Assembly: GCF_002754935.1 (NCBI RefSeq)
Contig: NZ_CP018092.1
Coordinates: forward strand, 1,612,001 to 1,676,000
Length of the DNA: 64,000 nucleotides
Direction of reading: 5' to 3'
Source of the DNA: Thermostichus lividus PCC 6715
Lineage (GTDB): Bacteria; Cyanobacteriota; Cyanobacteriia; Thermosynechococcales; Thermosynechococcaceae
Translations under genes and position numbers: made by a program
Notes under the pieces: generated by a model
What the model saw: only the letters and a program-made list of their open reading frames with translations
Database searches by the model: none
What the model was told of the DNA's origin: nothing
In this document: positions 1-64,000 of the stretch, piece by piece
How positions within the stretch are numbered: the first letter of the stretch is position 1
Layout: each line of letters starts with the position of its first letter

Positions 1-2
1 CG

Positions 3-170
3 CACCGCGACGAGGAACCCACCTCCCCGAATTTGCAGCTCACCGTTCCACGGCTATCCTCTGGCCACATTCAGCTTCGACCGGTGTCACGGGGGTATCT
101 TTGGGCGAGCCAAGGGATCACGATCGCTGTGCTAGCAGGGCTAGTGTACGTCGTTATTTTGGGGGAGTAA
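3..170 (+). CDS. C-terminal end of an unidentified membrane protein (partial)
   Basis: The frame is open from the window edge and ends at TAA 168-170, giving about 55 residues. The last 20 or so residues form one hydrophobic segment (ITIAVLAGLVYVVIL) followed by a two-residue tail, so the protein is probably anchored by a C-terminal membrane helix. The upstream part is polar. Too little is present to name a family. It ends about 30 bases before the likely start of the next gene, which suggests co-transcription. Confidence 0.5.
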   Translation, partial: HRDEEPTSPNLQLTVPRLSSGHIQLRPVSRGYLWASQGITIAVLAGLVYVVILGE

Positions 171-199
171 CCTATCTGACAGGGCTACCTAACGATACC

Positions 200-1795
200 G
201 TGGCGCTGTTGCGAGGCTGGGAAGGGGCGATCGCCGCGGCATTGGTCATCTTTTTGGGCGTGCTCCTCTTTGGTTTTAGCAGTGCTCTTTGGTCTGTTGT
301 CCTGAGCTATGGGTATGGGCTGCGCCCCGTTAGTTTGAATGAATTAAGGGAGTACAGCCCTGATGCAGTGGCTCTCATGGACACTCTGCCATGGTCGTGG
401 TGGCAACCCCGCCCCCAACTGCGCTGCATCATCACCACTGCCCCCCTGATTTTTAGCTATGGTCGCTGGCAACGACGGGTTGTCGTGAGCGAGGGGTTAC
501 TGCGAACTGCCACCTCAGAGGAATTGGCGGCACTCTTGGCGGTGGAACTAGCACAACTGCGACAGGGGTTGAATACACTGATGGCACCTCTTGTCCTAGC
601 GCTGCAATGTCCCTACGCGGTGTACGACCGATTGAGTCGCTGGGGCGATCGCTGGGCACCGCCCTACGGTCAGGGTTGGGGGCGGCGATGGGGGGCAATA
701 ACCCTATACGCTTGTTGCGCACTGCTCAGTCAAGGGAGTTACCTTGTCTTTCGGGGGCTGGAAATGCTCTTGTTTTGGACAAATCAACTGCGGCAGTACT
801 ACAGCGATCGCCAAGGAGCGGCGATGGCGGGTAACCCCAACACCTTAGTGCTGGCATGGCTACGGTTGATGCACGCCACCGCCCAAACGGTGAGCACCCA
901 AGGCAGTATTGGCGGGGCTCTAGAATCGCTGCGGCTGCTGCTGCCCTTGAACCCAACCCAGGCCGCCCTCTGGGGTGACCAACCCCTCGACTGGGGGGCG
1001 ATCGCCCGCTGGGATGGGGATCACCCGCTCCGACACTGGTTCCGCTGTACCTCCTCCCATCGCCCGTTGGGGCTGCGGCTGCGAGCTTTGATGTCCTATA
1101 GCCGTCGCTGGCAGCTACCCTGCTTACTCTTGGTGTCGCCCCAACCCTTACCTCCCTTACAGCGCGGTTGGCTGCAGTTGACCCCCCTTTGGGGCGCGAT
1201 CGCCGGTGGTCTGCTAGCCCTACTTTTAAGTGGCATCGGCCATTTTGCCGTCCGGGTTGGGCGAGTGGGGGCAGCCCTTTGGTGGCTCACCGATTGGCAG
1301 ACCCTAGGCCTAGGGCTTAGCAGTATTGGTGTTGGGCTAGGGTTGTTCCTGCGCATCAATGCCTACTACCCTCCCTTGGGCGATCGCCCAGAACCCGCGA
1401 CCCTAGGGCAACTGCTGCACCGCTCCCTTGCTCTGCCCCTCGACAGCACGCCTGTTCGGCTAGAGGGTCGGCTGTGTGCTGTCACCGGTCTAAGAAATGG
1501 GTTGGGGCAGCACCTGTGGTTACAAACAGCCAATGGCCTTTGGCTACTGCGCTGCTATAAATCATGGGGCGCTGCTTGGCCAATTGTGCAGCCACAACTG
1601 TTAAAACAGCTTCAGAACCGCTCTGTTGTGGTTGAAGGTTGGTTTCGGCGGGGCACCATCCCCACCGTAGAAGTTGCCACATGGCAGTGCCCAGACCTCA
1701 AACAAACACAGCAGTGGGGGGCACCTTACTGGGCTGTAGGGGTTGCAACCCTATGGGTGCTTTACGGCCTCATCACCATCCTCGGCTGGTTGTGA
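200..1795 (+). CDS. M48-like integral membrane protein with a degenerate metalloprotease motif
   Basis: About 530 residues if translation starts at the GTG at 200; the frame is open further upstream, but earlier starts would overlap the preceding gene. The layout resembles cyanobacterial HtpX/M48-type membrane proteins: an N-terminal hydrophobic helix, a domain with RRVVVSEGLL followed by a helix, then further hydrophobic helices and a soluble C-terminal domain. Where M48 enzymes have HExxH this protein reads AALLAVELAQL, and where the third zinc ligand lies in an E-Y-x-A-D context it reads RQYYSDRQGAA. Both histidines and the ligand glutamate are therefore absent, so it is unlikely to be an active zinc protease. 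The family assignment is pattern recognition; a non-proteolytic role is inference. Confidence 0.6.
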   Translation: MALLRGWEGAIAAALVIFLGVLLFGFSSALWSVVLSYGYGLRPVSLNELREYSPDAVALMDTLPWSWWQPRPQLRCIITTAPLIFSYGRWQRRVVVSEGLLRTATSEELAALLAVELAQLRQGLNTLMAPLVLALQCPYAVYDRLSRWGDRWAPPYGQGWGRRWGAITLYACCALLSQGSYLVFRGLEMLLFWTNQLRQYYSDRQGAAMAGNPNTLVLAWLRLMHATAQTVSTQGSIGGALESLRLLLPLNPTQAALWGDQPLDWGAIARWDGDHPLRHWFRCTSSHRPLGLRLRALMSYSRRWQLPCLLLVSPQPLPPLQRGWLQLTPLWGAIAGGLLALLLSGIGHFAVRVGRVGAALWWLTDWQTLGLGLSSIGVGLGLFLRINAYYPPLGDRPEPATLGQLLHRSLALPLDSTPVRLEGRLCAVTGLRNGLGQHLWLQTANGLWLLRCYKSWGAAWPIVQPQLLKQLQNRSVVVEGWFRRGTIPTVEVATWQCPDLKQTQQWGAPYWAVGVATLWVLYGLITILGWL

Positions 1796-1796
1796 T

Positions 1797-2522
1797 ATGC
1801 ACATTTCCCAAGCTCAATTACGCCACCTCAAAAATTGTCCGCGCCAGTTTCAGTACCGCTACTTGAACCGCTTAGGGTTACCAGACAGCCTCAGCAGTGC
1901 TCAACACCTTGGCCGTGAGTTCCACCGCCTGATGCAGCAGCATTTCCACGGCTTAGATATTCACCCTCTTCTAGAGGCTCAACCGACTTTGCGGGAATGG
2001 TTTGAGCAGTTTCAGGCGGATCCGCCCCCTATGATTGCAGGCACCGCCTACACTGAACACCGCCGTAGTACTGCCCTAGAGGGCTTTACCCTTGTTGGTA
2101 TCTACGATCTGGTGATTTTTGGCACGGATCGTGCTCAAATCCTCGACTGGAAAACCTATCCCCAGCCGCCTCCCCAAAACACATTAGCACGCCATTGGCA
2201 AACCCGCCTCTACTGCTACCTGCTAGCAGCCACCACCGACTACTCCCCTGAGCAAATTTCCATGACCTACTGGTTTGCCCAAGGGGAAAGGGGGGCAACG
2301 GTCTATACGTTTCACTACACTCAAGCGCAACATCAACAGGTTGAAAACGATCTCACACAGCAGTTGCAGCAGCTTCAATACTGGCTCAACGACTATGCGC
2401 GTGGCCAAGACCTACCACAGGTCGGCCTAGAACTTAGTTCTAAGTACTGCTCCCCTTGCCCGTTTCGGGAACGCTGCCAGCGCACCCCGCCCCCCAAGAC
2501 AGTACCTTGGCACCCTTTTTAG
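1797..2522 (+). CDS. PD-(D/E)XK nuclease superfamily protein (RecB/Cas4-like)
   Basis: 241 residues from ATG 1797, which overlaps the end of the previous gene closely (TGA 1793-1795, then ATG). It begins with the SQ-L--LKNCPRQFQYRYL pattern typical of the AddB/RecB/Cas4-like nuclease domain. The catalytic core is visible as D in VGIYDLVIF and D-x-K in ILDWKTY. The C-terminus has CSPCPFRERC, which with the N-terminal cysteine forms the usual four-cysteine Fe-S site of this group. It likely acts on DNA ends in repair; the specific role is unknown. There is no cas gene nearby, so a CRISPR function is not supported. Confidence 0.8.
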   Translation: MHISQAQLRHLKNCPRQFQYRYLNRLGLPDSLSSAQHLGREFHRLMQQHFHGLDIHPLLEAQPTLREWFEQFQADPPPMIAGTAYTEHRRSTALEGFTLVGIYDLVIFGTDRAQILDWKTYPQPPPQNTLARHWQTRLYCYLLAATTDYSPEQISMTYWFAQGERGATVYTFHYTQAQHQQVENDLTQQLQQLQYWLNDYARGQDLPQVGLELSSKYCSPCPFRERCQRTPPPKTVPWHPF

Positions 2523-3154
2523 CCGTGCTCGAAGACGCGATCGTACCCCCCTAAATCCAGTTCCACAATGGCCGGTAGGCAGCTTAGGGCAGCCTCGACC
2601 AATGGCAGGCGTTCTTCCCGCACCAGTATCGACAGTAACTGTTGCCGCAGAGGAATGAGGTAGCGGACATCATTAGCGGCATAGCGCAGTTGATCGTCAC
2701 GCAGGGCGAGGGCATTCCCCCAGTCTGAACTTTGGGCAGATTTATCCAGTTCAACCCCCAGCATATCGAGGGCTAAATCCTTAAGGCCGTGCCGTGGTGA
2801 ATAGGTACGGGCAATTTTACTGGCAATTTTGGTGCAAAACACCGGCTGAACGCGGATCCCCAAATGGTAGCGCAGGGTTGCCAAATCAAACCGTGCGTAG
2901 TGAAAGATTTTGGTGATGCCAGAGTGCTCTAGGAGGTGTTGCAGATGGGGAGCAGCCGTTTGCCCCCGGCCAATTTTGACCACTGCCACCTGACCGGCAG
3001 GATTACAGATCTGCACCAAACAGAGGCGATCGCGGGCAATATTTAAGCCCATTGTTTCCGTATCCACCCCCAACTGCTCAGCATCGAGAAACTGAGCCAG
3101 CGCGGTTTCACTTAAATCATTGTCAAAACACTCTAGGGGAAAATCTAAATCCAT
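2519..3154 (-). CDS. Ribonuclease D-like 3'-5' exonuclease
   Basis: 211 residues; DEDDy exonuclease domain only. Motif I is seen in GVDTETMGL, motif II in FHYARFDLATL, and motif III in YAANDVRYL, with the DEDDy tyrosine. Full-length RNase D carries one or more HRDC domains after the exonuclease domain; they are missing here, as in many short cyanobacterial homologues. The expected activity is trimming of RNA 3' ends (tRNA precursors or other structured RNAs). Its stop codon overlaps that of the convergent nuclease gene by a few bases, so the two mRNAs share complementary 3' ends. Confidence 0.85.
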   Translation of the reverse strand: MDLDFPLECFDNDLSETALAQFLDAEQLGVDTETMGLNIARDRLCLVQICNPAGQVAVVKIGRGQTAAPHLQHLLEHSGITKIFHYARFDLATLRYHLGIRVQPVFCTKIASKIARTYSPRHGLKDLALDMLGVELDKSAQSSDWGNALALRDDQLRYAANDVRYLIPLRQQLLSILVREERLPLVEAALSCLPAIVELDLGGYDRVFEHG

Positions 3155-3206
3155 GGCTTGCTACTCAAGTTTAAGAGGGCTGTAGGTTGGGCAGAGAGTC
3201 TAGCCG

Positions 3207-3542
3207 TTAGCTGGGATGGGTGTCTGCGGATGGCTCTTTGCTGATGGCTATCCGCTCTAACTGCCAAAGAATTTGATTACTTTCGCGCCGTACTCGCGAA
3301 ACTTGCCAGTTCCGCCATACCCACTCTTCGCCACGGCTGGTGACCGCACTGGCATGGACATCCATTAGCTCGGCTAACTCGCCGCTGGTAATGAGATAGC
3401 TTCCTGCTGCTAATTCATCGGCAATGCGCAGCGTAGCAATGAGTTCTTCAAGGCGGCTCCGCCGCTCTGACCACTGCAGCGATCGCCCCCCTAGCGAATC
3501 ATTGTCATTATCGGCGGACAGACCTAAAGAGGGTTCTACCAT
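3207..3542 (-). CDS. Conserved hypothetical protein, possible DNA-binding helix-turn-helix
   Basis: About 111 residues from ATG 3542, chosen because GAGAAG lies a few bases upstream; a GTG two codons earlier is also possible. The middle, ELAAGSYLITSGELAELMDVHASAVTSRGEEWVWRNWQVSRVRR, looks like a small helix-turn-helix-type module, and the Trp-rich segment is typical of a cyanobacterial protein of unknown function. It is divergent to the aldolase gene (start at 3728), so the 185 bases between them hold both promoters. Function unknown; a regulatory role is only a suggestion. Confidence 0.6.
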   Translation of the reverse strand: MVEPSLGLSADNDNDSLGGRSLQWSERRSRLEELIATLRIADELAAGSYLITSGELAELMDVHASAVTSRGEEWVWRNWQVSRVRRESNQILWQLERIAISKEPSADTHPS

Positions 3543-3727
3543 GGACACTTCTCACAAGGCGTTGCTTCCAAATCTTAATGATCTTAATGGTAAATGGCGC
3601 ACTGCCAAAGACGGTGTCCCAAATGGCCGATCGCCCCTAGGTAACATAAACGGGCAAATTAGCCTAAGATTATCGGTAAGGTTTAACGAAGTGATACACC
3701 CGCTCTATTTTAGGAGGACATAACCCT

Positions 3728-4806
3728 ATGGCACTCGTACCCATGCGCTTGCTGCTGGATCACGCAGCCGAAAATGGTTACGGCATCCCCGCCTTCAACG
3801 TCAATAACATGGAGCAAATCCAAGCGATCATGCAGGCGGCTCACGAAACCGACAGCCCAGTCATTCTGCAAGCGTCGCGGGGTGCCCGTAAATATGCTGG
3901 GGAAAACTTCCTGCGCCATCTGATTCTGGCGGCGGTGGAGACCTATCCCCATATTCCGATTGTGATGCACCAAGACCATGGGAACGAGCCTGCCACCTGC
4001 TACTCTGCCATTCGCAATGGCTTCACCAGCGTGATGATGGATGGCTCCCTCGAAGCGGATGCCAAAACCCCCGCTAGCTATGAGTACAACGTGGCAGTGA
4101 CCAGCGAAGTGGTGAAGGTGGCTCACTCCATTGGTGTGTCGGTGGAAGGGGAACTCGGCTGTCTTGGCTCGCTGGAAACAGGTCAAGGGGAAGCGGAAGA
4201 TGGCCATGGCTTTGAAGGCACCCTTGATCACTCGATGCTGCTCACCGATCCAGATCAAGCGGTGGACTTTGTAGAGCGCACTCAAGTGGATGCCTTAGCG
4301 GTGGCGATCGGCACCAGCCATGGGGCTTACAAATTTACTCGCAAACCCACGGGTGAAATTTTGGCCATCAGCCGCGTTGAAGAAATTCACCGCCGCTTGC
4401 CCAACACCCACCTAGTGATGCACGGCTCTAGCTCCGTCCCGAAGACTTGATCGCTCTAATCAATCAATACGGTGGGGCTATTCCGGAAACCTATGGGGTG
4501 CCGGTGGAGGAAATCCAAAAAGGGATTAAGAGTGGTGTTCGCAAAGTTAACATCGACACTGATAACCGCCTAGCCATTACTGCGGCTGTGCGCGAAGCCC
4601 TTGCGCTTGCTCCCAAGGAATTTGACCCCCGTCACTTCCTCAAACCCTCGATCAAGTACATGCAAAAAGTATGCGCCGATCGCTATCAACAGTTTGGCAC
4701 CGCTGGTAATGCCAGCAAGATCAAGCAACTCAGCCTTGAAGACTACGCTGCCAAGTATGCCAAAGGCGAACTTGCCCAAGTGGTTCAGAAAGCTGTCGGG
4801 GTCTAG
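3728..4806 (+). pseudogene. fbaA: Class II fructose-bisphosphate aldolase, frameshifted (fbaA-type)
   Basis: Two overlapping frames together encode a full class II (zinc) aldolase, which interconverts fructose-1,6-bisphosphate with DHAP and glyceraldehyde-3-phosphate, and makes sedoheptulose-1,7-bisphosphate in the Calvin cycle. Visible marks are [12 protein letters not shown] near the start, the zinc-binding [24 protein letters not shown], and VRKVNIDTDNRLA in the second frame. The break is at about 4441: the DNA reads CCG-AAG-ACT-TGA, while insertion of one G gives [10 protein letters not shown] and continues to the stop at 4806. The restored length is 359 residues, normal for the family. 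TAGGAGGA lies just upstream of the start. A sequencing error is as likely as a real mutation, since this enzyme is normally indispensable in cyanobacteria. Confidence 0.9.
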
Positions 4807-4833
4807 GAAGTCCTGAGACCTGATAGCGTGTAT

Positions 4834-4858
4834 AGGGGTGGCTGCGGTCACCCCTTTT
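4834..4858 (+). terminator. Rho-independent terminator after the aldolase gene
   Basis: GGGGTG (4835-4840) pairs with CACCCC (4849-4854) around a loop GCTGCGGT, followed by TTTT. It lies 28 bases after the aldolase stop and before the sulfotransferase, so the two are probably separate transcripts. Confidence 0.7.
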
Positions 4859-4916
4859 GCGTCTCTTCCTCAGCTTTCTAATAGGTTGCAGCGCCCAGTT
4901 ACACCGAACAGTTGTT

Positions 4917-5777
4917 ATGCATCAAACAATTCAAAGAACCCTTGCTGGCGTGGCCCGGGCAATCGTGCCTGACCTTGTTCACCAGTATCAAAAAAACACG
5001 TGGGCACAGCGCAGCTTACCCCACTTTATTATTCTTGGGGCGCAAAAGGCGGGCACAACCAGCTTGCACGATTATTTAAGCCAACATCCCCAGTTAGTTC
5101 CTTCTCTAAAAAAAGAAGTTCATTTTTTTGATGGCGGCACTCATCCTAGCATTGATACCTTTGAGAAGGGATTGCCTTGGTACCGTGCCCATTTTCCCCT
5201 CGAGAGGGACTTACAGGACGGCAAGCAGACCTTTGAGTCATCGCCGTTGTATCTTTTTCACCCTCGTGTGCCGCAGCGTATTGCCGAGGTTTTGCCCAAC
5301 GTAAAGATGATTGTACTGTTGCGCAACCCCAGCAAGCGGGCAATTTCCCACTACTTTCATGAAAAGCGCAAAGGGCGGGAGCCGCTAGGAATGTACGAGG
5401 CGTTTACTAGTGAAGAACGTCGCTTGGCACCCTTGATAGAAAATGCTAACTATAACAGCCATGGGTTTATTCACCACTCCTACAAGTGTCGCGGCCTCTA
5501 CCAACAGCAACTCGAGCGGTATTTTCAGCTGTTTACCAAGGAGCAATTGCTGATTTTGAGCAGTGAACACTTCTTCAGTGCCACAGCAGCTTGCCTGAGA
5601 ACAGTGTTTGAGTTTATTGGGGTTGATCCAGAGTATCAGGTGACTAACTTGCAGCCCAAAAATGTCGCGAACAATCGGACAGTGGTTCCACCGCTGGTTG
5701 ATGACTACTTAGACGAGTTTTTTAAGCCCCATAATGAGAGACTCTACCAACTGCTAGGGCAGGATTTTGGCTGGTAG
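4917..5777 (+). CDS. Sulfotransferase family protein (PAPS-dependent)
   Basis: About 286 residues from ATG 4917; the frame is open to a TTG at 4857, but that codon falls in the preceding terminator. The 5'-phosphosulfate binding loop is seen as ILGAQKAGTTSLHDYL, and the 3'-phosphate binding segment as MIVLLRNPSKRAISHY. The family moves sulfate from PAPS to sugars, lipids or proteins; in cyanobacteria such enzymes often modify surface polysaccharide or lipids, which is inference here. No signal peptide is evident. It stands alone between the aldolase and a small exported protein on the opposite strand. Confidence 0.85.
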   Translation: MHQTIQRTLAGVARAIVPDLVHQYQKNTWAQRSLPHFIILGAQKAGTTSLHDYLSQHPQLVPSLKKEVHFFDGGTHPSIDTFEKGLPWYRAHFPLERDLQDGKQTFESSPLYLFHPRVPQRIAEVLPNVKMIVLLRNPSKRAISHYFHEKRKGREPLGMYEAFTSEERRLAPLIENANYNSHGFIHHSYKCRGLYQQQLERYFQLFTKEQLLILSSEHFFSATAACLRTVFEFIGVDPEYQVTNLQPKNVANNRTVVPPLVDDYLDEFFKPHNERLYQLLGQDFGW

Positions 5778-5783
5778 ATGCAA

Positions 5784-6095
5784 TTAGGGTTGCTGTTGCC
5801 GCAGGAGGAGCTGCTGGGCTTGACTCGGAGTCAGCAATTGGCCATCCACCTCAATTTGTAGAACGCTATTGGCGGGATTTTCTAATTGCTCGGGTGTTAG
5901 CGCAGAGCTGGCATCCACACGATCGCGCTGGTCGTAGCGCCACTCGTTCTCTAGCATTCGATTCATTTGGGAGGATTCAAATCCCGTTGTCGGGGAGATA
6001 GGGTTAAATACTGGTGGTAAGGGGGCAGCAACGCTAGCCACTGGCCATAGCAGTATGCTTAGGCTAGCTATTAAGTAACGATTCATGGGTATCAT
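5784..6095 (-). CDS. Small exported protein of unknown function
   Basis: 103 residues beginning MIPMNRYLIASLSILL and continuing with VASVAAPLPP, a clear Sec signal peptide with a likely cleavage after A-x-A near residue 24. The mature part is about 80 residues, polar and Gln-rich at the end (QAQQLLLRQQQP), with no cysteines. GGAGA sits about 9 bases before ATG 6095; a second ATG three codons in would also keep the signal. No family recognised. Confidence 0.6.
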   Translation of the reverse strand: MIPMNRYLIASLSILLWPVASVAAPLPPVFNPISPTTGFESSQMNRMLENEWRYDQRDRVDASSALTPEQLENPANSVLQIEVDGQLLTPSQAQQLLLRQQQP

Positions 6096-6362
6096 GAGTT
6101 TTGTCTCCGTGATGGCGATCGCTCAAGTGGCAACTTAACTTAAAAAGATTTCCTATGCTCGTGAGATAGGCGCTGGCTATCTATCTCTAATTTTATCTGC
6201 ATGTGGGGGTTCGGGGGAGCGATAAAACCCCGGCGGGGATACATGGACTCCCCCGCACGAGTCGAGGGGAGTTAATCTCCCTGAGACAAGCAATCAACTT
6301 GTGGTACAACTATCCCAGGTTTTGGTAGATAAAATGCTCGTCTGCGACGCCAATCCTCAGCA
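6096..6362. other. Intergenic sequence with possible transposon left-end hairpins
   Basis: No gene is visible. Two GC-rich short palindromes occur around 6215-6290 (ACCCCGGCGGGGAT; CTCCC...GGGGAG), of the kind found at the subterminal ends of IS200/IS605 elements. They may belong to the same dead element as the tnpB relic just downstream. This is a suggestion only. Confidence 0.3.
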
Positions 6363-6611
6363 CTCGTTCTCATTTGTGTCAGTGTGTGTCAGTGCAGAAC
6401 TGTGCTGGACAGAGACCCCAACGCAGCTATCAACATTGTGGAGCTAGGTTGACGGACTGTGGGGCACACAGGCTCTTACGCTGGTGGAGACGAGGCCGCT
6501 ACTCATCTTCTGGAAACAGAGGTTGAGCACGTCACCTCGTTGACGCAGAAACCTTCATCGGCGACGATGGAATCCTCTTCCTGAGCACAGCGAAGGAAGG
6601 GGAGGATGTCA
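6363..6611 (+). pseudogene. IS200/IS605 tnpB C-terminal relic with right end
   Basis: A frame ending at TGA 6450-6452 reads CRTVLDRDPNAAINIVELG, the last catalytic Asp region of TnpB with its NAAINI motif. The same frame then continues past the TGA (RTVGHTGSYAGGDEAATHLL) to a second stop at 6582-6584, so the TGA is a nonsense change inside the old gene. The stretch ends with GGGGAGGATGTCA (6599-6611), like the end of another relic near 44.57 kb. The N-terminal three quarters of the transposon gene are gone. Confidence 0.75.
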
Positions 6612-6708
6612 ACTCTGGAGCAGTTGGATGCGTTGGGGGAAGCACTCCTCGAGTTTCAAGACTTTAACGATCTCGAAATCTGGCCAGACTCCCAGCCCAA
6701 CGGTTAGT

Positions 6709-7832
6709 CTAGTGTTGATTTGCGTGGTGCAGCATGCCAATACCGATCGCCGTCACAACCGTCTTGGGAAGCCAACTGGCAACAATGGGGCTGACAGCTC
6801 CCCCTTCGCCAAACGCTGTAAAAATGAAGCTCACTACGTAGTAACCAAAAATAATCGCTACACTAAGGCCAAAGGCACGTCCCTGACCTTGGCGAGGTGA
6901 GCTAATGCCTAAAACTGCGCCGATCAGGGCGAAACCAACACAAACAAAGGGCAAAGACAGCTTTTCTTGCAACTGCACCTGCCATTGTCGCAGCCGTTTC
7001 ATATCCCCACTTTCGGCCAAGATCTGGCTGTGGTGGTACATTTCGCGACTGGTCATGAATTCAGGATCGCGGGTTTCTTGGGCTAAATCAAGGGGGGTGC
7101 GTGGATAGGCAAAATATCGCTCCCCAAAGGGTTCAACGGCTTCATAGTCTTGGGCGGGGTTGAGGCGATAAAGTGCGCCACGGCGAAATATCCAAACAGC
7201 GCCTTGCCACTCTGCTGCTTCTGCTCTAAGGATTTCTCGCAACTCGCCATCCTGAAAATTTAGTACTGTGACCTCTCCCATCACGCGGCCATCAAACGTA
7301 TGGGCAAAGAACAACTGCTGAAGCTGACCATGGGCAAAGCGACGGTAGAAAATATTTTTGGGATGGTAGGTTGGCACGGGTTGGCCAATGGCCGTGCGCA
7401 GGGTTTCAATGGCGCGGTAGGCAAGGGGGGAGCCACAAGCTCATTGAGGCCAAAGGTTAGGATCAAGGCAAGGAAGCCCGCCATGAGGGCAGGGCAGACC
7501 AAGCGCACTGGGCTAACCCCGCAACTTGTGCAGGCAATGACTTCGCTGCGGCGGGAAAGTTGGCTATAGGCTAACAGTGCCCCAAATAGCACGGCCATAG
7601 GAATACCTAGGACGGCAAAGGTCGGCAGACGTAGGAAAAAAACTTGCACGGCACTAAAAATGCCGAGATTATTTTCGACCATGTTCCGAATGAGGTAGAA
7701 CACAGTACCAATCACGGCGGCGATCGCCGTAAAAATGCCAAACCCAACCACAAAGGGTTGGATCATCTGCCGGAGAATGTAGCGATCCAGTAAGGACAGG
7801 TAAGGCACCGAAATAGCAGTGGGTAGGCGCAT
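6709..7832 (-). pseudogene. LptF/LptG-type permease (YjgP/YjgQ family), frameshifted
   Basis: The first part (from ATG 7832) reads SLLDRYILRQMIQPFVVGF and continues with membrane helices; the second part continues with a periplasmic domain and three C-terminal helices (SLPFVCVGFALIGAVLGISS). This is the LptF/LptG family, whose members form the membrane part of the lipopolysaccharide export ABC complex LptB2FG. The frame breaks at a C6 run on the coding strand (G6 at 7425-7430). Adding one C restores NELVAPPLAYRAIETL and gives about 374 residues, normal for the family. Cyanobacteria often have a single such permease. The DUF3769 protein at 31-33 kb would act in the same export route. Confidence 0.85.
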
Positions 7833-7948
7833 GGGAGAAAAAAACCTGATTTCACCTTATCAAGTTTTGGCTTGCCATCAGCCTCGGAAGGATGTCACCC
7901 TAGATAGAGATGTGGACACAAGGTCAGTTTGGGAATTACAGGCTCAGC

Positions 7949-9514
7949 ATGGCAAAAGCAACCAAAAAGAAATCACCGAAATCTACAGCAACAAAAGCCG
8001 CCAAGCCAGAGACGGGAGCCACACCAGCAGTGGTGGATCCTGCCACTCTCACCTACGAGGCGGTGATTGGCCTAGAAATTCACTGCCAGCTTAATACCGC
8101 CACAAAAATCTTTTCCGGTAGCTCGACTCAATTTGGTGCGCCGCCAAATACGAATATTGATCCGGTGTGTTTGGGGCTGCCGGGCACCTTACCGGTGCTC
8201 AACGAGAAAGTGCTGGCCTATGCGGTTAAGGCGGGTTTGGCACTGAATTGCCAGATTGCCCCCTACAGTAAATTCGACCGCAAGCAGTACTTCTACCCTG
8301 ATCTACCTAAAAATTACCAAATTTCCCAGTACGATCTGCCAATTGCCCAGCACGGCTTTCTGGAAATTGAGTTGATTGATGACGCGGGTACCGTCCGTCG
8401 TAAAAATATAGGCATTACCCGGCTACACATGGAAGAGGATGCAGGGAAGTTGGTTCACGCGGGGAGCGATCGCCTTGCCGGTTCGACCTACTCCCTTGTG
8501 GATTTGAACCGGGCAGGTGTTCCCTTAGTAGAAATTGTTTCAGAGCCAGATCTGCGCAGTGGCCAAGAAGCAGCGGAATATGCCCAAGAGCTACGACGTA
8601 TCCTGCGCTATTTAGGCGTTTGTGACGGCAATATGCAGGAAGGGTCTCTGCGCTGTGATGTCAACATTTCTGTGCGGCCAGTGGGGGCAACCACCTTTGG
8701 GACGAAGGTGGAAATTAAAAATATGAACTCTTTCAATGCCATCCAGCGCGCTATTGATTACGAAATTGAACGCCAAGTGACAGCAATTAAGGCGGGGGAA
8801 CCCATCATCCAAGAAACTCGCCTTTGGGATGAGGCCACTCAGCGCACCCTAACGATGCGGGTCAAGGAAGGCTCTAGCGATTACCGTTATTTCCCGGAGC
8901 CGGATCTAGGGCCTATTGAAGTGAGCACCGAGCAATTGGCGGCATGGCGCAAGGAACTGCCGGAACTGCCCGCCCAAAAGCGGCGCCGCTACGAGTCGGA
9001 GTGGAGTTTGCCCCCTCAAGATGCCCGGGTGCTAACGGATGAGCGGGTGGTGGCTGAGTACTTTGAAGCTACAGTGGCGGCAGGGGCACCCCCCAAACAA
9101 GCAGCGAATTGGATTATGGGGGATATAACCGCCTACCTCAAGGAACAGAAGCTCAGTATTGAGGCATTGCCCCTCACCCCCGCAGGGTTAGCGGAACTCA
9201 TTGACCTCATAGAATCGGGCACCATTAGTAGCAAAATTGCTAAAGACTTACTGCCAGAGTTGTTAGCGAACGGTGGGTCTGCTAAAGCACTGGTGGCGCA
9301 AAAAGGTGTGAGCCAAATTTCCGATGTGGCCACTCTTGAGGCCATGATTGACGAAGTACTGGCAGCCCATCCCAATGAACTGGCACAGTATCGCGCGGGT
9401 AAAACCAAGCTACAGGGCTTCTTTGTCGGGCAGATGATGAAGAAAACCGGTGGCCGTGCGGATCCAAAGCTCACCAATCAACTTCTCGTGGCTAAGTTGA
9501 ACGCTGAAGCCTAA
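7949..9514 (+). CDS. gatB: Aspartyl/glutamyl-tRNA amidotransferase subunit B
   Basis: 521 residues from ATG 7949, after a lysine-rich N-terminal extension of about 35 residues (MAKATKKKSPKS). The core begins EAVIGLEIHCQLNTATKIFSG, the GatB signature, and includes SKFDRKQYFYPDLPKNYQISQYD and SEPDLRSGQEAAEY. The C-terminal YqeY-like tail ends GQMMKKTGGRADPKL. With GatA and GatC it converts misacylated Glu-tRNA(Gln) (and Asp-tRNA(Asn)) to the correct amide form; cyanobacteria lack glutaminyl-tRNA synthetase and need it. GatA and GatC are not in the window. Confidence 0.97.
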   Translation: MAKATKKKSPKSTATKAAKPETGATPAVVDPATLTYEAVIGLEIHCQLNTATKIFSGSSTQFGAPPNTNIDPVCLGLPGTLPVLNEKVLAYAVKAGLALNCQIAPYSKFDRKQYFYPDLPKNYQISQYDLPIAQHGFLEIELIDDAGTVRRKNIGITRLHMEEDAGKLVHAGSDRLAGSTYSLVDLNRAGVPLVEIVSEPDLRSGQEAAEYAQELRRILRYLGVCDGNMQEGSLRCDVNISVRPVGATTFGTKVEIKNMNSFNAIQRAIDYEIERQVTAIKAGEPIIQETRLWDEATQRTLTMRVKEGSSDYRYFPEPDLGPIEVSTEQLAAWRKELPELPAQKRRRYESEWSLPPQDARVLTDERVVAEYFEATVAAGAPPKQAANWIMGDITAYLKEQKLSIEALPLTPAGLAELIDLIESGTISSKIAKDLLPELLANGGSAKALVAQKGVSQISDVATLEAMIDEVLAAHPNELAQYRAGKTKLQGFFVGQMMKKTGGRADPKLTNQLLVAKLNAEA

Positions 9515-9522
9515 TCCTAGCC

Positions 9523-9888
9523 ATGATTTCACCGTTGCCTCCGTTGACAACAGAGACCCTCTGGCAAATTCTCAATGATGAAATTGAGGATGCCACAGTG
9601 AACCACCTATTGTGGCACTGTCTGGGGTACCGCTACGATCCTGACCAGCAGACGTGGCGCTGCGATCGCGTCCCCGCGGAATGGGCCACAGCCTACCCCG
9701 ATCCCCCCGACTTTATTGGCACTCGCCCAGCGATTGTCAAGCTAACCCGCTCAATTCCAGCTGCCCATAAGCAACTCTTGAAGGAGCAGTTAGGGTTTGA
9801 GGGCTACCAGATTAGCGAATTAACCCCACGCCGCACCCGCCGCGCCACCGCCGTCAACTGGCTGCTAAGTTACCTAGCGAGTCACTGA
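9523..9888 (+). CDS. DUF1823 family protein
   Basis: 121 residues, starting 8 bases after gatB. The sequence TETLWQILNDEIEDATVNHLLWHCLGYRYD and the segment PDPPDFIGTRPAIVKLTRSIP match my memory of the cyanobacterial/plastid DUF1823 family. It is soluble, with no recognised catalytic residues and unknown function. Tight spacing to gatB suggests one operon. Its 3' end overlaps that of the convergent bioA by 7 bases. Confidence 0.8.
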   Translation: MISPLPPLTTETLWQILNDEIEDATVNHLLWHCLGYRYDPDQQTWRCDRVPAEWATAYPDPPDFIGTRPAIVKLTRSIPAAHKQLLKEQLGFEGYQISELTPRRTRRATAVNWLLSYLASH

Positions 9889-11189
9889 CCGAAGAGGCCC
9901 TCAGCGACTTCGATCGCCACTTGGCGAATTGCGCCATAGACGGCGGCCAGTTGCGTTTCAGTAATGCAGTAGGGCGGCAGAATATAGAGCGTTGAACCCA
10001 AGGGACGCAATAACACCCCTAGCTCCAAAAAACGGCGGCGCAGTTTTGGTACTAGCGCACTAAAATAAGAGGTCTGCTGGTCAAGGACGAGTTCCATCGC
10101 CGCAATAGTGCCACAGGTACGGAACTGGTGCAGATTGGGCACATCCGCAAGGTAAGTCTGCTGACACTGCCAGTGAAGAGCTTCTAAGCGCTCATAGGTG
10201 TGCGGCTGTGCCAGCAACAATTGCAAGGAGGCCACACTGACTGCACAGGCGAGGGGATTGCCGGTGTAGGAGTGGCTATGGAAGAAGGCTCGCGCCGGAT
10301 CATCGTCGTAAAATGCTTGATAAATCGCCTCAGTGGCCAAGGTCACCGCAAGGGGTAAGCAGCCTCCTGATAAGCCTTTAGATAAGCAGAGCACATCCGG
10401 CTGGGTTCCGGCTTTTTCGCAGGCAAAGAGGGCACCCGTGCGCCCAAAGCCAGTCATAACCTCGTCGTACACCACCAATACCCCGTAGGCCTTTGCTAGT
10501 GCGGAGACCGCCTGTAAAAATTCAGGGCGACACATCCGCATCCCTGCGGCACCCTGCACCAAGGGTTCGATAAATAGGGCTGCATACTCATTCGGTGCAG
10601 CATCCAGCGTCTTTTGCAGTTCAGCAAGTGCTGCTGCTTCCTTAGCGCTGACGTCTGGGTCATCCGGATAGGTGGCGGGATAGGGAACAACGGTTAGGGG
10701 GGGCAGTAGCGGCTGAAAGGGTTGCCACCACGGGGAACTTTGGCCGACGGTCATCGCCCCTAGGGTATCGCCATGGTAGCCACCGGCAAAGCCAATCAGG
10801 CGCGATCGCTGGGGCTGGCCGACCTGCTGCCAATACTGGTAAGCCATTTTGAGGGCAACTTCAACTGCGGTTGAGCCATTATCCGAAAAAAAGACCCGTT
10901 GCAGTGGAGCGGGGGTGTGCTCACACAGGAGGTGCGCTAGGGTTTCCGCTGGCTCGTGGCTAAAGCCAGTAAAAATGACGTGCTCAAGGGTTTGCGCCTG
11001 GTGATAGAGTGCCTCTGCCAGCACAGGATGGCTGTGACCATGGAGGGTGACCCACCAACTAGAAATGGCATCAATGATCTGGCGCCCCTCCTTCAGCTCA
11101 AGGATGGCACCGGCTGCCCGCTCGACATGGAGTGGGGGGTCAGCGGTTTTCATTTGGGTGAAGGGCTGCCAAATAGGTGAGTGTGGCAT
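9882..11189 (-). CDS. bioA: Adenosylmethionine-8-amino-7-oxononanoate aminotransferase
   Basis: 435 residues, class III PLP aminotransferase of biotin synthesis; it converts KAPA to DAPA using S-adenosylmethionine as amino donor. The start IWQPFTQMK is the BioA hallmark. Other marks are DAISSWWVTLHGHSHP, FSDNGSTAVEVALKMA, GGYHGDTLGAMTVG, VVYDEVMTGFGRTG, and the PLP lysine in LCLSKGLSGG. It follows ylxR by two bases on the same strand, in the slot where infB often lies in other bacteria; no other bio gene is in the window. Confidence 0.96.
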   Translation of the reverse strand: MPHSPIWQPFTQMKTADPPLHVERAAGAILELKEGRQIIDAISSWWVTLHGHSHPVLAEALYHQAQTLEHVIFTGFSHEPAETLAHLLCEHTPAPLQRVFFSDNGSTAVEVALKMAYQYWQQVGQPQRSRLIGFAGGYHGDTLGAMTVGQSSPWWQPFQPLLPPLTVVPYPATYPDDPDVSAKEAAALAELQKTLDAAPNEYAALFIEPLVQGAAGMRMCRPEFLQAVSALAKAYGVLVVYDEVMTGFGRTGALFACEKAGTQPDVLCLSKGLSGGCLPLAVTLATEAIYQAFYDDDPARAFFHSHSYTGNPLACAVSVASLQLLLAQPHTYERLEALHWQCQQTYLADVPNLHQFRTCGTIAAMELVLDQQTSYFSALVPKLRRRFLELGVLLRPLGSTLYILPPYCITETQLAAVYGAIRQVAIEVAEGLFGQ

Positions 11190-11191
11190 GG

Positions 11192-11485
11192 CTAGGTCTC
11201 CGGCGGGGGCACAGCGTTACCGTCAGCCTGACTAGACTTAAGGCAAGCCTTTAGGGTACTAAAGACCGTATCGGGAACCGCACAGCGGAGCGATCGCCCG
11301 AGGCGTTTTTTTTGCTGCGCCAGTTTTAGGCACTCTGACGTAGGACAGAGGTAGGCCGATCGCCCCATCCCCTCGCCAACCTTGACGGCATGGTCAGGCC
11401 AACGGCGGACAATGCGCCAAAATTCAGTGCGATTCGCTACACGACCGCAGGCCACGCAGCGCCGCTGTGGTATCCCCATGGACAT
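11192..11485 (-). CDS. ylxR: YlxR (RnpM/DUF448) family RNA-binding protein
   Basis: 97 residues: PQRRCVACGRVANRTEFWRIVR near the start and GRSAYLCPTSECLKLA in the middle, the standard YlxR pattern with two cysteine pairs. Family members bind RNA; the Bacillus homologue is reported to bind RNase P RNA and has been renamed RnpM. It lies between nusA and bioA in the usual rimP-nusA-ylxR order. It starts only a few bases after nusA ends, so co-translation is likely. Confidence 0.93.
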   Translation of the reverse strand: MSMGIPQRRCVACGRVANRTEFWRIVRRWPDHAVKVGEGMGRSAYLCPTSECLKLAQQKKRLGRSLRCAVPDTVFSTLKACLKSSQADGNAVPPPET

Positions 11486-11492
11486 ATCTCTC

Positions 11493-12689
11493 TTAACTTG
11501 CCGTGTTTTGATCCTGATCCTCTAGGGCGGCGATCGCCAACCGATCTTCCTCCTCGTAGTTGTAGGTTGTACTGTCGCGGACTTCAATTTTCCAACCGGT
11601 GAGGCGGGTTGCCAAACGAACATTTTGACCTTCTTTGCCAATGGCTTGGGACACCTTATCGGGAGCCACCAGCACATGGGCAATTCGGGCTTCGGGATTA
11701 ATCAGGCGCACTTCTTCCACAGGAGCTGGGCTGAGGGAGTTAGCAATGTAGGTGGCTGGATCCGGCGACCACCGAATCACATCAATTTTCTCGCCGCGCA
11801 ACTCATTGACCACCGCTTGAATACGAGAGCCGCGCGCCCCAATGCAGGCACCCACCGGATCCACATCCCGCTCTAGGGTATCCACCGCAATTTTGGTTCG
11901 CGGCCCTACCTTATGGTTCGGGGGATTGGCCTCGCGGGCAATGGCAACGATCCGCACCACTTCATCTTCAATTTCCGGGACTTCGTTGGCAAATAAATAC
12001 ACCACTAGCCCAGCATCTGCCCGAGAGACCTCCAGTTGTGCTCCCCGTTGCGGCCCTTCCTTAACCCGCTTGAGATAGACCTTAAAGGTCGAATTGGCAC
12101 GGTAATTATCGTTGGGGAGTTGCTCCCGTTTAGGTAGCTCCGCTTCGACCTCCGGCTGGCTGGCATCGCTGCGCACTGCCATAATTACAGAGCGGCGTTC
12201 AAACCGCAAAACCCGCCCCAGTAATACGGTGCCTTCTAAGTCTTGGAATTCCTCCTGTATCAGTCGGCGCTGCTGATCCCGTAGCTTTTGAGACAACACT
12301 TGTTTGGTTTGCATGGCAGCCATGCGGCCGAATTCTTGGTGGTCGGGGGTCACGTCCAACAGCACCGTATCCCCTAATTGGGCATCCTGTACGACTTCCA
12401 CCACGTCCGCAAGGGCAATCTCACGATCTGGGTTGGTAACTGTTTCCGTAATAGTTTTTGTGGCCAGCACCCGAAATCCTTCCTGCTCGGTATCTAACTC
12501 CACTTCAAAATTGGCAAAGTGATCGTCCTCGAAGTGGGCATGGTCAGGGCGCAAGCTGCGGCGATACCGCTCGTAACCTTTGAGAAGGGCTTCCTGAAGG
12601 GCTTGGTGGACGGCATGTTTTGGTAAGTGCCGCTCCTGACTGATTTCGTTAATCATGGCCCGTAGGCCCGGTAAGCGATAGGTACTCAT
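11493..12689 (-). CDS. nusA: Transcription termination/antitermination factor NusA
   Basis: 398 residues from ATG 12689, chosen for GGAG six bases upstream. Domains in order: N-terminal RNA polymerase-binding domain (MSTYRLPGLRAMINEISQER), S1 domain (about residues 135-205), and KH1/KH2 (VGACIGARGSRIQAVVNELRGEKIDVI and KVSQAIGKEGQNVRLATRLTGWKI). It lacks the acidic C-terminal repeats of the E. coli protein, as is usual in cyanobacteria. It modulates pausing and termination. It follows rimP on the same strand. Confidence 0.97.
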   Translation of the reverse strand: MSTYRLPGLRAMINEISQERHLPKHAVHQALQEALLKGYERYRRSLRPDHAHFEDDHFANFEVELDTEQEGFRVLATKTITETVTNPDREIALADVVEVVQDAQLGDTVLLDVTPDHQEFGRMAAMQTKQVLSQKLRDQQRRLIQEEFQDLEGTVLLGRVLRFERRSVIMAVRSDASQPEVEAELPKREQLPNDNYRANSTFKVYLKRVKEGPQRGAQLEVSRADAGLVVYLFANEVPEIEDEVVRIVAIAREANPPNHKVGPRTKIAVDTLERDVDPVGACIGARGSRIQAVVNELRGEKIDVIRWSPDPATYIANSLSPAPVEEVRLINPEARIAHVLVAPDKVSQAIGKEGQNVRLATRLTGWKIEVRDSTTYNYEEEDRLAIAALEDQDQNTAS

Positions 12690-12731
12690 GGTAAGCTCCA
12701 AATGGATGTGTCGTTAAGCTGCCCAGACCCT

Positions 12732-13205
12732 TTAAGCCTCGGCAGGGGGGGTGTAAAGCTGAACCGTGGCAATCAGGGCACGCGGAATGGCCAGCGATCG
12801 CCCCTTTTGACTCAGATAGACATTAACCTCATCCCGGCGAACTAGGTTGCCCTCCCATAGGGTTTTGCCGCGATGGGGCGCAGTAGTGGTCACCCGCACG
12901 GGAAAGCCACGAAACGTACTGAAGTCGCGGTCGCTCGTTAAGAAATCCGACAGACCCGGACTTGACACCTCCAGCACGTAAGCACAGGTCAGATCCGCCG
13001 TTGCATCCAACACGCTTTCAAGGGCGCGACTCATGCGCTCACAGTCGTCTAAACTGGTGTCGGTGCCAGGGTGCCGCACCTCAACCCGCAGAATTGGCGG
13101 CGACTGATGGGTGTGCCACTGCACACTCACAAGGTCTAGGTGTTCTTGGTTAGCGACCTGCTGCGCCAGTGCTTGGACAACAGGTAGAAGCGATTGCATT
13201 GTCAT
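12732..13205 (-). CDS. rimP: Ribosome maturation factor RimP
   Basis: About 157 residues from ATG 13205; ATG 13199 is also possible. Marks are VSVQWHTHQSPPILRVEVRHPG, DCERMSRALESVLDA and YVLEVSSPGLSDFLTSDRDFSTFRG, all typical of RimP. It is needed for 30S subunit maturation. It leads the rimP-nusA-ylxR cluster. The upstream region (13.2-13.4 kb) has many GTACAC-like short repeats and a transposase relic, so the promoter must lie close to the gene. Confidence 0.95.
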   Translation of the reverse strand: MTMQSLLPVVQALAQQVANQEHLDLVSVQWHTHQSPPILRVEVRHPGTDTSLDDCERMSRALESVLDATADLTCAYVLEVSSPGLSDFLTSDRDFSTFRGFPVRVTTTAPHRGKTLWEGNLVRRDEVNVYLSQKGRSLAIPRALIATVQLYTPPAEA

Positions 13206-13246
13206 AGGAAATAAAAAAGGCGGGTCATTGCCCACCGTACACACGT

Positions 13247-13435
13247 AGAGTGTCTGTAAACTAAGCCCCTACAGTACACGGTACCGCTGGAGACTCTACT
13301 AGTGGTTGTACACCGTCTGGGCGTAACCCATAGATGCATGGTGCCTCAACCACTTGGCTGGTTTACACGCAGCCATCACCGTGACTCACCACAGGTGTCC
13401 TACACTTTACAAGTGTACACCGTCGCAACACATGT
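13247..13435. other. Intergenic sequence upstream of rimP with GTACAC-like short repeats
   Basis: No convincing gene. Short motifs of the form GTACAC/GTGTAC recur (near 13236, 13275, 13299, 13364, 13407-13420) with irregular spacing. They could be remnants of a transposon end or simple composition bias. The region must contain the promoter for rimP-nusA-ylxR on the minus strand. Confidence 0.3.
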
Positions 13436-13543
13436 CTGCGCTACTGGATGGATAACAAAGGAGTTGGTCAGTACGGCCTCTCTAAGCTCACGAGTGTTGA
13501 ATTTAGTAAAGAAAGACAGAAAAAAGCAGCCAAACAGCTATGA
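13436..13543 (+). pseudogene. IS605-type tnpB N-terminal fragment
   Basis: Thirty-five codons read LRYWMDNKGVGQYGLSKL and onward to a TGA at 13541-13543. The LRYWMD block followed by a short variable segment is the early part of an OrfB/TnpB protein; the fragment at 34.68 kb has LRYWMDGQGKRTADLNKY at the same place. No start codon, zinc ribbon or catalytic region is present. Confidence 0.6.
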
Positions 13544-13573
13544 TTTGGCTACAAATACAACAAATAATTGTTT

Positions 13574-13846
13574 GTGGGCATCCTAAAATCTCTCGCCGGT
13601 ATTGTCAAATCTTTACTCGCTGAGTTGCCCAGCCGTGATGACCCTAAACTCAATTCAGAGTGATTTTTCCTCTTGTGGCTCACCCTCATTTTAGATAAAA
13701 ACGTCAACAGTTGTCATGACCTATTGTTTCAGTTAAAATACCATAGCGTCAAATTCAACCTGTCCACCGTTTCCAAAGCTTGGAAACACAGAGACCCTGC
13801 GCCAATTCAGAAGATTTACCAAAAATTAGTTCGAAACCTGTGGTAA
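13574..13846 (+). pseudogene. IS4-type transposase N-terminal fragment
   Basis: One frame reads VGILKSLAGIVKSLLAELP, then a TGA in frame near 13660, then LTLILDKNVNSCHDLLFQL and KFNLSTVSKAWKHRDPAPIQ, ending at TAA 13844-13846. This is the N-terminal part of a common cyanobacterial IS4-type transposase as I remember it; the DDE catalytic domain is missing. No terminal inverted repeats could be seen. Confidence 0.5.
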
Positions 13847-13898
13847 TCTTTGATTCAGTCACGGTAGTTCACGTGGCTTAGATAACGATGCTTGTGAG

Positions 13899-14156
13899 CT
13901 ATGTTTTCTCTAGGCGCACTGCATACCACTGCACATAGCCGCCATTGGGCAGTCGTAGCTCGCAACCAGTGTCTATCAGGTGTTGCGCTTGGCTAACGGC
14001 ATCAGGTAACGGCTGTAAATCGTAGGGCAACTCTAAGTCCGGTAATTCTAAATAGGTCACAAGCTTCTCTTGCAACTCTGCCGCAGTTAGAAACACCTCT
14101 GTGGCGGTGGTTGACTCCAAAACAACATACCAGCCTTCTCTAGGCATTACATCCAC
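13899..14156 (-). CDS. CRR7-like protein (chlororespiratory reduction 7 family)
   Basis: 85 residues: GWYVVLESTTATEVFLTAAELQEKL near the start, LPDAVSQAQHLIDTGCEL in the middle, ending YVQWYAVRLEKT. The pattern and length fit the family named after Arabidopsis CRR7, an assembly factor for the chloroplast NDH-1 complex; in cyanobacteria its role is not settled. It is soluble with no signal peptide. It lies just downstream of a peroxiredoxin gene on the same strand (35 bases). Confidence 0.65.
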   Translation of the reverse strand: MDVMPREGWYVVLESTTATEVFLTAAELQEKLVTYLELPDLELPYDLQPLPDAVSQAQHLIDTGCELRLPNGGYVQWYAVRLEKT

Positions 14157-14191
14157 CCCGATAAAAATGATCCATTGAGTTCACGTCCAGT

Positions 14192-14764
14192 CTAGGCACC
14201 AGCTTGAAGTGCCTCCACCTCTTTCAGGAGCCGCTCAATGGGTGCATTTGCCTCCAAAAAGGAAAAGAGATGCTTATACCGTAGCGTTCCCTGCCGATCA
14301 ATCAAGAATTGCGCTGGTAAGGGTGCCCCCAATGCTTGCCCTGTTCCATACTTACGAAACAGGCGACATTGGGGATCCACCAGCAATGGCATCTTCAACC
14401 CCAAGTCTGCTGCCACTTGTTCACTTTGCCGTTGATCAGTACTCGTGACCACAAGTACTGCTGCCCCCTTACTCTGAAATGTTTCATAGTGTTCATTTAG
14501 CGCTTTGAGATGGGGGTAGCACAAGGGACAGTACTGGTGCTCTGTGAAAATGCGGGTAAACGCGAGTAGTAGGGGCTGCTCTTGCCACACTGCTGAAAGA
14601 CGCACCTGGTTAGCCAACCCAACTGCAGGCAATTCACCGTCAGGAACCGCTTCTCCCTGTAGCAGTTGATTATGAGCAGGCACAGGCCATGCATTTTGCC
14701 AAAAGCGGTCATTAAAAAGGCCACTGAAGTTATTCGAGGTCAGGAAAGGTAACTGAATGGCCAT
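14192..14764 (-). CDS. Peroxiredoxin-like AhpC/TSA family protein
   Basis: 190 residues with a thioredoxin-fold peroxiredoxin core. LLAFTRIFTEHQYCPLCYPHLKALNEHYE places two cysteines at the N-terminus of the active-site helix (C-x-x-C) instead of the usual P-x-x-x-T-x-x-C loop. AVLVVTSTDQRQSEQVAADLGLKMPLLVDP and QFLIDRQGTLRYKHLF follow the family pattern. About 70 residues precede the core. It may reduce peroxides or act as a disulfide reductase; substrate unknown. Confidence 0.75.
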   Translation of the reverse strand: MAIQLPFLTSNNFSGLFNDRFWQNAWPVPAHNQLLQGEAVPDGELPAVGLANQVRLSAVWQEQPLLLAFTRIFTEHQYCPLCYPHLKALNEHYETFQSKGAAVLVVTSTDQRQSEQVAADLGLKMPLLVDPQCRLFRKYGTGQALGAPLPAQFLIDRQGTLRYKHLFSFLEANAPIERLLKEVEALQAGA

Positions 14765-15015
14765 AACTCTCTCTTGCTCTTAACTGCTCAGCCCCTAGGG
14801 AGATATTTTAATGGCTGTTGGCTCCAGAAATGTTGAAAGTAGATACATAACTTTATCTGCTACCCAATGGTTTTACGATCAAAACGGTTACCATTACCTG
14901 TAAGGCTGATGGATGGTATGTAACATGGGGTCACTGAGAAACCCATACTCTATGCGTCAGCATGAGTGCGGAAGTATGTCACGGTAAATGTACAGTCTTG
15001 ATGCGCTTGTGCCCT

Positions 15016-16048
15016 ATGCCCAATATTGCCACACCCTTAGCCGCCCTCAGGCAGCACCGCTGGTTTAAGCTCATTAACGGTGCCAGTTTTCAGGATGTGG
15101 CACAGGTGTATAATGTGACGCTGGCCTACAGCTTAGCGGGTGCCGACTGCATTGATGTGGCAGCGGATTCAGCGGTGATTCAGGCAGCGGTTGAAGCAGT
15201 GGAAACAGCCCAAAGGCTTGGGGGGGGCCGTCCGCTGATCATGGTGAGTATTAACGATGGCGCAGACCCCCACTTTCGCAAAGCCACCTTTGATCCGCGC
15301 CAATGCCCCACCGACTGTGAGCGGCCTTGTCAGCGAATTTGTCCTGCTGCTGCGATTTCGTTTACTGCCGATGTGCAAGGAATCCTGCGCGATCGCTGTT
15401 ATGGCTGTGGGCGCTGTTTACCCCTGTGCCCCGCTGGCCTTATCCAGACCTACGAACAACCCGCTGCCTTTGCCAACATCACCCCCCTGATTCAGGCAGG
15501 CACCGTGCAAGCCCTTGAAATTCATACCCAGCCCCATCGCTACGATGCCTTTTACGCCCTGTGGCAGCAGGTACAGCCGTGGACAGGGTACCTGAAAGTA
15601 CTAGCCATTAGCTGTCCCCAAGGGGAAGAGGTCATCAGCTATCTGCGGTGGCTCAGTGAGTTGATCCAGCCCCTGCAGTGTGAACTCATCTGGCAGGCGG
15701 ATGGTCGCCCTATGAGTGGCGATATTGGCGATGGGGCAACCCGAGCCACCATTCAATTTGGCCAAGCCATTCTGGAGGCAAATTTACCCGGATTTGTCCA
15801 GCTTGCGGGCGGCACAAATGGGCATACGGTTGCTAAACTCAGGGCAATGGGGTTATTGCCGCCACGGGCAACAGCAAAGGCGATCGCCGGTGTCGCCTAC
15901 GGCAGTTATGCCCGCAAGTGCTTGGCCGTGTTTCACACAATGGCCGATCAACCTTGGCAAACCGTTCCCGACATTCTCAATGCGGCGGTTGCCGCAGCGG
16001 CTGCTCTTGTCCACCCTCTCAAATCTGTCCCGTCGCCCCTTGCACCCT

Positions 16049-16056
<8 letters not shown>
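15016..16056 (+). CDS. ldpA: LdpA, light-dependent period iron-sulfur protein
   Basis: 346 residues from ATG 15016, the start that best fits the family N-terminus (LRQHRWFKLINGASFQD); ATG codons at 14962 and 15001 are in frame too. Residues ADCIDVAAD are conserved. Two iron-sulfur binding clusters are visible: CPTDCERPCQRICP and CYGCGRCLPLCP. In Synechococcus elongatus LdpA senses the redox state of the photosynthetic chain and transmits light input to the Kai clock. Its stop overlaps the start of the next gene by 8 bases. Confidence 0.88.
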
Positions 16057-17752
<1,696 letters not shown>

Positions 17753-17890
17753 CGGCTGAGTACCGTTATGGATGCCTAGAGGACGCATTCAGTAAGACGA
17801 TATGTCCCGATGCGCCCTATCTCAGGCCATCCTCAGAGCAGGTGAACAGCAGGAACTACAACAACGACACGCGAATGTGTTACAAAACAC

Positions 17891-17917
17891 AAAAAAAGCC
17901 AAGGGAGTCACCTTGGC
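17891..17917 (-). terminator. Rho-independent terminator of the pilin gene
   Basis: On the minus strand GCCAAGG - TGACTC - CCTTGGC forms a 7-bp stem with a six-base loop, followed by TTTTTTT. It lies about 25 bases after the pilin stop, so it closes that transcript; it may also serve the convergent ycf45-type gene from the other side. Confidence 0.85.
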
Positions 17918-17942
17918 CGGATGAAAATATCGTGTTTAGCAG

Positions 17943-18395
17943 TTAACTGCAACCAGGAGCTGCATTACTATTCCCTTCTATAACAGTGGAGGTGGTGATG
18001 CCACTGGCGACGGTGACACAGCCGGTCACCCCTGTGCCAGCGGGATCGGTGGCAGCTGTACTAGCGCTTGCAGAGTTTCCAGCATTAGCAGTGATCGTTG
18101 GTGTGCTGTAGCCGTCGGGGGTAGAAACGCCTAATTTTAACTGGGTAACATTAGAAGCAAACGTTGTACTCTCAAGACGGTAGGCTTGCTGGGCACGGTT
18201 AATGGCACCGATGGTATTTTTGGCACTAGAGAGACGGGCTTTGGCGGCTTGGTTCAGCATGGAGGGCAGCGCAATGGCAGCCAGAATACCAATGATGATA
18301 ACTACCACGAGTAGCTCGATGAGGGTGAAGCCTTCGTCGGCTTTTTTCTTGGCGAGCAGGTGCTGGAGGAATTTAGCTTAAAGCTCAGTTTTCAT
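17943..18395 (-). pseudogene. pilA: Type IV pilin (PilA-type) gene with a nonsense codon at codon 6
   Basis: The gene starts at ATG 18395 with a strong AAGGAG ten bases upstream and reads M-K-T-E-L-stop-A-K-F-L-Q-H-L-L-A-K-K-K-A-D-E-G, then FTLIELLVVVIIIGILAAIALP, the class III prepilin signal with cleavage at G|F. The rest is a typical major pilin body with a C-terminal cysteine pair (GCVTV and PGCS). The TAA at 18378-18380 replaces a codon expected to be AAA (Lys), a single-base change. There is no good start after it. So the gene is dead, read through, or the base is wrong. Without the stop the product would have 150 residues. Role: pilus fibre for motility and DNA uptake. Confidence 0.85.
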
Positions 18396-18624
18396 AACAA
18401 TGCAACTCCTTGAATTCGAGTGGGGCACGGCAGACTGCCTCTAGAGATCAACATACCCATGCCAAGGGGGTAAATTAACAGGGCATCTAAAAATTTTCCA
18501 CGTTGACCCGTCGCAGGCGTGAATAGCGACGACCGACTCATCCCCGCTATGTACATGGATAGGGGGTTTCGCAAGATCAGTTAAACTGGGAATAATTGTT
18601 CGAACTCGTCAATGGCAGCCGCAC

Positions 18625-20553
18625 ATGAAGCACGGTCAACGCATTTCCCAGCGACTCAGTCAACTGGTTTTGGTGCTGGGCTTATCGTTAACCCCCACAA
18701 GCGTTGGGCTGGCGCAGTCGAGTAATAGCCAGACCGTGTCCTACAGCCAGTTTATTGCTGACCTCAAAGCTGGGGAGGTCAGCTCTGTCGAGCTGTACCA
18801 AGAGCAACGCCTAGCCAAGTTTCGGCGCAAGGATCAGCCAGAGAAGTCGCCCCCAAACGATGTCTTCCTCTTTGACCGCAATCCAGAATTGGTGGAACTC
18901 CTGCGGCAAGTCAGCCTCAAATATGGCACCCATGTGCGAGTTGTGCCCTCCGGTAGTGATAGCGTTGTGGTGGGGGTGATTTCTAATCTGTTGCTGGGGT
19001 TCTTCCTGCTCATTTTGTTTTTGATGATTATTCGCCGTGCCAATGGCGCTGGTGGCCCCGGTCAAATTTTGAATTTTGGCAAGTCGCGGGCACGCTTTCA
19101 GATGGAAGCTCAGACGGGTGTTACGTTTGATGATGTGGCTGGCATTGAAGAGGCTAAGGAAGAACTGCAAGAGGTCGTTACGTTCCTCAAAAGTGCCGAG
19201 AAGTTTACCTCTATTGGTGCGCGTATTCCCAAGGGGGTGCTGTTGATTGGGCCGCCGGGCACGGGTAAGACCCTTCTGGCCAAGGCGATCGCCGGTGAAG
19301 CCGCAGTGCCCTTCTTTTCTATTTCCGGTTCGGAATTTGTAGAAATGTTTGTCGGCGTTGGTGCCTCACGGGTGCGGGATCTGTTCAAAAAAGCCAAGGA
19401 GAATGCCCCTTGCTTGGTCTTTATTGATGAAATTGATGCCGTGGGTCGCCAGCGGGGAGCTGGCATTGGCGGTGGGAATGATGAGCGCGAGCAAACCCTC
19501 AACCAACTCCTGACAGAAATGGATGGGTTTGAAGGGAATACCGGCATTATTGTGATTGCAGCCACAAATCGCCCCGATGTCTTAGATGCAGCACTGCTGC
19601 GCCCCGGCCGATTTGACCGCCAAATTACCGTGGATCTGCCGAGCTACAAAGGCCGCCTACAAATTTTGCAAGTCCATGCCCGCGATAAAAAGATAGCAGC
19701 AGAGGTCTCCTTAGAGGCGATCGCCCGTCGTACCCCTGGGTTTTCTGGGGCAGAACTGGCGAACCTCCTCAACGAAGCTGCTATTCTCACGGCGCGTCGG
19801 CGCAAGAGTGCCATCTCAAACGCCGAAATTGACGATGCCATTGATCGAGTCACCATTGGCATGACCCTCGCCCCCCTACTCAATAGCAAAAAGAAATGGC
19901 TCATCGCCTATCACGAAGTGGGGCACGCACTGCTCATGACGCTGCTGAAGCACGCAGACCCCCTCAACAAAGTGACGATTATCCCCCGCTCTGGGGGAGT
20001 GGGGGGCTTTGCCCAACAGATCTTTGATGAAGAGCGAGTGGACAGCGGGCTTTATACCCGCGCTTGGCTCCTAGATGAGATCACTATTCTCTTGGGGGGG
20101 CGTGCTGCCGAAGTTGAAATTTTTGGCGATGCCGAGGTTACCATCGGTGCGAGTAGTGATCTGCGGGCGGTGGCTAATTTGGCGCGGGAAATGGTCACCC
20201 GTTACGGGATGTCTGATTTGGGGCACCTTGCCCTTGAAACCCCGGGCAATGAAGTCTTTTTAGGGCGGGATCTCATGCCGCGATCGGAGTATTCAGAGGC
20301 GGTGGCGGTGCAGATTGACCATCAAGTGCGCGAAATTGTAATGCACTGCTACGACATTGCCCGTAAGCTCATCCGCGAACATCGCGCGGCGATTGACAAA
20401 CTCGTTGAACTGCTACTGGAAAAAGAAACGATTGATGGGGATGAGTTCCGAGCATTGGTGCGCCAATACACCCATTTACCGGTGAAAGAACCAGCGTGGA
20501 AAGCAATGGCTACGCCAGTATCTTTTGTCGCCAATGACGCACAACAGTCATAG
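18625..20553 (+). CDS. ftsH: ATP-dependent zinc metalloprotease FtsH
   Basis: 642 residues. Order: membrane helix or signal anchor (about residues 12-30), lumenal domain, second helix (about 112-137), AAA+ ATPase with Walker A GPPGTGKT (near 209) and Walker [15 protein letters not shown] region [20 protein letters not shown], then the zinc protease motif HEVGH (near 430) in a M41 domain. FtsH degrades damaged membrane proteins such as photosystem II D1, and some soluble regulators. Cyanobacteria have four FtsH paralogues; this one resembles the FtsH1/FtsH3 type, but I cannot fix which. A kinase gene follows 14 bases later. Confidence 0.95.
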
Positions 20554-20567
20554 CTTAGGAGCAACCC

Positions 20568-23477
20568 ATGGCGGCAGGGGAGCGAGAGCAGGTACGGCAC
20601 CTGTTAGTGCTCGAAGATACTGCGGGTCGTCGTCCTATTCTTCTGGAAGCAGCCACCTATTCCATTGGGCGCGACCCTACGAACTCCATTGTGCTGCACT
20701 CAAAGATGGTGTCACGGCAGCATGGCTTACTGTTGCGAGTCACCAGTCCCGAGAGTAATAGCTATCTTTTTCGGCTTATTGATGGCGATCTCCAAGGAAA
20801 GCGCAGCACCAACGGTATTTTAGTGAATGGTCAGCGTACGATCGCCCATGATTTGCGCAGCGGCGACATGATCGTCTTTGGTGGCGATGTGCGGGCACGC
20901 TACTTGACGCTGACCAACCTGACCAATGAAGAATTTAGCGACTTTTGCCAAAGTACAGATGTATTGGGGTTCCTATCGAAAACCACCAACCCGTTTGCCA
21001 CCTTGGTCCCCCATGACCAAGCCAATATTGAAGAATTTAGTGAAGCTGCCCTTGTGCGCCTAGCTTCCTACCCGGAATTGACCCCCACCCCCATTTTAGA
21101 AGTGGATTTAGAGGGTACGGTGACGTATCTGAACCCAGCAGCAGTGATGCAGTTTGGGGATTTACAGCAGCGCAAACTGAGTCACCCCTTGCTCATTGGC
21201 TTGCCAGAGCTAGCGTGCTATATGCAGCAAACCCAAGAAAAAGTCCATGTGCGGGAAGTGGAATACCAGCAGCGTATCTATGAACAGTCCATTCACTATA
21301 TCTACGAGAGTGAATTAATTCGCAGCTATGTGATGGATGTTACCGATCGCAAGCGAGCGGAGGAGCAGTTGCGCAACCAAGCCCGTCGCGAAGCAATTAT
21401 TAACCGGATTATTCAAGCCATGCGGACGACCATGGTGGCGGCGGAAGTCTTGCAAATTACGGCTGATCTTTTACTGGAGGTTCTGGGTTCTAGTCTGTGT
21501 TTGATTACCCAATCTACAGTTGATAGTTCTACCTATGCTGCGCGTGCCCACCTGAACCCGCCCCCGTCACCGTTGGTTGCCCTGAACAGAGCAGTTATTG
21601 CCACCTATGAACCCGCCTTAATCACGGGTGAACAGATCATGTTGATCACGGGAAGTGGGGAGATTCCGGATCGCCTCCAAGAGCAGATCACTCACTGTAA
21701 TGTCAATGCTCTGGTGGTCACCCCCTTAATTTATCTGGGGCAACTGTTGGGGCATATTACTCTGCTGGAGGTTGACAGCGAGGCGATTGAGCGCACCTCG
21801 ATCTTTTGGGGCGATGGCCAAATGCTACAGCAAACTTTACCCAATGGCTGGACTCTTGATGATCTAAGTTTAGTGAAAACCATTGCCGATCAGTGTGCCC
21901 TAGCGATTCATCAAGCCCAGCTTTACCAGAGGGTGCAGGAACTGAATGCGGATCTCGAGCGGCAAGTGCGGGCGCGAACCGCAGAATTAGAGCAAAAAAT
22001 GAAAGAGCTAGAGCGGCTCAATGCGCTCAAGGATGATTTTCTCAGTACCGTGTCTCACGAATTGCGCACCCCCATGGCCAATATGAAAATGGCAATTCAC
22101 ATGCTCAAACACACGCCCATGGACGAACGACAGCAGCGTTATCTGAATATCCTCAGCGAAGCAATTATTAACCGGATTATTCAAGCCATGCGGACGACCA
22201 TGGTGGCGGCGGAAGTCTTGCAAATTACGGCTGATCTTTTACTGGAGGTTCTGGGTTCTAGTCTGTGTTTGATTACCCAATCTACAGTTGATAGTTCTAC
22301 CTATGCTGCGCGTGCCCACCTGAACCCGCCCCCGTCACCGTTGGTTGCCCTGAACAGAGCAGTTATTGCCACCTATGAACCCGCCTTAATCACGGGTGAA
22401 CAGATCATGTTGATCACGGGAAGTGGGGAGATTCCGGATCGCCTCCAAGAGCAGATCACTCACTGTAATGTCAATGCTCTGGTGGTCACCCCCTTAATTT
22501 ATCTGGGGCAACTGTTGGGGCATATTACTCTGCTGGAGGTTGACAGCGAGGCGATTGAGCGCACCTCGATCTTTTGGGGCGATGGCCAAATGCTACAGCA
22601 AACTTTACCCAATGGCTGGACTCTTGATGATCTAAGTTTAGTGAAAACCATTGCCGATCAGTGTGCCCTAGCGATTCATCAAGCCCAGCTTTACCAGAGG
22701 GTGCAGGAACTGAATGCGGATCTCGAGCGGCAAGTGCGGGCGCGAACCGCAGAATTAGAGCAAAAAATGAAAGAGCTAGAGCGGCTCAATGCGCTCAAGG
22801 ATGATTTTCTCAGTACCGTGTCTCACGAATTGCGCACCCCCATGGCCAATATGAAAATGGCAATTCACATGCTCAAACACACGCCCATGGACGAACGACA
22901 GCAGCGTTATCTGAATATCCTCAGCAATGAGTGTGCTCGTGAAACAGAGCTGATCAACGACCTGCTCGACCTTCAGCGCCTAGAAGCGGGGAACAGCCAA
23001 ATTCAACAGGAGCTGATTGATCTCAATACATGGCTCCCCCTCATCCTTGAACCGTTTCATAACCGGATGCAGCAGCGGCAGCAGTGTTTGCGAATCGTCC
23101 AGCCCGCCTCGTTGCCGCCACTGCTCTCCAATCGCCACGCCTTGGAGCGCATTTTGGCAGAGCTACTGAACAATGCCTACAAGTACAGTCCGGCGGGTGG
23201 GCAAATTACGTTATCCTTGCTGCTGCTAGAGGGCGATCGTCTGCAAATTCAAGTCAGCAACCCCTCTGAAATTCCCAGTAGCGAACTGCCGCGCATTTTT
23301 GAAAAGTTTTACCGCATCCCCAACGCCGACCCATGGCAGCAGGGGGGAACCGGCCTAGGCTTGGCCTTGACCCAAAAACTGGTGCAGCAATTACGGGGAG
23401 AGGTTAGTGTCACCAGTACTGCGGGTTACACCACCTTTACCCTTATTTTCCCCATTGCTAAAACTGCTGAGAGTTGA
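20568..23477 (+). CDS. FHA-PAS-GAF histidine kinase with an exact internal tandem duplication
   Basis: 969 residues. Order: FHA domain (about 30-110, with YSIGRDPTNSIVLHSKMVSRQH), a PAS-like domain (about 165-265), GAF (about 275-455), coiled coil, HisKA dimerisation helix with phospho-acceptor His 497 (STVSHELRTP), then the same GAF-coiled coil-HisKA block again (His 753), and one HATPase domain (N box LAELLNNAYKYSPAGG, G box GGTGLGLAL). The repeat is 768 bp in frame, copies 21390-22157 and 22158-22925, apparently identical base for base. Without it the protein would be 713 residues, an ordinary sensor kinase. It starts 14 bases after ftsH. FHA domains bind phosphothreonine, hinting at cross-talk with Ser/Thr kinases. 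No response regulator is adjacent. Confidence 0.9.
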   Translation: MAAGEREQVRHLLVLEDTAGRRPILLEAATYSIGRDPTNSIVLHSKMVSRQHGLLLRVTSPESNSYLFRLIDGDLQGKRSTNGILVNGQRTIAHDLRSGDMIVFGGDVRARYLTLTNLTNEEFSDFCQSTDVLGFLSKTTNPFATLVPHDQANIEEFSEAALVRLASYPELTPTPILEVDLEGTVTYLNPAAVMQFGDLQQRKLSHPLLIGLPELACYMQQTQEKVHVREVEYQQRIYEQSIHYIYESELIRSYVMDVTDRKRAEEQLRNQARREAIINRIIQAMRTTMVAAEVLQITADLLLEVLGSSLCLITQSTVDSSTYAARAHLNPPPSPLVALNRAVIATYEPALITGEQIMLITGSGEIPDRLQEQITHCNVNALVVTPLIYLGQLLGHITLLEVDSEAIERTSIFWGDGQMLQQTLPNGWTLDDLSLVKTIADQCALAIHQAQLYQRVQELNADLERQVRARTAELEQKMKELERLNALKDDFLSTVSHELRTPMANMKMAIHMLKHTPMDERQQRYLNILSEAIINRIIQAMRTTMVAAEVLQITADLLLEVLGSSLCLITQSTVDSSTYAARAHLNPPPSPLVALNRAVIATYEPALITGEQIMLITGSGEIPDRLQEQITHCNVNALVVTPLIYLGQLLGHITLLEVDSEAIERTSIFWGDGQMLQQTLPNGWTLDDLSLVKTIADQCALAIHQAQLYQRVQELNADLERQVRARTAELEQKMKELERLNALKDDFLSTVSHELRTPMANMKMAIHMLKHTPMDERQQRYLNILSNECARETELINDLLDLQRLEAGNSQIQQELIDLNTWLPLILEPFHNRMQQRQQCLRIVQPASLPPLLSNRHALERILAELLNNAYKYSPAGGQITLSLLLLEGDRLQIQVSNPSEIPSSELPRIFEKFYRIPNADPWQQGGTGLGLALTQKLVQQLRGEVSVTSTAGYTTFTLIFPIAKTAES
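21390..22925 (+). repeat. Exact 768-bp direct tandem repeat inside the kinase gene
   Basis: Unit 1 is 21390-22157 and unit 2 is 22158-22925. Both begin GAAGCAATTATTAACC and end CTGAATATCCTCAGC. The junction shares only a few bases (GCGAAGC at the left edge), so it does not look like a product of long homology. The lack of divergence means the duplication is very recent or an assembly artefact. Confidence 0.95.
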
Positions 23478-23524
23478 TCCCCACCCCTAATGATAAAATA
23501 GGGTGCTAACATTTTCAGGGTGCC

Positions 23525-24613
23525 ATGACCCTTTCGCGAGTCGCTTTAAGTAACCTACAGCGGGAGTTAGAGCAGTTATTAGCGCGCTTGGACAGCCAAC
23601 CCCACGGCGATCTCATTTACCAAGCCCTGCAAATATTTACGAATATTGCTGACGAGGAACTCGAACGGCTGGATTGGAAAATACTCCGTTCGTGCTTGCG
23701 GGATATGCACCAAGCGCTGCGGGTGTTTGCCCCCTATCGCCACACCCGCAAAATTTCAATTTTTGGCTCCGCCCGTACAGTGGATACCGCACCGGTCTAT
23801 CACATGGCGGTCAAGTTTGCCCAAGCAGCCAGTGCTGCCGGATTTATGATTATCACTGGTGCAGGGGGCGGCATCATGGAGGCGGGCAATAAAGGCGCTG
23901 GTCCAGAGAAGTCCTTTGGCCTCAACATTGAATTGCCCTTCGAGCAGGGAGCTAACCCCTACATCGAAGGCGACCCCCGCTTGATTCACTTTAAGTATTT
24001 CTTTACCCGCAAGGTATTTCTGATCAAGGAAACGGACGCGATCGCCGTCTTTCCGGGGGGCTTTGGCACCCAAGATGAAGCCTTTGAGTGTCTCACCCTC
24101 TGCCAAACGGGCAAAGCCCCGCCAACCCCGCTCGTGTTGATGGATGTGCCGGAAGGCACCTACTGGAAACGTTGGGATCAACTGGTGCAAGAGGAGTTTT
24201 GTGGCGCGGGTCTCATTAGTAACGAAGACCGCGAACTATATCGTATCTGCACCAATGTTGAGGAGGGGTTAGAGTATTTAAGCGGGTTTTATCGGGTGTA
24301 TCACTCCTGCCGCTACGTGGGCGATCGCCTCGTGTTGCGCCTCAACCAAGACATTAGTGATGCGGCCTTGGCAGACCTTAATCGCGATTTTGCCGATATT
24401 CTTCTCTCCGGTCGCATTGAGCGCACTGCACCGCTACCGCGCGAAATAGAAGACGAACAGCCCACCAACCGCCCCCAGTTGACCCACACCCTACATCTGC
24501 CTCGCCTGATCCTGCACTTTAACCAGCGGGACTACGGTCGGTTGTATCAACTGATTTATCGCCTCAATGGCTTGGCAACCGCCACAGCCACCTACCATCC
24601 CGAACGCAAGTAG
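23525..24613 (+). CDS. LOG family (TIGR00730-type) Rossmann-fold protein
   Basis: 362 residues. The lysine decarboxylase-like/LOG domain contains ISIFGSAR, TGAGGGIMEAGNKGA, the nucleotide-binding VFPGGFGTQDEAFE and a preceding helix. LOG proteins hydrolyse nucleoside 5'-monophosphates to base and ribose-5-phosphate (cytokinin activation in plants). This is the long cyanobacterial form with about 80 residues before and after the core, and true substrates are unknown. It follows the kinase by 45 bases on the same strand. Confidence 0.8.
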   Translation: MTLSRVALSNLQRELEQLLARLDSQPHGDLIYQALQIFTNIADEELERLDWKILRSCLRDMHQALRVFAPYRHTRKISIFGSARTVDTAPVYHMAVKFAQAASAAGFMIITGAGGGIMEAGNKGAGPEKSFGLNIELPFEQGANPYIEGDPRLIHFKYFFTRKVFLIKETDAIAVFPGGFGTQDEAFECLTLCQTGKAPPTPLVLMDVPEGTYWKRWDQLVQEEFCGAGLISNEDRELYRICTNVEEGLEYLSGFYRVYHSCRYVGDRLVLRLNQDISDAALADLNRDFADILLSGRIERTAPLPREIEDEQPTNRPQLTHTLHLPRLILHFNQRDYGRLYQLIYRLNGLATATATYHPERK

Positions 24614-24671
24614 GGCTGGACTGTATTGAATTGATACTAGAGATTGACCATCACCGATTGACAGCATACCC

Positions 24672-25967
24672 ATGATTGAACGTTACACCCTTGCCCCGAT
24701 GGGGTACCTTTGGACGGATGCCTATAAATTCAAAACGTGGCTCGATGTGGAACTAGCCGTTTGTGAAGCTCAGGCAGAACTAGGGTATATCCCTGCGGAG
24801 GCGTTGGCAGATATTAAAGCAAAGGCCGCCTTTGACCCGCAACGAGTGCTGGAAATCGAGGCCGAAGTCAAGCACGATGTGATTGCCTTTCTCACCAATG
24901 TCAACGAGTTTGTCGGTGATGCTGGGCGCTATATTCACCTTGGCTTGACCAGTTCCGATGTGCTAGATACCGGCTTGGCGTTGCAGTTAGTGGCGAGCTT
25001 GACCCTGCTTCAGGAACAATTAGAGCATCTTATCCAAGCCGTGCGCCATCGTGCCCAAGAACACCGCTATACCGTTATGGTAGGGCGCAGTCACGGCATT
25101 CATGCCGAACCCATTACCTTCGGCTTTAAGCTCGCTGGCTGGTTGGCCGAACTCCTGCGCCATCGCGATCGCCTCTGTCAGCTCCAGCGCACCATTGCAG
25201 TCGGTAAAATTTCTGGCGCAGTGGGCACCTACGCCAATATTGACCCACAGGTCGAAGCGATCGCCTGCCAAAAACTAGGATTACACCCCGATACTGCTTC
25301 TACTCAAGTGATCTCGCGCGATCGCCACGCTGACTATGCCCAAACGCTTGCCCTTTTGGGTGCTACACTTGAGCGCTTTGCGGTTGAAATTCGCAACCTC
25401 CAGCGCACCGATGTCCTCGAAGTCGAGGAATTCTTCTCTAAAGGGCAAAAAGGCTCCTCCGCCATGCCCCACAAACGCAACCCCATTCGTTCCGAGCGGG
25501 TCACCGGTCTCGCACGAGTGCTGCGCGGCAACGCCATGGCTGCCCTCGAAAACGTTGCCCTTTGGCATGAGCGGGATATTTCCCACAGTGCCGTAGAGCG
25601 GGTCATCCTCCCTGATAGCTCAATTCTATGCCACTTTATGCTGGTCGAGATGACGGACTTAGTGCAACACCTCCAAGTCTATCCCGAGAATATGCGCCGC
25701 AATATGAACTGCTACGGCGGCGTAATCTTTAGTCAGCGGGTGTTACTGGCACTGGTGGAAAAAGGCCTGAGCCGCGAAGCCGCCTATGCCCTAGTCCAAA
25801 AACACGCCCATGCCGCTTGGAACCGCACCGATGGTGACTTTGCCGCTAATCTCAGAGGCGATCCCGAGGTGATGCAGTACCTGAGCACCACTGAGTTAGA
25901 GGCGTGTTTTAACCCCGATCACCACCTCAAGCACCTCGAAGACATTTACCAGCGGCTGAGCATTTGA
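24672..25967 (+). CDS. purB: Adenylosuccinate lyase
   Basis: 431 residues of the fumarase/aspartase superfamily. Visible marks: MIERYTLAPMGYLWTDAYKF at the start, HLGLTSSDVLDT, GRSHGIHAEP and the signature GSSAMPHKRNP. It catalyses two steps of purine synthesis (SAICAR to AICAR; adenylosuccinate to AMP), both releasing fumarate. It lies 58 bases after the LOG gene. Confidence 0.97.
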   Translation: MIERYTLAPMGYLWTDAYKFKTWLDVELAVCEAQAELGYIPAEALADIKAKAAFDPQRVLEIEAEVKHDVIAFLTNVNEFVGDAGRYIHLGLTSSDVLDTGLALQLVASLTLLQEQLEHLIQAVRHRAQEHRYTVMVGRSHGIHAEPITFGFKLAGWLAELLRHRDRLCQLQRTIAVGKISGAVGTYANIDPQVEAIACQKLGLHPDTASTQVISRDRHADYAQTLALLGATLERFAVEIRNLQRTDVLEVEEFFSKGQKGSSAMPHKRNPIRSERVTGLARVLRGNAMAALENVALWHERDISHSAVERVILPDSSILCHFMLVEMTDLVQHLQVYPENMRRNMNCYGGVIFSQRVLLALVEKGLSREAAYALVQKHAHAAWNRTDGDFAANLRGDPEVMQYLSTTELEACFNPDHHLKHLEDIYQRLSI

Positions 25968-26294
25968 ACCAACACCAGCCAGTGCAGCTCCTCAGCCTCA
26001 CCCTCAATGTCTTATGCATTTTTATTCCAATTGTTCAGTAGCAATAGGAAAAAATGATCAACTCAGTGACTGCGAGAACCAACGCTGCTGTATTTTTATA
26101 CCCATACATACTAATAATAATCAAGGAACAATTCTATAAATTTCGCTTAGCTTAACCCAATCTTTACGAAGCTCCTGTAGGATTCCCGTAGCTTCCTTTG
26201 CGAGTTGCGATGATATTGCCTCTCCCTCAGAGTAGCCCTATGGAAGCTGACGTACTGACGCATCTGTCTGTTGTTCTTACTTGCGATCGCGCTT
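25968..26294. other. purB-pstS intergenic region
   Basis: About 330 bases without a gene. The first half is AT-rich (25990-26150) with no clear structure. The second half, just before pstS, contains a possible Pho box and the pst promoter. Confidence 0.4.
26146..26170 (+). promoter_or_regulatory. Possible Pho box upstream of pstS
   Basis: The stretch reads CTTAGCTTAACCCAATCTTTACGAA. Cyanobacterial PhoB (SphR) sites are direct repeats close to CTTAACCT separated by three bases; here CTTAACCC-AAT-CTTTACGA fits loosely. It lies about 125 bases before the pstS start, a usual position. Matching is by eye only. Confidence 0.4.
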
Positions 26295-27368
26295 ATGATT
26301 TTCAAAACGTCTAAACCTCGATTTCTAACTCTGCTTTCAACGCTGCTGCTAGCAGGTACCGTTGCCGCTTGTGGTGACGCTGGCACCAATGGCCCCCGGG
26401 GAACTGGAGAAGTCATCAACATTAGTGGTGCAGGGGCAACCTTTCCGGCACCACTGTACCAAAACTGGTTTACCACCTATGCTCAACAGGTCAACCCTGA
26501 TGTGCAAGTCAGCTATCAGTCGGTTGGCAGTGGCGCGGGTCTTGAGCAGTTCATTAATGGCACCGTTGATTTCGGTGCGTCCGACGCCCCGTTCTCGGGT
26601 GCCCGCCTCCAAGCATTCCGTGAAAAATACAATACCGATCCCATTCAAGTGCCCATGGCGGGTGGGGCAGTGGTTCTTGCTTACAATTTACCCGGGGTTG
26701 ACGAATTGCGCGTGTCCCGAGAAGTGCTTTGCGGCATTGTTGAAGGTAAAATTACCCGCTGGAATGATCCTAAAATCGCGGCGGACAACCCCAACGCCAC
26801 ACTCCCTGACAAAGCCATTACCTTTGCTCACCGCTCCGATGGCAGTGGCACCACCTTTATCTTTGTGAACCACGTCAACGCTGTTTGTCCGGCTTGGCCT
26901 GCTGGGGTAGGCACCTCCGTTGACTGGCCCACCGGGGTGGGTGGCCAAGGGAACGAAGGCGTTGCTGCTCAGATTCAGCAAAACGAAGGTACGATTGGCT
27001 ACGTTGAATATGCCTACGCCAAGCTCAATGACCTGCCGCGAGCGCTGCTGCAAAACAAATCTGGTAATTTCATCTACCCCTCACCCGAAGCCGCATCTAA
27101 AGCCTTTGAAGGGATAGAGATTCCTGAAGATTTTGGTTTGCTAGTCCCCGATCCTGAAAACCCAGAAGCCTTTCCCATTGCTGGTTTGACTTGGATTATG
27201 GTGTACCCTGAATACAGCGATGCTAAGAAATGGGACGCCCTCAAAGGGGTGATGCTGTGGGCGTTGACGGACGGTAAAGCCATCGCTGAGCAGCTGAGCT
27301 ATGTGCCCATGCCCGAGGACATTGTGGCACGAGCCAAAACGGTTTTAGAGCGTGTAAAAACCAAGTAA
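26295..27368 (+). CDS. pstS: Phosphate ABC transporter substrate-binding protein PstS
   Basis: 357 residues from ATG 26295 (an earlier in-frame ATG at 26271 adds eight hydrophobic residues). A lipoprotein signal ends V-A-A-C. The mature part has ISGAGATFPAPLYQNWF, YQSVGSGAGLEQFINGTVDFGASDAPF and HRSDGSGTTFIF, the phosphate-binding segments of PstS. It delivers phosphate to the PstCAB permease. First gene of pstSCAB and usually induced by phosphate starvation. Confidence 0.96.
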   Translation: MIFKTSKPRFLTLLSTLLLAGTVAACGDAGTNGPRGTGEVINISGAGATFPAPLYQNWFTTYAQQVNPDVQVSYQSVGSGAGLEQFINGTVDFGASDAPFSGARLQAFREKYNTDPIQVPMAGGAVVLAYNLPGVDELRVSREVLCGIVEGKITRWNDPKIAADNPNATLPDKAITFAHRSDGSGTTFIFVNHVNAVCPAWPAGVGTSVDWPTGVGGQGNEGVAAQIQQNEGTIGYVEYAYAKLNDLPRALLQNKSGNFIYPSPEAASKAFEGIEIPEDFGLLVPDPENPEAFPIAGLTWIMVYPEYSDAKKWDALKGVMLWALTDGKAIAEQLSYVPMPEDIVARAKTVLERVKTK

Positions 27369-27379
27369 CCCTGATTCTG

Positions 27380-27407
27380 TGTGGGGGGATACCGTCTTCC
27401 CCCCACA
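27380..27407 (+). terminator. Stable hairpin between pstS and pstC
   Basis: TGTGGGGGG pairs with CCCCCCACA around ATACCGTCTT, a 9-bp GC-rich stem 12 bases after the pstS stop. No T-run follows. Such hairpins after a binding-protein gene commonly protect the 3' end or attenuate read-through, so that PstS is made in excess over the permease. That role is inference. Confidence 0.6.
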
Positions 27408-27473
27408 AGCCATTGCCCGGGATGAACATATTCCGATGCTTTTGCTAAAACCGTCTAACTTTAGGACAGCGCC

Positions 27474-28427
27474 ATGACTCTTCTGGATACTGAGCCAATC
27501 GCCATCGAAGCTAAAAAAAACGCCCGCTACTACCTCGATCAAGCATTTTACTACACCACCCTAATCTTTGCCCTTACCATTGCGGTGGCCTTGGGGTGGA
27601 TTATTTTGCAGATTGGGATAACAGCCTTTCCGGCGATTGAAAAGTTCGGGCTAGGTTTTTTGACCAGCACCACCTGGGATCCAGTTCGCAATATCTACGG
27701 AGTGCTGCCGCAAATTTACGGCACAATTGTCAGTGCCCTCATTGCCCTACTGGTAGCGGTGCCCCTTGGGTTGGGGATTGCAGTTTTCCTCAGTGAGGAC
27801 TTTTTACCCACCTTTGTGAGTATTCCTATTGCCTTCGCCATTGAGTTGCTGGCCGCGATTCCCAGTGTGGTTATTGGTCTGTGGGGGATCTTTGTGCTGA
27901 TTCCTTTTTTAAGACCGTTTTATGGCTTTTTGTACACCTATCTGGGGTGGATTCCTCTATTTGGCAGCAGCCCACGGGGGAATAGTATCCTGACGTTGGG
28001 GTTAGTGCTAGCCTTCATGATTTTGCCGCTGATTACCTCTATTTCTAGGGGAACGTTGGTGTCGCTGCCGCCGCACCTACGTCAAGGAGCCATGGCACTG
28101 GGGGCAACCCGCTGGGAAACGATTTTGCGGGTACTGATTCCAGCGGGTTTCTCGGGAATTGTTGGCTCAGTGATGCTGGCGCTGGGACGAGCCATGGGAG
28201 AAACAATGGCAGCAGCTATGCTTGTGGGGAATGCGAACCGCATTAACATCTCTCTTTTAGAACCCGGTTCGACCATTGCATCCCTGATTGCATCCCAATT
28301 TGGTGAAGCAGGGCGAGAGCAAGTGTCTGCCCTTCTCTACGCTGGTTTGGTGCTGATGATTTTGACGCTTATGGTCAATATCTTGGCCGAAATCATTATT
28401 CAGAAATTCCAAAATGTTGAGCGATAG
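27474..28427 (+). CDS. pstC: Phosphate ABC transporter permease PstC
   Basis: 317 residues with about six membrane helices. Family marks are YGVLPQIYGTIVSALIALLVAVPLGLGIAVFLSE and the EAA-loop region ALGATRWETILRVLIPAGFSGI. It forms the channel with PstA. It sits 105 bases after pstS with only the hairpin between, and 10 bases before pstA. Confidence 0.95.
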   Translation: MTLLDTEPIAIEAKKNARYYLDQAFYYTTLIFALTIAVALGWIILQIGITAFPAIEKFGLGFLTSTTWDPVRNIYGVLPQIYGTIVSALIALLVAVPLGLGIAVFLSEDFLPTFVSIPIAFAIELLAAIPSVVIGLWGIFVLIPFLRPFYGFLYTYLGWIPLFGSSPRGNSILTLGLVLAFMILPLITSISRGTLVSLPPHLRQGAMALGATRWETILRVLIPAGFSGIVGSVMLALGRAMGETMAAAMLVGNANRINISLLEPGSTIASLIASQFGEAGREQVSALLYAGLVLMILTLMVNILAEIIIQKFQNVER

Positions 28428-28437
28428 GTAGCAAAAA

Positions 28438-29331
28438 ATGACGGGTTTAAGCCAGCCAAATACGCCAGAGTCCGATACTGTTCAGCTTGCAAAAGTCTGG
28501 ACATCGATGCGTAACCTTTTTGGGTTATTCATGACCAGCTTGACAGGTCTGTTTGCTGTCATTGCGGTGATTCCCCTTGCTGCAATTATTATCAATGTCG
28601 CTGCTCAAGGACTACCGCTCATTAATTTTGATCTGTTTACTAAACTACCCCCACCTCCTGGATTAAGTGGCGGCGGCTTAGGTAATGCGATCGTGGGTAC
28701 CCTGATTGTGCTGGCGATCGCCGTTGTCATCAGTGTCCCCATTGGCGTCTTGGGAGCCGTGTGGCTCTCGGAATTTGGCCGCGGCACCAAAATCGCCTAT
28801 TGGGTACGGTTTTCCGCCAACGTGCTGAGTGGCGTTCCGGCCATTATTGCGGGGCTATTTTCCTATACGATTATTGTGATGACGATGGGAAGCTTCAGTG
28901 CATTTGCAGGCGGCGTTGCCTTGGCAGTGGTGATGTTACCTATTGTGATGCGCACGGCTGAAGAAGGTCTGGTATTGGTTCCTGAGGACGTCCGCTTAGC
29001 TGCTTTTGGCCTAGGCGCCACGCGTTTTGAGGTAGTTAGCCGTGTTGTGTTGCCTGCCGCCTTGCCCTCTATTGCAACAGCGGTGACCTTAGCCGTTGCC
29101 CGTGCGGGTGGTGAGGCTGCCCCCTTACTCTTTACGGCATTGAACAACAACTTTTGGTCAACGGATTTGTTCCGCCCCATTGCCACTTTGTCGGTGCAAG
29201 TCTATTTCTTTGCCATCATCCCCTACAAACCCCAACAGGATTTAGCTTGGGCAGGTGCCCTAGTGCTTTTGGCCATTATCCTTTTTGTCAGCATCACCTC
29301 TCGGGTACTTACCCGCAAGCGAGTCTATTAG
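28438..29331 (+). CDS. pstA: Phosphate ABC transporter permease PstA
   Basis: 297 residues, membrane permease. Marks are GGLGNAIVGTLIVLAIAVVISVPIGVLGAVWLSEFG and the EAA-like AAFGLGATRFEVVSRVVLPAALPSI, followed by ARAGGEAAPLLFTA. Partner of PstC in the same operon. Confidence 0.95.
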   Translation: MTGLSQPNTPESDTVQLAKVWTSMRNLFGLFMTSLTGLFAVIAVIPLAAIIINVAAQGLPLINFDLFTKLPPPPGLSGGGLGNAIVGTLIVLAIAVVISVPIGVLGAVWLSEFGRGTKIAYWVRFSANVLSGVPAIIAGLFSYTIIVMTMGSFSAFAGGVALAVVMLPIVMRTAEEGLVLVPEDVRLAAFGLGATRFEVVSRVVLPAALPSIATAVTLAVARAGGEAAPLLFTALNNNFWSTDLFRPIATLSVQVYFFAIIPYKPQQDLAWAGALVLLAIILFVSITSRVLTRKRVY

Positions 29332-29390
29332 GAGTTGCTTTTGATGATGTTGTTTGTAGTCAGTTAGTCAGTTACTAAGGTAGTTTTCCC

Positions 29391-30194
29391 ATGGACAGTC
29401 ATTCTACGATTCCTCAGCCTACAACAATTTTTTCAGTTGCCAATGCTTCGATTTTTTATGGCTCTTTCAAAGCGGTACGAGATGTGACTTTGGATATTTA
29501 TGCCAACCAAGTCACTGCCCTCATTGGCCCGTCTGGCTGTGGGAAAAGTACGCTACTGCGTTGCTTTAATCGCATGAACGATCTGGTTCCTGGTGCCCGT
29601 GTCGAGGGCAAGATTACCTATCACAATAAAGATCTTTACGAAAAAACAGTTGATCCAGTTGAAGTGCGGCGGCGGGTTGGCATGGTGTTTCAAAAGCCGA
29701 ACCCATTCCCGAAATCTATCTACGATAATGTGGTTTTTGGCGCACGGGTCAATAAGTATAAAGGAGACCTAGACGAGCTTGTAGAAACGTCTCTGCGCCA
29801 AGCGGCGTTGTGGGATGAAGTCAAGGACAAACTCAAGGAAAGTGGTCTATCGCTCTCCGGCGGGCAACAACAGCGGCTGTGTATTGCCCGGACGATCGCC
29901 ACCCGCCCAGAGGTAATTCTCATGGATGAACCTTGCTCTGCGCTTGACCCCATCTCCACCCTCAAAGTGGAGGAGCTGATTCACGAATTAAAACAGAACT
30001 ATACCATTGTGATTGTTACCCACAATATGCAGCAGGCAACTCGGGTGAGCGATCGCACCGCCTTTTTCAATGCTGAGGCCACTGCTAAGGGGAATCGAGT
30101 AGGCTACCTTGTGGAGTGTGATGCCACCAGCGTCATCTTTAACAGTCCGAAAGAGCAAGCAACGATGGACTATGTGAGTGGGCGCTTTGGTTGA
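29391..30194 (+). CDS. pstB: Phosphate ABC transporter ATPase PstB
   Basis: 267 residues. Walker [10 protein letters not shown], PstB-specific [17 protein letters not shown], signature LSGGQQQR, Walker [14 protein letters not shown], and the H-loop in [13 protein letters not shown]. It powers phosphate import. Last gene of pstSCAB, 59 bases after pstA, and followed by a tRNA gene. No phoU is next to it. Confidence 0.97.
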
Positions 30195-30250
30195 TGTGCA
30201 ACCAACTGCGCAAGAATGCTGCGCCAAGCGTGCTATAGTAATAAGTCCGA

Positions 30251-30332
30251 GGGCGAGTGGCGAAATGGTAGACGCACTACACTCAAAATGTAGCGGGGTT
30301 TCCCCATGTCAGTTCGAGTCTGACCTCGCCCA
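30251..30332 (+). tRNA. tRNA-Leu(CAA)
   Basis: Acceptor GGGCGAG (30251-30257) pairs with CTCGCCC (30325-30331), then discriminator A. The anticodon stem CTACA/TGTAG encloses loop CTCAAAA, giving anticodon CAA (reads UUG). A long variable arm (CGGGGTTTCCCC) and T-loop GTTCGAGTC are present, as expected for a class II tRNA. No CCA is encoded. Confidence 0.95.
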
Positions 30333-30338
30333 TACAGT

Positions 30339-31070
30339 TTATACGCCTTGCTGCTTAACCACTCCCTCTGCGGCAGCCTGATCTAGGAACCATGTACACT
30401 GCCCCTCGATCAGCATGGCTGGATAGGTGTGCGGGTCACCAGTGCGGCTAAGGATGTGACGAAGGGCGGTTTGTTTATTCGCTCCAGTCACCAGAAAGAG
30501 GATGTACCGCGCTTGGTTAATAAACGGTACGGTCAAGGTTAGGCGCGGTTGCCCATCCTTATCCCCCACGGTAACAAGGCGATCGCGTACCTGCAACGCG
30601 GCAGTGTGTGGAAACAAGGAAGCCGTATGGCCATCCGGCCCCATCCCTAAAAGGATGAGATCTAACGAGGGAATGGTGCCCGTTGCAGGAGCCAACACCT
30701 GCTGTAAGGTTGCTTCATAGCGATCAGCCGCCACGGCTGGGTCTGGCTCATCCGTTGGCATCGGGTGAATATTTGCGGTTGGAATGTCAATGTGCTTAAG
30801 CCACGTGGCCATGGCCATACCCGCATTACTGTCGGGGTGATCGTGGGGGACGTAGCGTTCATCGCCCCAAAAGATTTGCCATTGCGCCCAAGGGGTGTTC
30901 GCCTTGGCCAATCCTTCATACAGGGGTTTGGGGGTGTTACCTCCCGCTAGGGCAATTGTGAAGCACCCCCGCTTGCTAATTGCTGCTGCCGCCTGCTCAA
31001 GAACAGTATCAATTGCGGCAGCGGTGAGTGCCTGTAAGGTGGGGAAGATCTGAATGCGTGGTGTGTTCAT
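30339..31070 (-). CDS. pgl: 6-phosphogluconolactonase
   Basis: 243 residues. Typical motifs: FTIALAGGNTPKPLYEGLA near the start, WQIFWGDERYVPHDHPDSNAGMA, LDLILLGMGPDGHTASLFPH. It hydrolyses 6-phosphogluconolactone in the oxidative pentose phosphate pathway, the main route of dark sugar use in cyanobacteria. It is 14 bases downstream of the DUF3769 gene on the same strand. Confidence 0.95.
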   Translation of the reverse strand: MNTPRIQIFPTLQALTAAAIDTVLEQAAAAISKRGCFTIALAGGNTPKPLYEGLAKANTPWAQWQIFWGDERYVPHDHPDSNAGMAMATWLKHIDIPTANIHPMPTDEPDPAVAADRYEATLQQVLAPATGTIPSLDLILLGMGPDGHTASLFPHTAALQVRDRLVTVGDKDGQPRLTLTVPFINQARYILFLVTGANKQTALRHILSRTGDPHTYPAMLIEGQCTWFLDQAAAEGVVKQQGV

Positions 31071-31084
31071 AAACCATGGGGGGA

Positions 31085-33043
31085 CTAGGGTAAATCGGGG
31101 CGGATAACGCCATCCTCAGCAGTACCAAGGACGGGACTAGAGAAGGGATCGGCATTGCCCTGCCAGTTAAACCCATTGATGCGGAAGAGAATGGCGGCAA
31201 TTTGGCGATCAAGGTTATAGCGTACCACCACCCCATAGGTGCGGCGGCTATACTCCACTAGAATATCCGTATTAAAGACAGCACCGGTATCAACGTTAAT
31301 TTGCATTTGTGCCCCTGCTCGCACCGGCCCGTACAGTTGTTGCAACAGACCCACATTGACAACGCTAAAGTCAGCAATCCGATCAAACAGGTAGGGGGAC
31401 GACTGATCATTAAAGGTCTGCGTAAACCCCAGATCGAAGCTAGTGTAGTCAAACCAGTTGCGAGACAAGTGGCCAAACTGTCCCCGAAACCCGGCGCCCG
31501 TGATCAGGGCGGGCTGGGTACTGCCGTTGGTATAGTAGTTGGCCACGCCACCAACGTTTGTGTAGAACTGCAAAAAGGGCTGTACAGGGCGAGGGGTGTA
31601 GCGCAATCCTTCGGTTTGGGTGGGGGGCAAGGGCGTCCCCTGCCAGAGGGGGGTAACCCAATTCAGGTTAGCTCCTGCTTGCAGCCGACCGAGGGTGGGT
31701 TCTGGGGGTAAGGAGGCCAAATCACTGGCGGCAGTGACATACTGGCCACCAAGAAGATAGCTGAGGGTGAGACCATGGCCCAAGGGAATACCGGGGGAGG
31801 TAAACGTGCCGCCAAAACTACTTTTGACTTCCTGCTCGCCCAGGGAGCCGTTGAAAATGCGTTGGCGATAAATCGCCGAAACATTAAAAAGATTTTGGCT
31901 GTTGATGCTGTGGCGTAGTTGGGCGATCGCCCGCGAGGTGCGAGGCCAGTCAGCAGGGTCTAGGGTCGTTAAAAACCCATAGCCACGGATACGGGTTTGG
32001 GGACTAAACCGATGGCTGAGTTCCATGGCCGCTCCATAGCTATTGGCACGGGTAAGGGCAAAATTATTACTGAGAATGCGCTGCAGATAGATAGAGGGCA
32101 ACAGCGTCAGCGTGGTGTTGCGGGTATTAATGGCGGCGTAACGGTAGATTAAGAACACCCCGCCGCGATCCTGCTCATCATAGCCAAATTCTAGGGGTAA
32201 AATTTCGTAGGGACGGCCAACCACAAATTGTCGTAGGACAATGGGTAAGGCCACTCGTTGATCAAACACCACCCGGCCTCGTCGTAGAGTTAAGAGTGTT
32301 TCGTCGGGGTTGATGGGTTGTGCGGTGGCCTCCTGTGCCCGCACTTCTAATTCTGGTGGACTAAAGGGATCGTTAGTAACGCGGAGATTCGTGGCGTACC
32401 AACGGCGACCATCAAATTCCAGCCGATCGGCTTCAAAGCGCAACCGATCTAGCGCATCGGTGACCTCTGCTTGGAGAGTCCGTCGTTCACTGTCACTAAA
32501 CCCAGGCAAGTTGGATGGGTCAGCGCTGCGGCTGATGTCTAAATCTTGATTGACGCGGGCGGCATTGACAACGCCACTGGCATTAGTTATCAGCCCTTGA
32601 TCAAGTTGCAAATTATACTCGAGGCGATCGCCCCGCAGCACCTGATCGCCCCGCGTAATTGTGACATTACCTTCCGCTACTAAAATTTGCGACGTCAGGT
32701 CGGTTTGAATGCGATCGGCACTTAGCTCGGCTTGCCGAAAACGCAATAAAACATTGCCAATGGCACTAAAGAGACGACGCAGCAGATCAAATTCTTGGCG
32801 ATCGGCGGTAACCTCAAGGGGTTGATCTCGGACAACGGCAGTATCTGCATCGGCCTCGGCTAAACGTAATGGCGCAGTGAAATCCGCAGTTGGGTTGACC
32901 GTTGGTGGAACGGAGACGCTCAGGTCTGGAACAACCGGCGCCCCGAGCAGATCTGCTTGAGCTACCCCAGTGACCTCCGTAATATCCGCCGGTTGATTGA
33001 GTAACGGGGGGGGAAGACTTGCAAATACTGGCAGCCAAAACAA
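31085..33043 (-). CDS. DUF3769 outer-membrane protein (cyanobacterial LptD-like)
   Basis: 652 residues from a TTG at 33043; a short hydrophobic leader (FWLPVFASLPPPLL) may be the end of a signal peptide whose true start I cannot see. About residues 75-165 form an OstA/LptA-like segment (ITRGDQVLRGDRLEYNLQLDQGLI), followed by a long beta-rich region (DUF3769) that reads like a porin barrel. Such proteins are the cyanobacterial counterparts of LptD, inserting lipopolysaccharide at the outer leaflet. The LptF/G-type permease gene at 6.7-7.8 kb would feed the same pathway. psbI lies 64 bases upstream on the same strand. Confidence 0.8.
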   Translation of the reverse strand: MFWLPVFASLPPPLLNQPADITEVTGVAQADLLGAPVVPDLSVSVPPTVNPTADFTAPLRLAEADADTAVVRDQPLEVTADRQEFDLLRRLFSAIGNVLLRFRQAELSADRIQTDLTSQILVAEGNVTITRGDQVLRGDRLEYNLQLDQGLITNASGVVNAARVNQDLDISRSADPSNLPGFSDSERRTLQAEVTDALDRLRFEADRLEFDGRRWYATNLRVTNDPFSPPELEVRAQEATAQPINPDETLLTLRRGRVVFDQRVALPIVLRQFVVGRPYEILPLEFGYDEQDRGGVFLIYRYAAINTRNTTLTLLPSIYLQRILSNNFALTRANSYGAAMELSHRFSPQTRIRGYGFLTTLDPADWPRTSRAIAQLRHSINSQNLFNVSAIYRQRIFNGSLGEQEVKSSFGGTFTSPGIPLGHGLTLSYLLGGQYVTAASDLASLPPEPTLGRLQAGANLNWVTPLWQGTPLPPTQTEGLRYTPRPVQPFLQFYTNVGGVANYYTNGSTQPALITGAGFRGQFGHLSRNWFDYTSFDLGFTQTFNDQSSPYLFDRIADFSVVNVGLLQQLYGPVRAGAQMQINVDTGAVFNTDILVEYSRRTYGVVVRYNLDRQIAAILFRINGFNWQGNADPFSSPVLGTAEDGVIRPDLP

Positions 33044-33107
33044 GGGTCAAGATTCCTCATGGTTACTGCCTTGATACGTTACCCGATGTTCCCCCCTTTG
33101 GCGAGGG

Positions 33108-33224
33108 TTACTCTAGATCTTTGCGTTTGGGATTACGGGCAGGATCCCCAGACAGGAAGCCAAAGACAAAGAGCAAGACAAAGAACGTGACCACGATATA
33201 AACAGTGATTTTGAGGGTTTCCAT
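33108..33224 (-). CDS. psbI: Photosystem II reaction centre protein I
   Basis: 38 residues from ATG 33224 to TAA 33108-33110: [20 protein letters not shown], then [18 protein letters not shown]. This is PsbI; it matches my memory of the Thermosynechococcus sequence. One membrane helix (about residues 5-25) and a short stromal tail. PsbI binds the D1 protein and CP43 early in photosystem II assembly. It is below common length cut-offs, so it is easily missed. Monocistronic or leading into the DUF3769 gene; I see no terminator between. Confidence 0.95.
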
Positions 33225-33454
33225 GGCGCAGATATTTCTCGAAGCGTCAACTTTTGATCATACGGGATTGCGGAACCGCTTTTGCACAAACCCCCTGAAG
33301 CGGCGCCAGTTCGCTTTCACAGAAAACCTCCGAGAAGCCCCGCACCTTCAGGTCGGGGAGGGACAGGAGCGGCAATTGAGAGGGGTTCAATACCCCCGAA
33401 ATTGCCAGGTTTAGTACGCTTGTTTTTCATAGTCACGGGTGAGAATATAAAAGG

Positions 33455-34612
33455 ATGAAACAAACTCTGACACTAGTTTGCAAACTTGCAACCACACCCG
33501 AACAAAATGCCAAGATTGAGGCATTGCTTCAGGCGTTTGCTGCTGCTTGCAACTATGCCAATGAGCGAGTCAAACCCAAAATAACCAGCAAAACAACGAT
33601 TCAGTCGTTGGTCTATAACGACCTGCGAGAACAGTTTGGGTTGAGTGCTAATCAGGCAGTCAGGGTTTGTGCCAGGGTTGGGGCGAATCGAAAAACAGCC
33701 AAAGTGAAGGGCAAACCTGTCAAAGCGTTTCGTCCAACTTCGGCAGACTACGATGCTCGAATCTTCTCTTTTCGGGAGAAGGATTGGACAGTCAGCCTGA
33801 CCCTGCTGGGATGTAGAGAACACATCAAACTGGAAATAGGACACTACCAGCGCTGCAAGCTGAAGGGGTGTAAACCCACTTCGGCTCAACTGTGCAAGCA
33901 CAGAGATGGAGGATACTACATCCACATTCAACTGAGCGACGAAGCTCCTGAACCCATTCGGTCGGACAAGGGGATTGGCGTTGATTTCGGTCGGCGTGAA
34001 ATCGCTAAAACTAGTACCGATCAAGGTTGGGATGCTAAGCAGTTGAATCAAGTCCGAGATCATTTCGCCAAAGTGAGAGCATCGCTCCAGCAAAAAGCCT
34101 CGAAGGGCACACGGTCGAGTCGGCGTAGATGCCGACAAGTCCTGCAACGGCTGTCGGGGAGGGAGAGACGCTTTCAGCGATGGCTCAATCATTCCATCAG
34201 TGCATCCATCATTCGTGAAGCAAAACAACTCCATGCCATTGTTGCTATCGAGGATTTGACAGGCATTCGAGATAGAATCAACCAGCAACCGAGAAACACG
34301 ACCGAGCGGAGACGGTCTAACAGTTGGGCGTTCTATCAGTTGCGACAATTCTTGGAATACAAGGGTATCAAGGAAGGAGTTGAGGTGGTTGCTGTACCAC
34401 CTGCCTATACCAGTCAAACCTGCCATTGTTGCTTGCATATTGGGTTGAGAACTGAAAAAAAGTTCAAGTGTGGGCATTGCGGATGGATTGGTGATGCAGA
34501 CCTAAATGGAGCAATCAATATTGCGCTTTTGGGGCAGTCCGTAACGCTGCCTGGAGGCTCCTGGCTGGCTTGCGAGATAGCCGGAGGGCTACAGAAAGCC
34601 TCGCCCTTCTAG
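33455..34612 (+). CDS. tnpB: TnpB RNA-guided nuclease, zinc-ribbon type
   Basis: 385 residues. The RuvC-like catalytic residues are all visible: Asp in GIGVDFGRREIAKTS, Glu in AIVAIEDLTGI, Asp in IGDADLNGAINI. The zinc ribbon is CHCC...FKCGHCG. TnpB proteins cut DNA guided by an omega RNA made from the 3' end of the gene and the right end. This member looks intact. It sits 230 bases upstream of psbI's start on the opposite strand. The gene overlaps the end of its element's right-end hairpin, as usual. Confidence 0.9.
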   Translation: MKQTLTLVCKLATTPEQNAKIEALLQAFAAACNYANERVKPKITSKTTIQSLVYNDLREQFGLSANQAVRVCARVGANRKTAKVKGKPVKAFRPTSADYDARIFSFREKDWTVSLTLLGCREHIKLEIGHYQRCKLKGCKPTSAQLCKHRDGGYYIHIQLSDEAPEPIRSDKGIGVDFGRREIAKTSTDQGWDAKQLNQVRDHFAKVRASLQQKASKGTRSSRRRCRQVLQRLSGRERRFQRWLNHSISASIIREAKQLHAIVAIEDLTGIRDRINQQPRNTTERRRSNSWAFYQLRQFLEYKGIKEGVEVVAVPPAYTSQTCHCCLHIGLRTEKKFKCGHCGWIGDADLNGAINIALLGQSVTLPGGSWLACEIAGGLQKASPF

Positions 34613-34627
34613 GGCGGGGAAGTTTAC
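34540..34627 (+). ncRNA. Predicted omega RNA / right end of the tnpB element
   Basis: In studied TnpB systems the guide RNA scaffold covers the last part of tnpB and the right end, with the guide taken from sequence just outside. Here the right end contains the stem CCTCGCCC-TTCTA-GGGCGGGG. The 5' limit is a guess; the guide would start at 34628. Confidence 0.4.
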
Positions 34628-34679
34628 AACGTTCCTCTGGGCAATCCTGTGCAACACAATGAGACTTAAAAAGGCGTAG

Positions 34680-34918
34680 GCAAGCCAAAAATTTCGTAAC
34701 AAAGCGCTTCGCTACTGGATGGACGGGCAAGGCAAACGCACGGCTGACCTCAACAAATACTGCCGAGTTTTAGCCAAAGAGTATCCTTGGGCGAAAACGC
34801 TCAACTCGCTGACACGACAAGCGATGGCAGAACGAGCGTGGTCAGCGATTTCTCGCTTCTATAACAACTGCAAGCAAAAAGTCAAGGGCAAAAAGGGATT
34901 CCCGCGCTTTAAGTCGGC
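34680..34918 (+). pseudogene. N-terminal fragment of a second tnpB, fused to foreign sequence
   Basis: The frame reads ASQKFRNKALRYWMDGQGKR, then ADLNKYCRVLAKEYPWAKTL and KVKGKKGFPRFKS, the N-terminal and early middle region of an OrfB/TnpB protein of a group different from the intact one next door. After about 34913 the homology stops and the DNA enters a DUF433 fragment. No catalytic residues remain. Its left side touches the end of the intact tnpB element. Confidence 0.7.
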
Positions 34919-35053
34919 ATGGTTGCCGATGGCATGACCGCCGCCGAAATTCTAGGTGCCTACCCTGATCTTGAGCCGGAGGATATCCAAGAAGCTTTGA
35001 GATACGCAGCCGAATCCGCTCGGGAACGAGAATTACCCCGACGCACCCCATGA
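34919..35053 (+). pseudogene. DUF433 antitoxin-like C-terminal fragment
   Basis: The frame reads MVADGMTAAEILGAYPDLEP, EDIQEALRYAAESAREREL and RRTP to TGA 35051-35053, the C-terminal half of a DUF433 protein. DUF433 proteins are putative antitoxins that usually precede a PIN-like (DUF5615) toxin gene. The N-terminal half has been replaced by the tnpB fragment and no toxin follows, so the pair is destroyed. Confidence 0.7.
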
Positions 35054-35061
35054 AGGTTTTG

Positions 35062-35345
35062 TCAATCTTGGAATTGCTGCGTATAGAGACGGGCATAATA
35101 GCGACCTGCCGCTAACAACTCCGCATGGGTTCACGACTCCACAATTTGGCCATTTTGCAACACCAAAATCCGATCGGCTCGTCGCACCGTCGCTAACCGG
35201 TGGGCAATAATAAACACCATGCAATCGCGCATCAACCGTTCCAGCGCCTCCTGCACCAACGCCTCCGACTCCGAATCCAACGCCGACGTGGCCTCATCCA
35301 AAATCAAAATGCGCGCATTCAACAACACCGCCCGCGCGATCGCTC
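35062..35345 (-). pseudogene. C-terminal fragment of an ABC exporter ATPase
   Basis: On the minus strand the sequence begins inside the signature region ([20 protein letters not shown]), includes Walker B and D-loop, the H-loop [17 protein letters not shown], and then V-E-S-stop-T-H-A-E-L-L-A-A-G-R-Y-Y to a final stop at 35062. The inner stop (TGA, 35131-35133) replaces an expected Gly codon GGA. The membrane domain and Walker A are gone; the 5' break is at a GCGATCGC (HIP1) site next to the end of pcrA. Confidence 0.75.
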
Positions 35346-35368
35346 TACTTGGTTTCCCGTCTAGCAAA

Positions 35369-37669
35369 TTAACCAGAGCTGAGCCGTTCAAGGGGGGTAA
35401 TCGTGGGGTCAACCACCTTTTGACCCCGTCCTGGAAAGCGAATTGCAAGAGACACCCTGCGACCCATGTTAAAAATATGACTGACTTCCCCGGTACCGTA
35501 AAGCGGATGAATAAGGCGATCGCCCACTCGCCATTGCTGGGAACGCTGGGAGGTGATTTTACCTAGGCGACGACGTAAGGCCGCCCCGGTAAGGAGTTCC
35601 GGCGGTAGTTCACTCAGGAACTGAGAGGGAATGGCATCCTCACTTCTGCCGTAGAGGCGACGGCTTTGGGCAAAAGTAAGGAAAAGTTGCTCTTGGGCGC
35701 GGGTAATCCCCACATAGCAGAGGCGACGCTCTTCTTCGAGGGTGAGGGGATCGTTGAGGCTACGGTAGTTAGGGAACAGCCCTTGCTCTAGTCCCACTAA
35801 AAACACAACCGGAAACTCTAACCCTTTGGCAGCATGCAACGTCATTAAGGAAACCACCCCAGAACCTTCGTCAACAGTATCGAGATCTGAGGCTAAGGCT
35901 GCACTGTTGAGAAACTCGCTCAGGGTTGCGCCATCGTTTTCTTCGCTGAACTGCTGTGCCGCGTTCACTAGCTCAGCTAAATTTTGCAAACGCTCAAGGC
36001 TTTCATCGGTGCCGTCATTCTCAAGTTCGCGGCGGTAGCCCGTCTCCTCGATGACGGCTTTAACCAAGTCCGGTAGGCTAATGTCATCCACAAGGGATTG
36101 TAATTTTTGCACTAAGTTAACGAACTGTTGCAGGGCACGACTGGCTCGCCCCGCCAAGGGCATCATTGACTCTGGATCGCAAATGAGTTGCCACAGGGGT
36201 AACCGTAGGGTTTGGGCTGCATTTCCTAGGCGATCAAGGGTTGTTTTGCCAATGCCGCGCTTGGGCACATTAATAATTCGCCGCAGGCTCACGCTATCGT
36301 GGGGGTTTTGCAGCAAGCGGAGGTAGGCCAAAAGATCCTTAATTTCTTTGCGATCGTAAAACTTTAAGCCGCCGACTACGGTGTAGGGAATATTAGCGCG
36401 GACAAGAACATCCTCAAAGGGGCGGGATTGGGCATTAGTGCGGTACAAAATGGCAAAGCGCCCCCACGCTGGCTCGAGGCGATCGCCACTGAGGGCTTTA
36501 ATTTTTTCGGCGACAAAATATGCTTCCTCGGTTTCCGTTGCAGTGCACTCACAGTGAATGGGGGGGCCCGCAGGTTTGGTGGGGCGTAGCACTTTATCAA
36601 TCCGTTCGCTATTGTGCTCAATCAGGTAGTTGGCCGCCTCTAGGATATTGGCCACCGAGCGATAATTTTCCTCCAACTTAATCATGGTGCGGCTGTCATC
36701 GTCCGCCAAACCATCACCAAAATCCCGCTGGAAGTTCATCAAAATTGTGAAATCAGCACATCGGAACGAGTAAATGGACTGATCCACATCCCCCACCACA
36801 AAGATGGAGCGCTCCTGCCAGCCTTGGAACTGCTGGGGAGGGGTACCATTGGTGGCTAAAAGGCGAATGAGATCATACTGGGTCCGATTGGTATCTTGGT
36901 ACTCATCCACTAAAATGTGCTGAAATTGCTGATGCCAGTGCTCTAAGACACGGGGTTGCTGCTGAAATAGATGCACCGTCAGCAAAATTAAATCGTCAAA
37001 ATCTAAGGCATTGTGACGGGCAAGCGCCGCCTCGTAACGGCGATAGACTTCAGCCGCGATGCGAGTTGCTGGCGATCGCGTCTCGTTCTCTAGTTGATCC
37101 GGCGTTAAGCCGCGGTTTTTGGCATTGCTAATTTTGTAGCGAATCCCCCGTGGATCGTTTTTTCGCTCGTCTAAATTTAACTCACTGATCACAATTTCCT
37201 TGATCAAACTTTGGACATCCGATTCATCGAAAATTGTGAAGTTGCGAGTCCAGCGGTAGCCTTGGGGATGCGTGTAGGTTTCCACGTCATGTCGCAGGAG
37301 GCGGGCACAAAGGCTATGGAAGGTGCCAATCCAAAGCGGTTTAGTATAGGTGTGATAGACCTGCGATCGCACCCGTTTTTGCTCTAGGGGCGACAGGTCA
37401 AGCCAATCTCGCTGGCACAACTGATAGGCTATCTGTTGGGCAAAAAGCTGCTCAAGCCGTTCCTTCATTTCCCGAGCAGCTTTATTTGTAAAGGTCACCG
37501 CAAGAATATTGGCAGGATCAACTTGATGCTGTTGAATTAAATGGGCAATACGGTAGGTCAGCGTCCGGGTTTTGCCAGATCCTGCCCCCGCCACTACCAG
37601 CATTGGGCCGCAGTAGTGTTGTACCGCTCGCTTTTGGCAGGGGTTCAGACCGGCTAGGAAATCGCTCAT
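35369..37669 (-). CDS. pcrA: UvrD/PcrA-type superfamily 1 DNA helicase
   Basis: 766 residues. Motifs: start [20 protein letters not shown], Walker [13 protein letters not shown], motif [21 protein letters not shown], motif [17 protein letters not shown], motif [20 protein letters not shown], motif [18 protein letters not shown]. The C-terminus ends with a Tudor-like [18 protein letters not shown] segment seen in PcrA. It unwinds DNA in nucleotide excision repair, removes RecA and resolves replication-transcription conflict. A RibD-C gene is 18 bases upstream. Confidence 0.95.
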
Positions 37670-37687
37670 GGGCTGCTGGGTTATTGC

Positions 37688-38398
37688 TCAAGTCTCTATC
37701 ATAGTTCCTTTGTCCTCGCCGTAGCCGAGGCGGTAGTGTAAATAGACCTCATCCCCGACGGGCACTGCACTCACCAAGGTCATGGTGGGAGATGTGCACT
37801 CCTTTAGCGGCATTAAGCTGGGGGCACTGGATCCAAGCATTAGGGGGCAGACCGTCAGCCACAGTTCATCAATGGCTTGCACTTGCAGCAGAGACGCAAA
37901 AAGATGCCCTCCCCCGAGTACGGCTAGGCGCTGGATCCCCACCGTTGCAATTTGCCCTAAAACCCAAGACCAATCCCAGTGGGGGCGATCGGCACACCAA
38001 CAGTAATCGAAGGCGCTAGACCCCTGCCAGCGCGCTTGACCTGTTTCTGTTGTTACTAATGCCCGTGGAATCGGCTGCTGAAAGAAGGGGAGTGCCAAGT
38101 CGAGGTCACCACTGGCAGAGCAAACGATTTGCAGCGGTTGCGGCGGCTTACCCGCCCTGAGGCGTTGCTGAATTAAGCTGGGGGACTGTAAGCGCATGGC
38201 AGTTCCCCCCAAGCGCAGGGTGGTTGCCCCAAACAAGACCGCATCTGCTTGGGCAACGTGTTCTTCTAAGTGCTGAAAATCGTATGCTGACGCGATGCGA
38301 TCGCCTTGGGCACTAGCACTTGCCAACTTGCCATCCAAACTTACAGCAAGGATAGCTGTTGTCTGCGGTCGTTGTGGAGATGTGGTTTCGCGGCTCAA
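37688..38398 (-). CDS. RibD C-terminal domain / dihydrofolate reductase-like protein
   Basis: 236 residues. TTAILAVSLDGKLASASAQG near the start and IQRLAVLGGGHLFASLLQVQAIDELWLTVCPLMLG near the end are typical of the RibD C-terminal reductase fold. There is no RibD deaminase domain. These stand-alone proteins may reduce riboflavin intermediates or other NADPH substrates; exact reaction unknown. Its start overlaps the stop of the DUF1830 gene by four bases (ATGA), so translation is coupled. Confidence 0.8.
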   Translation of the reverse strand: MSRETTSPQRPQTTAILAVSLDGKLASASAQGDRIASAYDFQHLEEHVAQADAVLFGATTLRLGGTAMRLQSPSLIQQRLRAGKPPQPLQIVCSASGDLDLALPFFQQPIPRALVTTETGQARWQGSSAFDYCWCADRPHWDWSWVLGQIATVGIQRLAVLGGGHLFASLLQVQAIDELWLTVCPLMLGSSAPSLMPLKECTSPTMTLVSAVPVGDEVYLHYRLGYGEDKGTMIET

Positions 38399-38742
38399 TG
38401 GCTCATGACTTCTTGCGGTGATCCTTCATTGAGCAATTCTAGCCGTTGTTGCGTGACAGGATCACTCGGAAAAAAATTATCGTCTCCTTCCTGTACCAGC
38501 AACTCTGTACAGGGAATGGTATCTGAGAGAATCGCACTCGCCATCATGCCACAATGAACTTCAAGCTGTGCTGGACGCGGGCACTCAAATACAAGTCGTT
38601 GTCCTGGAAAAACAACCCGCTCAAAATACCAATTGGCAATATTCGTAATGCGCACCACCTGTATTTTGCTGGTGACGTTGGCATAACAGCAGAGGATGCG
38701 ATCGCAATTATCGTGAGGGACGGGATCAAAGATTTGCGGCAT
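38395..38742 (-). CDS. DUF1830 family protein
   Basis: 115 residues: RILCCYANVTSKIQVVRITN, ANWYFERVVFPGQRLVFECP, LEVHCGMMASAILSDTIPC. This is the cyanobacterial DUF1830 pattern. It is soluble and small, with several conserved cysteines and a pilus- or sheet-like beta pattern. Function unknown. Coupled to the RibD-C gene by a four-base overlap. Confidence 0.8.
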   Translation of the reverse strand: MPQIFDPVPHDNCDRILCCYANVTSKIQVVRITNIANWYFERVVFPGQRLVFECPRPAQLEVHCGMMASAILSDTIPCTELLVQEGDDNFFPSDPVTQQRLELLNEGSPQEVMSH

Positions 38743-38951
38743 ACGACAATGATATTTTTTATAAAAGACTCTTTACCCTGATTAGCCTAACACTGGATTT
38801 TTGATACGGTTGTAAACTCAACTACAAGATTGCTAATTGATCCCCTGCCAATTTTTGGCTGATCCCCACAGCATCCCCCCTAGAATGTGCTACAACGTGA
38901 ACAGATGTAACAGTCTTTTAAGAATTTATCGCACTCATAGATCTGTGCCCC

Positions 38952-40526
38952 ATGACGCCTCGTGTCCTGTACGTTCGCCTGCCCTGCAACCCCATCTTCC
39001 CCATTGGGGTGGTTTATTTGGCCGACTATATCCATAAGCAACTGCCCCACCTTGAGCAGCGCATTTTTGACTTGGGCACAGTCCCCCCCTTAGACTTCCG
39101 GGCTGCCCTCAGCCGTTGCATTGATGAGTTTCGCCCCACCCATCTGGTATTTTCATGGCGAGATATTCAAATCTACGCCCCTGTGGGGGGGCGCGGCGGT
39201 AATCCGCTGCAACATGCCTTTGAGGTCTATTACGCTCGCAATCCGTTTGTCAAATTGCGGGGGGCGATCGGTGGGCTACGGGTGATGAGTGCCTACTACG
39301 GCGAACTGTGGCGGAATCTAAGTTTAATTCGTTTGGGGTTGCACCATGCCAAGCGCTACCATCCTCAGATCACCACCATCGTGGGTGGTGGTGCAGTTAG
39401 CGTCTTTTACGAGCAACTGGGTTCCCAACTGCCCCGGGGCACCATTATTTCGGTGGGCGAAGGGGAAAGCCTACTGCATAAGGTGCTCACAGACCAATCG
39501 ATTCAAGGGGAGCGCTGCTATATTGCTGGGGTGGAGACCCCCCGCGATCGCCTCATTCACGAATGGCCGACCCCCATTGAAAAAACCGCCTGTAACTACA
39601 GCTATATTGAGCAGATTTGGCCAGAATTTGAATACTACCTACAGGGGGGCGACTTCTATATCGGTGTGCAGACCAAACGGGGCTGCCCCCACAACTGCTG
39701 TTACTGCGTCTATACCGTTGTTGAAGGTAAGCAGGTGCGCATTAACCCGGCGCAAGAGGTGGTTGCGGAGATGCGCCAGCTTTATGAGCGCGGGGTTCGC
39801 AACTTTTGGTTTACCGATGCCCAGTTTATTCCGGCGCGTAAGTTTATCCCTGACGCTATTGCCCTGCTGCGGGACATCTTGGCAGCGGGGATGACGGATA
39901 TTCACTGGGCGGCCTATATCCGGGCGGACAACCTTACCCCCGAACTGTGTGACCTCATGGTCAAAACGGGGATGAACTATTTTGAAATTGGTATTACCAG
40001 CGGTTCCCAAGAATTAGTGCGGAAAATGCGCATGGGGTATAACCTGCGCACGGTGTTGCAGAACTGCCGTGATCTAAAAGCCGCAGGCTTTGCGGATCTG
40101 GTGTCGGTCAACTATTCCTTTAATGTCATTGATGAGCGCCCCGAGACCATTGCCCAAACCATTGCCTACCATCGTGAGCTGGAGCAGATTTTTGGTGCCG
40201 ATAAGGTGGAACCCGCCATTTTCTTTATTGGCCTGCAACCCCACACGCACCTTGAAGAGTATGCCCTCAAGGCAGGCATTCTGCGCCCGGGCTATAACCC
40301 CATGAGCCTGATGCCGTGGACCGCTAAAAAGTTACTTTGGAACCCTGAACCCATGGGCAGCCTCTTTGGCGAAGTCTGTTTGGCGGCGTGGCGAGAGAAC
40401 CCGAACGACTTTGGCCGCACAGTCATGGACTTACTGGAGCAACGGTTTGGCCGTGCTCCCCTTGCTGCGGCGCTGTCTGCCCCCCTTGAGGCAGAGGTTC
40501 CCCCGTTGGCGATCGCCCATCGGTAA
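38952..40526 (+). CDS. B12-binding radical SAM protein (photosystem II high-light acclimation type)
   Basis: 524 residues. An N-terminal cobalamin-binding-like domain (RVLYVRLPCNPIFPIGVVYLADYI; IVGGGAVSVFYEQL; ISVGEGESLLHKV) precedes a radical SAM domain with the cluster ligands in KRGCPHNCCYCVYT (C-x3-C-x2-C). FEIGITSGSQELVRKMRMGY follows the family pattern. It matches the cyanobacterial group annotated as 'photosystem II high light acclimation radical SAM protein', a name from genome annotation whose reaction is unknown. It stands about 90 bases before gap2. Confidence 0.75.
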   Translation: MTPRVLYVRLPCNPIFPIGVVYLADYIHKQLPHLEQRIFDLGTVPPLDFRAALSRCIDEFRPTHLVFSWRDIQIYAPVGGRGGNPLQHAFEVYYARNPFVKLRGAIGGLRVMSAYYGELWRNLSLIRLGLHHAKRYHPQITTIVGGGAVSVFYEQLGSQLPRGTIISVGEGESLLHKVLTDQSIQGERCYIAGVETPRDRLIHEWPTPIEKTACNYSYIEQIWPEFEYYLQGGDFYIGVQTKRGCPHNCCYCVYTVVEGKQVRINPAQEVVAEMRQLYERGVRNFWFTDAQFIPARKFIPDAIALLRDILAAGMTDIHWAAYIRADNLTPELCDLMVKTGMNYFEIGITSGSQELVRKMRMGYNLRTVLQNCRDLKAAGFADLVSVNYSFNVIDERPETIAQTIAYHRELEQIFGADKVEPAIFFIGLQPHTHLEEYALKAGILRPGYNPMSLMPWTAKKLLWNPEPMGSLFGEVCLAAWRENPNDFGRTVMDLLEQRFGRAPLAAALSAPLEAEVPPLAIAHR

Positions 40527-40617
40527 AAAAAAACGAAATAAAACGCCCATTCCCCCTTAGAATGTTTCCTAGATCATTTCTGGCAACAATGAGTTAGTAA
40601 ATAGAGGAAGGGATCAG

Positions 40618-41630
<1,013 letters not shown>

Positions 41631-41664
41631 CAATGTAATCCTGTTCACTGGTTCGCAACTCAAC

Positions 41665-42819
41665 ATGCAAGATAAAGCAATGTTAATGATTCCGGGGCCG
41701 ACTCCTGTGCCGGAATCGGTTCTTTTGTCCCTTGGTAAGCACCCCATCGGTCATCGCAGCGGTGAGTTTAGCCAAATCATGGCGGCGGTGACGGCTGGGT
41801 TAAAGTGGCTGCACCAAACTCAAAATGAGGTGCTTATTCTAGCGGCTAGCGGCACTGGGGCAATGGAGGCGGGAATCATTAATTTCCTCAGTGCTGGCGA
41901 TCGCGTTGTTGTCGGATGCAACGGTAAGTTTGGCGATCGCTGGGGCGAGGTTTGTGATGCCTATGGCTTAACCACTGAGCGCATTAGTGCTCCGTGGGGG
42001 CAGCCCCTGAACCCTGATGACTTTAAGGCAGTGCTTGAGGCGGACACCGCCAAAACCATCAAAGCGGTGATTGTCACCCACAGTGAGACCTCTACTGGGG
42101 TCATCAATGATCTTGAGGCTATTAACCGCCATGTAAAAGCCCATGGCCAAGCGCTGATCATTGTCGATGCCGTAACCAGCTTGGGAGCCGTGAGCGTCCC
42201 CATTGATGAATGGGGGTTAGATGTCGTTGGCTCAGGGTCTCAAAAGGGGTACATGATTCCGCCGGGGCTGGCGTTTGTGAGTGTCAGCCCAAAGGCGTGG
42301 GAGGCATACAAAACAGCCACCTTGCCAAAGTTTTACCTAGATTTGGGCAAGTATCGCAAAGATGCAGCAAAGCACACGACCCCCTTCACGCCTCCTGTCA
42401 ACCTCTTTTTTGCCCTAAAGACAGCTCTAGAAATGATGCAAGCGGAAGGGTTAGAAGCCATCTTTCAACGTCATCAGCGGTTAATGCAGGCCACTCGAGC
42501 GGCAATGAAGGCCTTAAACTTGCCCCTTTACGCTGCCGATAGCTGTGCTAGCCCTGCTATTACGGCGGTTGCCCCCCAAGGCGTTGAGGCCGAAAACATT
42601 CGCAGCCTTATGAAAAAACGCTTTGATATTGCCCTCGCAGGCGGACAGGATCACCTCAAGGGGCAAATTTTCCGGATTGGCCACTTGGGGTTTGTGGGCG
42701 ATCGCGACATTCTGGCAGCGGTGAGTGCCCTCGAAGCAGTGCTCGCAGAGTTAGGCTACACTAACTTTACCCCTGGGGCTGGGGTGGCTGCCGCTAGCCG
42801 TGTGTTGAGCACCGCCTAA
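41665..42819 (+). CDS. Class V aminotransferase (serine/alanine-glyoxylate type; 'soluble hydrogenase 42 kDa subunit')
   Basis: 384 residues from ATG 41665, chosen because upstream starts would run into gap2. MLMIPGPTPVPESVLLSLGKHPIGHRSGEF opens the protein; the PLP lysine is in GSGSQKGYMIPPGLAF. Its family includes photorespiratory serine-glyoxylate aminotransferases; cyanobacterial members are often listed as the small subunit of soluble hydrogenase, a historic name. It likely transaminates glyoxylate to glycine. It follows gap2 by 34 bases. Confidence 0.85.
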   Translation: MQDKAMLMIPGPTPVPESVLLSLGKHPIGHRSGEFSQIMAAVTAGLKWLHQTQNEVLILAASGTGAMEAGIINFLSAGDRVVVGCNGKFGDRWGEVCDAYGLTTERISAPWGQPLNPDDFKAVLEADTAKTIKAVIVTHSETSTGVINDLEAINRHVKAHGQALIIVDAVTSLGAVSVPIDEWGLDVVGSGSQKGYMIPPGLAFVSVSPKAWEAYKTATLPKFYLDLGKYRKDAAKHTTPFTPPVNLFFALKTALEMMQAEGLEAIFQRHQRLMQATRAAMKALNLPLYAADSCASPAITAVAPQGVEAENIRSLMKKRFDIALAGGQDHLKGQIFRIGHLGFVGDRDILAAVSALEAVLAELGYTNFTPGAGVAAASRVLSTA

Positions 42820-42823
42820 GTCA

Positions 42824-43288
42824 ATGGAACCGTGGTTCGAGGCGGCGGCTGTACGGCATGCACGGCGCTTGTGCGCTAGCTTTCAGCATTGGACGGGGCG
42901 ATCGCTCCTGCCTCAGACCCCCCAAAATGATCTTGACCTAGCCTATGAGTTGTTCCACTGGTCATATCCCGTGCTCTCCCACGGGAATCAAGCAGATCCT
43001 ATCCTCAACTACGGTAACCAAGCGGCCTTAACCCTGTGGGAACTGTCATGGTCAGAGTTAGTGCAAATGCCCTCGCGACTCACGGCAGAACCCATGGCGC
43101 AAGCGGCGCGGGCGGCTCTACTGGCTCAAGCTGCAAACCAAGGTTACGCCAACAACTACAGCGGCATTCGTATCTCCCGCTCCGGTCGGCGCTTTCAGAT
43201 CAAGAATGCGTGGATTTGGAACATTATTGACGAAACAGGTCAGCCGATTGGGCAGGCAGCAACCTTCAACCAGTGGCACATCCTGTAA
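42824..43288 (+). CDS. MEKHLA domain protein
   Basis: 154 residues. ALTLWELSWSELVQMPSRLTAEPMAQAARAALLAQAANQGYANNYSGIRISRSGRRFQIKNAWIWNIIDETG fits the MEKHLA domain, a PAS-like fold that in plants ends class III HD-ZIP transcription factors. It probably binds a small ligand; function in bacteria unknown. Begins 5 bases after the aminotransferase stop. Confidence 0.8.
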   Translation: MEPWFEAAAVRHARRLCASFQHWTGRSLLPQTPQNDLDLAYELFHWSYPVLSHGNQADPILNYGNQAALTLWELSWSELVQMPSRLTAEPMAQAARAALLAQAANQGYANNYSGIRISRSGRRFQIKNAWIWNIIDETGQPIGQAATFNQWHIL

Positions 43289-43329
43289 CATTGATCTATT
43301 TCACTGCTAAGGTGGGGAGACTGGTGGCC

Positions 43330-44340
43330 ATGAAAGAGCGATTGACCCATTGGTTTCATCAGGTACAAGCCTTCCGCTACACCCGTCGTACCGATGAAAG
43401 CCTCAATTTCTTAGTACAGCAGTTGTATGGCGAATCCCATATCAATGTTCCCTATTTGGTGCTAATTGTTAGCTCCTGCGCGATCGCCACCTTTGGTCTG
43501 CTCTCTAATAGTGCGGCGGTGATTATTGGAGCCATGGTCATTGCACCACTCATGCTGCCCATTCGCGGCGTAGCCCTAGCGGCTCTCATGGGCGACATTA
43601 AAATGTTTCGCGAAGCCACCCTCGCACTGGCCGTTGGCACTTTTATCGCTATTGGTATGTCATGGCTCATCGGTCTGGCTGTAGGGCTAGAAATCTATGG
43701 CAGTGAAATTATGGCGCGATCGCAGCCCAATTTGCTGGACTTGGGAATTGCCGTTTCTGCCGGAGCCATCAGTGCCTATGCCATTGCCGAACCGCGAGTC
43801 TCAAATACCTTGGCCGGAACCGCGATCGCCGTAGCTCTCATGCCCCCCGTCTGTACCATTGGCCTAGGCTTAGCCCAACTCAACACCAGCCTGAGCGTTG
43901 GCGCAACCCTGTTGTACCTCACTAACCTCCTAGGCATTACCCTAGCCTGTATGGTGGTTTTTGTCATTGTTGGCTATATTCCTCTCCATCAAGGTCGGCG
44001 TGCACTGGCCATCGCCTTTGCCCTTACAGGATTGTTAGTCATTCCCTTGGCTGTGAGCTTTAGTCGGTTATTGCAACAGGTGCGCCTACAACAGCAGGTA
44101 CGACAAGTGTTAGTCGGGGGAACCATTACCTTTCGCACCCTCGACCTTCTCAGTATGGACACAAGTTGGGTGAGCGATCCTCCCGTTATTCGCGTAAATG
44201 TACGTGCCCGTGAGCCAGTTACCCCCACCCAAGTTGCCTTGATGGAGGACTTTATCGAGCGGCGCATGAATCAACGATTTCGCTTAATTCTTCAAGTCTC
44301 CAATGTTGAAGAAATTCAAGCAGAGCCTTCCCAGCCCTAA
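43330..44340 (+). CDS. DUF389 family membrane protein
   Basis: About 336 residues from ATG 43330; a GTG at 43324 or an ATG at 43273 (overlapping the previous gene) are alternatives. SHINVPYLVLIVSSCAIATFGLLSNSAAVIIGAMVIAPLMLPIRG is the DUF389 signature, followed by five or so more membrane helices and a soluble C-terminal tail. TIGR00341-type. Function unknown; often near stress or transport genes. Confidence 0.85.
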   Translation: MKERLTHWFHQVQAFRYTRRTDESLNFLVQQLYGESHINVPYLVLIVSSCAIATFGLLSNSAAVIIGAMVIAPLMLPIRGVALAALMGDIKMFREATLALAVGTFIAIGMSWLIGLAVGLEIYGSEIMARSQPNLLDLGIAVSAGAISAYAIAEPRVSNTLAGTAIAVALMPPVCTIGLGLAQLNTSLSVGATLLYLTNLLGITLACMVVFVIVGYIPLHQGRRALAIAFALTGLLVIPLAVSFSRLLQQVRLQQQVRQVLVGGTITFRTLDLLSMDTSWVSDPPVIRVNVRAREPVTPTQVALMEDFIERRMNQRFRLILQVSNVEEIQAEPSQP

Positions 44341-44650
44341 AGACGTCAAGGAACGTCGCACCGCGAATCAACTTGACCTTTAGGATCATCAAGACGTTCC
44401 TCAATTAAGGAGTTCAGTGGCGATCGTTAGTAAGCCAAGTTTGAAAGCATTAGAGAGCGAATACTCCTCCACCTGCTACGCGAGGTGGCGGTGTCTTAAT
44501 TAGAAGGATTTATTCAATCAGCAATGCTGACAAGTTGACTGGATGAAAGAGGCATCCTCCGCCTTTAGGCAGGGGGAGGATGTCAGAACCACAAAAAAGG
44601 GAACCCGATGATGAGTTCCCTGCATGCATTACGATTGAGCGAAGGAGTGT
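44341..44650. other. Intergenic region with inverted repeat and transposon end
   Basis: GGAACGTC (44350-44357) and GACGTTCC (44393-44400) form a long-loop inverted repeat just after the DUF389 gene. At about 44550-44585 the sequence GCATCCTCCGCCTTTAGGCAGGGGGAGGATGTCA is a 30-base hairpin like the right ends of IS200/IS605 elements, and similar to the end of the 6.6-kb relic. No transposase is attached, so it is a solo end. Confidence 0.5.
44593..44620 (-). terminator. Rho-independent terminator of the porin gene
   Basis: On the minus strand GGGAAC pairs with GTTCCC around TCATCATCGG and is followed by TTTTTT. It lies about 30 bases after the porin stop. Confidence 0.85.
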
Positions 44651-46531
44651 CTAGAAACTAAAGGTGGTTCGCACTGCCCCGACAACAATAGGATCGTTGT
44701 TGGAGTTACTATTGGGGTTAATAATGGCAATGATACCGGGAGTAATCGAGATATTCGGCATCACTGCAAACCGGTAGAATCCTTCTAAGTGGAACGAGTT
44801 GAACGCCGTACGACTCACTGGCGCTGCCGGTAAAGGCGCAGGCAAATTAGCGACGAAGGTGTTGCTCAGGCTAATCGTTTGCGGTGGCTGACCAAAGATA
44901 AAGCCCAACACATCCCCTTTATTCCATAGATCTGGAGAAGCAAGCGTAACCGCCCAGTTCAACACTTCAGCGCTGTTGGCACGAGTCGGATAGTCAAAGT
45001 TGTTTTGTACACCATTCACACTCGAATAGCCGACCCAACCAGCAATGTTAAACTTCTGAATCGGGCGATAGGTAAACTGGAACCCTAACGTGTCTGCTGT
45101 GCTGTTGGCAAAGCCAATACGGGTTGGGTTAGCTGCTGAGAAGTTCCCTGTGCTGCCGGTACCGCCAAAGGGATCAAGACCAAAAGAGCGCACATAGGTT
45201 AAGCCAAGAGCCACATTTTTGACCGGGCGCACATCCACTTGTGCCAGCGCGGCATAGGCACCATTAAAGAAACCGTTGGTATTCCCTACCGCGTTATTGA
45301 AACCTCCAGGATTGCGGGCATTGCGGAAAGGATTACCAGAGGTGGGGGCAAGATACCCCACGTTTAGGGTCACCCCAGTTCCCCGCTCTTTGTTTTGCAC
45401 GACATCGTACTTAAAGGTAACCCCCGCTGCGGCCGCGGCATTTCCTGCGCGATAGATGGGGTTAAAGCGACCAAAGCGAGACAGCGCACCCGTATCGCCG
45501 GATTGCAGTAGCGGGTTAAAGGTGAATACGTTGTCGTTAAACTCACCCCCCACAAAGTCCAGCACCATGAAGCCACGAGTCGCTACAGGGAAGCTGTAAA
45601 ACCCTTTTTGTAGGGTAAAGGCATTAGCTGAGGTGCCGTCATATCCTAACCGCCCCATGTTCGTGCCAGTCAAACCCGCATAGCTCACAATGTTTGCTGA
45701 CTGCAAACGCAGGCGCAGGCGGTCTTTGCCGTAAAAGCTCGTATCAAAGTTAATACGGGTTCGTTGGTTAACAACAGGGTTGTCGTCAACGGTTAGCCCG
45801 GGGTTAATCAGTCCGGGGGCTACGGCACGGTCATTCGTCAGCACATCCGACACGTTGAAGATGACAGTGGCGCTCAGTTTGGTTATGGTGGCAAACTGAG
45901 TGGCTTCTAGGTTGGCAACCCGGCCTTCTAGGTTGGTGACCCGACCTTTCACGAGTGCCAGTTCGTTGGCAAATTCCTGCATCAGTTTTTGCAGGGTGGC
46001 GAGGTCTTCCTTCGTCGCAAAGCGATCGCTAATCACATCGAGGCAAGCATTCAGAGCAGCAGCCAGCTCATAGCGAGTCGCGGCGCGGTTCCCACGGAAG
46101 GTGCCGTCTGGATAGCCTGCAATACAGCCATATTTTTCAACCAAGGAGGCTAAGGCTTGGTAGGCCCAGTCGGTCGGGCGTACATCTGAAAGTTGGTTAA
46201 CCGAGGTCACTTGGGGTAAGTTGCGCTGGATACCCAAGCTCCGCTCCTGTGGCTGGGATGCGGCGGGGGCAATAACTGGCCCAGATTCTAGTTCTGCTAC
46301 CGAGGGCATGGGAGCCGCCGTACGCCGATTTTGGGCAATTAGCTCAGAGGTTGTGGGCAACGTTGTTAGGGGTTGCGCCCCAGGGGTGGGGACTTGAAAC
46401 TCTGTGGCGCTGATAGTCGTCAAAGAACTATCGGCAGCGGTGGCTGCACTGGTGAGCGTTCCCAATACGAAAATCGGCGAGGCCAAGGCCAAGCCTAAAA
46501 CAATACGAGACATACGTTTTACTCCCTTCAC
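44651..46531 (-). CDS. Iron-uptake-type porin: SLH domain plus OprB barrel
   Basis: About 626 residues (or 621 from the Met in RMSRIVLGL). Signal peptide with A-T-A-A-D near residue 33, a Gln/Pro-rich linker, an SLH domain (LSDVRPTDWAYQALASLVEK ... GNRAATRYELAAALNACL), a short coiled coil (LATLQKLMQEFANELALVKGRVTNLEGRVANLEATQ), then a barrel of about 400 residues. This is the cyanobacterial SomA/SomB-like major porin. It binds pyruvylated peptidoglycan-linked polysaccharide through the SLH domain and lets inorganic ions and small solutes cross the outer membrane. Own terminator downstream; a 360-base leader region upstream. Confidence 0.93.
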   Translation of the reverse strand: MKGVKRMSRIVLGLALASPIFVLGTLTSAATAADSSLTTISATEFQVPTPGAQPLTTLPTTSELIAQNRRTAAPMPSVAELESGPVIAPAASQPQERSLGIQRNLPQVTSVNQLSDVRPTDWAYQALASLVEKYGCIAGYPDGTFRGNRAATRYELAAALNACLDVISDRFATKEDLATLQKLMQEFANELALVKGRVTNLEGRVANLEATQFATITKLSATVIFNVSDVLTNDRAVAPGLINPGLTVDDNPVVNQRTRINFDTSFYGKDRLRLRLQSANIVSYAGLTGTNMGRLGYDGTSANAFTLQKGFYSFPVATRGFMVLDFVGGEFNDNVFTFNPLLQSGDTGALSRFGRFNPIYRAGNAAAAAGVTFKYDVVQNKERGTGVTLNVGYLAPTSGNPFRNARNPGGFNNAVGNTNGFFNGAYAALAQVDVRPVKNVALGLTYVRSFGLDPFGGTGSTGNFSAANPTRIGFANSTADTLGFQFTYRPIQKFNIAGWVGYSSVNGVQNNFDYPTRANSAEVLNWAVTLASPDLWNKGDVLGFIFGQPPQTISLSNTFVANLPAPLPAAPVSRTAFNSFHLEGFYRFAVMPNISITPGIIAIINPNSNSNNDPIVVGAVRTTFSF

Positions 46532-46890
46532 TCCTCAATGAACTTGACTTGGCCAGAGGACAAGCTCCCAACCAAGACAAAGTCTTAACTCCAGTCACCA
46601 TCTATAGTACTAAGACATCAACGGGACTTATGCACGGTGCAGAGGTGGGTTCAATACGAACTTTTGATCTCTGCCCTAGCAAAACTCATTACCACGAGTG
46701 TAGCACTCCACCTTTAGACCATCAAGGTTTAGGTAGCTCTTCGATCGAGGTAATTCAGCGTGGTTCTAGAGTAACACCCAGCATAACTCTTTAGGAGCTA
46801 TGAGATAGGGTACTTCTAGTCTGGTTTTACTGTACAAACATTGAGGTTATGTCAGGGTTAAGCACGGTTTAAGTTTTGCTGTTACTTTCT
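46532..46890. other. Porin upstream region
   Basis: About 360 bases between the divergent-looking porin start and the end of the Ycf55-like gene. On the minus strand it should hold a promoter and a long 5' leader. I see no ORF or named site; a TATAGT at 46602 is near a possible -10 only on the plus strand. Confidence 0.3.
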
Positions 46891-48567
46891 TTAAGCTGAG
46901 GGGGGTTTCTTTGTTTCGGAGGTGCTCCAGCTATTGCTGACGGACTGGCCAATGCCTTGTAAAATCCCCCGGCCAATCAGTCCTAGCCCGCGGCCAATGA
47001 CTTGGGTCAGTAGGTAAATGACCCCTTTGCCCACCCAAGCGACCACAGCACGCACTGGTGGCGCAAGGGCATCCCGGGTTTCTAGGGCAAGGGTGAGGGC
47101 GTAGGGAATGCCTTCGAGTTGTAGCAGTTCCTGTTGCCGTGGGAGGGTGAGGGTAAATTCCTGAATGCCGCGATCGCTCAGGCGCAGCAGCACCAGCCGG
47201 CTTTCAAAGATGTTTTGGGGTTCTTTGACCCACCGCTGCCACCGGTAGTGCCAAGAGAGGGTGTTACGGAAGCGTTCCATTTCGCGGCTAGAAATGTACT
47301 GAGCACTAAAAAAGGTTTGCTGGATGGGTGCGCTGTAGCACAAGCGATTCAGCAAGGGGTAAACGATAGCATTAGCAAGGGTAAGCAGCCAATGATCCAG
47401 AAGGACATCAAGAATGTCCAAGGCCTCTGGAGTGCCGTAGCGGTAGGTGTGCTGATTGATATTGAGGGGATGCTGCCACAGCAGATGCGCCAGAAACTCC
47501 GGTACTAAGGGCAGCGGCGTGAGAAAGACATCTACTACAACATCGGCATCGGCTAATAAGGTGTCAATGAGATCGCGATCGCCCCCAAGATCTAGGTAAC
47601 GGTAGGGGCTAAAAAATTCCCGTAGGCTCTGCTCCCACAGATCCCGTAGCAGGCGATCGCGCCGGTGCTGCAAAAAGTCTTGATTCGGGGATGTTGCTTG
47701 CAGCGTCCGCACGAACGCATCCCATTGCTGCACAACGGTATAGAGTAACTCCCGCCGTTGTGGCACCCTGAGCACATCCAGTTCGAGGGGGCGGCTGGTA
47801 AAGTTAAGCAAGTCTGACTTGGTTCGCTCTAGACAGCGGTCAACGAGTGTAGCTCGTAATTCCACCGTTGGCTGCGGCAGATTGAGGTGCACGGGCGGTG
47901 GTGGAGCGCTGGGCTGGGGTAAAAAGCGGGCAACTAACCAGCGAGCGGCACGAATTTCACGGTGTCGCCCTTCGCATATGAGGCGCTCAAGGGAACCAAG
48001 GCTAGCCTGGCCTAGGTGCTGATCCAGTGCTCTCAGCCATGTGTCCATTTCCATTAACCCCTCCTGTAGCAATTGGTACCGCCAGCGATTGAAGGGGTTA
48101 GGAAACAACGCTTTCAGCGGTGGGTCTGGGGGGGTCAGGGTATGGATGATCTCTCCTTGGGTAATGGCTACTATTCCTGCCACCAGTTCACTAAGGGCAA
48201 TCTGGCGGGGGTAAATGCCTTCCACGCCAGCCTGTTGGGCGGGCTGCACCAATTCCAGAGCCGCTGGACGCACCGTCAGAATGACCCGTAGGTTTGGATA
48301 ATGGCGTTTGATCCACTGCCATAGCCATGGTGTTACTGCATCATTCACGGTGGTTTGGGCATCGCATAGGAGTAACCACGGCTGGCGATCGCTCTCCAGA
48401 GGCGCTGTCCCAAGGTAGGTGATCAGATCATTGCCATTGGTAAACACCAAGGGTTCAACCCCAAGCTGCTGGCGAATTCCCACCGTCAGCCCTAGTCGCA
48501 CCACCTCCTCCCCTTCCACAAGGAGCAGGCCAACGGAGGGGGGTGATGGTGTAGGAGTACTCGTCAT
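46891..48567 (-). CDS. Ycf55/DUF3685 protein with receiver-like N-terminal domain
   Basis: 558 residues. Residues about 10-130 look like a response-regulator receiver fold (VGLLLVEGEEVVRLGLTVGI, PWLLLCDAQTTV, LRVILTVRP, AGVEGIYPRQIALSELVAGI), but the first acidic pocket residues are largely replaced, so phosphorylation is doubtful. The rest is helical and ends with a Gly-rich helix; it corresponds to DUF3685, the family of plastid Ycf55. It follows the broken potassium-channel gene by 19 bases on the same strand. Function unknown; related genes in red-algal plastids lie near regulators. Confidence 0.65.
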   Translation of the reverse strand: MTSTPTPSPPSVGLLLVEGEEVVRLGLTVGIRQQLGVEPLVFTNGNDLITYLGTAPLESDRQPWLLLCDAQTTVNDAVTPWLWQWIKRHYPNLRVILTVRPAALELVQPAQQAGVEGIYPRQIALSELVAGIVAITQGEIIHTLTPPDPPLKALFPNPFNRWRYQLLQEGLMEMDTWLRALDQHLGQASLGSLERLICEGRHREIRAARWLVARFLPQPSAPPPPVHLNLPQPTVELRATLVDRCLERTKSDLLNFTSRPLELDVLRVPQRRELLYTVVQQWDAFVRTLQATSPNQDFLQHRRDRLLRDLWEQSLREFFSPYRYLDLGGDRDLIDTLLADADVVVDVFLTPLPLVPEFLAHLLWQHPLNINQHTYRYGTPEALDILDVLLDHWLLTLANAIVYPLLNRLCYSAPIQQTFFSAQYISSREMERFRNTLSWHYRWQRWVKEPQNIFESRLVLLRLSDRGIQEFTLTLPRQQELLQLEGIPYALTLALETRDALAPPVRAVVAWVGKGVIYLLTQVIGRGLGLIGRGILQGIGQSVSNSWSTSETKKPPSA

Positions 48568-48815
48568 AGTTGTCTTATAGCGGTGGTTAGCCCATGTTCC
48601 CAGAGCGACTATTGAGATATTGACTCACCAAGCGCGCCATGACAATAGCCGAGTACATCTGACCAAAAATCGCCTCTAGGTTGGCGATCGCCATCCCAAA
48701 GGGAGTCGTTGGTGTAATATCCCCATACCCTACACTCGTGAGGGTTGTAAAGCTAAAGTACAACAAACTAATTGACTTCTCTCCTCCTTGAAAGAGAGGA
48801 GATTCCCAAAGGATG

Positions 48816-50105
48816 CTACGCAACGGGCTGAAGCCGCGTTGCTTCGCTTTTCCCTTGAGCTGTCACCCACAACTTAATGCGGGTGGGGGCAGTCAAAGAC
48901 CCCCTACCAACTCCGCTCAGACTCAATCCAAGCATCGTCGCTACTTTACGCAGGATGTTGGCAGCGCCATTACAATCCGCGTTGATGTACCAATTCTGAG
49001 CAGTCCTGAACAAGCCTCGCTTCGTCCGCTTCCCCGATGACTTCCAGCTATCAGGTTTTTCACCGAATGTCGGCAAAAAGTCACCATCCACAAACGATGC
49101 TTGAGAGGTATACGACTCCTCAGTTTCAACAAACTCTATCCCGTACTGCTCCGCTAACTGAGCAATCCGCTCTTTCAGTCTCGCAGTTGGGATCTGCACA
49201 AACTTCTGATTGGTCTTCTTGCCCAGGTTGGAACCGTCCTTTTGCCGCGGGTTCCAGCCAAATACAATCCGACCAATCCGGTTACGGGTGCAATGGTCAA
49301 TTACAATCCTAGCCGCTTTGTTCACTGCATCACGTATCTGCCGATTGCGCTTCTCAGTGAGTTGTGCCAGTCGCTTTGACCAAAAGCCTTGAGGCTTACC
49401 TTCTTTCAGCTTGGCAATTTGCTTGTTGTACCAGCGGTTCAACGATTTCAGGTGCAGTCCATCCACAATGAAGCTGGTTCCCACATTGCTGACGCAGGTG
49501 AGCCAGTTGTTTAATCCCGAATCGATGCCCAGCACCCGCATCGGGTCTACATCAATCTGAACAGGTTTCAGACGATAGACAAACTCAGTGTAGAAACACC
49601 CATTGCGCGGCAGAATCCGCAGTTCCTTGATGTCCTCAAATTTGAGATTGGAGGGCATGGGGACAGTAAACGAATCAATCTGAAACCACACTTTCACTAA
49701 CTGCCCCAGCGGAACCCGGATCATCCCATCAACCAACTTCAGCGCTTGTTTGGGATAGCTGACTACTGCCAACCCTCCCTTCTTGCGGTAATTTGGCATC
49801 TTGGGTTTCTCTGCCAGTTCTCCACCTTGCCACAGTTTCAACAATGCTCGGTAGGACTTAAACGACTCGTAGACCGAAATCAAGGTTTGCTGTGCAGCCT
49901 GGGAGTAAAGAGCTTGGAAGTGCTTACTGGTCTTGTATTCGTAACTCAGGCTATGCTTGCCAATCCACTGCCCGGTCTTAAAGTGCAGTTGACGAGCATA
50001 GTAGATGCCCTGATTGGTTAGCTTGTTTGCCTCAGAGCAGACAAATTCCATCACCCCCTTAAGTTCGTTATTGGGGTTGAGCAAAACTTGCTGACATCCA
50101 AACAT
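48816..50105 (-). CDS. tnpB: TnpB-type nuclease, zinc-ribbon-less group
   Basis: 429 residues from ATG 50105 (MFGCQQVLL). RuvC residues: Asp in VLGIDSGLNNWLTC, and Asp in NADCNGAANIL. In place of the usual VxIEDL motif it reads IVFGWNPRQKDGSN, and the likely catalytic Glu is instead in VETEESYTSQASFVDGD, a shift known for a subgroup of TnpB. There is no CxxC zinc ribbon before the last motif. The C-terminal tail is proline/lysine-rich. The protein is intact in length. Confidence 0.85.
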   Translation of the reverse strand: MFGCQQVLLNPNNELKGVMEFVCSEANKLTNQGIYYARQLHFKTGQWIGKHSLSYEYKTSKHFQALYSQAAQQTLISVYESFKSYRALLKLWQGGELAEKPKMPNYRKKGGLAVVSYPKQALKLVDGMIRVPLGQLVKVWFQIDSFTVPMPSNLKFEDIKELRILPRNGCFYTEFVYRLKPVQIDVDPMRVLGIDSGLNNWLTCVSNVGTSFIVDGLHLKSLNRWYNKQIAKLKEGKPQGFWSKRLAQLTEKRNRQIRDAVNKAARIVIDHCTRNRIGRIVFGWNPRQKDGSNLGKKTNQKFVQIPTARLKERIAQLAEQYGIEFVETEESYTSQASFVDGDFLPTFGEKPDSWKSSGKRTKRGLFRTAQNWYINADCNGAANILRKVATMLGLSLSGVGRGSLTAPTRIKLWVTAQGKSEATRLQPVA

Positions 50106-50184
50106 GGTGAGTTTATGCAACAATTGTCTATAGCGTAGCACAGATAGACAAACCGGTGAACTATGGACTACCAGAAAAGCCGCA

Positions 50185-50352
50185 ATGCATCGAATTAAGG
50201 GGCGAACTGCACGGTTCCTCAGACAGGAATTCCCTAATCCATTAATGAAACTGCCGTCCATGTGGACATCCAGTGACTTTGTCTCAACGGCTGGCAATGT
50301 TAGCAGCGAAACAATTCAGCGCTACATTGAAGCTCAGGGCAAGAGTAATTGA
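50185..50352 (+). pseudogene. C-terminal remnant of IS200-type TnpA (Y1 transposase)
   Basis: Fifty-five codons from an ATG at 50185 to TGA 50350-50352 read FLRQEFPNPLMKLPSMWTSS, DFVSTAGNVSSETIQRYIEA and QGKSN. The YIEAQ motif (Y-x-x-x-Q) is the catalytic tyrosine region of Y1 transposases. The HuH metal-binding region is absent and upstream frames carry stops, so TnpA is dead. Confidence 0.8.
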
Positions 50353-50930
50353 CCTTACTAGGGGCTAAAGCCCCCTGAGTTGGCTGTATCTCCTCGCTAA
50401 AGCGGAGGGGTTTTAGCCCGCCCACATCACTCCTATAAACACAAATCCCCCCCCGAATCGAGTCACCAGTAATCACATTGGCTCTGAAAATTCTTCGTAA
50501 AATCAACACAACAGCCATGGCTGTGATTCCCAAATGAAACCCATTGAGCACTAGAGAGATACGCCGATAGTCGGCATCCAGCAGAACCAGAACCACTTCC
50601 ACCAAGCCGACCGCAATGGTCATCATGAGAAAAAAAACTAACGTCCGTACCTGAACCTCAAATGTGCGTAGGGTAAGAGCCACCGCCAGAGACACAAGGG
50701 CAATATAGGTCAACATCGATGCACTTTCACCATCGACCAGCGTCGGCAGAACCAAAAGCAAAATTTGCGTCGCCAATAACTGAGTATATTTATTCTCAAG
50801 GATGAAATGATGTGGTTTGTAAGCCATGGGACAACACCAGTGGCAGGATGGGTGGCTCTCCTTACAAAAACAAAAAAGTAAGGGGCAAAGGATTGCTCTT
50901 ACAATACGGTAAAGCTATTGTCGCGTACAG

Positions 50931-51356
50931 ATGCAGCAACCCCGTAAAATAGAGGTTGAATGGCTAGAGGATGCAGTAGTCTTGAGTAAAGCGGAACGGG
51001 ATGCCTTGGACAACAAACTGTCGCAGCGGTTTATTCACCTTGATCCAGCGGGTTACTTCATCATCTACATTGATCACGAGCAGCAACGTATCTGGATGAA
51101 GCACTACCCCAATGCCATCAATGAAAAAGGCTTAGCCGTTGATCCACAGACGGGGGAACCTATCCCCACTAAGGGGAAGGTACTGCGGGAACCGGATGTG
51201 GTTCTCAGCGGTCGTACGGCAAAGGAGTTGTGCATTGAACTCTTTGAAAAAGAGCGAAAGTTCGTCACAATGTTTGACCATGCGGCTTACCTTGGCCGCG
51301 AGCTAATGCGGGCACAGTTCTGTTTGGACGCGGGCATTGACTATATTCAAGATTAG
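50931..51356 (+). CDS. DUF4346 family protein
   Basis: 141 residues: RFIHLDPAGYFIIYIDHEQQ, WMKHYPNAINEKGLAVDPQT, DHAAYLGRELMRAQFCLDAG. This is the DUF4346 pattern common in cyanobacteria and some archaea (there attached to dihydropteroate-synthase-like domains). Soluble and single-domain; function unknown. It is followed 7 bases later by the diheme cytochrome. Confidence 0.8.
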   Translation: MQQPRKIEVEWLEDAVVLSKAERDALDNKLSQRFIHLDPAGYFIIYIDHEQQRIWMKHYPNAINEKGLAVDPQTGEPIPTKGKVLREPDVVLSGRTAKELCIELFEKERKFVTMFDHAAYLGRELMRAQFCLDAGIDYIQD

Positions 51357-51363
51357 ACCATTC

Positions 51364-51876
51364 ATGATTAGCCAAACGGGTCGGCGGCAGCAGTGGCGGC
51401 TTTGGCTGGGGCTAGCGGTACTAGGGCTGTGCGCTCTTGTAGGGATGGGGCTAGGGGCGATCGCTGCTCCTGATTTTAGTGGCACTGTGGATGTGTTACC
51501 CCTCAACGCCCAGTTAGGGGCGCAAATTTATCTGCGGCGCTGCGGTACCTGTCACTTGGCTCTCCCCCCAGAAACCATGCCTGCTGAGGCTTGGCAGGTC
51601 TTAATCCAAGATACCAATCACTATGGGGCAACCTTACCTCCTATTCCCCGTCCGGAAATGATCCCGCTGTGGAACTATCTGCGCACCTACTCCCGCGCCT
51701 TAGGTGCTGATGCTCAGATCCCTTTCCGGGTGGGGCGATCGCCGTTTTTTAGAATTTTGCATCCCCGGGTGGAGTTACCAGAACCCGTGACCTTTGGCAG
51801 TTGCAGCCAGTGTCATCCCAAGGCCACACTGTTTAACTTTCGGGAGTTGACCCCAGAGTGGCAACATTCCCCCTAG
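51364..51876 (+). CDS. Diheme cytochrome c
   Basis: 170 residues from ATG 51364. An N-terminal hydrophobic segment (WLGLAVLGLCALVGMGLGAIA) anchors or exports it. Two heme c sites, CGTCH and CSQCH, about 95 residues apart. PLNAQLGAQIYLRRCGTCHLALPPETMP fits the cyanobacterial diheme cytochrome family (no link to cytochrome c550). Electron partner unknown. Located at the thylakoid lumen or periplasm. Confidence 0.85.
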   Translation: MISQTGRRQQWRLWLGLAVLGLCALVGMGLGAIAAPDFSGTVDVLPLNAQLGAQIYLRRCGTCHLALPPETMPAEAWQVLIQDTNHYGATLPPIPRPEMIPLWNYLRTYSRALGADAQIPFRVGRSPFFRILHPRVELPEPVTFGSCSQCHPKATLFNFRELTPEWQHSP

Positions 51877-51910
51877 AATGTTTAGCGAAAGGTGAATTCC
51901 CCACCGCCTC

Positions 51911-52699
51911 ATGTTTTCTGCGTCATCAAGTCGCTATTCCAGTCGCGCCCAACGCCTGATTGCCCGCCGTCGCTGGCTGATGCAGGAGTGGTTGACGGTC
52001 TTGGCGACCTTCTTGTGGGCAGTGGTCTTTCTCAGCTATTGGCTACAGGGGCGGCTGGGGCTACTCATTCACCCCAATTACTTTGCCTTGGCGATCGCCG
52101 CTGGGTTTCTGTTGCTTGCAGTGAGCGGTTGGCAAAGCTGGCGGCTGTGGCGAGGCGCCACTGCGCCGATGCAGCACGTTACCCTGTTGCCACCGGCTTG
52201 GACACTTGCCATCTTAATTGTGGCAGCGGTCATTAGTTTGCTCATTACCCCCCGTCCCTTTAACAGCGATACCGCGATTCACCGTGGCCTTGACGAAGGG
52301 TTAACCGTTACCCGCAATAGCCCCGCCACCTTTCGCCTTAACCAACGACCGGAGGATCGCACCCTCATTGATTGGGTTCGCACCCTCGATGTCTATCCTG
52401 AACCGGATGCCTACGCAGGCTTACCGGCTAAGATTGATGGCTTTGCGGTTCACAGTCGCCAACTTCCAGACAATTACCTGACACTGACGCGGTTTGTGAT
52501 CACCTGCTGTGCTGCCGATGCTTACCCGGTGGGCTTACCCGTTAAACTGCCGCAACCCCGCCAAGCCTATCCCCAGGACCAATGGTTCCGCGTTGAAGGG
52601 CAAATGGCGACGGAAACCCTAGGAGAGCGACGGCAACTGGTACTGGTGGCAACCACCATTACCCCTATTCCAGAACCCGATAATCCATTTATGTACTAA
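51911..52699 (+). CDS. TIGR03943/DUF1980 family membrane protein
   Basis: 262 residues. Helices at about 28-48, 58-75 and 95-115 are followed by a soluble domain with RFVITCCAADAYPVGLPVKL, a cysteine pair typical of this family. Its usual partner is a DUF318 permease, which is not seen here. It may handle metal or thiol export. It is 34 bases after the diheme cytochrome. Confidence 0.75.
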   Translation: MFSASSSRYSSRAQRLIARRRWLMQEWLTVLATFLWAVVFLSYWLQGRLGLLIHPNYFALAIAAGFLLLAVSGWQSWRLWRGATAPMQHVTLLPPAWTLAILIVAAVISLLITPRPFNSDTAIHRGLDEGLTVTRNSPATFRLNQRPEDRTLIDWVRTLDVYPEPDAYAGLPAKIDGFAVHSRQLPDNYLTLTRFVITCCAADAYPVGLPVKLPQPRQAYPQDQWFRVEGQMATETLGERRQLVLVATTITPIPEPDNPFMY

Positions 52700-52704
52700 C
52701 CCGA

Positions 52705-53397
52705 ATGCTGTTCCATCTGGTTCACTTACCGTACTGGATTGTGTTGGGGATGGGGGTTTTACTCTTTTTGACCGTCATTGTTGGGGATATTGGTGATGAA
52801 GATGCAGAGGTGGATACCGATGCTGATGCCCTTGAGGTGGACATCGATGGTGAAGAGGGCATCTCCCTGTTGACCCTACTGCACTGGCTAGGCGTGGGCA
52901 GAGCACCTCTGATTTTGCTACTCGCCCTAGACTTTAGCCTTCTTGGGGTTCTGGGGTGGTTATTGAATGTGCTGTTCTATCTGGTCAGTGGCGGCTGGCC
53001 GATGGGGGGGTGGGGGGCACTCATTGCCATCGTGGCGATTGGGGGTTCCCTCGGTCTTGGTAGTCTCTGCTCCCGGCCATTGGGACGGATTTTTGCCCAG
53101 TTTAGCGAGGATGCCAGTGGCGATCGCCTGTTGGGGTGTCAAGGGCATGTCAGCTCTGCCCAAATTCCGCCCAGCGGAGCTGGCATTGGCCAAGTCAGCG
53201 TTTTAGATGCAGCGCGTAACCGTTTGACGGTGCCTGCCGTGCTACCACCGTGGGCAACCGTTATCCCCCAGTACCGGCAAGATGTCCTCATTATCGATCG
53301 CCAAGGCAGTGAGTATGTGGTGATTGCTAAAGACAGCTTAGACGAAGGACTATGGCTGCGCCAGCAAAAGCAACCCAGCGACGAACAACATTCCTAG
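52705..53397 (+). CDS. YqiJ/NfeD-like membrane protein
   Basis: 230 residues. Order: one helix (LPYWIVLGMGVLLFLTVI), an acidic stretch (GDEDAEVDTDADALEVDID), two helices and a C-terminal OB-fold-like domain (GCQGHVSSAQIPPSGAGIGQ ... RQDVLIIDRQGSEYVV). This layout matches YqiJ-type partners of flotillin-like proteins; no flotillin gene follows. Six bases after the TIGR03943 gene. Confidence 0.7.
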   Translation: MLFHLVHLPYWIVLGMGVLLFLTVIVGDIGDEDAEVDTDADALEVDIDGEEGISLLTLLHWLGVGRAPLILLLALDFSLLGVLGWLLNVLFYLVSGGWPMGGWGALIAIVAIGGSLGLGSLCSRPLGRIFAQFSEDASGDRLLGCQGHVSSAQIPPSGAGIGQVSVLDAARNRLTVPAVLPPWATVIPQYRQDVLIIDRQGSEYVVIAKDSLDEGLWLRQQKQPSDEQHS

Positions 53398-53404
53398 GCA
53401 CAGC

Positions 53405-53995
53405 CTACTTGAGTTCCCTGCCAAAGGGAAGTAAGCCCAAAATCATCAGCTTGAAGTGCTGCCGGGCAAAGGGCAGACCAATCACGGTAATTGCTAAGAT
53501 CACATCGGGTAGGGCTGGAAGCCCCGTACTTCAGTGCGGGGAGGAAAGCTCCTTTAGCAACTTCAGTTGTTTTAGGTTATAATTGTACTGCGGACACCAG
53601 AAACGGTTGTTCAAGGCACTGGTAACGGTCGATTGGGGGTGTTGTAAACCACCCCAGAGGCTCGCGGTTGGCTTGCTAACTGCAGGGCTACTAAAAGCTC
53701 CCTGCTTTAGCTGGGAGTAGTTTACGCCCCAGATCAAATGATTGAGGGCAATCCCCCAACCAATAATAAGTAACCAGAGAATATTAAAGATCATGGTTAG
53801 GGTACTATTGGCACTGGGCAATTGCACAATCTCTTTGCCAAAGGGGAGCAGGGTACTCCAGCCCAGTTGAATGGCTTTCAGGCCAAAGGGAATCCCAATA
53901 ATGGTTAGACAAAGGCTCAGACCCCCAATCATATAGCCAATGCCAGTAAATAGCCCCCCAAAGATTAGCCAGATCAGATTGCCAAGCAAGCTCAT
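53405..53995 (-). pseudogene. YccF-family inner-membrane protein split by a miniature element
   Basis: The N-terminal part from ATG 53995 reads LLGNLIWLIFGGLFTGIGYM, IIGIPFGLKAIQLGWSTLLPFG and ends at NHLIWG (53726). The C-terminal part (53506-53405) reads DVILAITVIGLPFARQHFKL and MILGLLPFGRELK. Removing 53507-53725 (219 bp) joins 90 and 34 codons in frame and restores a complete 123-residue YccF protein. The disruption is therefore an insertion without other damage. YccF is a small membrane protein of unknown function. Confidence 0.85.
53507..53725 (+). mobile_element. 219-bp miniature IS200/IS605-like element (PATE/MITE)
   Basis: No coding capacity is evident. The left end has hairpin AGCCCCGTACTTCAGTGCGGGGAGG and the right end AGCTCCCTGCTTTAGCTGGGAGTAGTTTAC. 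Both correspond in position and form to the ends of the tnpB element at 33.3-34.6 kb (GTTTAC at the right edge). It is probably mobilised by TnpA in trans. Confidence 0.75.
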
Positions 53996-54130
53996 GGATC
54001 TGTTCCTCACCAATTGCATGTACTAGCCTTAGCCTAGCAAGTGCCGTTGCCGCCATGATCACCCGTATTAGGAATGCTTATCCCCGATTCCTTAAGGAAA
54101 GTTTATATTGGAGAAGTAAAGGCGTAATGT

Positions 54131-54814
54131 TTGGTAATGCCCATGACCCTTGCTGCACTTATGGTGACGCAGGCTGAAGCCCTCCGCGGTCTGTTTCAGA
54201 CATTGACGGCAACCAGTTGCCCCTACCACTACAACTTTCATCTCCACACCATTTATTCCGATGGCCAGCTCACCCCACAGCAAGTGGCGCAGCAGGCAAT
54301 GATTCACGGTCTAAAAGGGTTTGCCATTACGGATCACCACGCCCTCGAGGGCTATTTCCAAGCCCGAACCTACATTGAAGCCTACCCAGGGAGCGATCGC
54401 CCCCAAGTGTTCACCGGCATTGAAATCACCGCCCAACTCCTTGACACTGAAGTCCACATCCTTGGCTATGGCTTTGATCCTAACGCACCTGTTCTCCACC
54501 TCTACGCCATGGGGTCTGCCCCCCAAGGGGAGTTGGCACGGGCAGAGCGGGTGATTGCTGCCCTGCACGAGGCGGGTGGCTTAGCAATTTTGGCACACCC
54601 CGCCCGCTATCGGCTCCCTGCTGAGCAACTCATTCCTGCTGCCATTGCCCGTGGCATTGATGGCATTGAAACCTATTACTGCTACGGCAACCCCGATCCG
54701 TGGGAATCAACCCCAGAGACCACAGCCATTTTCCACCAAATTGCCGTAGAGCACCAGTTACTCGAAACCTGCGGCACTGATACCCATGGGCAAGACATCC
54801 TCGTACGGCGCTAG
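54131..54814 (+). CDS. PHP-domain phosphoesterase
   Basis: 227 residues (start at 54131 or 54140). Metal-binding motifs of PHP: NFHLHTIYSDGQLTP, FAITDHHALEG, GIEITAQLLDTEVHILGYG, LAILAHPARYR, and GTDTHG near the end. Stand-alone PHP proteins hydrolyse phosphoesters such as 3',5'-nucleoside bisphosphates or oligonucleotides. It ends immediately before the next small gene. Confidence 0.85.
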   Translation: MVMPMTLAALMVTQAEALRGLFQTLTATSCPYHYNFHLHTIYSDGQLTPQQVAQQAMIHGLKGFAITDHHALEGYFQARTYIEAYPGSDRPQVFTGIEITAQLLDTEVHILGYGFDPNAPVLHLYAMGSAPQGELARAERVIAALHEAGGLAILAHPARYRLPAEQLIPAAIARGIDGIETYYCYGNPDPWESTPETTAIFHQIAVEHQLLETCGTDTHGQDILVRR

Positions 54815-55024
54815 ATGACAGGCACCGAACTTCTCATCACCGTGGGGGCGATCGCCATTACATGGTTCGTGCTGCGCTGGCTAGTGGGGGTGATGAAACT
54901 GACCCTAGGCACAGCCCTGAAAATTGCCGCTGTGGTCTTATTGCTGCAACTCGTGTTTGGGATTGGCCCAGAGCGACTCTGGGAATACTGGCGACAGTTG
55001 TGGTCAAGTATCACCAGCCAATGA
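54815..55024 (+). CDS. Small membrane protein of unknown function
   Basis: 69 residues starting directly at the base after the PHP stop (no gap). Two hydrophobic segments: LLITVGAIAITWFVLRWLVGV and LKIAAVVLLLQLVFGIG, then a Trp-rich tail. The position makes translational coupling to the PHP gene likely. No family recognised. Confidence 0.6.
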   Translation: MTGTELLITVGAIAITWFVLRWLVGVMKLTLGTALKIAAVVLLLQLVFGIGPERLWEYWRQLWSSITSQ

Positions 55025-55144
55025 ATTCCAAAGCTACTTCACGGTTTCTGGAAGGGTATGCTACGCTCTAGTGTGATCTGAGCGACCTATCCTCGTGCGA
55101 TCGCCAGTTTACTTGATCTTACAACCGTTAGGGAGAAACCGTCC

Positions 55145-56222
55145 GTGTCCCATTCTGTAACCCTCATCCGTGGTGATGGTATTGGTCCTGAAGTTGCCGA
55201 GGCCACTCGTACAGCCATTGACGCAACGGGTGTGAAAATTGACTGGTTAGTCGTGGATGCCGGGGTGGAGATGATGGAGCGCTACGGTACTCCCTTGCCC
55301 GATGAGGTAATCGACGCCATCAAGACTACCAAAACCGCCATCAAAGGTCCAATTACGACCCCAGTGGGCACCGGCTTTCGCTCTGTGAATGTGGAAATTC
55401 GCAAGCGGTTAAACCTCTATGCTAACCTCCGTCCCGCCAAATCCATTAGGGGGGTCAAAAGCTACTTCCAAAACATTGATCTGGTGATTGTCCGCGAAAA
55501 CACTGAAGATCTCTACGCCGGGATTGAGTTTGACTACACCAGCCCAGAAGCCGCCAAAGCCCGTGCCTTTTTAAGTGAACTGGCGGGCAAGCCCATCCGT
55601 GACGATGCAGCCATTGGCGTGAAGCCGATCTCGGTTGGCGGGAGCGATCGCATCATTGAGTTTGCCTTTAAGTACGCCCAAGCCAACCATCGCAAAAAAA
55701 GTGACCGCCGTACACAAGGCTAATATCATGAAATTTACTGATGGCCTGTTTCTGGAGCGGGCGCGGCAGATTGCCCCCCACTATCCAGCCATTGAGTTTG
55801 AAGACCGCATTGTTGACAACATGTGCATGCAACTCATGCAAAAGCCGGAACTCTACGATGTCATGGTGATGCCCAATCTCTACGGCGATATTCTTTCAGA
55901 TTTGTGCGCAGGGATGATTGGCGGCCTTGGGGTTGCCCCCGGTGCCAACATTGGCGATGAGTATGCGGTGTTTGAAGCCATCCATGGCTCTGCTCCCAAG
56001 TATGCTGGACAAAACAAAGCCAACCCCACCGCCCTGATTTTATCGGGGGTTCTGATGCTCCAACACCTTGGGGAAATGGAGGCCGCCCACCGCCTGCAAG
56101 CTGCTGTGGAAAAAGTCATCGGTGAGCAGAAATCGGTGACCTACGATTTAGCCCCTCCCGGCCAAACTCCCGTCGGCACCCAAGAAATGGCAGCGGCTAT
56201 TGCTGAGTACGCTGCCCCCTAG
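55145..56222 (+). pseudogene. Isocitrate/isopropylmalate dehydrogenase family (NAD-type), frameshifted
   Basis: Frame one: VTLIRGDGIGPEVAEATRTA, RSVNVEIRKRLNLYANLRPA, LVIVRENTEDLYAGIEFDYT. Frame two: [60 protein letters not shown]. The frame slips in an A7 run near 55693-55699 (CGC-AAAAAAA-GTG). With six A the protein reads [15 protein letters not shown] and has 358 residues, normal for this family. It resembles NAD-dependent isocitrate or homoisocitrate dehydrogenases rather than the 475-residue cyanobacterial NADP-Icd or LeuB. Substrate therefore open. Confidence 0.85.
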
Positions 56223-57583
56223 CCCACCAGCAGGTTCTCCTCAGGGTACTGAATATTAGACGGGCGGGGATCACCCATGATGGCGGCCATCAGTAGCAGA
56301 ATGCCCACCCGCCCAGCAAACATCGTTACCACTAACACAAATTTAGAAAACACCGTCAACCCACTCGTAATACCGGTAGAAAGGCCAACGGTTGCAAAGG
56401 CGGAGACCGTTTCAAAAAGGATGTTAATAAAGTTGATCTCCGGGTCGGCGATCGCAATCAAGGTGGTTGAAATCAGCACCGTAAACATCGAGCCAACGGT
56501 CACTGCCACAGCTTTCATAATCAGGGTGGGGGGCACTTGGCGGCGATAGAGCAGCACCACATCCTTACCTTGGAGCGTTGATTTGGTAATCCCAGCAAGA
56601 ATACGGAACGTCGTTGTTTTAATGCCCCCTGCCGTACCGCCAGGACTACCGCCAATAAACATTAAGGCAATCATGATAAAGAGGCCGCTGTTTCTAAAGC
56701 TGCCAATGTCAACGGTGTTAAAGCCTGCGGTGCGAGCAGTTACCGACTGAAACCAAGCAAGGAGTAGCTTTTGATCAAGGGAAAACTGACCAAACGCTTC
56801 TGGTGACCGAAACTCCGTTAGCAAGAGCATGACTGTTCCTAAAATCAACAGTACTCCCGTCGTACTGGTTACAATCTTGAAATTGAGACTAAAGGTCATT
56901 TGGCGAGCCTTGCGCACTAAGTAGCGAGGTCGCCCCCAGTGCCGTAAACAGTCGGTCAGCCACAGGTAAAATTCAAAAATCACTTCATAGCCAATGCCAC
57001 CAAAAATAATCAGAGCAGAAATGACAAAATTGAGCGGCACTGAGGTTTGGTAACTCATTAGGCTATCGCTAAAAAGGCTAAACCCGGCATTATTCCAAGC
57101 ACTGATACTGTGAAAGACTGCTAGCCATAGTCCCCTTAAATCTCCGTAGTCTTGGCGAAATATGAACCAGAGCAACAACGTACCGGTAATTTCAAAGAGG
57201 AAGGCCAACCCCAAAATTGAGCGCACCAGTTGCCGCGCCCCCTGAATCCCCCGTCGGTCAAGAGCCTGTTGTACCGCTATTTTCTGCCGCAAATTAAACT
57301 TCCGTCCTAGCAAAATAATTAGAAAGGTGGTGGCGGTCATATACCCTAAGCCTCCCACCTGAATGAGCAGCAGAATGATCAAATGACCAAAGGTCGAAAA
57401 ATGCGTCGGGGTATCAACAATGATGTGGCCGGTCACGCAGACCGCTGACGTGGCTGTAAATAGAGCAATGACAAAGGGGTTCCACTGGCCGTTACTGGTG
57501 GACCACGGTAGCCATAGCAACAGCGTACCCACCGTAATGACGGCTAAAAACCCTAAGCAGATCGTGCGCGGAACAGTGAGCAT
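56219..57583 (-). CDS. ktrB: KtrB/TrkH-type potassium or sodium-coupled transporter
   Basis: 454 residues, about ten membrane helices. Four P-loop filter motifs are recognisable: [34 protein letters not shown] and [11 protein letters not shown]. It takes up K+ together with a KtrA-type regulatory subunit (none next to it). Its 3' end overlaps the previous gene by four bases. In cyanobacteria the Ktr system serves osmotic adaptation. Confidence 0.92.
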
Positions 57584-57675
57584 GAGATCAAGGAGATCGA
57601 TAGAGGGGTCCCACGCTAATCTATCAAGTTCCGTCGCTGTGCTCCAATAGCGTCACGTTGGTCTTAGGGAGCGGC

Positions 57676-57960
57676 TTAGTTGCGGATGGGGCCATTGTAG
57701 TCTACCGTTGTGCGCCCATCGGCTGCCACAGTCACAATGGTTTCCAGTGATGGGGTAGAGGCGGGCACCCCATTAGTTACTCGATAGCCTAGCACCCGGA
57801 AGGTATAGGAGCCATCAGCATTGCGCACGTAGGGAGCCTGCAACACTGGACCGTGCATCGATTGATCGGCTCGATAGCGGGTTAAACCACCATTGACCCG
57901 CTCAGCCGCTTGCCGGGCATAGTTGCGTGCCCGCACCAATTCGGCAATGTTGGTGGTCAT
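57676..57960 (-). CDS. Conserved small protein of unknown function
   Basis: 94 residues: [40 protein letters not shown] and [14 protein letters not shown]. Well-formed codon use, no signal peptide or membrane segment, no cysteine. It lies 101 bases downstream of smc on the same strand. I do not recognise the family. Confidence 0.5.
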
Positions 57961-58061
57961 CGGTTCGTTAGGTGTACCCCTCAGCCGCCGCTCCTATCCT
58001 TCCGCGGCTTGTCGAAGCGCGGGGATTCTCGGAGGTTGTGTTGAGAGGAATGCTTGCAGCG

Positions 58062-61000
58062 TCAGCTTTGGCGGTGTGCCGTCAGATCTAAACCAATGAC
58101 TTGGGTATGTTGCCCCCGGGCTTGAGTGACCCCAATGGTGCGCTGTGCGGCCTCAATCATTGGACGACGGAGACTAACCACGATAAACTGAGCATCTTGA
58201 CTTTGCTGCTGAATCATTTTTGCCAGTCGCTCTACGTTGGCTCCGTCCAAGAACATATCCACTTCATCAAAGGCATAAAAGGGTGAGGGGCGATAGCGTT
58301 GCAGGGCAAAGATAAAACTCAACGCTGTCAGCGACTTTTCTCCCCCGGACATCGAGGCCAACCGCTGCACCGGTTTACCTTTGGGGTGCGCCACAAGGTT
58401 TAACCCTCCGGCAAAGGGGTCTTCGGCATTTTCGAGCTGTAAGTACCCATCCCCGTCAGAGAGGGTGGCAAAAATCGTCTGAAAGTTGGCATTGACTGCT
58501 TCAAAGGCCTCTCGGAAGGATTGATGGCGCAGGGTGGTAAAGTTTTCAATGCGCAGCAGAATTTCGGTGCGCTCGGCCTCAAGAACGGCCAGCTTCTCCT
58601 GAAGTTCGTTCAGGCGGGCTTGGGTTGCCTCAAATTCACTAATGGCTAGCATATTCACTGGCTCTAGGCTGCGCAGGCGTTTTTCAAGGGTTTGGCACTG
58701 CTGTTGAATATCTGTGAGGGTCAGTTCAGCGGGAACCTCTGGCAGCGGATCTGGCAAGGGGGGATGTTCAATGGTCTCTAGTTCACGGTACTGGCGTTGA
58801 AGAGTGGCGATGGTTTCTGCAGCTTTTTGCTGTTGCCATTCCAGTTGTTGGTAGGCTTGCTGCGCCTGTCGCAGTTGATAGTCTTGGCGATCGCGATCGC
58901 CTTTGAGGGTTCCCAATTGATCTTCAAGGCGGCTGAGGGTCTGCTGCTGCGCTTGAATTTGAGCGGTTAAATCCGCAAGGGTCTGATCAAGGATTTGCTG
59001 TTGGCAGAGGGTGTCCTGTTGAGTGCGGCGGAGGCGGTCAATGTCGGTGTCGGTTTGCTGCAGGTCGCGCCCTACCTGCTCAAGCTGACGTTGGAGGTAC
59101 CCTAAGGCTTGATCAAACTGTTGAAGAGCGGCCACAGCAGCGGCATACTGCGTCTCTTGCTCCTGTAGTTTGCTTTGCAGTTGTTGCCAGTGCTGGTGGC
59201 TTGGGTTGGCCTCTAGGGCACTCAGTGCCAGTCGCTCTGCCGCGAGTTCTGCGTCTAGTTCAGGGAGCCGCGTTTGCAGTGCCGCCAGCTCGGCTTGGCT
59301 GATGTGCAAATCCGTGATGACTTGCTGGTGTTGGCGCTCTAGTTCCTGCTGTTGGCGCGCCTGCTGCTGCTGTTGCTGTTGGAGGTGCTGCCACTGTCGT
59401 TGGCGATCGCGGTGGGTTTGCCGTGCCTCCGCAAGGGCTTGGCTCAATTCGTTGACAGCGGCTTGCTGTTGGCTGCGCTCTTGCAGTAAGCGATGGAGTA
59501 AACGTTCGATTTCGCTGAGGCGATCGCGCAACTGTGTCATTTCCGCTGACTCTTGGGGGGTGCTACTCTGGCCAAAATGCAGTGTACTAGTGCGGCTGTG
59601 GCTACCACCGGTCATAGCTCCTGAGGGTTCTAATAGCTCTCCGTCGAGGGTGACCATGCGATACTGCCCCAAATACTGGCGAGCGGCTTCAAGGGTATTA
59701 AAGACCACTGTGGTGCCAAAAACGTAGGCAAAAATCGGCGCATACTCGGGAGCAAAGGTCACTAAGTTCAGGGCGTAGTCAAGGGCACCGTCCACAGACA
59801 AGGGCGCAAGCGGTTTGGGACGTGCTATTTTATTCAGAGGTAAAAAGGTTGCCCGACCCGCCCGCTCCCGCTTGAGGATGGCGATCGCCGCTGCCGCCAC
59901 ACTGTCATCCGCCACAACAATATTGCCAAGGCGCGCCCCGGCGGCAATCTCTAAGGCTAATTGGTATGGGGGAGCCACCTGGCCAAGTTGAGCCACGGTG
60001 CCCAACACGCCGGGCAAGTCCGCGTTCAAAATCAGGCGTGCGGCATAGCTGCCTTGGGTTTCTTGCACCGCCTGCCGACGCGCATCCAGTTGATCTAGTT
60101 CCCGCTGTTTTTGGCGTTGCTCCCGCTCTAGGCGTTGGTAGGTGTCCTCCGTTAGAGCCAGGTGGTGCTGAGCTGCGGCGAGTTGCTGGGCAAGGGTTTG
60201 TACCTGCTGTTCACTGGTGGTTAGCTCTGTAGTTGCCCTAGCCAGTGCACTCGTCAATTCTTCGTGCTGGCTTCTGAGGGGCGATCGCCGCCTGCTCTAG
60301 GTCTCCTTGGCGGCGGCTCAATTGGTGCGATCGCTCCAGCAGACGCGAAAGTTCACTGCGCCCGGGTTCTAACTCATGAATGATCTGATCAATGCGTTGC
60401 CGCCGTTGACGATGCTCAGCAAACCAAGCTTGGGCAGCAGTACTCAGGTCTTGGGCTTCGCGGCGCAGTTGGTTGAGGGTCTCCTCCGCGGTAGCAGCCG
60501 CCTGTACCAACGCTTGCCGCTCGTGGGTCTGCTGCTGGGCGAGTTGCGCTCCTAGCTGCTGCTGCTGTGCCAGTTGCTCTTCGCGTCGAGCCTGCTGAGC
60601 CTGTAACTGCTCCCCTATAGACTGTTGCTGCTGTTGCAAGTCCTGCTGCTGCCGCTGGCATTGTCGCTGCTGTGCTTGCAGATCCGCCAAGTGAGCCTGC
60701 ACCCGCAGATACTCCTCTTCGCCGAGCGCCTTGACCTGTTGATTGAGCTGCTCAAGGGTAGTGATGGCGGCAGCAATCTGTGCCTGCTGTTGCTCAAGTT
60801 GCTGCTGGCGGGTTATCTGTTCCTGTTTTAGCTGCTGGAGTTGTGCCGCCAGTTGAGCTTTCTGCTGGGCGTGGGCTTGCCACTGCCGTACTAAAAGCCA
60901 CTGTTCCCGTTCCTGTAGCTCTTGGCGCAGGGCTTGGTACTTTTGGGCTTGGATCCGATCTCGATCGAGGCGATCGCGCCGCTGAATGAGTTCATGTTCA

Positions 61001-61614
61001 ACAATCCGAAAGCGCTCCTCACGCTCCTTCACCGTGTCAAGTTTTTCCCGCGCTTGGGCAATTTTGCGGTCAAAATCTGCCACCCCCGCTAATTCGTCAA
61101 TGATTTCGCGGCGCATTTTGGCATTCATCGAAATAATGCCAGTCACATCCCCCTGCAACACCACGTTATACCCTTGGGGATAGATGCAAAACGCCTGTAA
61201 CTGCTCGTGCAGTTCATTGAGCGTGCAGGGTTGGTCATTGATGGCATAGGTCGAGGTATAGGTGCCCTGCTTTGTTACCCGCAACCGCCGCGTTACCCGC
61301 CATTCAGCGGTATCATCAAGGGCAAAGGTCACCGTCACTCGGGTTTCCACAACACTGTGACCACGGCGCGTTTGGCTGTGGTTCACTAAATCTGGCAAGC
61401 GCTCCGCCCGCATTCCCTTAGAACCGGCCAGCCCCAAGGCAAACAGTAGGGCATCCAAAAGGTTAGACTTCCCCGATCCATTCGGCCCCGAAACAACGGT
61501 AAAGCCCGGTAACAGCGGAATCAGCGTTGTGCCGCCAAACGACTTAAAATTCGTGAGTTCAAGCTGCTTAATATACACAGGCGAGGATGCGTTGCCAACC
61601 GTTTCATTATGCAC
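58062..61614 (-). pseudogene. smc: Chromosome-partition ATPase SMC, frameshifted in the coiled coil
   Basis: N-terminal part: [20 protein letters not shown], Walker [15 protein letters not shown], and a long coiled coil. C-terminal part: hinge ([20 protein letters not shown] ... [10 protein letters not shown]), second coiled coil, ABC signature [20 protein letters not shown] and Walker [14 protein letters not shown]. The frames meet near 60278-60281, a C4 run on the coding strand: with C3 it reads [20 protein letters not shown]. The corrected protein has about 1183 residues, normal for SMC. It organises the chromosome with ScpA/ScpB. The start may be GTG just before [10 protein letters not shown]. 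Confidence 0.9.
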
Positions 61615-61665
61615 AAGAATGCCATGAGCGCACGAGGCCAGTAGCGCGATCGCCTGTGGATGAAC

Positions 61666-62103
61666 TCAAAGACCTAAGTCTGCCAAAATATCGGTGGCAT
61701 GGGTGTCCGTTTTCACACTGGTATAAACGTGGGTAATAATGCCATTGCCATCAATGACGTAGGTCACCCGCTTGGCATAACCCCCACCATCAACATCGTA
61801 GGCTTTGATAATGGACTTGTTGACATCGGCGAGTAGGGGAAAGGGGAGACTAAATTTTTCGGTAAATTTTTGGTGAGAGGCTTCGTCATCACCACTGACC
61901 CCCAATACAACAATACCTTTCTCCTGATACGCCGCGTAGTTGTCCCGGAAGCTACAGGCTTCTTTGGTGCAGCCCGGGGTGTCGTCCTTGGGATAAAAGT
62001 AGAGAACAACGGTTTTACCGGCAAAGTCGGCCAATGAGACCGGCTTACCCGTTGTATCTGTGGTAGTAAAGGCCGGAGCAGGGGTGCCAACCGCTAACAC
62101 CAT
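61666..62103 (-). CDS. bcp: Thioredoxin-dependent peroxiredoxin BCP/PrxQ
   Basis: 145 residues from ATG 62103. VGTPAPAFTTTDTTGKPVSL opens it, and YFYPKDDTPGCTKEACSFRDNY carries the peroxidatic and resolving cysteines (C-x4-C), the PrxQ type. It reduces hydrogen peroxide and alkyl peroxides using thioredoxin. It starts just after the ABC permease gene ends and precedes smc by about 50 bases. Confidence 0.95.
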   Translation of the reverse strand: MVLAVGTPAPAFTTTDTTGKPVSLADFAGKTVVLYFYPKDDTPGCTKEACSFRDNYAAYQEKGIVVLGVSGDDEASHQKFTEKFSLPFPLLADVNKSIIKAYDVDGGGYAKRVTYVIDGNGIITHVYTSVKTDTHATDILADLGL

Positions 62104-62171
62104 AGTGAAACATCTCCCAGTTTTAAGTTTTGTAACTATATTATCGGCAACGGCGGGGCGATGGTGCAATG

Positions 62172-63196
62172 CTAATAATGAATGCGCGGATCTACCCACG
62201 CATTGATCATATCAATCACAATACTGGCAACAACAACAATCACCGCAAAGAAAACAATAATTCCCTGTACAGTTGGGTAGTCCCGTAGGGCAATGGCTTC
62301 GTAGAGGCGATTCCCCAGTCCCGGCCAAGAAAAGGTGACTTCGGTGAGCACTGCCCCCCCAACAGGCTGGCTAGGGTCAACCCCAGAACGGTGATGACGG
62401 GAATTAGGGCATTTTTTAGGGCATGGTGAACCAGAATTCGGGATTCGGGGATGCCGCGGGCGCGAGCTGCTTCAACGTAGTCAGCAAGCAGGGTTTCTTT
62501 GAGGTTGACGCGGACAATGCGCTCAAAAATACCACTGAGGACAATCCCCAAGGTTAATGCCGGCAGTGTGAGGTAGTAGAGGGCAACGCCAAATTGAGGC
62601 AGGTTAAGGCTGAGCAGGGCATCGAGGGTGTAGAGTCCGGTGGGGCCATTGGGGGGGGAGAGGGTAATGGGGTAGCGCGTGCCTAGGGGTAACCAGCCTA
62701 GTTCTACCGCAAATAGCAGTTGCAACAGCATCCCCAGCCAAAATAGGGGTAAGGCGTAGGTAATAATGCCAAACAAACGCCCGCCTATATCCCACGCGGA
62801 TCCCGCTCTAACGGCTGCGACGCTACCGATGATGACCCCCAACCCGAAGGCGATCGCCAAACTAAAGAGCGCCAGTTCTGCGGTTGCTGGAAAGTGCTTG
62901 GCAATAATTGTCGTCACTGCCTCCCCTTGGCTAGTGAGGGAGGTGCCCAAATCGAAGTGGAGCAATTGGCCAAGGTAGGTCAAATACTGTTGCCACAGGG
63001 GCTGAGCTAAGCCTAACTGTTGCCGCAGCGCCTCCTTGACCGCAGCCGGTGCCCGCGGCCCCAACACCGCATCGACGGGATCCCCCGGCGTGGCTCGCAG
63101 CAATAGAAATACGATGGTCACAATCGTCCAGAGCATGAGGGGTGCAAGCAGCAGCCGCACCAGCAGGTAGCCTTGAAGAGCGCGGAGTCGAGACAT
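62172..63196 (-). pseudogene. Peptide/nickel-type ABC permease (DppB/OppB-like), frameshifted near the end
   Basis: ATG 63196 starts a protein with RALQGYLLVRLLLAPLMLWT, TPGDPVDAVLGPRAPAAVKE and the permease loop VEAARARGIPESRILVHHAL. The frame slips at a G7 run on the coding strand (C7 at 62354-62360). With eight G it reads LLGGAVLTEVTFSWPGLGNR and continues to a stop at 62172 (NAWVDPRIHY). The corrected length is 341 residues, normal. It forms the membrane channel of a peptide or nickel importer; the other subunits are not in the window. Confidence 0.88.
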
Positions 63197-63250
63197 AGCA
63201 GTAAACTAGGGTTGCCCCTCACCCTACCACCCTAGGGCACACTGGCGGTG

Positions 63251-63478
63251 TTAGTCTTGAGACGTATCTGATAGCCGCAGGCGATCGCGCTCCAAGGCCG
63301 CTAAAAAGCGTTTTTCCACACTGTCGGCGGCAATTTGCAGGATTTGGTCAAGGGGGGTATCGTGCATAAACTTACTAGCAGCAGCGCTATACTCGCGGTT
63401 GGGGCAGCGATCGCCTAGGACACAGCCATTCACACAGGCTTCGGCACAATTAATGGTTTCGGGGGTTAAATCAGTCAT
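63251..63478 (-). CDS. Small cysteine-containing protein of unknown function
   Basis: 75 residues from ATG 63478. INCAEACVNGCVLGDRCPNREYSAAASKFM carries four cysteines near the start, possibly a metal or iron-sulfur site. The remainder is helical. The pattern is common in cyanobacterial genomes as I recall, with no assigned role. Leads the minus-strand cluster with the ABC permease. Confidence 0.6.
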   Translation of the reverse strand: MTDLTPETINCAEACVNGCVLGDRCPNREYSAAASKFMHDTPLDQILQIAADSVEKRFLAALERDRLRLSDTSQD

Positions 63479-63620
63479 GGTGCTGTGGTGCTCAGAGGAA
63501 TCCTTCAAATTTTAACAAGGGGTGCACCGCTGCCAAAATTGGCACAGATCGGCATATAGACATGGGCTAGAATCGTACAGACAGTACCCCTCAATGGCAC
63601 ACTGCTCCTAAGGACTCCCT

Positions 63621-64000
63621 ATGCGCAAAAAATGGGTCACGCTTCTGGTTTTAATTTTGGGGATCATTCCCTTTGTGGCCATTTCCTTGGTGCCCTTGCT
63701 CACCAGTGCCTTTACTAAACCCGCAGAGACTCCCACCCCTGTCGCCAGTCCTAACACCAGTGACCAAGTGGCCGAACTGCAAGCTCAGGAAAAAGGCTAT
63801 CAATTGGTCTTAGAGCGCGAACCCAATAACCCCACCGCGCTCGAAGGCTTAGTGATGACCCGGCTCCAACTGATTCAACTGGGGAAAGGCAGCATTAAGA
63901 GCGTGATTGATCCCCTGAAAAAATTGGCGGCACAGCGCCCTGAGCAAAGTGAGTATGCCATCCTGCTAGGTCAGGCACAGCAGCAAACGGGAGATCGCGA
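63621..64000 (+). CDS. TPR-type exported or anchored protein (partial)
   Basis: The frame begins at ATG 63621 with MRKKWVTLLVLILGIIPFVA, an N-terminal membrane anchor or signal peptide, and runs off the window. After a Pro/Thr linker it reads QVAELQAQEKGYQLVLEREP and LEGLVMTRLQLIQLGKGSIK, then EYAILLGQAQQQTGD, repeats of the TPR type. About 127 residues are visible. TPR proteins of this kind scaffold complexes in cyanobacterial membranes. Confidence 0.75.
   Translation, partial: MRKKWVTLLVLILGIIPFVAISLVPLLTSAFTKPAETPTPVASPNTSDQVAELQAQEKGYQLVLEREPNNPTALEGLVMTRLQLIQLGKGSIKSVIDPLKKLAAQRPEQSEYAILLGQAQQQTGDR

Follow-up and report, generated by a model that had tools for sequence, protein, structure and literature searches.

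Part of a predicted sensor histidine kinase gene in Thermostichus lividus PCC 6715 is present twice, head to tail and in frame, which raises the question of whether the strain has very recently duplicated a piece of a signalling protein, whether the same sequence was written twice during assembly, or whether a kinase with serial sensor modules has been selected. The gene lies in the 64-kb stretch of DNA analysed here (C1:1612001-1676000, hereafter the window), part of the single 2,659,739-bp contig of the genome, G000.

An exact in-frame repeat in a sensor kinase gene

Exact comparison of the window with itself revealed no difference between the two 768-bp units, and identity at an offset of 768 is unbroken over 770 bp (21388-22157 against 22156-22925), an extent that rules out a chance repeat. 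The exact in-frame tandem duplication that the initial annotation had placed at 21390-22925 coincides to the base with these two units (Table 1). Each comprises 256 codons, the reading frame is preserved across both, and the encoded protein segments are likewise identical. Outside the 770-bp run, 8 of 30 bases match on the left and 7 of 30 on the right, which is chance level; since the run exceeds the offset by 2 bp, the breakpoints have just the dinucleotide GC in common. No further exact direct repeat of at least 40 bp occurs in the 64-kb window, and the unit itself was not reported by Tandem Repeats Finder, for which the longest period was 500. Zero differences at 768 sites place a 95% upper limit of about 0.4% (3/768) on divergence between the copies, assuming that no recombination has equalised them, and synonymous divergence from the nearest relative compared (G010) is about 0.9-1.3 per site. 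With 770 of 770 positions matching, the earlier description of the copies as identical, and so either very young or an assembly error, holds.

Table 1. Coordinates in the window of the kinase gene, its predicted domains and the tandem repeat.
Feature	Coordinates	Strand	Basis
ORF, 969 aa, FHA-PAS-GAF-HisKA(truncated)-GAF-HisKA-HATPase sensor kinase	20568..23477	+	open frame, Pfam
FHA, residues 31-105	20658..20882	+	PF00498, 52.2 bits, first part alone
Weak PAS, residues 171-214	21078..21209	+	PF00989, 18.6 bits, under curated cut-off 22.6
Tandem unit copy 1, E275-S530	21390..22157	+	exact self-comparison
GAF 1, residues 293-447	21444..21908	+	PF01590, 34.5 bits
Truncated HisKA 1, H497 at 22056-22058	22029..22157	+	PF00512
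GC, 2-bp overhang common to both breakpoints, at junction	22156..22157	+	self-comparison
Tandem unit copy 2, E531-S786	22158..22925	+	exact self-comparison
GAF 2, residues 549-703	22212..22676	+	PF01590, 33.5 bits
Complete HisKA 2, H753 at 22824-22826	22797..22991	+	PF00512, profile 2-66/66
HATPase_c, residues 856-963	23133..23456	+	PF02518

The frame is open through all 969 codons, which rules out a broken pseudogene. In keeping with the two GAF domains, two acceptor histidines and one ATPase domain of the initial annotation, the protein has two H-box histidines, each within an intact H-box, one complete HisKA domain and one ATPase domain. HisKA 2 (residues 744-808) bears its H-box, spans the profile and is followed by HATPase_c, both above cut-off, as in a HisKA-type sensor histidine kinase. 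HisKA 1 covers positions 2-42 of the 66-position profile when residues 1-529 are searched and 2-47 in a fragment extending beyond the junction, so the protein does not contain two complete HisKA domains. Because the breakpoint falls inside DHp helix 2, HisKA 1 lacks the conserved second half of the domain and abuts GAF 2 directly; the stretch missing from it is NECARETELINDLLDLQRLEAG, in which the majority of positions are invariant or nearly so among orthologues. The proposed doubling of a GAF-HisKA block is thus correct for GAF, which is present whole twice, and only partly so for HisKA, while the notion of two working dimerisation/His helices in series is not supported, as the first runs into GAF 2 without its second half.

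The canonical G1 box of the kinase ATPase domain, DxGxG, is absent from the ATPase domain of the window kinase, which has VSNPSEIP in its place. Since all 25 aligned orthologues (see below) lack DxGxG too, its absence is a lineage trait and does not stem from the duplication, and members of this family are at most putative kinases. Most of the related cyanobacterial kinases gathered have a G1 box of the NPSEIP or NQAEIP type, without DxGxG; the motif was found in 3 of 87 distinct hits to a pattern of our own, in a set picked by similarity to the query.

Structure models, both monomers of modest confidence, were made of the single-copy protein of G010 (25 sequences, mean pLDDT 65.5) and of residues 449-969 of the window protein, a 521-aa fragment (26 sequences, mean pLDDT 73.9). 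In the former, the breakpoints fall within a predicted helix leading from PAS into GAF (249-287) and within DHp helix 2 (519-549), and in the latter a single predicted helix (519-544) spans the junction at 530/531. Given that the window residues ahead of the junction have no aligned relatives (block mean pLDDT 41-74, 68 at the junction) and that both models are monomeric, all that can be read from them is that the fold may tolerate the join.

The single-copy kinase of the genus and family

Among 28 other genomes of the genus and family (G001-G028), an intact single-copy orthologue was aligned from 25. The gene is interrupted in G001 and lies in two frames in G022; these two, the window itself and four loci repeating genomes already used were dropped before alignment. 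In G021 the match was to the FHA-PAS part alone, among the matches listed, and from G023, which has two separate single-copy loci, L025 was taken. The 25 frames (691-787 aa) each hold one copy of the unit, so the 768-bp repeat is absent from all of these intact orthologues, and the layout with two GAF and two HisKA domains was seen in none of the orthologues examined. With one copy removed, the window kinase aligns with these 25 without gaps at both breakpoints, and the single-copy form is an orphan kinase of 713 aa with the order FHA-PAS-GAF-HisKA-HATPase. A separate scan of genome contigs gave 73 loci, of which only L033-L036 match from FHA to where the unit ends; each of these four has one copy and comes from a genome already in the first set. 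Residues 1-529, used as query, had matches in 11 of 11 genus genomes, and only in the window's genome was the repeated part matched twice. A HisKA search of the genus (11 genomes, 171 matches by per-genome counts) pointed the same way: inspected by eye, the matches listed include only one frame with two HisKA matches, the window kinase.

The surroundings of the gene are also conserved, with ftsH upstream and a LOG-family gene downstream in the window and in eight of the ten other genus members. For G001 and G010, the loci as initially cut contained a single neighbour apiece; longer stretches contain ftsH, LOG and purB around the kinase gene in G001, and LOG and purB in G010, where the 4 kb upstream of the kinase hold no match to the window's ftsH. 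Taken by fragment, orthologues from the genus share 73-86% protein identity with the window kinase, and those from the family's other genera 51-71%. Purifying selection acts on the single-copy gene: dN/dS is 0.03-0.16 wherever pairs and regions allowed an estimate, several of the dS values being saturated. In domain order and neighbours the window kinase belongs with this group, and it departs from it in having neither a single GAF nor a single HisKA domain. An old duplication maintained by selection is ruled out, as the copies have not diverged and the relatives examined all lack it. Elsewhere in the same genome, a paralogue of the FHA-PAS input (L196 285-2819, about 47%) is fused to PAS, GGDEF and EAL domains and not to a kinase.

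A second lesion was found in G001, whose orthologous gene is interrupted within HisKA by a 1,089-bp transposon (L004 3028-4116); the element encodes a 335-aa DDE transposase, its inverted ends are 13 bp long and its target duplication measures 10 bp. The DHp region of this kinase gene is therefore rearranged in 2 of 11 genus genomes, the window's and G001. Given the transposon, at least one lineage seems able to do without the gene; the two lesions, a small number, suggest that it can be dispensed with.

Duplication, assembly fault or selected architecture

We give about an even chance to a real, very recent tandem duplication in an ordinary, conserved orphan kinase gene, and rank it slightly ahead of an assembly fault, the two being near even. 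Such a duplication would have joined a point within DHp helix 2 to a point within the PAS-GAF linker helix, with 2 bp in common, by illegitimate joining or slippage, to give a copy of practically zero age whose frame was kept by luck. Judged from its domains, the C-terminal GAF2-HisKA2-HATPase portion would be a complete transmitter that probably retains the activity of the single-copy protein, whatever that is. HisKA 1 would be a remnant, and H497 is probably not phosphorylated, because the loss of half of helix 2 leaves the DHp hairpin incomplete and no ATPase domain comes directly after it. FHA, PAS and GAF 1 would reach the core only via this remnant and GAF 2, and their control is probably weakened, since an extra GAF, a signalling helix and half a DHp separate them from it.

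A distinctly possible alternative, to which we give somewhat less than an even chance, is that overlapping sequence ends were joined uncollapsed, so that 768 bp were written twice and the true gene has 713 codons. Copies without a single difference, in a form that none of the relatives examined shares, are what such a fault would leave, and so is the overhang of 2 bp, as overhangs of 1-2 bp are, by our own reckoning, what random joins yield. In the parts of a Salmonella study drawn on here, eight duplications with overhangs of 7-27 bp were tested and those confirmed experimentally had at least 11 bp (PMC3411829). The retained frame speaks against a fault, although it would be kept by chance one time in three. 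The published account of the sequencing cuts both ways: short-read contigs were used to join two contigs from HGAP, but PacBio subreads averaging about 11 kb at 400-fold coverage should span a 1.5-kb repeat and, with Pilon polishing by 520-fold Illumina data, should have resolved it (PMC9120777).

The quality of the record also weighs on the side of a fault. Stretches of G004 and G010 were sampled for ORFs of 200 aa or more; of those with a match in the G000 stretches, 10 of 125 and 8 of 139, respectively, were split in G000 (together 18/264), as against 0/126 and 0/138 (together 0/264) for G000 ORFs split in the relatives; between G004 and G010 the splits numbered 0/24 and 0/23. The sole locus found in the genome for what we take, from its sequence, to be class II fructose-bisphosphate aldolase is among the genes split (window about 4438-4444), and a search for a class I enzyme (PF00274) had no match in G000, nor any in the controls, which makes it uninformative. 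Relative to G004, the aldolase gene carries a one-base frameshift in window 4400-4480, probably a sequence error, and at 7365-7428, close to six consecutive G, another frameshift divides a conserved membrane-protein-like ORF whose G004 counterpart (L185) has 380 aa. Published surveys, in the portions used here, report that PCC 6715 scores lower in BUSCO, with more of its genes fragmented (PMC11450739), and list 196 (PMC9403480) or 321 (PMC7005997) pseudogenes; yet high counts occur elsewhere, with 944 in strain SCTE542 (PMC7005997), and indel errors and false duplications are distinct kinds of error.

A survey of tandem repeats over 1,639,500 bases (62% of the genome, taken from the window and 79 stretches, with 4,500 bases left out) found three exact two-copy repeats with units above 200 bp (768, 295 and 266 bp) and one 51-bp low-complexity repeat. 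The 295-bp repeat (L220 12628-13217) lies over the start of a presumed threonyl-tRNA synthetase gene, whose ORF is complete (606 aa) and is preceded by a partial one of 86 aa. The 266-bp repeat (L230 12058-12589) is intergenic, upstream of a gene that we take to encode a P-type ATPase; both have 1-bp overhangs. These two repeats could indicate a systematic joining error, although both spare the neighbouring genes, the synthetase ORF being whole and the other site intergenic. Tandem repeats in the sampled relatives also argue against a fault. The same measure gave just a 42-bp array in 400 kb of G004, which in addition has, outside the measure's count, a near-exact (99.7%) 1,026-bp tandem repeat in a 1,576-aa frame (L176), and 400 kb of G010 yielded one, in a repetitive 2,536-aa ORF (L272), whose unit is 1,002 bp and whose overhang is 42 bp; control samples of this size cannot reveal a difference in rate. 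Other duplicated segments were noticed as well. A repeat of about 442 bp (L220, about 13317-13760) recurs in G000 at least 28 more times, with 98-100% identity, and occurs in G008 as fragments, many at contig ends. Signalling-gene segments at L161 3100-3556, which overlies a response-regulator match, and 4290-4981 have counterparts of 98-99% identity lying 3,321 and 4,107 bp further downstream, and two ISL3-type transposase genes, 99% identical, lie 1,862 bp apart (L152 1929-3215).

We think it quite unlikely that the doubled form is a functional, selected architecture in which GAF sensors act in series, the half DHp serves as spacer or decoy and gain and loss of 768 bp perhaps act as a reversible switch. 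The frame is retained without a stop, the predicted helix continues over the junction and the C-terminal transmitter is complete, as such an architecture would have it, but HisKA 1 is truncated and no second example was found in the genus and family orthologues examined or, among the matches listed, in the genus HisKA search. The copies are also undiverged, and so give no sign of selection for two roles. A real and working duplication with two GAF sensors in series, in which the halved first DHp serves as a spacer or decoy while loss and regain of 768 bp by recombination toggle the coupling of FHA and PAS to the catalytic core, seems to us very improbable. A single repeat of near-zero age in a frameshift-rich record calls for caution; if real, it would be a natural kinase spliced within the DHp helix, usable to probe how much signalling survives.

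Relation to known systems

A PCC 6715 pseudogene with two duplicated fhlA domains was mentioned in 2023, in a survey of the strain's two-component systems, as highly homologous, minus one fhlA domain, to a cluster of kinases common to thermophiles, the cause of the duplication being given as unknown (PMC9953108). Sections 3.8 and 3.9, which carry no coordinates, in all likelihood describe the window kinase: the strain is the same, there are two GAF (fhlA) domains, and the gene resembles single-copy kinases once one is removed. The duplication has thus, in all likelihood, been mentioned before, and this analysis adds the exactness of the repeat, its preserved frame, the truncation of HisKA and the context of the assembly. 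Unlike the "pseudogene" label in that text, the window frame is open over 969 codons, and HisKA is partly duplicated too; the gene appears to have been set aside because of duplicated domains that come from one repeat. The same text reports two identical response regulators in PCC 6715, which were not located in this analysis.

A literature search, covering its sources in part, returned no histidine kinase with two HisKA domains that was on point, and for intragenic tandem duplications only general precedents. As in spontaneous bacterial tandem duplications, to judge from the excerpts used (PMC3411829), the repeat is direct, private to a lineage or cell and bounded by short common ends, although the confirmed cases there had at least 11 bp at the junction and the window repeat has 2 bp. 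The closest counterparts are the 25 aligned single-copy orphan kinases of the Thermosynechococcaceae, which have the same domains and, in eight of the ten other genus members, the same neighbours; they possess one GAF and one complete HisKA, whereas the window kinase carries a further GAF and a further HisKA that is truncated.
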